From a virus, in the IMG/VR virus record IMGVR_UViG_3300022745_000141, positions 1 to 24,542 of that record: DNA of 24,542 nt, one strand, 5' to 3'. Under the pieces are notes generated by a model. That model did no database searches, was not told the DNA's origin, and was given only the letters and a program-made list of their open reading frames with translations. Positions 1 through 24,542 of this stretch are shown in pieces; the stretch's first letter is position 1, and each line of letters begins with the position of its first letter. Both the position numbers and the translations under genes were made by a program.

Positions 1-84
1 TGAGTCCTTAAGAGCGTAGAGAATATAGATCCCACCGCTTAACAGACCAAGGAACGCCCAATCTTTAAAAGCAGTAAAATCCAT
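1..84 (-). CDS. Small membrane protein, N-terminal part only (holin or spanin candidate)
   Basis: An ATG at 84-82 opens a frame that stays open for 28 codons to the window edge, so the gene is truncated by the window. The peptide starts MDFTAFKDWAFLGLLSGGIY and then reads ILYALKDS. That is a short polar start followed by one hydrophobic stretch (about residues 9-24), which looks like a transmembrane segment or signal anchor. A strong ribosome binding site (AAGGAG) sits 6 nt upstream, just after the stop codon of the 111-aa gene, so it is probably cotranscribed with it. A small membrane protein directly after the tail-fibre genes is often a holin or inner-membrane spanin, but that is inferred from position. 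No catalytic motif is visible. Confidence 0.55.
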   Translation of the reverse strand, partial: MDFTAFKDWAFLGLLSGGIYILYALKDS

Positions 85-93
85 ATTAACTCC

Positions 94-429
94 TTAGCTC
101 AAAGTCACGCTGCCATCGTTGTTAACAACATAAGCATACGGAGGGATAAGCGGAACCCATGAAGGATCTACAAGAGCGATAATCTCTTGAAGTTTAGCAT
201 GGGCTTGAAAAGCTTTAGCTGCGTCTACTCCGAAATCGTTAAGAACAGCTTGAGCTTCTTCCTTGGTTTTATTTACAAGCTGCCCTCGTTGATCGCGTTT
301 CTTCCACATCTGAGCAAACGATCCAATGCAGTTATGCTTGCAAATCTTCAGAAACTGCGTGTTTGATCGTTTAATCAACTCACAATCAGACGGTTCTTGC
401 ATTTGTTCTGGGGGTAAAATTAGTGCCAT
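94..429 (-). CDS. Hypothetical phage protein, 111 aa
   Basis: A complete frame with an AAGGAG ribosome binding site a few bases before the ATG, 9 nt downstream of the preceding tail protein's stop. I do not recognise the family. The first half is basic and contains two cysteines (around residues 30 and 34, in KICKHNC). The middle is an Ala/Glu/Lys-rich helical segment, and the C-terminus carries a tryptophan and proline cluster (WVPLIPPYAY). There is no signal peptide or membrane span. Position between the fibre genes and a membrane protein suggests a late gene, perhaps a tail-fibre accessory protein or chaperone, but nothing in the sequence proves this. Confidence 0.75.
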   Translation of the reverse strand: MALILPPEQMQEPSDCELIKRSNTQFLKICKHNCIGSFAQMWKKRDQRGQLVNKTKEEAQAVLNDFGVDAAKAFQAHAKLQEIIALVDPSWVPLIPPYAYVVNNDGSVTLS

Positions 430-438
430 ATATTCTCC

Positions 439-1626
439 TTAATTTAAAACTTCTATCGTAAAGTTTGTTAAACTGATTGTGTTACTTGCTGAAGCTGTGC
501 CCCATTGAATAGTAACGCTTAAAGCCTGACTTGCAGTGGTATTAATTGTTGTCGTGGCAGTGTTTGTCCACGCAAAGTTATTAATTGAACCAGGACTTGT
601 TAGCTTCTCAGCATAAAAGCCCTGAGCAAAAACAGTTCCAGTAGCTCCAGTTGTTCTGTTTGTAATATCAGCTTCAAACATAAACCCATCATTAGATGCG
701 GCTGTCGATGTTTGTACCCCTGTATCTAAAACAATAGTTGATCCTAGTTTTGCCTTAACTCTTAAAGTAGGGGTTCCACTTGTTGAATGGAAACCGCGTC
801 CTTTAATACGAATAGTTTTCCCTGCCACAAAAAAGTTAGCAGGAAGAGTCTTGGTTCCCACTCCTGTCGATGTAAAATCAGTTTCAGACGTTGTATTAGA
901 TACAGTTCCAGTGGTAGTCTGAGTAAAAATACAACCAACTAAGTTCTGCCCCAATCCTGCTTGAAAAGTCGATAAACATTTTTGACCTACATTTGATGCA
1001 ATGTCACCCTCAACAGAGACCCCTGTCGTAGGCGTGCTTTTTATAATACCGTATTGATCAACCGCAAATATTGGAGCATTCCCCACGTCATAAAGCTCTA
1101 AGCTTAAACTTGTTCCGTCGCTTGTGTTACCGAAAAACGCACCGCCTTCGTATCCATTTGTGGCGATTTTGTTTGACGAGTAAAATCTCATGCCGCCACT
1201 ATTAAATGTAACGTCGGACGTAGTTCTTAGCTTTCCTGCGATAACTAAATTTTGATCCGGCGCTACGCTAACGTCAATTGTGGGATTATTGTCTGAGTCA
1301 ATTGGATCTGAGGTGTTCATTAATAGACCACCACCAAACAAAGAAACCGATCCGTCTTGATGAAGCTCCGTTCCCCCAGCCATCCATAAACCACCGTTAG
1401 CTGAGAAAATTACAGATTCGCCTAGTGATGGAGAAAGTAAAGAAAACGCACCTCCTGTGCTACCGTCGATTTGAAATAAAACCTCTCCGTCAACTGAGCT
1501 AACATCAAATCTTCCACCTGATACATCTTTATTGATGCTAACGCCGCCAGAATTAATCGTTACACCAATGGCATCAAAGCTAGCCGAACTATTATTTAGA
1601 AGTATTGGATAATCTGTATAAGTCAT
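439..1626 (-). CDS. Tail fibre/tail protein with C-terminal beta-rich knob domain
   Basis: This 395-aa protein is rich in Ser, Thr, Gly and Asn and has almost no charged helices, typical of beta-structured phage fibres. Residues 1 to about 215 look like irregular beta-helix or beta-prism material, with recurring Gly-Gly turns. From about residue 220 (LVGCIFTQTTTG onward, then TLPANFF and GKTIRIKGRG) it matches a C-terminal jelly-roll-like module that I recognise from many phage tail and structural proteins. The start ATG overlaps the previous stop by one base (TAATG), so translation is probably coupled. It is the last of the fibre set. Receptor binding or fibre-tip function is inferred. The exact receptor is not predictable. 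Confidence 0.7.
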   Translation of the reverse strand: MTYTDYPILLNNSSASFDAIGVTINSGGVSINKDVSGGRFDVSSVDGEVLFQIDGSTGGAFSLLSPSLGESVIFSANGGLWMAGGTELHQDGSVSLFGGGLLMNTSDPIDSDNNPTIDVSVAPDQNLVIAGKLRTTSDVTFNSGGMRFYSSNKIATNGYEGGAFFGNTSDGTSLSLELYDVGNAPIFAVDQYGIIKSTPTTGVSVEGDIASNVGQKCLSTFQAGLGQNLVGCIFTQTTTGTVSNTTSETDFTSTGVGTKTLPANFFVAGKTIRIKGRGFHSTSGTPTLRVKAKLGSTIVLDTGVQTSTAASNDGFMFEADITNRTTGATGTVFAQGFYAEKLTSPGSINNFAWTNTATTTINTTASQALSVTIQWGTASASNTISLTNFTIEVLN

Positions 1627-3842
1627 TAGAACAATATCTCCGTAACTATTACACGAGCGGCACAGTTAATATTTGTTGAATCTGTATTTTGTACTCTGAT
1701 TCTCAAGTTAGCCCCAGAATTATCGTCAATTAAAAGAGTCCACGCCTCAGGAGGGGCGCCTGCGTTCGATCCCATATCAGCCGCAGAAATTTGAAGAGTG
1801 GCAAGAGTCACTACGTTGCTAGCGTCAACCGTTACTATAAATCTTCTCTGCCAATGCGCACATTCGCCTGAACCATCTAAATTATAAGCTGATACTTCAA
1901 TGGTTCCTGCCATAAAACTTGTTGAATAATGACTTATAACAATTGAAGAACCATCTAAAAATAATTCTTGAGTTGTTGGCCCATTACACTGAGCACGCAA
2001 TGTAAGTAAAGTCTCTTGAGCGTCACCTTTGAAACCAATATAGCCAGACGCGTGTGATCTTTGACCATACCGTTCAGCCGACGCTCCAACACCGCCGACA
2101 ACACAAGAATACTCACCTACCGTTTGGTTGTCTCGACCACCACAAATTGTGCTAGAATTAGCACCCGCTAAAGCTATATTATTTGATCCACCTACGATAA
2201 CCACGGATGACAAATTGTCAGACACGTAGTTCCCGTCACCGCCACCAACAAGACTATTACTAACAGAAGTACCAATATAATTTCCATCACCTGTTATGAT
2301 AGTGCTGAATTGTGTTGATGAACCAATCTGGTTGTTCTGACCTGCACCGATCATACTCCAACCAACTGATGAATGAATGGTGTTATTGTATCCAGTAAAG
2401 ATCCCAGACGACTGACAGCTACTTGCCTCAATGGTGTTTTGCTCACCGCTGACTACCGCGCACCCATAGCTACCTGAACCAATTGTTGCATTTGATCCGG
2501 CACCTATGAAATTGCGATTTGAGCCGTCGTCGATTATATGACCTTCGCCTGCACCGATCTTATTTTCTGAGCTGCTTCCAATCGTGCTTGTATCACCAGC
2601 TACAATCGCTGATTTTGTACCTTTATTGTTATGAGCGTTACCAGCACCAATGAATGAGTAATTAGAGTTTTCCCATATTTTTGATGACGTGCCCGATACA
2701 ATCGCAGCATTGCTACTTAATATTGTATTGCTACCACCAGCCACAATCACTGAAGCAAGAATGTTTGGATATAATGAGTCCCCAATTACGTTTGTTGTTC
2801 CTGCCACAATGACAGAATCAACAGCTCCGTGAATTACGTTAGATTCCCCTGCAACAATTGCACAGTGATAACCAGTATCCGTGCCAAGATCGTCTATGAT
2901 ATTAGATCCACCAGCTCCGATAAATCCGAAATGCTGAGTTAGTGAATGATCGTGACCTGCTATAATACCTGATCCATAGTTTGTCACTATGTTTTGATTT
3001 CCTGCCAAAATACCAGAGTTGTAATTATCGCCCGAACCAATGGAAATATTGTTGGATGCGCCTGCGCAGATAACGCTGTCATTTGCGCCGATAAAATGAT
3101 CGTGTCCTGCGAGAATCGACGATTTGTCAACATTATCACTAAATGTCTGAGTATCACCCATCGCTAACGTACGAAATACGTTTGAGCCGTAAGTTACAGT
3201 CTGAGTTAGTTTAATGTTGGCTTCGGTAGTTGAAACGTCTACGACAGCTATAGGGTTATCGGTTCCTACTCCTAGAAATCCGTTTGAGTAATCCCACGTT
3301 AAATCACTCGACCCACCGAATGAGCCTGAGTTGTTAAATTGAATTGATTTATCAGGCGAGGCAGGAGTACCGCCTCCGCCGCCCGTTGAGGCAATTGTAA
3401 TTGTATTGCCCGAAGGCGTTAATGTGATATTCGCTCCAGCAGCAAGTACAACGGCTCCCGTTAATGAGTTTAAACTTGATACTCCAGACAAGGAACCTCC
3501 TACCCAGCTAAAAAAAGAGGACGCTATTAGCTTTGGCACCCCACTTGCTGAAAATGTTGTACAATTAAATCTAACCTGATCAAACAAACTAATGTCAACC
3601 GGCGTCCCAGAGGATAATCCAGCTATAGTTGCAACGGTTGTGAAATTTGTCTGGCCAAGAATCCTTGCCTGAACCTCTACAATGTTCCCTGATCCAACTC
3701 CTTCGATAACTACAGAAATGGTGTTGTTAGTTGTAACAATCCATGTGGCGTTATCTCCGATTAAACCAGTAGAATTAAACTCCTCACTAATAACCAACTT
3801 AAACGGTTGGTAGTTAGTAAGAGAGCTATTTACATTGCGCAT
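1626..3842 (-). CDS. Tail fibre with about twenty YadA-like head (beta-solenoid) repeats
   Basis: 738 aa. Residues 1-115 are a small beta-domain resembling the neighbouring MR-starting proteins. Residues 120-160 are a linker module (SLNSLTGAVVLAAG, ending in a Gly run) shared with the 625-aa fibre. Residues about 242-600 consist of about twenty imperfect repeats of the form I-x-AG-x-x-N-x-I (examples: IVAGESNVIH, IVAGGSNTIL, IVSGEQ-type), spaced 12-20 residues apart, like the head solenoid of trimeric adhesins. From about 605 (GDAQETLLTLRAQ) the C-terminus is a conserved fibre-tip type domain ending VIVTEILF. It is probably a homotrimeric adhesin on the virion. Its start overlaps the upstream gene's stop (TAATG). 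Confidence 0.78.
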   Translation of the reverse strand: MRNVNSSLTNYQPFKLVISEEFNSTGLIGDNATWIVTTNNTISVVIEGVGSGNIVEVQARILGQTNFTTVATIAGLSSGTPVDISLFDQVRFNCTTFSASGVPKLIASSFFSWVGGSLSGVSSLNSLTGAVVLAAGANITLTPSGNTITIASTGGGGGTPASPDKSIQFNNSGSFGGSSDLTWDYSNGFLGVGTDNPIAVVDVSTTEANIKLTQTVTYGSNVFRTLAMGDTQTFSDNVDKSSILAGHDHFIGANDSVICAGASNNISIGSGDNYNSGILAGNQNIVTNYGSGIIAGHDHSLTQHFGFIGAGGSNIIDDLGTDTGYHCAIVAGESNVIHGAVDSVIVAGTTNVIGDSLYPNILASVIVAGGSNTILSSNAAIVSGTSSKIWENSNYSFIGAGNAHNNKGTKSAIVAGDTSTIGSSSENKIGAGEGHIIDDGSNRNFIGAGSNATIGSGSYGCAVVSGEQNTIEASSCQSSGIFTGYNNTIHSSVGWSMIGAGQNNQIGSSTQFSTIITGDGNYIGTSVSNSLVGGGDGNYVSDNLSSVVIVGGSNNIALAGANSSTICGGRDNQTVGEYSCVVGGVGASAERYGQRSHASGYIGFKGDAQETLLTLRAQCNGPTTQELFLDGSSIVISHYSTSFMAGTIEVSAYNLDGSGECAHWQRRFIVTVDASNVVTLATLQISAADMGSNAGAPPEAWTLLIDDNSGANLRIRVQNTDSTNINCAARVIVTEILF

Positions 3843-4183
3843 TACTCACCGATAGCCTGAACTCTAACCGTTATAGCGCCTGTGCCGCTTGTCTTAGTCC
3901 AAACAAGACGAATCCATTGATAGCAAATATCAGTCTTAGGGATTAGAAAACTTCCCGTTCCTGTGACTGATACCGTGGCGCCGGAAATGTCAGACCAATT
4001 CACGGGGCCGCCTAGAATACCGGGGGCATCGTTTGAGCATTGGACTTTCAATGTCCCAACAGGAGAAGATCCCGTGACTACAGCCTGAGCTGATAATTGT
4101 AATAAATATCCGCTAACCAAAGCTGCGCCATTGGCACTGCTTAGATCAGAGGACGATACTGCTACTTCGTTTAGTTGTCTCAT
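3842..4183 (-). CDS. Small beta-rich tail-associated protein (paralogue of the 123-aa gene)
   Basis: 113 aa with no charged helical segment; it looks like a single beta-sandwich. It shares features with the 123-aa protein at 6433-6062: the MR start, a central run of short beta strands, and near the C-terminus the signature W/Y-TKTSGTG followed by alternating hydrophobics. It is encoded between two fibre genes with one-base TAATG overlaps on both sides, so it is almost certainly cotranslated with them. A role as fibre adaptor, baseplate plug or carbohydrate-binding module is plausible by position only. Confidence 0.65.
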   Translation of the reverse strand: MRQLNEVAVSSSDLSSANGAALVSGYLLQLSAQAVVTGSSPVGTLKVQCSNDAPGILGGPVNWSDISGATVSVTGTGSFLIPKTDICYQWIRLVWTKTSGTGAITVRVQAIGE

Positions 4184-6060
4184 TATCGGACTCTCCTTGC
4201 GCTTATGTATGAATCGGAGTTATAGGTTGCACCGCCTAGAGTGGTGTAAGTTAACGCCGCAGTTATATAAACAGTTGTTGTGGCAGAAAGACTTATTCTG
4301 CGACGAGAAAGAGATAAATATTGTAACGCGCTAACAGGAAGAGTGGCCGCTAAGATTGCAACCCCGCCATTATTAGTTGAGTCGCTTCCATCGTTTGTTG
4401 TTGAGATCTGAGCCAATAAACGAGTTGCGGCAGTTGTTCCGCCGCCAGTATAACCACAAACACCCTCAACATCCCAGTCACCCGCTGTTAAAGAAATACT
4501 AGCAACGGTTTTAAACGATCCAGATGCAGCAGGAGTAATGCCGCCAGCGCTATTGGCAGATATAAGCTCACCAACAAATCCAGCAGAAGCACTATCATTA
4601 GTAGTTGTTCCTCGAATCGCAGTGCCAGCCGTATTTGTTACGTTAAGTAAAATTGTAGCATCTGATTTTTCTACAGTTACAATATTAGAAGTTTGGGTTG
4701 AATGACCCTGAACTCGCATTTGTATTTCATCAGCCGAACCATCAACGAATTTACCCGTTGTTGTTGTATTGGACATTGTTGGCGTGCCAGTGCCGCCTGA
4801 TAAAACCCAGTTCCCAGCGGTTCCAGCGGAGGACACCTCCATTGAGTCTGAGTCAGTCCAAACAATTCCGCCAGCAACGGCAGTCATGTTTTTATTTGTG
4901 CCGCCATTAGCTAATGGCAAAACACCAGTTACTTTAGTCGTAAGGTCAATCGACCCTGCAAGCATTGCATTAGTAACTTTGGCCGCGCCAATCGTTGTAG
5001 TTATTGCGGTTGTTCCGCTACCCGATACATCGCCTGATAATGTAATCGTTTGGTTTCCAGTCAAATAAGTCGAGGTGTCAATGGAGAGTGCGCCTGTGCC
5101 ACCGGAAGTTTTAACAAATCCGTTTGATGTGAGATTGCTAAGAGTCGAGATATTCTGTGATGTATTTACAGTAATTGTATTTACGGATCTCGTTAAACCA
5201 GTTGAAAACGTGAGAGCCGATTCTTTACCGTTAAACGTAGTCCAATCAGCAGAAGATAAAAACCCTGCAACTGAACCAGAAGCTTTTTGCCCGTTAACAT
5301 AATCCAGAGAGATAACACCACTTGATGAGTTAAAATCTGCTGCCGTAAATGCAGCAGCTCCTTTTGTTGTGCCATCAGCAGCAGCATCAGCAATTGAGAT
5401 CGCAGGAGTGTTACCACCTGAGCTAGCAATAGGACTTGTTCCGCTAACAGATGTTACAGTGCCAGATCCTTTTGAATTTAATTGTGTTTGAATCGCAGAT
5501 GTAACGCCTGAGAGATAGCCTAATTCCGTTGAGGTAACAGCGCTTGAAGTTAATACTTTAGAAGCATCCGTTACAACAGCTCTTGAGGCTGTAAGACTTG
5601 GAACCGTGATTCCCGATCCGTCCCATTGAAGCTTATTTGTAGCTCCAACAACTAATTTGTAATTATTCCAATCAACGGACTGATTGCCGCTTGTTGTGGA
5701 AAGAACCCCGGAAACTAAATCAACTTGTTGAGGATTGAGACCGGCATCGGCTGATCCTATGTATTTAGCAATTAAAAGAGTACTAGCCGGAAAATAAGCA
5801 AAGTTAGAATTATCTTGAGCTAAATTGGTTCCGCTATCAATAAATAAAACTGACTGAGCAGTGCCACTTGTTACAGCAGCTCCGATAGCCATACCGCTTC
5901 CGCCCCCGCCTCCGCTTGCAGAAATAGTAATCGTGTTGCCAACAGGAGTAAGCGTTACGTTTGAACCAGCGGCTAAAGTAACTGCGCCAGTTAATGAATT
6001 TAAACTTGTTACCGCTGATGTTAGTCCTAATGCCGGAAAGCGAATATATTGTGAACTCAT
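4183..6060 (-). CDS. Tail fibre protein, 625 aa
   Basis: Ser/Thr/Gly/Asn-rich protein of fibre composition. Residues about 17-56 carry the widespread fibre linker SLNSLTGAVTLAAG followed by NVTLTP, NTITIS and a Gly-rich run, nearly the same module as in the 738-aa fibre. The middle contains phrases common in phage fibres (for example LTSTELGYLSG-like and GTVTSVSGTSPI, then VLPLANGGTN). The C-terminal about 120 residues (from FKTVASISLTAGDWDVEG) form a beta-rich domain ending SYISARRVR, which I recognise as a frequent terminal domain in phage fibres. It likely forms the fibre shaft, with its N-terminus at the tail. The ATG lies one base after the preceding TAA. Confidence 0.8.
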   Translation of the reverse strand: MSSQYIRFPALGLTSAVTSLNSLTGAVTLAAGSNVTLTPVGNTITISASGGGGGSGMAIGAAVTSGTAQSVLFIDSGTNLAQDNSNFAYFPASTLLIAKYIGSADAGLNPQQVDLVSGVLSTTSGNQSVDWNNYKLVVGATNKLQWDGSGITVPSLTASRAVVTDASKVLTSSAVTSTELGYLSGVTSAIQTQLNSKGSGTVTSVSGTSPIASSGGNTPAISIADAAADGTTKGAAAFTAADFNSSSGVISLDYVNGQKASGSVAGFLSSADWTTFNGKESALTFSTGLTRSVNTITVNTSQNISTLSNLTSNGFVKTSGGTGALSIDTSTYLTGNQTITLSGDVSGSGTTAITTTIGAAKVTNAMLAGSIDLTTKVTGVLPLANGGTNKNMTAVAGGIVWTDSDSMEVSSAGTAGNWVLSGGTGTPTMSNTTTTGKFVDGSADEIQMRVQGHSTQTSNIVTVEKSDATILLNVTNTAGTAIRGTTTNDSASAGFVGELISANSAGGITPAASGSFKTVASISLTAGDWDVEGVCGYTGGGTTAATRLLAQISTTNDGSDSTNNGGVAILAATLPVSALQYLSLSRRRISLSATTTVYITAALTYTTLGGATYNSDSYISARRVR

Positions 6061-6061
6061 G

Positions 6062-6433
6062 TTACACCATTTTCGCTGTTAAATAGCCCTGAAGAGTACC
6101 AGTGCCAGATGTTTTTGTGTATTTAACTCGCATCCAAGGAGCAGAGATTTGATTAATATCAATGTAAACTGAACCAGCAGCTCCAGATGCAACTGGAGTG
6201 ATTGAAAAGCTCATAGGAGTCCAAGTCCCAGCATTAATCACGTTGCCTTGTTGGTCTTGTTGATAGTCAATTGACAACTCAACTGAAAACGTACCTGTAG
6301 GAGTGCCAGTAAAAACTAACTGCAAACCAATATTATCCAAAAACTCAATATTGGAAACTGCTGATGTTATTGAAGATTGAGACATATCGCCGTTGACGAT
6401 ATTCTGGAACTTTAAAAGATTACTTTTACGCAT
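6062..6433 (-). CDS. Small beta-rich tail-associated protein, first gene of the fibre unit
   Basis: 123 aa, beta-rich. Residues about 30-120 read as alternating strands, with a W-x-P-M-S-F segment and the C-terminal signature RVKYTKTSGTG shared with the 113-aa protein downstream. It is probably a paralogue duplicated around the first fibre gene. The start is supported by a purine-rich site (AGAGAGGG) about 5 nt upstream. It follows a 49-nt gap, the only real gap in this half of the window, which holds a promoter-like motif, so this gene probably opens the tail-fibre transcript. Its molecular role is not known. A fibre-attachment or carbohydrate-binding module would fit. Confidence 0.7.
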   Translation of the reverse strand: MRKSNLLKFQNIVNGDMSQSSITSAVSNIEFLDNIGLQLVFTGTPTGTFSVELSIDYQQDQQGNVINAGTWTPMSFSITPVASGAAGSVYIDINQISAPWMRVKYTKTSGTGTLQGYLTAKMV

Positions 6434-6463
6434 TGCACCCTCTCTTGGAGCTAAGGCTGTTGG

Positions 6464-6491
6464 CCTTGGTTATATAGTAGTCTTAATGTCT
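6464..6491 (-). promoter_or_regulatory. Promoter-like motif before the tail-fibre unit
   Basis: On the minus strand, AGACATTAAGACTA (6491-6478) is followed by CTATATAA, with a TATATA box at 6476-6471. The same 14-mer with two pyrimidine changes occurs at 17010-16997, also beside a TATA-like box and ahead of a new gene block. No good sigma70 -35 hexamer is seen at 17 bp, so the 14-mer could be the recognition element for a phage or host factor. It overlaps the end of the 914-aa gene. Confidence 0.35.
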
Positions 6492-9227
6492 TAAGTGGCT
6501 AACCGCCCTAGCCTGACTCGGTGTCTGATATGCCGAGGCATAGTTATTTAATGACTTCATGCCCATTTTCTTAGGCTGGGGCATCTGTTGCTGTTGTTGG
6601 GCCGGATGAGGCTGAGCTGACATAATTCCCAGCGGTGACATTGTGCTATCTAGCGGTTGACCCATAAACATCGAGAGACCGATTTTAGTCTTATATGGTA
6701 TCTGAATCCCGTTGTGAACTGCCTCAATCATTTGATGATTAATCTTCTCGTTCATGCGAGCGTATAATCCTGGATACAACGTGTTCAGATGTTTTAAATC
6801 ATCTTGAGTTACCGTTCCTTGTTTTATGTCTTTAAACACAATCAAAGGATTAAGCGCGATATCTAAAGCCCGATCATATTTAGCTTTGGCCGTTTTACTG
6901 ACTTTCGGTTCTCCATCAAGAGGAGACATTTTGTCCTTAGAGGGCCTAAGCGAGTTTAAATAATTTACAGCGTTTGTTTTTACTTGAGCAATGGCAACAC
7001 CGTGGTCAGGCATATAATGCCCTACTTGATCTTGGTCATCCATAAGAGGAGTGTTGTTAGCCTCAAGCTCTTGTAACTTCTTATCTAACTTCTCACGATC
7101 TTTTACATCAATAACAGCAGTCGGTAGCGCTACCTTGCCAGCGTTAAATATGGCCTGAGCGCCTTTGGCGATTTTAGTCTCGCCTTTTATTGTATTAGCG
7201 ATATAACTAACCATTTGTTTAAACGCTGTTGGATTTGATGCCACATCGGTTCCTACTGTAGCAAGTGCCGCTAATTCAGCAGCTTTTCCGCCGCCAGCAG
7301 AAGCAGCTAATTCATCTAAATGTGGCTGAGCTTTTAACAGTGCGTATTTTGCGGCATCGGATACGTTTTGCCATGCGCCAGATGGAGTGAACATATGGCT
7401 TAAAACGCCGGTCGGAGTCGTATTGGAATAACTTGCAATTCCAGGGATATGGCTTTTTGCAATTTGTAAATCCTCTAATAACTGCCCTTTACCTGGAAAA
7501 AGTCTTTCGGCAATCATGGGATCTAAATTCTGAGGACTAACCTGAGTTAAAAATTTGCTTGTTGATAATTTGCCTTGTTTACCCTCACCAAGCTCTAGTG
7601 AGTTTATTCTAAGGTCTCTTTGAATGGCTCTTTTGGCGAGAGTGTATTGATTTGGGAAATTCTTCTCCATAAAAGCATTTTTAGCTTCATTATCTAAAGA
7701 GAAAAACTTTGGAATTATTTTTGAATCATCAACATTTAAAGCCTTGCCAAGAACTTTCTTAATGCTCGATGCTTTGCCGAGTTTAGCGTTTACCCCAAAA
7801 TCACCCAATAAGGTTTTAAAATCAGAATAGTTTTTTCTAGTATCTAATAACTTGTTATAAGTTCCTTCAGGAACTAATTTAGCTTCTTCTGCTGCCTTAA
7901 GGCCGCCAGATTCTATTTCTTTAACCGCGTCTTTTGCTGCTTTCCAGATTTGAGCCTCTGGCCCTGGGCCACCAGGAGAAGCGTACATTGGAGCCATTTT
8001 GTCATTTATAAATTCATAAGTTTGTTTTGCACCACCGGCGGTATCTAATTTTAAAATCCTGTCGGATAGCTTATTTGCTAAATTGGCAAGATCTGCGTCC
8101 TCTGCGACATAGGGATGCTTTAATATTTTCTCTACAGCATTAAGCTTAATTTCATTGCTTAATGGTGCCTTGTATAACTCCTTGTCAAGCTCATCAAACG
8201 ACTTACTTATTGGCTCATATATTTCGTTTAATTTGTTTCTTGTGCCTTCAACAAGTCTTGATTTAATTTGAGAGTCTGGAATGTCTGCACGATATTTCAA
8301 CAAATCTTCAACGTGATTTCTTAGAATATCATCAGTGGCCACACGCTCATTTCTCAATATGGTTCCAGTCACGGTTGGGTTATGACTTGTTAGCTCTGCC
8401 AAATCCCTCATTGTTTTATCTTTTAGAAGAGTTCCAGTTGGCGGCTCAGCGCCCAATCTCTCGAACGCGGCAGAAACATCTTTAGCCATCGGTGATTGTT
8501 CTGAGGCGGCGTTTTTTAAAATCTGTAATCTATCGCCTTCTAAACTTTTCATCATCTCAGGAGATAGGGGCTCTTCTTCGATAATATTTTTAACGGTGTT
8601 TAAACTACTGTTAACTTTGTTTCCAAATTTAGCCTTCCATAACTCACCGCCGGCACCTGTTAAACCACCAATGCCCCCACCCAATAATCCAGCTAAACCA
8701 ATATTGGCAGCGGCGGTTCCAATGTTTTGTTGAGGATCAGAAAGCATCATTTTAGATACTTCATCACCGCCTTGGAATATTGCGCCTTCAATTGCGCCTT
8801 TAATTGCCTTGGCACCAATGCGTGATGCAAGGCCTGCTTCTGCACCGCCTAACCCAAGAGCCTCAGCGCCAGTTGCTCCAGCAGTTTCCATTGCGCCAGC
8901 AGCTCCAGCGGCAGCACCGCCAGTTAACAGTGATGGCAGAGCAAGCCCCGCCATTTGTCCCAGCATGTGACTGCCAGGATTTTCTTCTCTACGTCTTAGA
9001 ATGTCACGTCTTTTAACTCCGGCCAATCGCTCAGCTAGAGTCCCAACACCAAAAGTTGCAGCACTAAGAGCGCCCTCACCAAACGTCTTTGCTTTATCCG
9101 CAAAAGAAGTATCGGGAGCTTCTTGCTCACCAATAAGATCATCTAAACCTTCTGGCTCGTTTTGAGCGGCCACAGGCGTAGCGTGTCCTATTAACTGATC
9201 TAGTCCTTCTGGTTCATTGTTAGGCAT
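6483..9227 (-). CDS. Large internal virion / DNA-ejection protein, 914 aa
   Basis: The N-terminus carries a tandem repeat, NEPEGLDQLIG (residues 4-14) and NEPEGLDDLIG (23-33). Residues about 95-200 contain several Ala/Gly/Leu-rich hydrophobic stretches (for example LALPSLLTGGAAAGAAGA and IGLAGLLGGGIGGLTG) that could insert into a membrane. The rest is mostly charged amphipathic helix. The C-terminus has a Gln/Pro/Met-rich tail (QQQQQMPQP). Size, helical composition, glycine-rich hydrophobic segments and position just upstream of the fibres match the internal ejection proteins of short-tailed phages, which form a conduit across the envelope. No lytic transglycosylase or peptidase motif is recognised. 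It overlaps the 833-aa gene's stop by one base. Confidence 0.65.
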   Translation of the reverse strand: MPNNEPEGLDQLIGHATPVAAQNEPEGLDDLIGEQEAPDTSFADKAKTFGEGALSAATFGVGTLAERLAGVKRRDILRRREENPGSHMLGQMAGLALPSLLTGGAAAGAAGAMETAGATGAEALGLGGAEAGLASRIGAKAIKGAIEGAIFQGGDEVSKMMLSDPQQNIGTAAANIGLAGLLGGGIGGLTGAGGELWKAKFGNKVNSSLNTVKNIIEEEPLSPEMMKSLEGDRLQILKNAASEQSPMAKDVSAAFERLGAEPPTGTLLKDKTMRDLAELTSHNPTVTGTILRNERVATDDILRNHVEDLLKYRADIPDSQIKSRLVEGTRNKLNEIYEPISKSFDELDKELYKAPLSNEIKLNAVEKILKHPYVAEDADLANLANKLSDRILKLDTAGGAKQTYEFINDKMAPMYASPGGPGPEAQIWKAAKDAVKEIESGGLKAAEEAKLVPEGTYNKLLDTRKNYSDFKTLLGDFGVNAKLGKASSIKKVLGKALNVDDSKIIPKFFSLDNEAKNAFMEKNFPNQYTLAKRAIQRDLRINSLELGEGKQGKLSTSKFLTQVSPQNLDPMIAERLFPGKGQLLEDLQIAKSHIPGIASYSNTTPTGVLSHMFTPSGAWQNVSDAAKYALLKAQPHLDELAASAGGGKAAELAALATVGTDVASNPTAFKQMVSYIANTIKGETKIAKGAQAIFNAGKVALPTAVIDVKDREKLDKKLQELEANNTPLMDDQDQVGHYMPDHGVAIAQVKTNAVNYLNSLRPSKDKMSPLDGEPKVSKTAKAKYDRALDIALNPLIVFKDIKQGTVTQDDLKHLNTLYPGLYARMNEKINHQMIEAVHNGIQIPYKTKIGLSMFMGQPLDSTMSPLGIMSAQPHPAQQQQQMPQPKKMGMKSLNNYASAYQTPSQARAVSHLRH

Positions 9228-11728
9228 TATTTAATTCCTAATTGTTGTCTTGCTGCTGCCCATTTTGGATTATTTTTATTAGCCGGATCCATGGCCCAAG
9301 CTTTTATATTGTTTAATTTTTGTCTATCAATACCCATGGCATTTTCTTGGAATAATTTAGGATCAATCTGATACTGCTCTAAAGTTGGATAAGACACTCT
9401 TGGACTTGCATAATCCTCTAATTGTTTTCTTCTTAGAGCCCGATCTTCTGGAGAATCAGTTTTACCAGGTTTAAATTGCTCCATTAGTTTTTTATTTTCT
9501 TCTGGGTTAAATCTTCCAGTTAATTCTTTATTCAGCTCAGCAATAGCTGCATTAAGCTGACTTTCTTGAGCGCCTGAAAAGGCTCGTTGAGGATGTGCTA
9601 AAGCATAACCAGGGGTTTGAACTTTATTTACCATATCCCACGCTTTTAAAACTTGAATGCGTTTATGTGCCAGATCAGCCGCTTTTGCAGCCTCTTCTCT
9701 AGCCTTTGCTTGATCATGGGCTGGGATAGTATTTAGCAATAAAGCAGGATTGGCACCTTGTTTTACTGCTCCTTGAATTTGTTCTTTAATCTGCAATGGG
9801 CGCGTAATTTGATCGGTTTGCATCTGCCATTTGCCAAGCTCTTGTTGAAGACGAGCTTTAGCCATTGGGTCTTTCGCGTTAGCAATTGCTTCTTGCATTT
9901 TTAATCCAGCAATATCACGAGCATTTGCAATGGTCATGATACGGGCATCTCTTAAATTGCCCATTTCTCTAAGATTATCATCAAGCATACTTTTCTTTTT
10001 ACCTAGGTCGATCTCTTGGGATCTAACATCGTTTTCAATTGCTTGATTAAGATATTTAGCAGCAGCGTTTTCTTGGTGAGTAAGGCCGGATCCAATACCT
10101 CCTAAGATAAGCCCAATAGAAGTAGCAATTTTTTGCCCAGTTCCCATATTGTGAAATAATCTGTTGGCATCAACGTGACCATTTGCGTAGTCAGCCATCA
10201 AAGCTTGTCTTCGTTCTTGGATTGGTTTTAATTGCTCTTGGTAGTCTTTATTGGCTTGCTCAATCTGCCCCATTTGTTCATGGGCAATGTCGGCTTCTTG
10301 TTCTCCAAGACCTCCTTGAACACCGGCCTCTAATTTAAGTCCTTTTTGATATTGATCAGAACCAGGCATCTGTCCAAGGCCTGGGCTAGGACTAGGTATG
10401 GAAGGAGCCTGCCCTGCTCCTTGTTGCATTTGTAGTTCAGCGCCTTGAGCAGGATTAGCCGCATATTTAGCATTAATAGCGTCTTCTTCTGCCTTATCCG
10501 TTACATCAAGCTGCTTCTTAATTGCATCAGTAGCAGCTAAAGTTGGCCCAGCTCCGATAATATTAGCTCCAGTTGCAATAGCCAATTCTTGTGGGGTCAT
10601 TTGAGAAGCGTCTGGCCTTCCAGTCATTGTTGTGGTTAACCAATCTGGAAGTGGATTTTTAGATTCTTTAACTGGGTCTTTTAGAGATAAATCTGGAGCT
10701 TCTTGAGGGGCTTCTTCAACGCCTACCTCCATCCCACCTTTATAAAAATTAGACTTAGGATCTACTTTTTTTTTTGACATTACTTGCTTAACAAATTCAG
10801 CCGCGCCTTTTACAGGGTCATCGCCTTGCATAACATGACGAGGGATAACAACTTCGCCAGGAGATAGCATCGCTGGAACTGTGTCGTTAGAATAGCTGTC
10901 ACCGTGAACTTTAGCCTTACCTGGAACTGATCCGCCTTCTTTCATTCCACAAATTCTCTGAGCGATAGAAGAAGATGGCCCATCAATCATACCGCCTTTG
11001 GCTTTTGCTTGAGGCATCATAGATGCTCCCAAAACAGTACCAGCTCCTCCAAGCAAACCACCAATGATACCATTTTGTGCTTGTTGATTGCCTGCTGCAA
11101 CTCCTGCATTAATTTGATTAATGCCTAGTTGGTTCTGATTCTGAGAATTGATCGCGCTCTGGGCTAGGCCTTGTTGACCTTGTGCAAATTGATTGGCTCC
11201 GCTTAAAGCACCGGCTTGCTGTCCTACTTGTTGACCGGCTAATTGTGCCATCTGAGCCTGTTGGTTCTGCAACTGCTGTTGAGCTGCCAACTGTTGTTGT
11301 GCTCGCATAATCGCAGCTTGTCCTGTGGCTTGCTGTTGAAGCGCTCCGCCTTGCATCGCTGCTTGACGCGCTAAAAGACCGGCATTAGCTCCGGCACCAC
11401 GTTGTGAGGCCATAAGAGCTGCTTGGTTCTGTGCGTTTTGACCTGTGGTCTGAGCTAACTGTGCAAGAGCAGGATTAGGGCCCTGTCCTTGAGCTTGTTG
11501 TCCTAATTGATTAGCTAAGGCTTGTTGTTGAGCAAATACATTAGATTGATTGCCAATACCGCCTTGAGCTTGGAGTGCTTGAGCAAAAGCCATTTGTTTA
11601 GCTAGGGCATCCTGGCCCTGACCGTATGCTTGACCAAAGTTAGAGCCCAAATTAGCAGGATTGACAAATTTTGATTGATCTACCTTGAAATCATTATTTG
11701 CGCCTAAAAGACCACCTAAAAAACCCAT
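9227..11728 (-). CDS. Large internal virion / ejection protein, Gln-Ala-Gly-rich, 833 aa
   Basis: It begins MGFLGGLLGANN. Residues about 30-230 are extremely rich in Gln, Ala and Gly, predicted as long helix or coiled coil. A hydrophobic glycine segment (GIIGGLLGGAGTVLGASMM) lies near 220-240. Next comes a motif seen in many phage ejection or tail-associated proteins: GGM, GGSVPGKAKVHGDSYSNDTV and then PAMLSPGEVVIPRHVM. The C-terminal half is charged helix with a second Gln/Pro patch. The AGGAG ribosome binding site is well placed. Together with the 914-aa protein it likely travels inside the capsid and is ejected with the DNA. No enzymatic domain is visible. Confidence 0.7.
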   Translation of the reverse strand: MGFLGGLLGANNDFKVDQSKFVNPANLGSNFGQAYGQGQDALAKQMAFAQALQAQGGIGNQSNVFAQQQALANQLGQQAQGQGPNPALAQLAQTTGQNAQNQAALMASQRGAGANAGLLARQAAMQGGALQQQATGQAAIMRAQQQLAAQQQLQNQQAQMAQLAGQQVGQQAGALSGANQFAQGQQGLAQSAINSQNQNQLGINQINAGVAAGNQQAQNGIIGGLLGGAGTVLGASMMPQAKAKGGMIDGPSSSIAQRICGMKEGGSVPGKAKVHGDSYSNDTVPAMLSPGEVVIPRHVMQGDDPVKGAAEFVKQVMSKKKVDPKSNFYKGGMEVGVEEAPQEAPDLSLKDPVKESKNPLPDWLTTTMTGRPDASQMTPQELAIATGANIIGAGPTLAATDAIKKQLDVTDKAEEDAINAKYAANPAQGAELQMQQGAGQAPSIPSPSPGLGQMPGSDQYQKGLKLEAGVQGGLGEQEADIAHEQMGQIEQANKDYQEQLKPIQERRQALMADYANGHVDANRLFHNMGTGQKIATSIGLILGGIGSGLTHQENAAAKYLNQAIENDVRSQEIDLGKKKSMLDDNLREMGNLRDARIMTIANARDIAGLKMQEAIANAKDPMAKARLQQELGKWQMQTDQITRPLQIKEQIQGAVKQGANPALLLNTIPAHDQAKAREEAAKAADLAHKRIQVLKAWDMVNKVQTPGYALAHPQRAFSGAQESQLNAAIAELNKELTGRFNPEENKKLMEQFKPGKTDSPEDRALRRKQLEDYASPRVSYPTLEQYQIDPKLFQENAMGIDRQKLNNIKAWAMDPANKNNPKWAAARQQLGIK

Positions 11729-11729
11729 T

Positions 11730-12125
11730 CTATTCTCCTAATTCAAGTCCCAATAATACTTGGGGTAAACTCATAAAGCCATGATCCTGGGCTCTATTAA
11801 TAGTACCGTTGTCTACCGAATAAGCTAGTATTCTTTTGACGCCGCGCTCTCGAGCACAAAAGATCAATTCATCTATAATTTCATCTAAAGCATGATGCCT
11901 GGCGACCCCAGGAGCGTATGGATTTGACACCAAACCGTCAATCATTGCCAGAGATCCCTCACACATCCTTAAAAACCCAGCCGCAATAGCTAGATTGTCT
12001 TTAAAGGCCACAAATCCAGTCTTGGCTAAATCTTCGGCCATTGCAGGGTCAAGACCTCTAAATTTTAACCAATGTTCAATCAAAGAGTAATGCTCAGGCG
12101 CATAATAACTCCTTAGCCTGATCAT
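11730..12125 (-). CDS. GNAT-like N-acetyltransferase-fold protein, 131 aa
   Basis: The length and pattern fit a compact GNAT fold: an N-terminal helix pair (EHYSLIEHWLKFRGL), a strand turning into GFVAFKDNLAIAAGFLRM, a central strand SLAMIDGLVSNP, then helix ALDEIIDELIFCARERGVKRILAYS and a C-terminal strand ending in LLGLELGE. In true GNATs the acetyl-CoA pyrophosphate loop (Q/R-x-x-G-x-G/A) follows the central strand. Here the corresponding region (NPYAPGVARHHAL) is a weak match, so catalytic activity is uncertain. It sits between the hub-like and ejection genes, with an ATGA overlap upstream and one base to the next start. Similar proteins are common in this place in short-tailed phages. 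Substrate unknown. Confidence 0.6.
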   Translation of the reverse strand: MIRLRSYYAPEHYSLIEHWLKFRGLDPAMAEDLAKTGFVAFKDNLAIAAGFLRMCEGSLAMIDGLVSNPYAPGVARHHALDEIIDELIFCARERGVKRILAYSVDNGTINRAQDHGFMSLPQVLLGLELGE

Positions 12126-15100
12126 CCGACTGACACCGTTTGTTTGAGTTTTGGAGTTTGAGCCTTAACGCCGATCTGGAAGTTAATGCCCGACATATTA
12201 AACCCAGCGCCAGGAGTGCCGCCAGCCGTATAACTCTCTTGGATCTGAACCTGAACGGTTTGAAGTTTCTGTTGTCTGAAATAAACCTGCCATTGCTCTA
12301 AAGCATCAGCGCTATCTGGGTTAATAACACTCGATTGAGTGTACCCATCGTAATCGTAAGCAATATTACACGTAAGAGTGTGAGGACTTAAATAATCCCC
12401 AATAAAAGTAAAGAAGTAAGCTCGCTCAAATCCCTGAACCCCTGAAATATTCATAGGGCCAGTCGTAAACGACATTAAAACAGGGCTTGCCGTGGTGCCA
12501 TCATAGTATTGACCGGCAGTTTCTTTAAATACCGCGCCTGATGAATTAATGAACGTGTGAACGTCATCATAAATCGTGCTTGATACCATTGGGATGCCGG
12601 TAAATGTACCCCATTGCCCAAAGAAGTAATCGTATACAAGAGTAATATCGTTAGACATTGCAAATCGAACTTGGTTGGTTCCTAGAATATTCACAGCACT
12701 CACAACATCATAAGAATTGTAAGCCTCAACTGGAGCCCCGATATAAGTTACCTGCATTGAGCGGTTTAATAACCAAATGCCTTTTTTGGACTGAAACATC
12801 AATCCTTCGGGAGTCTGAACTATTGATTGCTTGTTACTACAGCCCGCAATTGATGAAATGTAAATAGGTTCTGAGAAATCGTTATTTGCCCCGGTGTTAT
12901 CCGGGCCAGTTCCAGTGATGTAAAAAATATCATTTTCTTTAAAGATAATTAATTTGTCATCCATTACCGCAAGAGCCGTGATGGGGCCAGAGGATACGTT
13001 AGCATTAGCATTCGGGCCGACGTAGATCGTGAACAAATCACTCATTTCTATAGGAGTAGCTTCGATAATCTGTTTTGAATACCAGATTACGTTTCTGTCT
13101 TCCGCATCAACTGAAAACAGTCGAGATTTGTAAATAGTCATACTTGATGAAGCGGGGGGAGCAATATTCTCAACGACTCCGCCAGTTGTATAAAGTAATT
13201 GAGAACCTGCCAGAGTCGAACCGGGATTAAATCGAACGTAATCAACAGTAGGATCGTTGGCCAACGTATAACCTAAAGAGTTAAAAGTCTGCTGAGCAGT
13301 AGACCACTGATAAAGATTTATTCTTACGTTGTTAGTTATGCTCTTATCTGTAACTCGAAGAGTTGGTACGGTAATAGTTAATCCGCGACTTCCAGGAGCC
13401 GCAGCCGTAATAACCGCTGAACTAACAAAGGCCGCAACAGATGGAGCTGATCTGTGAATATTTCCAGAAGAGTCAGTCCATTCATAAACGGCGATAAAAT
13501 AATAATCCTGAATAGTAACATCTGAGCCGGTGTTGTGTACCGTAATACAATCGGCCTTAGTTGAATTGTTTAGAATATCCAAGTCTGGGTATAAGTTAAA
13601 TCCTAACTCGACAGGCCTACGTCCATCGTACATTCTAACCAACCCACCTGATAGTATCAGTGAATTAGCTGCCTCAACGCTTTGAATGTCCTGGGTTCCA
13701 ATAGTGATCTTTTCTAAATTAATTCCTAACTGAATCTGAAAAGCGCCGTTTGTTGCATCTTCGGTTAAAACCAAATCCTGATATAAATAAGCAAATGTTG
13801 CGACATTAGAATTTACGCTCACCGAATACATATTGTTTACGGTGTAGCCACCTGAATTTGACTCAGCGATTTTGCTTACGACTTTACCGGATGAGTTTAA
13901 AAGAAAATAAGTCGGCTGTGAGGTATAGTTTGTAATGCCGTCGCCGCCAGATGACGAGGTTGCAATAGTGTCTCGATTTGCCGAGTAAACCCCGATAACA
14001 TAAACCGAACCGTTAACAATGAATGAACGACTCGCAAGCCCCAAGGATCTGCACAAGGAGTTTTTAGTTAAGGTAGACGGAGACCCAATATTTGTAGCGC
14101 GAGTTGAATAAGTAATTCTTCTGTCTTGAAGTTTGTAGATGCTTATATCAACCAACCAGTCACAAAATATTGTGAGGGTTCCGCCAGTGGCAGACGAGGT
14201 AACGTTTTTAATCGTTTCTCCTATAACGGGAGATATTGTGCCTGCCGATCCAACCTGAGCAATAGAAGTGTCAATTGTTATAGAGGTAATTGTATTGGTC
14301 GACTCTTTTACACCGGAAATGCAAATATAAGTAGGGCCGCCGCTTGTATCAGCGCACATTGAAATAAAATCACCGTTAATGGAAAATGATGTAGCGCTAG
14401 AAAGCGTTAGAGAAGAGTTCAATGTCTTAACATTTATTGGCCCAGTTCCATACGTGGTGTTCCACGCCATGTAAAGGATGTCATTAGCAACGACCCCATC
14501 ATAAGATGGGCGATAGGTTAAGGTGGCACCGCTTAAAATGTTGGTATTTGGTTTGTAATTAGTTGCCACGGTTACGGCAGCAACAGGACTTGTTGGCGTT
14601 GCTGTTGGAATAGCTATATATTGAATATCGTAATTACTTGATCCGGCATCGGTTGAAAAAAGAATAATAAAATAGTTACCAAGTAAGAAGACTTTAGGCG
14701 ATCCATTAGTAGTCCCGGCAGTTGCCGTAATAGTTGTTGGTTGAACAACAAATGCCCCGGTATTTGAATCAAGAATTGAATAATAAAACGCTGGGGGAGT
14801 TGCACCCCAGTTAGCACTAGGATCAATCTCAGTATACACAACACAAATCAATCCATTTGACGCTACAACCGAGTCAACCTGTCCTTTAGATAAAGGCGAT
14901 TTAATAAGAGACATGCTCTCATTGTTGGCCGTTTGGAACGAGCCTTGATTAGTCCAAGAGTTTAAACCTGAATTGTAAGAATAAAGGCTATCGGAAACTC
15001 CGATTAGGTTCCCACCAAATGTTGAAAGATATGCACTAGAACTTAGCGCTGTCAGATTTGAATATCCGTTTCTCTTCTTTAAGAGCCCAGTCTTATCAAA

Positions 15101-15211
15101 GATGCTATTTTGAAGATCAGAAAACTTCCCAATAGGGATTTGCTTCGGATCGCTCTTAGTGTCAACGCCTTGTGCAAAGTTAAAAGCAACTGTATTTTTT
15201 TGTAGCGCCAT
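12122..15211 (-). CDS. Large virion protein, candidate tail hub / portal-closure protein (P22 gp10-like role)
   Basis: 1029 aa, beta-rich, no membrane segments. The N-terminus (NFAQGVDTKSDPKQIPIGKF) and the following KRNGYSNL segment are typical of a family of large structural proteins encoded after the connector in short-tailed phages. Recurrent strands of the form I-Y-K-S-R-L-F, LAVMDDKLIIFKENDIFYIT and SKKGIWLLN suggest a beta-propeller-like repeat, as in P22 gp10, which plugs the portal after packaging and binds the tail needle or fibres. That assignment rests on pattern and position rather than a firm family match. One-base and four-base overlaps join it to the 98-aa gene and the GNAT-like gene, indicating coupled translation. 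Confidence 0.6.
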   Translation of the reverse strand: MALQKNTVAFNFAQGVDTKSDPKQIPIGKFSDLQNSIFDKTGLLKKRNGYSNLTALSSSAYLSTFGGNLIGVSDSLYSYNSGLNSWTNQGSFQTANNESMSLIKSPLSKGQVDSVVASNGLICVVYTEIDPSANWGATPPAFYYSILDSNTGAFVVQPTTITATAGTTNGSPKVFLLGNYFIILFSTDAGSSNYDIQYIAIPTATPTSPVAAVTVATNYKPNTNILSGATLTYRPSYDGVVANDILYMAWNTTYGTGPINVKTLNSSLTLSSATSFSINGDFISMCADTSGGPTYICISGVKESTNTITSITIDTSIAQVGSAGTISPVIGETIKNVTSSATGGTLTIFCDWLVDISIYKLQDRRITYSTRATNIGSPSTLTKNSLCRSLGLASRSFIVNGSVYVIGVYSANRDTIATSSSGGDGITNYTSQPTYFLLNSSGKVVSKIAESNSGGYTVNNMYSVSVNSNVATFAYLYQDLVLTEDATNGAFQIQLGINLEKITIGTQDIQSVEAANSLILSGGLVRMYDGRRPVELGFNLYPDLDILNNSTKADCITVHNTGSDVTIQDYYFIAVYEWTDSSGNIHRSAPSVAAFVSSAVITAAAPGSRGLTITVPTLRVTDKSITNNVRINLYQWSTAQQTFNSLGYTLANDPTVDYVRFNPGSTLAGSQLLYTTGGVVENIAPPASSSMTIYKSRLFSVDAEDRNVIWYSKQIIEATPIEMSDLFTIYVGPNANANVSSGPITALAVMDDKLIIFKENDIFYITGTGPDNTGANNDFSEPIYISSIAGCSNKQSIVQTPEGLMFQSKKGIWLLNRSMQVTYIGAPVEAYNSYDVVSAVNILGTNQVRFAMSNDITLVYDYFFGQWGTFTGIPMVSSTIYDDVHTFINSSGAVFKETAGQYYDGTTASPVLMSFTTGPMNISGVQGFERAYFFTFIGDYLSPHTLTCNIAYDYDGYTQSSVINPDSADALEQWQVYFRQQKLQTVQVQIQESYTAGGTPGAGFNMSGINFQIGVKAQTPKLKQTVSVG

Positions 15212-15507
15212 TAGTACACAAACAGGCTAACTGTAGCCGTCCCACTTGAGTTAAGAGTTAATGTGGAAGAGTTAAACGCAGCCGAACGGTATATTTGAAC
15301 CGCAGCATTTACGTCAACAATAAACCAACCTTGCGGAGTACGCCCCAAGAGGTGATTAATCACGTTGTCACCACTCACTAAACTAATATTGTTTAGCTGA
15401 TTGCCAAAGTTAATGGGCTGATTGATAACCGGCTGAAGAACAGATGACCATCTCGATTGCATCATCATGAACTGGCGGGAATCGTCTTGAAAGATCGGGA
15501 GTATCAT
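15211..15507 (-). CDS. Small structural protein, 98 aa
   Basis: A beta-rich protein with an N-terminal helix (DDSRQFMMMQSRWSSVLQPV), a segment NNISLVSGDNVINHLLGRTP with the recurring pattern L-x-x-G-x-N-x-I-x-H-x-L-G-R, and alternating strands ending TVSLFVY. I recognise this small protein as a common neighbour of connector and hub genes in short-tailed phages, without an agreed function. It starts directly after the connector stop (TAAATG) and overlaps the next gene by one base, so it is cotranslated with both. It may be a minor tail or connector component. Confidence 0.65.
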   Translation of the reverse strand: MILPIFQDDSRQFMMMQSRWSSVLQPVINQPINFGNQLNNISLVSGDNVINHLLGRTPQGWFIVDVNAAVQIYRSAAFNSSTLTLNSSGTATVSLFVY

Positions 15508-16518
15508 TTAGTACCCCGCAAAACCGCCGTCCCCATTTGCACCGCCATCGCCCCAACGGGATGACCAGTTACGGGTAGGGCTAATAGTATCAGCTTGACC
15601 GGCGTCGCGGTTAGTTGCTGACTCTTCAATTCTTTGTTTTAAATAAATCAATTCAGCGTCGAGCTTACTTGTGTCTGACTCTTCCTTATCCAAAGCATAT
15701 TTAGCAGCACGAATAATCACGTATTGATCCCAGCCTGAGATTCCATCCATGATATCAGTGTCTTTCAACAGCTCTGTTAGTCTTGGGAAGTACCAAAGAC
15801 CAAAATACTGCGCTCCTGATGGTACGGGAATAAACATAATGTTATTTCCAACCAATCGGTAGCGCATATTGAACACGCCAAGAAGATTGCTTGTTAACTG
15901 AGGATAGACGAATCTATTTCTTTCAATGAAGTCAAACTTCTTTAGTGTAACAAAAGCATTAGTAGAACTATCAAGGCCACAATCCACGCCGTATAATTTG
16001 TAGAGCGCAGGAGCCGCAGAATAGTTTTGCCCGTTTGGAAGAGCATAACTTTGAGCCCCTGTAGTTTGGATGATAAGCCTAGGCGCAACATAATAATCTT
16101 CATAAACCGTAATCAGAATATCATAAAGCTCATAGTAAGCTTGATTGATAAAATAATTCCATTCAGGAAGCTGAACAAACTGAGAGTTAACCCTGTCTGC
16201 TCGTTGTTGTGCTCGAAGACGTAAATCACCTAATGAACTCTGGCCCGGAAGCGTAGGAACAACCGATTGCGCGGCTGTGTACGTACCAGTGCCAGATCCA
16301 TTAACTCCAGCAACTTTATAAAAATACTGAGTACCGACTGTTACAGATGAATCAAGGTAGCTATTCGTAGCAGGAGTGCTTACAACTGAGTAAGTCACTC
16401 CATCCGTTGATCTCTGAACTGAGTAAGACGTGGCAGTAGACACAAGATCCCATGACAGGAAGTTAGTCATGTTGCCGGTCTGAACCCAGTAGTTAGTAGG
16501 CGTTGATGGAACTGGCAT
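15508..16518 (-). CDS. Head-tail connector/adaptor with N-terminal fibronectin type III domain
   Basis: 336 aa in two parts. Residues 1 to about 88 read as a fibronectin type III domain: P-x-x-P-T-N, LSWDLVSTATSYSVQRS, a TSYLD-like turn and GTQYFYKVAGVNGSG. From about residue 95 (LGDLRLRAQQRADRVNSQF, then PEWNYFINQAYYELYDILI) the protein follows a pattern I associate with phage head-tail adaptor-type proteins, with an acidic helical C-terminus and a Gly/Asp-rich tail. An adaptor would dock on the portal. The FN3 domain probably faces outward and is unusual on this component. The start is supported by GGAGG about 7 nt upstream. Confidence 0.65.
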   Translation of the reverse strand: MPVPSTPTNYWVQTGNMTNFLSWDLVSTATSYSVQRSTDGVTYSVVSTPATNSYLDSSVTVGTQYFYKVAGVNGSGTGTYTAAQSVVPTLPGQSSLGDLRLRAQQRADRVNSQFVQLPEWNYFINQAYYELYDILITVYEDYYVAPRLIIQTTGAQSYALPNGQNYSAAPALYKLYGVDCGLDSSTNAFVTLKKFDFIERNRFVYPQLTSNLLGVFNMRYRLVGNNIMFIPVPSGAQYFGLWYFPRLTELLKDTDIMDGISGWDQYVIIRAAKYALDKEESDTSKLDAELIYLKQRIEESATNRDAGQADTISPTRNWSSRWGDGGANGDGGFAGY

Positions 16519-16530
16519 TTAAGCCTCCAA

Positions 16531-16908
16531 TTAAACGGAACTATTTTTAAGAACGATTTCCATTAACGCGATCTCGCCTGAAGCAGGATCGGTTGCGGTG
16601 CCAGCAGCGTTAAATACAACGCGCAAAGTACCAGCTGAAGCTACGGAATCAGTCTTAACCCACATAGCAGGCGAAGCAGGAGCGCTTGATCCGCTATTGA
16701 ATACGTGACGAACTCCCAAAAGAGAATTGTATTTATCGGCCAGAGTGATTGTGTAATCACCAGCGCTGTTACGAACAACAGAAGAAACATAGCCATTGTT
16801 AGCGGCTAAAGTAGGAGCGCCCGAAGAACCGAAAGTAATTTTCATTGAAATTCTTGCTACGCTTCCGATATTGCTACCAGAAAATTGATACATACGACGA
16901 TTTGCCAT
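16531..16908 (-). CDS. Small virion protein after the capsid gene (decoration-like), 125 aa
   Basis: The protein begins MANRRMYQFSGS and continues as alternating beta strands: ISMKITFGSSGAPTL, SSVVRNSAGDYTITLAD, then AMWVKTDSVAS and a conserved end, ATDPASGEIALMEIVLKNSS. I recognise this as a conserved protein encoded immediately after the capsid gene in short-tailed metagenomic phages. Abundant small beta proteins at this site are usually capsid decoration or head-fibre proteins, but the role is not proven. It has a good ribosome binding site (GAGG, 7 nt from ATG). That site is complementary to an upstream leader segment. It follows the capsid terminator, so it probably has its own transcript. 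Confidence 0.7.
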   Translation of the reverse strand: MANRRMYQFSGSNIGSVARISMKITFGSSGAPTLAANNGYVSSVVRNSAGDYTITLADKYNSLLGVRHVFNSGSSAPASPAMWVKTDSVASAGTLRVVFNAAGTATDPASGEIALMEIVLKNSSV

Positions 16909-17087
16909 TGAGATACCTCATCACCTGCCAATTATCACCAAGGCTTAGCAGGGTTAGACCTTGGGTACTGCCGCGAGGTATTCACGGCTTGTAATATAGT
17001 CTTGGTGTCTAAAAGATTGGGCCACACAGTAAGGAGGAAGCCTAAACCTGTGCAGCCCTGGAGGGACGTACACGATTAGGCTACACG
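16909..17087 (-). promoter_or_regulatory. Non-coding leader with promoter-like motif and RBS-sequestering structure
   Basis: About 180 nt without an ORF between the capsid terminator and the 125-aa gene. Read on the minus strand, it holds: a stem GCCTAA/TTAGGC (17081-17076 with 17045-17040) enclosing a CCC-TCCA-GGG hairpin; AGACACCAAGACTA (17010-16997) overlapping a TATATT box (16998-16993); a hairpin CCAAGG/CCTTGG (16964-16959 with 16943-16938); and ATACCTC (16981-16975), exactly complementary to GAGGTAT (16919-16913), which contains the ribosome binding site of the next gene. This suggests a new transcript with a folded leader that can hide the ribosome binding site. No tRNA features (T-loop, CCA) are present. 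Confidence 0.4.
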
Positions 17088-17127
17088 AAAAATAAAAAAC
17101 CCCAAGCCAAATAAATGACCTGGGGTT
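17088..17127 (-). terminator. Rho-independent terminator after the major capsid gene
   Basis: On the minus strand AACCCCA (17127-17121) pairs with TGGGGTT (17104-17098) across a short AT-rich loop. It is followed immediately by a T-rich tract, TTTTTTATTTTT, ending about 17088. It begins 22 nt after the capsid stop codon. The 7-bp GC-rich stem and T run are the standard intrinsic terminator form. It separates the capsid transcript from the connector and tail unit. Confidence 0.85.
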
Positions 17128-17148
17128 CAAACTAACGCTAGACGTTAA

Positions 17149-18258
17149 TTATTGGCTGAGTTGAACAACTGCGTTCCAGCCTGGAGCATTACAGATCAAG
17201 TTACCGTAGTAACCGATACGAATTTCCAGAGCGTCGGCATTGCCAACACGTAGACCTTCAAGACCTTCCAGTCCGTAGGTTAATACGTGAGGAGCTTTGC
17301 CGAGTGATCGCAATTTCAATGTGCTCATGCTTAACAAGTAAGCAACTTGCGCAGGGCAAGAACGATCAGGAACGATAGTGATGGGCCCATAAGGAGCATG
17401 AATACGGATACCAGCAAAAGCGATATCAGCCTCTTCATGCTTCACATCAACGTATTGCACTTTGGCGCCCAATGATTTCTCAAGAGCCGCATAGGATGCA
17501 AAGTTAATGAAGCACATATCGGGTTCTCCGCCTTCACGAGCAACAAGTGAAGCAGCGTCAATAAGAGCTTCTTCAATTGTTTCACTCGATCCATCGTAAC
17601 GAACGCCAGCCAAACGTGTAACATCAGCAGAGCGATCAACGCCCCAGAATGAGTCACCGCTTGAAGGAGCAGTTACAGGCAACCAAGCAGCAAGGCCTGA
17701 TACCTTGAGAGCGAGAGCGGTAGCCAAGCCACCTGATGCGAAGCTAACGTCACCTTGCACAGCAAGTTTCGAGAAGCTTGTAGACCAGTTGCTAGGAGTA
17801 CCAGCAGAACCGCCTTGTGAAGTAGAAACAGTCAATGTACCAGCAGTACGGTTAACTGCGATAACATAACCAACGGCAGCGCCGGTTGATTGTGTAGCAG
17901 TTGTTCCTGATACGCTGTAGGAAACAAGTGACATACCAACTTCAAAGTTAACGATTTCAGCAGGCTGGGTAAGAGTAATAACGCCAGTAGAAATACTGGA
18001 GATAGTACCGCGTGAACCAGTGCCATCGCCAAACAAATCATGTGCCAAGTCGTTAGAAATGTTTCTAAAGCCTGTGTCCATGTTAAGTTTAGCTTCATCG
18101 ACGAACGCGCCAGCGTCGTCTTTGGTAGCTTCAAGCAATTCGTTCGTGATAGTTACTAATTGATAGTTGCTAACACGGTAAACGAAGAACGAAGCCAATA
18201 CAGGAGCGGTTTGGTTACCTTGAGCAGAGCTAAAGGTTGCCGAACGTCCTTGGGGAGT
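17149..18258 (-). CDS. Major capsid protein, exon 3 (main body, 369 codons)
   Basis: Main body of the capsid protein. The frame begins at ACT 18258 directly after the intron's terminal G (TPQGRSATF, then QGNQTAP and ASFFVYRVSNYQLVTITNEL) and ends GYYGNLICNAPGWNAVVQL. The frame has no proper start: an apparent one at 18198 is a TTG inside the protein. Joined to 19154-19069 and 19034-18941 it gives a continuous 429-aa protein (86+94+1110 nt, in frame). Sequence and position after scaffold identify an HK97-fold capsid protein of the type found in short-tailed phages. Residues such as TNELLEATKDDAGAFVDEA correspond to the spine-helix region. A terminator follows 22 nt after the stop. Expression requires removal of both insertions. 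Confidence 0.88.
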   Translation of the reverse strand, partial: TPQGRSATFSSAQGNQTAPVLASFFVYRVSNYQLVTITNELLEATKDDAGAFVDEAKLNMDTGFRNISNDLAHDLFGDGTGSRGTISSISTGVITLTQPAEIVNFEVGMSLVSYSVSGTTATQSTGAAVGYVIAVNRTAGTLTVSTSQGGSAGTPSNWSTSFSKLAVQGDVSFASGGLATALALKVSGLAAWLPVTAPSSGDSFWGVDRSADVTRLAGVRYDGSSETIEEALIDAASLVAREGGEPDMCFINFASYAALEKSLGAKVQYVDVKHEEADIAFAGIRIHAPYGPITIVPDRSCPAQVAYLLSMSTLKLRSLGKAPHVLTYGLEGLEGLRVGNADALEIRIGYYGNLICNAPGWNAVVQLSQ

Positions 18259-18300
18259 CGGTGCCCAAATGGGCTTGTTATCCTAAAGGCTTTTTATCCC

Positions 18301-18777
18301 TTAGTTCTTATACTTCCTGAGATAGTTCAAGGTTTTTTCGACAATCTGTTCATTGTCCTTTAAGAGACCCAATCCCCTATTACAGGTATCACATAAAAAG
18401 CCACGCATTTTACCTGTTTTATGATCATGGTCTATTGCTATTCTGCGATTCATCTTTGTGTGATGAAGTCCACATATTTCACAACAATTACCACGCTCAT
18501 TTAACAGTTCATCAAACTCTTCAACGCTCAACTTGATGCCTGCGCGATTCTTCGTAACAGAAAGTCTTTTTTTGTTCTTTTCTCGGAACGACTTTCTTTG
18601 GGCTCTTATTTTATCCTTGAACTTAACTCTGTATTCATTGCTTTTGACGTTGTCACAGAGCTTACAGTAAACACCGAATCCATCCGGACTAACTGTTCTT
18701 TTATAAAACTCTTTAACATCTTTAGTTTCTCCACAATGAGCACACTTCTTTAGTATAAGTTCAGCGTACATTTTCAT
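18301..18777 (-). CDS. Intron-encoded endonuclease VII/HNH-family protein (homing endonuclease candidate)
   Basis: 158 aa. An N-terminal zinc site is formed by C12, C15, C38 and C41 (CAHC and YCKLC), a basic linker spans about 50-80, then comes a recombination endonuclease VII domain. Its zinc cysteines are C99, C102, C129 and C132 (CEIC and CDTC), the catalytic DHDH is at 116-119 and N133 follows in CNRGLGLLKD. Such proteins nick or cut DNA and, inside introns, drive homing into intron-less alleles. The ORF lies wholly within the group I intron. There is no Shine-Dalgarno sequence at its ATG. A 7-bp hairpin, ACATTTT/AAAATGT, folds over the start region, and an extended -10-like TGTTATAAT (18792-18784) lies just upstream. 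Confidence 0.88.
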   Translation of the reverse strand: MKMYAELILKKCAHCGETKDVKEFYKRTVSPDGFGVYCKLCDNVKSNEYRVKFKDKIRAQRKSFREKNKKRLSVTKNRAGIKLSVEEFDELLNERGNCCEICGLHHTKMNRRIAIDHDHKTGKMRGFLCDTCNRGLGLLKDNEQIVEKTLNYLRKYKN

Positions 18778-18783
18778 TCTGTA

Positions 18784-18798
18784 ATTATAACAAAATGT
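18784..18798 (-). promoter_or_regulatory. Extended -10-like element and start-codon hairpin of the intron ORF
   Basis: TGTTATAAT at 18792-18784 matches the sigma70 extended -10 exactly, without a clear -35. Its predicted start point falls near the ORF's ATG. ACATTTT (18798-18792) can pair with AAAATGT (18774-18768), which spans the region just after the start codon. An RNA starting upstream (the capsid mRNA) would contain the hairpin, while one starting at this promoter would not. Phage T4 intron endonucleases use a similar separation, which makes this worth noting, but it is only a motif match. Confidence 0.3.
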
Positions 18799-18940
18799 CG
18801 GGCACTCTTGCCAGAATTATATTCTCTTTCGAGGTTCATCTGGTACGCGTTACGGTGTCTAAAGTTTTTACACTTTAAATTACCACGGTATTCCCATCTC
18901 AGGGTTCACCGTATTTACCCGATTTAACTATGGCATCCCT

Positions 18941-19034
18941 ACCATAGACCAAGGGAACTGGAATGTATTTTCCAGCGAAACCACTTGGGCTCTCGTCTTT
19001 TGGAACGAGTGCCAAAAATGGATTCTTCTTGTAG
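18941..19034 (-). CDS. Major capsid protein, exon 2 (94 nt)
   Basis: It encodes, once joined, the capsid N-arm segment YKKNPFLALVPKDESPSG and then FAGKYIPVPLVYG. The exon supplies the last base of a split Val codon (GT|C) at its 5' end and finishes with a complete Gly codon (GGT) at 18941, directly before the intron. The same protein segments are contiguous in related capsid proteins, as I know the family. It is too short to stand out as an ORF. It contains CTTGGTCTA (18952-18944), a 9-nt copy of the sequence created when exons 1 and 2 are joined. Confidence 0.85.
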
Positions 19035-19068
19035 CGATTTCCCTTAGTAGAACTTGGCCTACAAATTA
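19035..19068 (-). other. 34-nt intron-like insertion with perfect P1/P10 guide but no catalytic core
   Basis: It lies between capsid exons 1 and 2 and puts a TAG three codons into the insertion, with a +1 frame change. The exon end ACTTGGT (19075-19069) pairs with GCCAAGT (19058-19052), closing with a U.G pair exactly at the junction. TTGTAG (19064-19059), just 5' of that guide, pairs with CTACAA at the start of exon 2 (19034-19029). The insertion ends in G (19035). These are the group I rules for P1, P10 and terminal G. Removal gives DLV^YKK in frame. Only 34 nt remain, so no P3-P9 core can be present. It may be a remnant, a substrate for the nearby intron's ribozyme, or a collapsed assembly. 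Confidence 0.7.
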
Positions 19069-19154
19069 ACCAAGTCTTTCATAAAGTCATCACCAACATA
19101 CAACTCTTTGAGAGCTGCAATCTGGTTAGACGCATTTGCGTAAATAGCTGCCAT
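19069..19154 (-). CDS. Major capsid protein, exon 1 (start of the gene)
   Basis: The capsid protein begins at ATG 19154 with MAAIYANASNQIAALKEL, then YVGDDFMKDL and two bases of a Val codon. An AAAGGAAAA ribosome binding site lies 5 nt upstream. Read without excision, the frame hits TAG at 19061-19059 after only 31 codons. The peptide is the expected N-terminus of the capsid family, and it is 65 nt downstream of the scaffold stop, the standard place. Exon length (86 nt) leaves a split codon that exon 2 completes. Confidence 0.85.
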
Positions 19155-19208
19155 AAAATTTTCCTTTTAAAAATATAAAATAAGTTTGTTTATTCTCGCT
19201 AGTCAGTG

Positions 19209-19227
19209 CAGCTTTTCGCTAAAGCTG
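19209..19227 (-). promoter_or_regulatory. Hairpin over the scaffold stop codon, between scaffold and capsid
   Basis: CAGCTTT (19227-19221) pairs perfectly with AAAGCTG (19215-19209) around a five-base loop. The stop codon TAG of the scaffold gene (19221-19219) lies at the loop edge. No T run follows, so it is not an intrinsic terminator. It could be a processing or stabilising stem, allowing capsid mRNA to be more abundant than scaffold mRNA. That function is inference. Confidence 0.4.
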
Positions 19228-20040
19228 TTGACCTCTAAATGCTGCAATAGCGCGTTCTCGACGTTCTTTTGCAGTTAGAGGCTTAGTTTGTGCCGTTGTA
19301 TTGGCGTGTGTTAAAGTCTGAACTGGCTTATTAGCAGGAGCGGCTTTAACGGGCGCTTCTACTTTCGGAGTTAATCGCTGTTTTACCTTCTCGAGTGAGG
19401 CGAGTTTAAGCGCCTGCTCTAAAAGATAATTCTCCACTTGGGTTGCAGCTTCTTCGGAAGTCAGAAGCTTACCTTCTTTATTAAAAGTCTCAGTGATCAG
19501 TTCAACAACTGCTTCCTGAGCATCATTGGCTTTAATTGTCTCATAAGCCGCATCAGAATCAACAAGCATCTTGACCTCATTGCGCACTTGATTAACGGCT
19601 TGCTCGTATTGTTTCTTTTGTTGCTCGGCTTGAGTCTCTACAGCTTTGTTTTGTTTAGCCTCAAGATCAGCAAGTTTAGCTTCTAATTTCTTATAGGCTA
19701 AAGACATAGGATCTTGATTTGAAATAGCGTGAACGATCTCATCAGGGCTTAAACCCTCTTCGTTAATCACAGAAAGAAAATCAGATTTTAAACGATCCTT
19801 GGGAATGTACTTTGTTTTGTACTCTTCTTCACGAGCTTTGAAAGCTTCTTGTTCTGCCTTAAAAGCCATTCGTTCTTGGTGCAGGAGTTTTTGCTGACGA
19901 GCTAGAGCTGCAAATTTGGGCGATAAGGCTTCCTCTACCTTGGGGGCTTCGGGGGCTTGAGCCGCTTCTGCCGGTGGGGGAGGAACTGGCGCTACTGCCG
20001 AGGTTGTTGGTGTTGCTGCTCTTGGTGTGACTGTGCTCAT
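19219..20040 (-). CDS. Head scaffolding protein, 273 aa
   Basis: It sits between portal and capsid genes, the standard scaffold position. Residues 1-40 are Pro/Ala-rich and disordered. Residues about 42-80 form a charged coiled coil (ALARQQKLLHQERMAFKAEQ onward). A conserved segment DRLKSDFLSVINEEGLSPDE follows, then a second long Glu/Gln/Lys coiled coil to about 155. The C-terminus is a Pro/Thr-rich linker followed by a short basic helix LTAKERRERAIAAFRGQQL, resembling the coat-binding helix of other scaffolds. It would template capsid assembly and then leave or be cleaved. A strong AGGAG is spaced 7 nt from ATG. No protease domain is seen. Confidence 0.85.
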   Translation of the reverse strand: MSTVTPRAATPTTSAVAPVPPPPAEAAQAPEAPKVEEALSPKFAALARQQKLLHQERMAFKAEQEAFKAREEEYKTKYIPKDRLKSDFLSVINEEGLSPDEIVHAISNQDPMSLAYKKLEAKLADLEAKQNKAVETQAEQQKKQYEQAVNQVRNEVKMLVDSDAAYETIKANDAQEAVVELITETFNKEGKLLTSEEAATQVENYLLEQALKLASLEKVKQRLTPKVEAPVKAAPANKPVQTLTHANTTAQTKPLTAKERRERAIAAFRGQQL

Positions 20041-20057
20041 AATAAACTCCTATTGCT

Positions 20058-21962
20058 TTAGGTTTGTGGGACGTTGGGTAGCATCGGCGAAACTGGCGCT
20101 GCCTCTGGAACTGCTTGAGGTTGTGCTTCAGGCATTGCAGGTGCGGGCGGTTGTGCCGCTTGTTGCATAGTTAAAATCTGTTGGTAGAAGGTACGAAGCT
20201 TCTCGGCCTTAGACTCTTCTAATCCAGCAGCGATATAAAGATTATAATATTGAGTGCAAAGCTTAGTAGCCAATGCAAGATCCATAAACGGATCGGGTGG
20301 TTCATAAGAACCTGTCTCAACAATATCATCTAATATTTTCAAAATACGTTCTTCGCCAGCGTTAGCAAGTTTATTAACCTGCTCAAGATCTGGGAAGTCG
20401 AGCAATCGGCGTCCTTCTTGAGGATCAATGATACCAGCTTGCATCATCTCGATGACTTCTTGTTTACGACCAGCGGGATCGCGTGGAAGTGATGATGATT
20501 TGAAGCATTGAATAACAAATGGATTTTCTTTTAGTTTAGAAATATCAGGAAGATTGATCTCTCGAGTGCCATCTTTATTGGGATAAACCGTTGAGTACTC
20601 TCCATCACGCTCGGCAATATCGCAAGCCTTGTCAGTGATCTTGTAAGACAAGCCAACAAAGAAATCGTCGTAATGCTCATTAAGAGTTGCAAGCCTATCG
20701 TTTTGATTAGCGTTGTATTCTCGTTGAGCCTCACCTGAATCAAGGCCAGCAGGCTTAACAGATGATGCGGCTAATTGAGACACGCCTTCTTGTTGGTAAC
20801 CGTACTCAATCAATCGTTGAAGCTGGGCATAGACTTCTTGGGGAAGACATGGGGCAACTTCATACTGAGGTTTGGTTCCTCGATAGGTAACAATCGAGCC
20901 AATATCGTTATTTAGATGAGCTTTAACTACTTTAGATCCGTCCTCAACGAATACGCGAGGAACGCCAACCAAGTTAATTGACTTGGAAATAGTCATAAGA
21001 AGTTTGTTGATCTCAACTTGAGTACCCATTAACCGCTCGGCTGAGCCTTGTGACCACATACCAAGAAGACGAGTGCTATCGTGCATAAACTCAAACGGGA
21101 AGAACTGTTTATTCCACTCGCCTGAATCAATGAGTCCTGCCGAACAAGCTATGGCGTGCAAGCCATCCCCTGAATCCTTACTTGTCGGCAATCTCCAACT
21201 CTCAACTAACATAATCTGATCTGATACAGTCTCAGAAGACTCCTTGGAATTATCTGGATAAGCCTGCTCTGAGCGCTGAATAAGTGACGACTCTTTAGGG
21301 AACATGGCCATAGCTACGGCACGATCCACAAGTTTAAACTCGTAAAGGACTCTAGGGTTCCCGTAAAGAGCATCGTTATTATCAACCATCAACTCAGTAA
21401 TAAGTCGGCGCTCGAGCCCTACCTTTTTATCGGTAGTCTCAACGATCTTAACTGCGCCCGTTCCCAATACTTGTGAGTCACGCAAAACCAACTCACCTAA
21501 ATGATAGGCCTTAGTTTGATACAGTTCTCCAGTGATGAATCCGTTTAACTGTTTAGCAAGCGTTCTCTGCTTGTAATCTGAGTTATCAGTTAAAAATACA
21601 GGACGAGGACGTGATTGAATGATCCTCGATACCTTCGTATCAATACAGCTTTGGATCACGTTGAAAGTAGGGCGATCAATAGGAAGATTTGATGGCCCAG
21701 CAAGCTTTGAGATGTTTGATCCCACAAACGAGAACAAAGGAAGATTGCCATACATCCTGGCATATACTGCCGCTTGACGGAATCTGTACTGTTGTTGATT
21801 CTTAAGAAAGGCCGCTGTCTCAACTAATTGAGCCGCCATTTCTCTTTGAGAGCCTGCGTTCCACCAATCATGTTGGCGTTTATCAGGCGACTTAGAGCCC
21901 GTGCCGGTTCTAACAATGACTTCTTCGCGTTCTTTTCTTTTGCTGACCGTTACTTTAGCCAT
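20058..21962 (-). CDS. Portal protein, 634 aa
   Basis: It lies between the packaging genes and the scaffold gene and has the size of podovirus-type portals. The N-terminus is basic, with a WW-containing segment (RQHDWWNAGSQ). Then comes QQYRFRQAAVYARMYGNLPL and FNVIQSCIDTKVSRIIQSRP, a pattern of early helices and wing that I associate with portals of short-tailed phages. A helical stem and crown region follows (QQEGVSQLAASS, EAQREYNANQND). The C-terminal about 35 residues are Pro/Ala/Gln-rich and probably flexible. It would form the dodecameric ring through which TerL pumps DNA. Its start overlaps the upstream stop by one base (TAATG). Confidence 0.85.
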   Translation of the reverse strand: MAKVTVSKRKEREEVIVRTGTGSKSPDKRQHDWWNAGSQREMAAQLVETAAFLKNQQQYRFRQAAVYARMYGNLPLFSFVGSNISKLAGPSNLPIDRPTFNVIQSCIDTKVSRIIQSRPRPVFLTDNSDYKQRTLAKQLNGFITGELYQTKAYHLGELVLRDSQVLGTGAVKIVETTDKKVGLERRLITELMVDNNDALYGNPRVLYEFKLVDRAVAMAMFPKESSLIQRSEQAYPDNSKESSETVSDQIMLVESWRLPTSKDSGDGLHAIACSAGLIDSGEWNKQFFPFEFMHDSTRLLGMWSQGSAERLMGTQVEINKLLMTISKSINLVGVPRVFVEDGSKVVKAHLNNDIGSIVTYRGTKPQYEVAPCLPQEVYAQLQRLIEYGYQQEGVSQLAASSVKPAGLDSGEAQREYNANQNDRLATLNEHYDDFFVGLSYKITDKACDIAERDGEYSTVYPNKDGTREINLPDISKLKENPFVIQCFKSSSLPRDPAGRKQEVIEMMQAGIIDPQEGRRLLDFPDLEQVNKLANAGEERILKILDDIVETGSYEPPDPFMDLALATKLCTQYYNLYIAAGLEESKAEKLRTFYQQILTMQQAAQPPAPAMPEAQPQAVPEAAPVSPMLPNVPQT

Positions 21963-22177
21963 TAGTTAGGTATCCCAGCAGATGACCAAAAGAGCATCTC
22001 TTCATCAGAAGGTCGGGTATCCAATGCTTCAGGTGAGTCCTTAAACTTAACCTTCGGCTGTGGCTTTTCTCCCATTGAGAATTCTAAGCCTTCTTGTGTG
22101 ATTTTGAGCTGTTTTATGCCTTTTTTACGACAAATATCAGCTAATTTTGCTAAATCTGCTACAGTTTTAATATCCAT
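21962..22177 (-). CDS. Small conserved portal-adjacent protein, 71 aa
   Basis: It starts MDIKTVADLAKLADICRKKG; a TTG one codon upstream is less likely than the ATG at 22177. An N-terminal helix is followed by short strands (IKQLKITQEGLEFSMG) and an acidic C-terminus ending DEEMLFWSSAGIPN. I recognise this type of 70-90 residue protein immediately upstream of portal genes in short-tailed phages, where it has no known function. The one-base overlap with the portal start implies translational coupling, so a portal cofactor is a reasonable guess. No Shine-Dalgarno sequence is visible before its ATG, so it may depend on coupling or on an unusual start. Confidence 0.75.
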   Translation of the reverse strand: MDIKTVADLAKLADICRKKGIKQLKITQEGLEFSMGEKPQPKVKFKDSPEALDTRPSDEEMLFWSSAGIPN

Positions 22178-22198
22178 CAATACTGTATTTGTGTCTAT

Positions 22199-22609
22199 TT
22201 AACGAAGTTGGCGCATTTTCTTTAAGCGCATCCGGTCAAGAATAGTCTCAACCAAAGGCTTAGGATCGGTATCAGGGATATTGGGGCGCTTCTTCTCGTT
22301 ACCCTCATGACTCTCGTTAGATAAGAACTCTTCATTGTTATGAAGCATATGTGAGTCATCGTTCTCAGATGATAGGAAGTCTTCAGCTCCAACAGAGTTA
22401 GGAACTACTTGATCGATGTCTTCTTTTACCATGCCGCCTTGAGCCAACATCTTACGCTTATGATGAGCCATAATCTCGGCTGCTAACTTATGAGGATCGT
22501 TCATAATCATGCCTCCATGAGCCTTGCCTAAGAATCCTTTTTGGAATCTTTCAGCATAAGTTTGGCCTTCGGGGGTGTAACCGCCTTCAGCCATCTTAAC
22601 TATTTTCAT
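22199..22609 (-). CDS. Hypothetical protein with GGM motifs, packaging cluster, 136 aa
   Basis: The N-terminal half is basic with two Gly-Gly-Met motifs (KAHGGMIM and AQGGMVKED) separated by a His/Lys-rich helix. The middle is acidic and Asn/Ser-rich (GAEDFLSSENDDSHMLHNNE), and the C-terminus is a basic helix LDRMRLKKMRQLR. It looks largely disordered and bipolar in charge. Similar small proteins occur between terminase and portal genes in related phages, with no assigned function. It overlaps the upstream gene by ATGA. The GGM/GGMV motif recurs in the 833-aa ejection protein, which may be coincidental. Confidence 0.7.
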   Translation of the reverse strand: MKIVKMAEGGYTPEGQTYAERFQKGFLGKAHGGMIMNDPHKLAAEIMAHHKRKMLAQGGMVKEDIDQVVPNSVGAEDFLSSENDDSHMLHNNEEFLSNESHEGNEKKRPNIPDTDPKPLVETILDRMRLKKMRQLR

Positions 22610-22857
22610 TTTTCTTCCCCGATATGGGGGCCTTCTTCATGAGGCATCTCATCACAGATCTCAAAAGCAGCTTTAAGCGCTTGAGCAAGCATTGAAGCGT
22701 TTTTAGAACTGATAGCTGACATGATATCTTCAGCAGCAGAGATAAGTCCTTGATCGTTTTCTTGACCTTCGGGTAAATCCATTAAGCCCCCATCGGCCTT
22801 TTGTTTGGCCATGATTGTTTGAGTTATTTTATGCTTTTTAGCTAAAAAAGGTAACAT
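22606..22857 (-). CDS. Small acidic protein between terminase and portal, 83 aa
   Basis: The frame is open upstream to an ATG at 22896 inside the terminase gene, but the protein with a recognisable start is MLPFLAKKHKITQTIMAKQK from 22857. A basic N-terminal third precedes an acidic part, with a helix LISAAEDIMSAISSKNASML and ALKAAFEICDEMPHEEG. I recognise this organisation (basic start, then SAAEDIM and LAxALKAAF) as a frequent small protein next to phage terminases, function unknown. Neither start has a convincing ribosome binding site at the right distance, so the start is uncertain. It overlaps the next gene by four bases. Confidence 0.68.
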   Translation of the reverse strand: MLPFLAKKHKITQTIMAKQKADGGLMDLPEGQENDQGLISAAEDIMSAISSKNASMLAQALKAAFEICDEMPHEEGPHIGEEK

Positions 22858-22867
22858 ACAATCATGT

Positions 22868-24295
22868 CTAAGTGTCGATAAAGCCCTTCTCGGCATCCTC
22901 TAAAGCCTCAAAATGCTTAACAGCTTCCTCTTCCATTCGTTTGACTTCATATTCATGAAACTCAGGCGTGCCCCATTTATGAACAACGGGAAGTCTATCA
23001 GTCAACACAGGCCTGCTCATTAGTCCCATTCGGATCATGTCATAGGCATCATCGCCTGTCTCGGGGTTCCCCTCAACCGCATCTTCCTTAAGCACGTCCT
23101 CAATCCTATTAGGATCGTGCTGCATACGGGTTAAACAATCAAATGATATAGGACAGGTGTCGAATATAAAGAATCTAGGCTTAACTCTGCCAGTGGGAAG
23201 ATCCTGCCAAGCTAGATAGTTTCTAACTTGTGAGGCTCCTTGGATACGATCAATGACGGCTCTCTTAAGCCATATCTCATGCTTTTGAAACTCTTCTGCA
23301 ATAGTTGGCGGTGTTCCCTCAGTTAGGATACCTTTCTTAGCCCAGCAGTCATGTCCTGCCACTATAGGTGTTAGAAGTTTAGTATCCTCGAATGCGTTTA
23401 CTCGCTTAGCGAACTGATCAATGCGCTGCCCAGCCATAACAAGCTCGCGATAAAGGTATACGTTGCCATCCTCGTCAGTGGCAAACCAACCAAAAGCGGC
23501 TGGGTGGTTGTAACCAAAGTCATAAGCACCAAAACGATTCCAGTGAGGGGGAATAGGAAACGGCTTAATGAGATGGATTTCTCTTCGTATTTCACTAAAA
23601 AACTGGCCAGCAAAAATATCCCAATCGCCATAGCGATAAGCTCTTCTAAGTGTCTCGTTGGGTTCTGACTCAAGCCTATGAACATAATCTGGGTCGTTTA
23701 CTAGGAGGGCCTTGTTGTCGTCAACGAGGGCCTGAATAAATGAATAATCACTAGGTCTTTCTCTGTCGTTGAATCTTCTCTCAATGAATATACGCTTGAG
23801 CCATTTATGACCAATGCCTCCAGGATTTCCTGTAAGGATAGTCCTTGCTTTAATGCCAGTCTTAGAAGATCGGTTGGAACCTTGGAGGGTGCGGAACATT
23901 TGCTCAGTCCATTGACCGGCTTCATCAATTGCAAGGTCATGGAACTCCCGTCCTTGATAGAGCGATATATCCTGCTCGTTAGAACAGTGGCAAAACTGCA
24001 ACGTAGAGCCGTTAGGCAGAGAAAGTAGTTTCTTCCCCTCATTCCAATACGGGCGTAGAGATGGGAATTCTTCAAGAAGTGGTCTGATATGATTGCCTTC
24101 AAGTTCTGGATAGGTTCTTCGGAATATGGCACCATACGAACCGGGATACTCGAAGCGTCTAAGGAGCATGATAAGCCTGAGCCCTTTTGATTTACCTCCG
24201 CCACGAGCCCCTCCGTACAGTATTGTTGAATAATCTTCTATAGCTTTTCTAAATTGATGTTGTTTGGGTTGCAAAGCTATTTTTAGCTCTATCAC
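22868..24295 (-). CDS. terL: Terminase large subunit (packaging ATPase and nuclease)
   Basis: 475 aa. The ATPase domain carries Walker A GGARGGGKS (residues 28-36), Walker B LAIDEA with D124 and E125, and the coupling motif LTGNPGG (154-160). The C-terminal RNase H-like nuclease is marked by D259 in YDFGYN, D316 in AGHDCW, and the acidic end DDAYD (D415, D416, D419). All expected catalytic residues are present, so it should be functional. It starts with GTG at 24295, overlapping the HNH gene's TGA by four bases. It would form the motor docking on the portal encoded downstream. No small terminase subunit is visible in the window. Confidence 0.95.
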   Translation of the reverse strand: MIELKIALQPKQHQFRKAIEDYSTILYGGARGGGKSKGLRLIMLLRRFEYPGSYGAIFRRTYPELEGNHIRPLLEEFPSLRPYWNEGKKLLSLPNGSTLQFCHCSNEQDISLYQGREFHDLAIDEAGQWTEQMFRTLQGSNRSSKTGIKARTILTGNPGGIGHKWLKRIFIERRFNDRERPSDYSFIQALVDDNKALLVNDPDYVHRLESEPNETLRRAYRYGDWDIFAGQFFSEIRREIHLIKPFPIPPHWNRFGAYDFGYNHPAAFGWFATDEDGNVYLYRELVMAGQRIDQFAKRVNAFEDTKLLTPIVAGHDCWAKKGILTEGTPPTIAEEFQKHEIWLKRAVIDRIQGASQVRNYLAWQDLPTGRVKPRFFIFDTCPISFDCLTRMQHDPNRIEDVLKEDAVEGNPETGDDAYDMIRMGLMSRPVLTDRLPVVHKWGTPEFHEYEVKRMEEEAVKHFEALEDAEKGFIDT

Positions 24296-24542
24296 TTTCT
24301 ATGTCTTTCTTTGTTGCAAATTTTACACCATCTGCCGCCATTACAATTAATACCAGTATTTTCTTTTGTAAATTCGTGGCCGTACTTACAATGTGTTTTA
24401 ATTTTATTAGTCGCGCCAACCGATTTGCTGTTTTCTATGGTGTTTACATACTGAGTGACCTGCCTGAGGTGCTTGGGATTAACGCAAGACCTGTTTCTAC
24501 ATTTGTGGTCAATGACCAACTCTGGGTCTAGTTTTTCAACCA
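24292..24542 (-). CDS. HNH endonuclease, C-terminal part (start beyond the window)
   Basis: The frame is open to the window edge, so the N-terminus is missing. An internal TTG at 24519 is not the start; upstream codons read EKLDPELVIDH. The visible part contains the HNH core DHKCRNRSCVNPKHLRQVT (HNH_3-like; the His and Asn residues present), then a C-terminal zinc-finger-like module with Cys-x-x-x-x-His, then CKIC and a basic end NKERHRK. HNH proteins beside terminases can either help packaging-site cleavage or be free-standing homing endonucleases. The zinc-module version fits the latter slightly better. The stop overlaps the terminase start (GTGA). Confidence 0.85.
   Translation of the reverse strand, partial: VEKLDPELVIDHKCRNRSCVNPKHLRQVTQYVNTIENSKSVGATNKIKTHCKYGHEFTKENTGINCNGGRWCKICNKERHRK

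What the first reader, a model, noticed from the sequence alone, without database searches (positions are those of the whole stretch)
19029..19075. A 34-nt core-less group I intron-like insertion in the major capsid gene
The capsid reading frame is broken after codon 28 by exactly 34 nt containing in-frame stops. The insertion obeys all the boundary rules of a group I intron: P1 ACTTGGT/GCCAAGT with U.G at the junction, an adjacent P10 guide TTGTAG matching CTACAA of the 3' exon, and a terminal G. The guide therefore complements 13 nt of the ligated junction, with one G.U at the splice point. Excision restores frame and the family sequence DLV-YKK. Yet no catalytic core fits in 34 nt. The phage may rely on another ribozyme in the same transcript, or this is a decayed intron, or reads of a longer intron were collapsed.
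Basis: partly seen in the sequence, partly recalled or inferred. Interest (0 to 1): 0.88.

Follow-up and report, generated by a model that had tools for sequence, protein, structure and literature searches.

The report
Core-less mini-introns guided to neighbour ribozymes
Uncultivated phages carry tiny (about 30-60 nt) introns in their main capsid gene that lack the machinery to remove themselves and instead carry a short guide that pairs next to a complete self-splicing intron in the same messenger RNA, apparently borrowing its catalytic core, a kind of intron I could not find described before.

Summary
The finding is real and is one case of a recurrent system. The window's SU10-like major capsid gene is broken by a 34-nt stop-containing insert (19068-19035) and, 94 nt downstream, by a full 682-nt group I intron (18940-18259) with an endonuclease VII-type (HNH) ORF. 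Among 146 distinct homologous capsid genes, 21 carry 23 different inserts of 30-59 nt at about eight sites, and a 22nd gene carries a 6-nt one. All 23 have U before the insert, G at its end, and their own P1 and P10 matching their own exons, with compensatory changes. None has a core. Every such gene also has a full group I intron downstream; no gene has a mini-intron alone. In one phage the guide skips a full intron and targets another 1115 nt away; in another, two mini-introns address two different full introns. Best explanation: satellite introns spliced by the core of the guided intron. Assembly error, decay, ribosomal bypassing and autonomous self-splicing fit poorly. No RNA data exist.

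The parts
19069..19154 (-). Capsid gene exon 1 (86 nt, ends GACTTGGT)
19069..19075 (-). P1a 5' strand ACTTGGT (U.G at the splice point)
19035..19068 (-). 34-nt core-less mini-intron, in-frame stop, terminal G
19059..19064 (-). P10 guide TTGTAG, complementary to CTACAA 19034-19029
19052..19058 (-). P1a 3' strand (IGS) GCCAAGT
19039..19048 (-). Tail guide ACTAAGGGAA, pairs with exon-2 TTCCCTTGGT (18957-18948)
   Evidence: duplex -13.2 kcal/mol
18941..19034 (-). Capsid gene exon 2 (94 nt)
18948..18957 (-). Guide target TTCCCTTGGT, directly abuts P1b of the full intron
18941..18947 (-). P1b 5' strand CTATGGT of the full intron
18259..18940 (-). Full 682-nt group I intron (IGS2 GCCATAG 18934-18928; P3 18922-18917/18803-18798; P4 18911-18907/18890-18886; P7 18848-18844/18768-18764), proposed donor of the core
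   Evidence: RF00028 E=0.013, below the gathering score; P3, P4, P5, P7 covary in 15 introns
18301..18777 (-). Intron-encoded Endonuclease_7 (PF02945) HNH ORF, 158 aa
17149..18258 (-). Capsid gene exon 3 (SU10_MCP, PF17236)

Best explanation
The 34-nt insert is a satellite ('guided mini') intron. It supplies everything a group I substrate needs in cis (5' splice-site helix P1a, 3'-exon helix P10a, terminal G) but no catalytic core. Its tail forms a third helix with the exon segment that abuts P1 of a complete group I intron downstream in the same transcript. This places P1a beside the partner's core, with the tail helix stacked on P1b and perhaps standing in for a P2. The partner's core, using exogenous GTP, then splices out the mini-intron as well as itself: one ribozyme, two introns. 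Shown by sequence: the exact insertion; P1, P10 and terminal G; their compensatory changes; the tail helix and its fixed register; the strict co-occurrence; an intact covarying core in the partners. Inferred: that splicing happens, that the partner's core does it, the order of events, and the stacking.
For: (1) 23 distinct mini-introns (30-59 nt) in 21 of 146 distinct capsid genes, all with T before and G at the end, P1+P10 far above swap and shuffle controls. (2) Tail helix with exon ending 6-9 nt (mostly 7 or 8) upstream of a full intron's 5' splice site in about 21 of 23; over 15 site combinations, 10 unconstrained best helices end at 7/8 nt against 0.89 expected, P about 1.6e-10. (3) L246: TGTTCGTGAT x ATCACGAACA, 10 Watson-Crick pairs, 1115 nt downstream, skipping a 782-nt full intron; L260: two mini-introns address two different full introns. 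(4) Compensatory changes at third codon positions in tail x exon 2 (positions 3, 6, 9), in P1a and in P10a. (5) Mini with full intron 22 genes, full only 5, mini only 0, neither 109 (Fisher 6e-21, not corrected for relatedness). (6) L262: a 6-nt intron TAACTG whose IGS (GTATTT-GCCAGCG) lies inside the downstream full intron at the normal IGS place before the core, while a second IGS serves that intron itself: a natural one-core, two-splice arrangement. (7) Cores covary in P3, P4, P5 and P7 (95% of cells paired, covariation 0.44 against 0.14 shuffled). (8) Out of sample: the rule alone found L362, and L300 (two minis), L304 and L391 fit it.
Against: No RNA, protein or read evidence. L196 and the first mini of L184 lack a convincing tail helix at the expected place, and L183's is imperfect. 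L304 has a 4-bp P10 and L391 a weak tail duplex (-4.7 kcal/mol). All cases so far are in one capsid gene family of uncultivated phages. Rfam does not score the short L283 intron or the ~205-nt type-B partners as group I; for these I rely on boundary rules, shared sequence and P7-like ACGACTA/ATAGTC motifs. Related phages are not independent samples.
Confidence: 0.83

Rival explanations
1. Autonomous tiny group I intron: the mini-intron splices itself, as reported for the 63-75-nt Phialophora PaSSU-type introns, perhaps helped by folded exons.
For: Short introns with P1, P10 and a mid-intron x 3'-exon pairing are reported to splice in vivo and in vitro (PMC3160393).
Against: No gene has a mini-intron without a full intron; the tail usually addresses the P1 of a full intron, once skipping a nearer one; the L262 intron is 6 nt with its IGS in the full intron. 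PaSSU has a P7-like helix and ends in U; these have no room for P7 and end in G.
Confidence: 0.06
2. Translational bypassing: ribosomes hop over the insert, as in T4 gene 60.
For: In the window (AAT..AAT) and L279 (AAA..AAA) a codon before the stop matches one two codons before exon 2; P1 forms a hairpin near the stop.
Against: No matching take-off/landing codons in L191, L212, L196, L246, L169, L175, L202 or L183. P10, terminal G, the tail guide and the tie to a downstream full intron would be unexplained, and the product would carry extra residues that relatives lack.
Confidence: 0.03
3. Decayed intron or assembly error: a deletion remnant of a full intron, not removed, or collapsed reads of a longer intron.
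For: Full introns exist at the same site in L283 and L169, so a full-to-mini deletion is a plausible origin.
Against: 23 distinct sequences from many metagenomes; conserved P1, P10 and tail helices with compensatory changes; an unremoved stop in the capsid gene would be expected to be lethal.
Confidence: 0.03
4. The mini-intron is removed by a different trans-acting ribozyme or protein, and the tail helix has a regulatory role (for instance ordering the two splicing events).
For: The catalyst has not been shown; tail stacking on P1b could also delay splicing of the full intron.
Against: L262 places the mini-intron's IGS on the partner's core; a phage with two minis uses two partners; no mini-intron occurs without a partner.
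Confidence: 0.05

Closest known systems
Group I self-splicing introns of phage structural genes (e.g. LittleE capsid gene, BAKA tail gene; PMC3706429)
   Same: U at the 3' end of exon 1, terminal G, located in phage structural genes including a major capsid gene
   Different: Those are 265-820 nt; here the intron is 30-59 nt with no room for a core
Small putative/degenerate group I introns of Phialophora SSU rRNA (PaSSU, 63-75 nt; PMC3160393)
   Different: rRNA gene, ends in U, has a P7-like helix, mostly one site and one clade, reported autonomous; no guide to a second intron's P1
Trans-splicing group I ribozymes and P1 hairpins supplied in trans to a core (engineered; from memory; PMC6155759 listed)
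   Same: A group I core acting on a P1 that is not its own
   Different: Engineered; here it appears natural, within one transcript, with an evolved guide helix
Euglena group III / degenerate group II introns (from memory)
   Same: Introns that lost their core and depend on machinery in trans
   Different: Group II chemistry, no guide to a named partner intron
T4 gene 60 bypassing (from memory)
   Same: Short untranslated insert in a phage gene with a hairpin and stop codon
   Different: No splicing, needs matched codons, which are lacking here

Membership tests
Group I intron (the mini-intron itself) | U.G at the 5' splice site in P1 formed with an IGS | tested here: met
   23/23 minis
Group I intron (the mini-intron itself) | P10 between IGS and 3' exon | tested here: met
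   23/23 with 5-7 bp
Group I intron (the mini-intron itself) | Terminal G | tested here: met
   23/23
Group I intron (the mini-intron itself) | Catalytic core P3-P8 with G-binding P7 | tested here: not met
   30-59 nt leave no room; Rfam finds nothing in the insert
Group I intron (the mini-intron itself) | Guanosine-dependent splicing | not testable with these tools
   needs RNA experiment
Group I intron (the 682-nt partner) | P1 with IGS, P3/P7 pseudoknot, P4-P5 | tested here: met
   RF00028 E=0.013 but below gathering score; P3, P4, P5, P7 covary in 15 introns
PaSSU-type small introns | P7-like helix inside the intron, terminal U | tested here: not met
   terminal G in all; feature list from PMC3160393
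Translational bypassing | Matched take-off and landing codons | tested here: not met
   absent in 8 cases

The most novel reading that the evidence does not exclude
A class of non-autonomous group I introns that parasitise the ribozyme core of a neighbouring intron through an evolved guide helix and, by making the essential capsid gene depend on that core, lock the homing-endonuclease intron into the phage (an RNA-splicing addiction pair), spreading with it by co-conversion.
Probability: 0.3. Interest if true: 0.96.

Novelty: categorically new. Interest (0 to 1): 0.93.

Why it matters
Group I introns have been defined by carrying their own catalytic core. Introns reduced to splice sites plus guides, served by a core elsewhere in the same transcript, would be a group I parallel to the proposed origin of spliceosomal introns from self-splicing ones, with the guide, the substrate and the catalyst all legible in the DNA. 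It makes the long-standing question of how introns lose autonomy directly testable in a few hundred nucleotides of RNA, offers a natural guide-addressed ribozyme, and warns that gene callers will break essential phage genes at these inserts.

Tried and rejected
P1/P10 scan on its own across all loci: too permissive (23 matches, 18 in reversed sequence). Exact search for the window's insert in viral contigs: only L002's contig. Capsid search in genome contigs and in cultured phages by protein: no relatives, so no cultured example. Mini-introns in neighbouring genes of the same loci: none found. Search for P9.0 matching between mini and partner 3' ends: no clear rule by eye. P2 idea: 19 of 20 partner type-A introns lack P2 against 2 of 8 non-partners, but P2-less introns also occur in unrelated genes and the L300 partner at q53 has a P2 by reading, so I keep it as a side inference only. 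Bypassing: rejected by codon test.

Full report
Observation. On the minus strand the window's capsid gene (SU10_MCP, PF17236) starts at 19154 and is interrupted twice: by 34 nt after codon 28 (19068-19035) and by a 682-nt intron (18940-18259) carrying an Endonuclease_7 HNH ORF. Excision of both gives a protein collinear with its relatives.

Recurrence. Searches of IMG/VR gave 146 distinct homologous capsid genes. A homology-only spliced alignment, blind to RNA pairing, found that 21 of them carry 23 distinct inserts of 30-59 nt at about eight sites, mostly in the first 50 codons. A 22nd gene (L262) has a 6-nt insert. Nearly all inserts hold stops or shift the frame. L279 (same contig as L002) has a 33-nt insert at exactly the window's site, and L283 and L169 have full introns at that site with a compensated IGS (TATAG-GCCAAAT against TTGTAG-GCCAAGT).

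Group I boundary features. All 23 inserts have T before the 5' site, G at the 3' end, P1 and P10. Mean P1+P10 score is 12.2 against 5.5 when exons are swapped between sites and 6.2 when the insert is shuffled (some swaps pair mini-introns of the same site under different template numbering, which only raises the null). Where homology allowed the junction to slide by a base or two, the slide with the best pairing was reported; the nulls were given the same freedom. Two minis (L194, L260 q45.2) have one T-T mismatch in P1, the four at q30.1 share a one-nt exon bulge, and L184 q45.2 has one spacer base between P10 and P1. Compensatory changes occur in P1a (position 7) and in P10a (positions 2, 3 and 5).

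Third helix. The tail between the IGS and the terminal G pairs with downstream exon sequence. In about 21 of 23 the helix (6-13 bp) ends 6-9 nt, mostly 7 or 8, upstream of the 5' splice site of a full intron, that is, at the start of that intron's P1. Collapsed to 15 site combinations, 10 unconstrained best helices end at 7/8 nt against 0.89 expected (P about 1.6e-10). For the window: ACTAAGGGAA x TTCCCTTGGT, abutting CTATGGT. In the q45.2 family the exon's third codon positions vary and the tail follows (G-C/A-U, U-A/A-U, A-U/G-C). L246's tail makes 10 Watson-Crick pairs 1115 nt downstream, ignoring a nearer 782-nt full intron and abutting P1 of a 202-nt one. L260's two mini-introns address two different full introns. 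Exceptions: L196 and L184 q28.0; L183 is imperfect.

Co-occurrence. Mini with full intron 22 genes, full only 5, mini only 0, neither 109 (Fisher 6e-21; relatedness not corrected). A full intron always lies downstream of the mini-intron.

Partner core. Fifteen type-A introns (14 partners, plus L196's downstream intron, which I could not prove to be a partner) align with covarying P3, P4, P5 and P7 (95% of cells paired; covariation score 0.44 against 0.14 shuffled and at most 0.11 slid). The window's intron scores RF00028 at E=0.013, below the gathering score. The ~205-nt type-B partners and L283's intron were not scored by Rfam.

L262. Sequence: GCTGGT|TAACTG|AAATATATACCGGT|AGATGGAT-GCCGG...GTATTT-GCCAGCG-core. 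The 6-nt intron's IGS and P10 guide sit inside the downstream full intron in the normal IGS position, while that intron uses a second IGS further 5'. One core then serves two splicing events by anatomy alone, which is my main reason for naming the partner's core as the catalyst.

Out-of-sample tests. Applying P1, P10, terminal G, tail guide and open frame to 149 type-A cores gave six capsid hits, one of them (L362) not in the first set, and one weak other. Spliced alignment of newly fetched capsid genes gave L300 (two mini-introns, one near the C terminus guided AGTTGAGCA x TGCTCAGCT to a C-terminal type-B intron), L304, L362 and L391, all with a full intron downstream; L390, L410 and L411 had full introns only (the last splice positions were read by eye).

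Topology (inferred). The strand order is exon 1 - P1a - P10a guide - IGS1 - tail - G - exon 2 (tail target, then P1b) - IGS2 - core. The tail helix and P1b share one continuous exon strand and can stack, which puts the base of P1a next to the junction leading into the core. This resembles the P1-P2-core order of an ordinary group I intron with the 3' splice site placed in the loop of P2. In support, 19 of 20 partner type-A introns lack their own P2 against 2 of 8 non-partners in this gene (Fisher 5e-4), though P2-less introns occur elsewhere without a known mini-intron.

Rivals. Bypassing needs matched codons, absent in most cases. Assembly error and decay do not give covarying helices across independent metagenomes. 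Autonomous splicing like PaSSU (PMC3160393) leaves the guide and the co-occurrence unexplained. A different catalyst cannot be excluded without RNA work.

Origin (inferred). At the window's site full introns exist in relatives, so a mini-intron probably arises by loss of the core once a neighbour's core can serve. Dependence then makes the helper intron hard to lose; whether this is selected (addiction) or a ratchet is open.

Novelty. Paper searches found no natural core-less group I intron served by another intron's core; the library holds only open-licence PMC papers, so absence there is not proof. I rate it categorically new, with the caveat that the chemistry proposed is ordinary group I chemistry.

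Noticed in passing
window 24292-24540 (minus): Truncated HNH_3 endonuclease ORF at the contig edge directly upstream of the terminase gene; may be another intron or a free-standing homing nuclease.
   Followed up: no
L193, L235, L213 mini-introns (q45.2): The longer mini-introns contain a small extra hairpin in the tail whose stem differs between phages (CAGG/CCTG, ACTA/TAGT, CAAG/CTTG), suggesting a selected spacer hairpin.
   Followed up: partly
L300 10571-10617: A mini-intron near the 3' end of the capsid gene with its guide to a C-terminal ~205-nt intron: the system is not confined to the N-terminal region.
   Followed up: partly
L415, L423, L425, L435: Type-A group I introns that appear, from the upstream sequence, to sit in tRNA genes of Bacilli MAGs; related cores in cultured cyanobacteria and Metabacillus arenae.
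   Followed up: no
L333, L335, L367: Two type-A cores about 270-290 nt apart in one contig, tandem short introns without room for ORFs; possible further core-sharing cases.
   Followed up: no
L200 2965-3682: A P2-less type-A intron with no mini-intron found upstream; an unseen partner or a counter-example to the P2 idea.
   Followed up: no
window 19066-19030 and L279: Chance codon match (AAT..AAT, AAA..AAA) that mimics a bypass take-off/landing pair in these two phages at the same site.
   Followed up: yes
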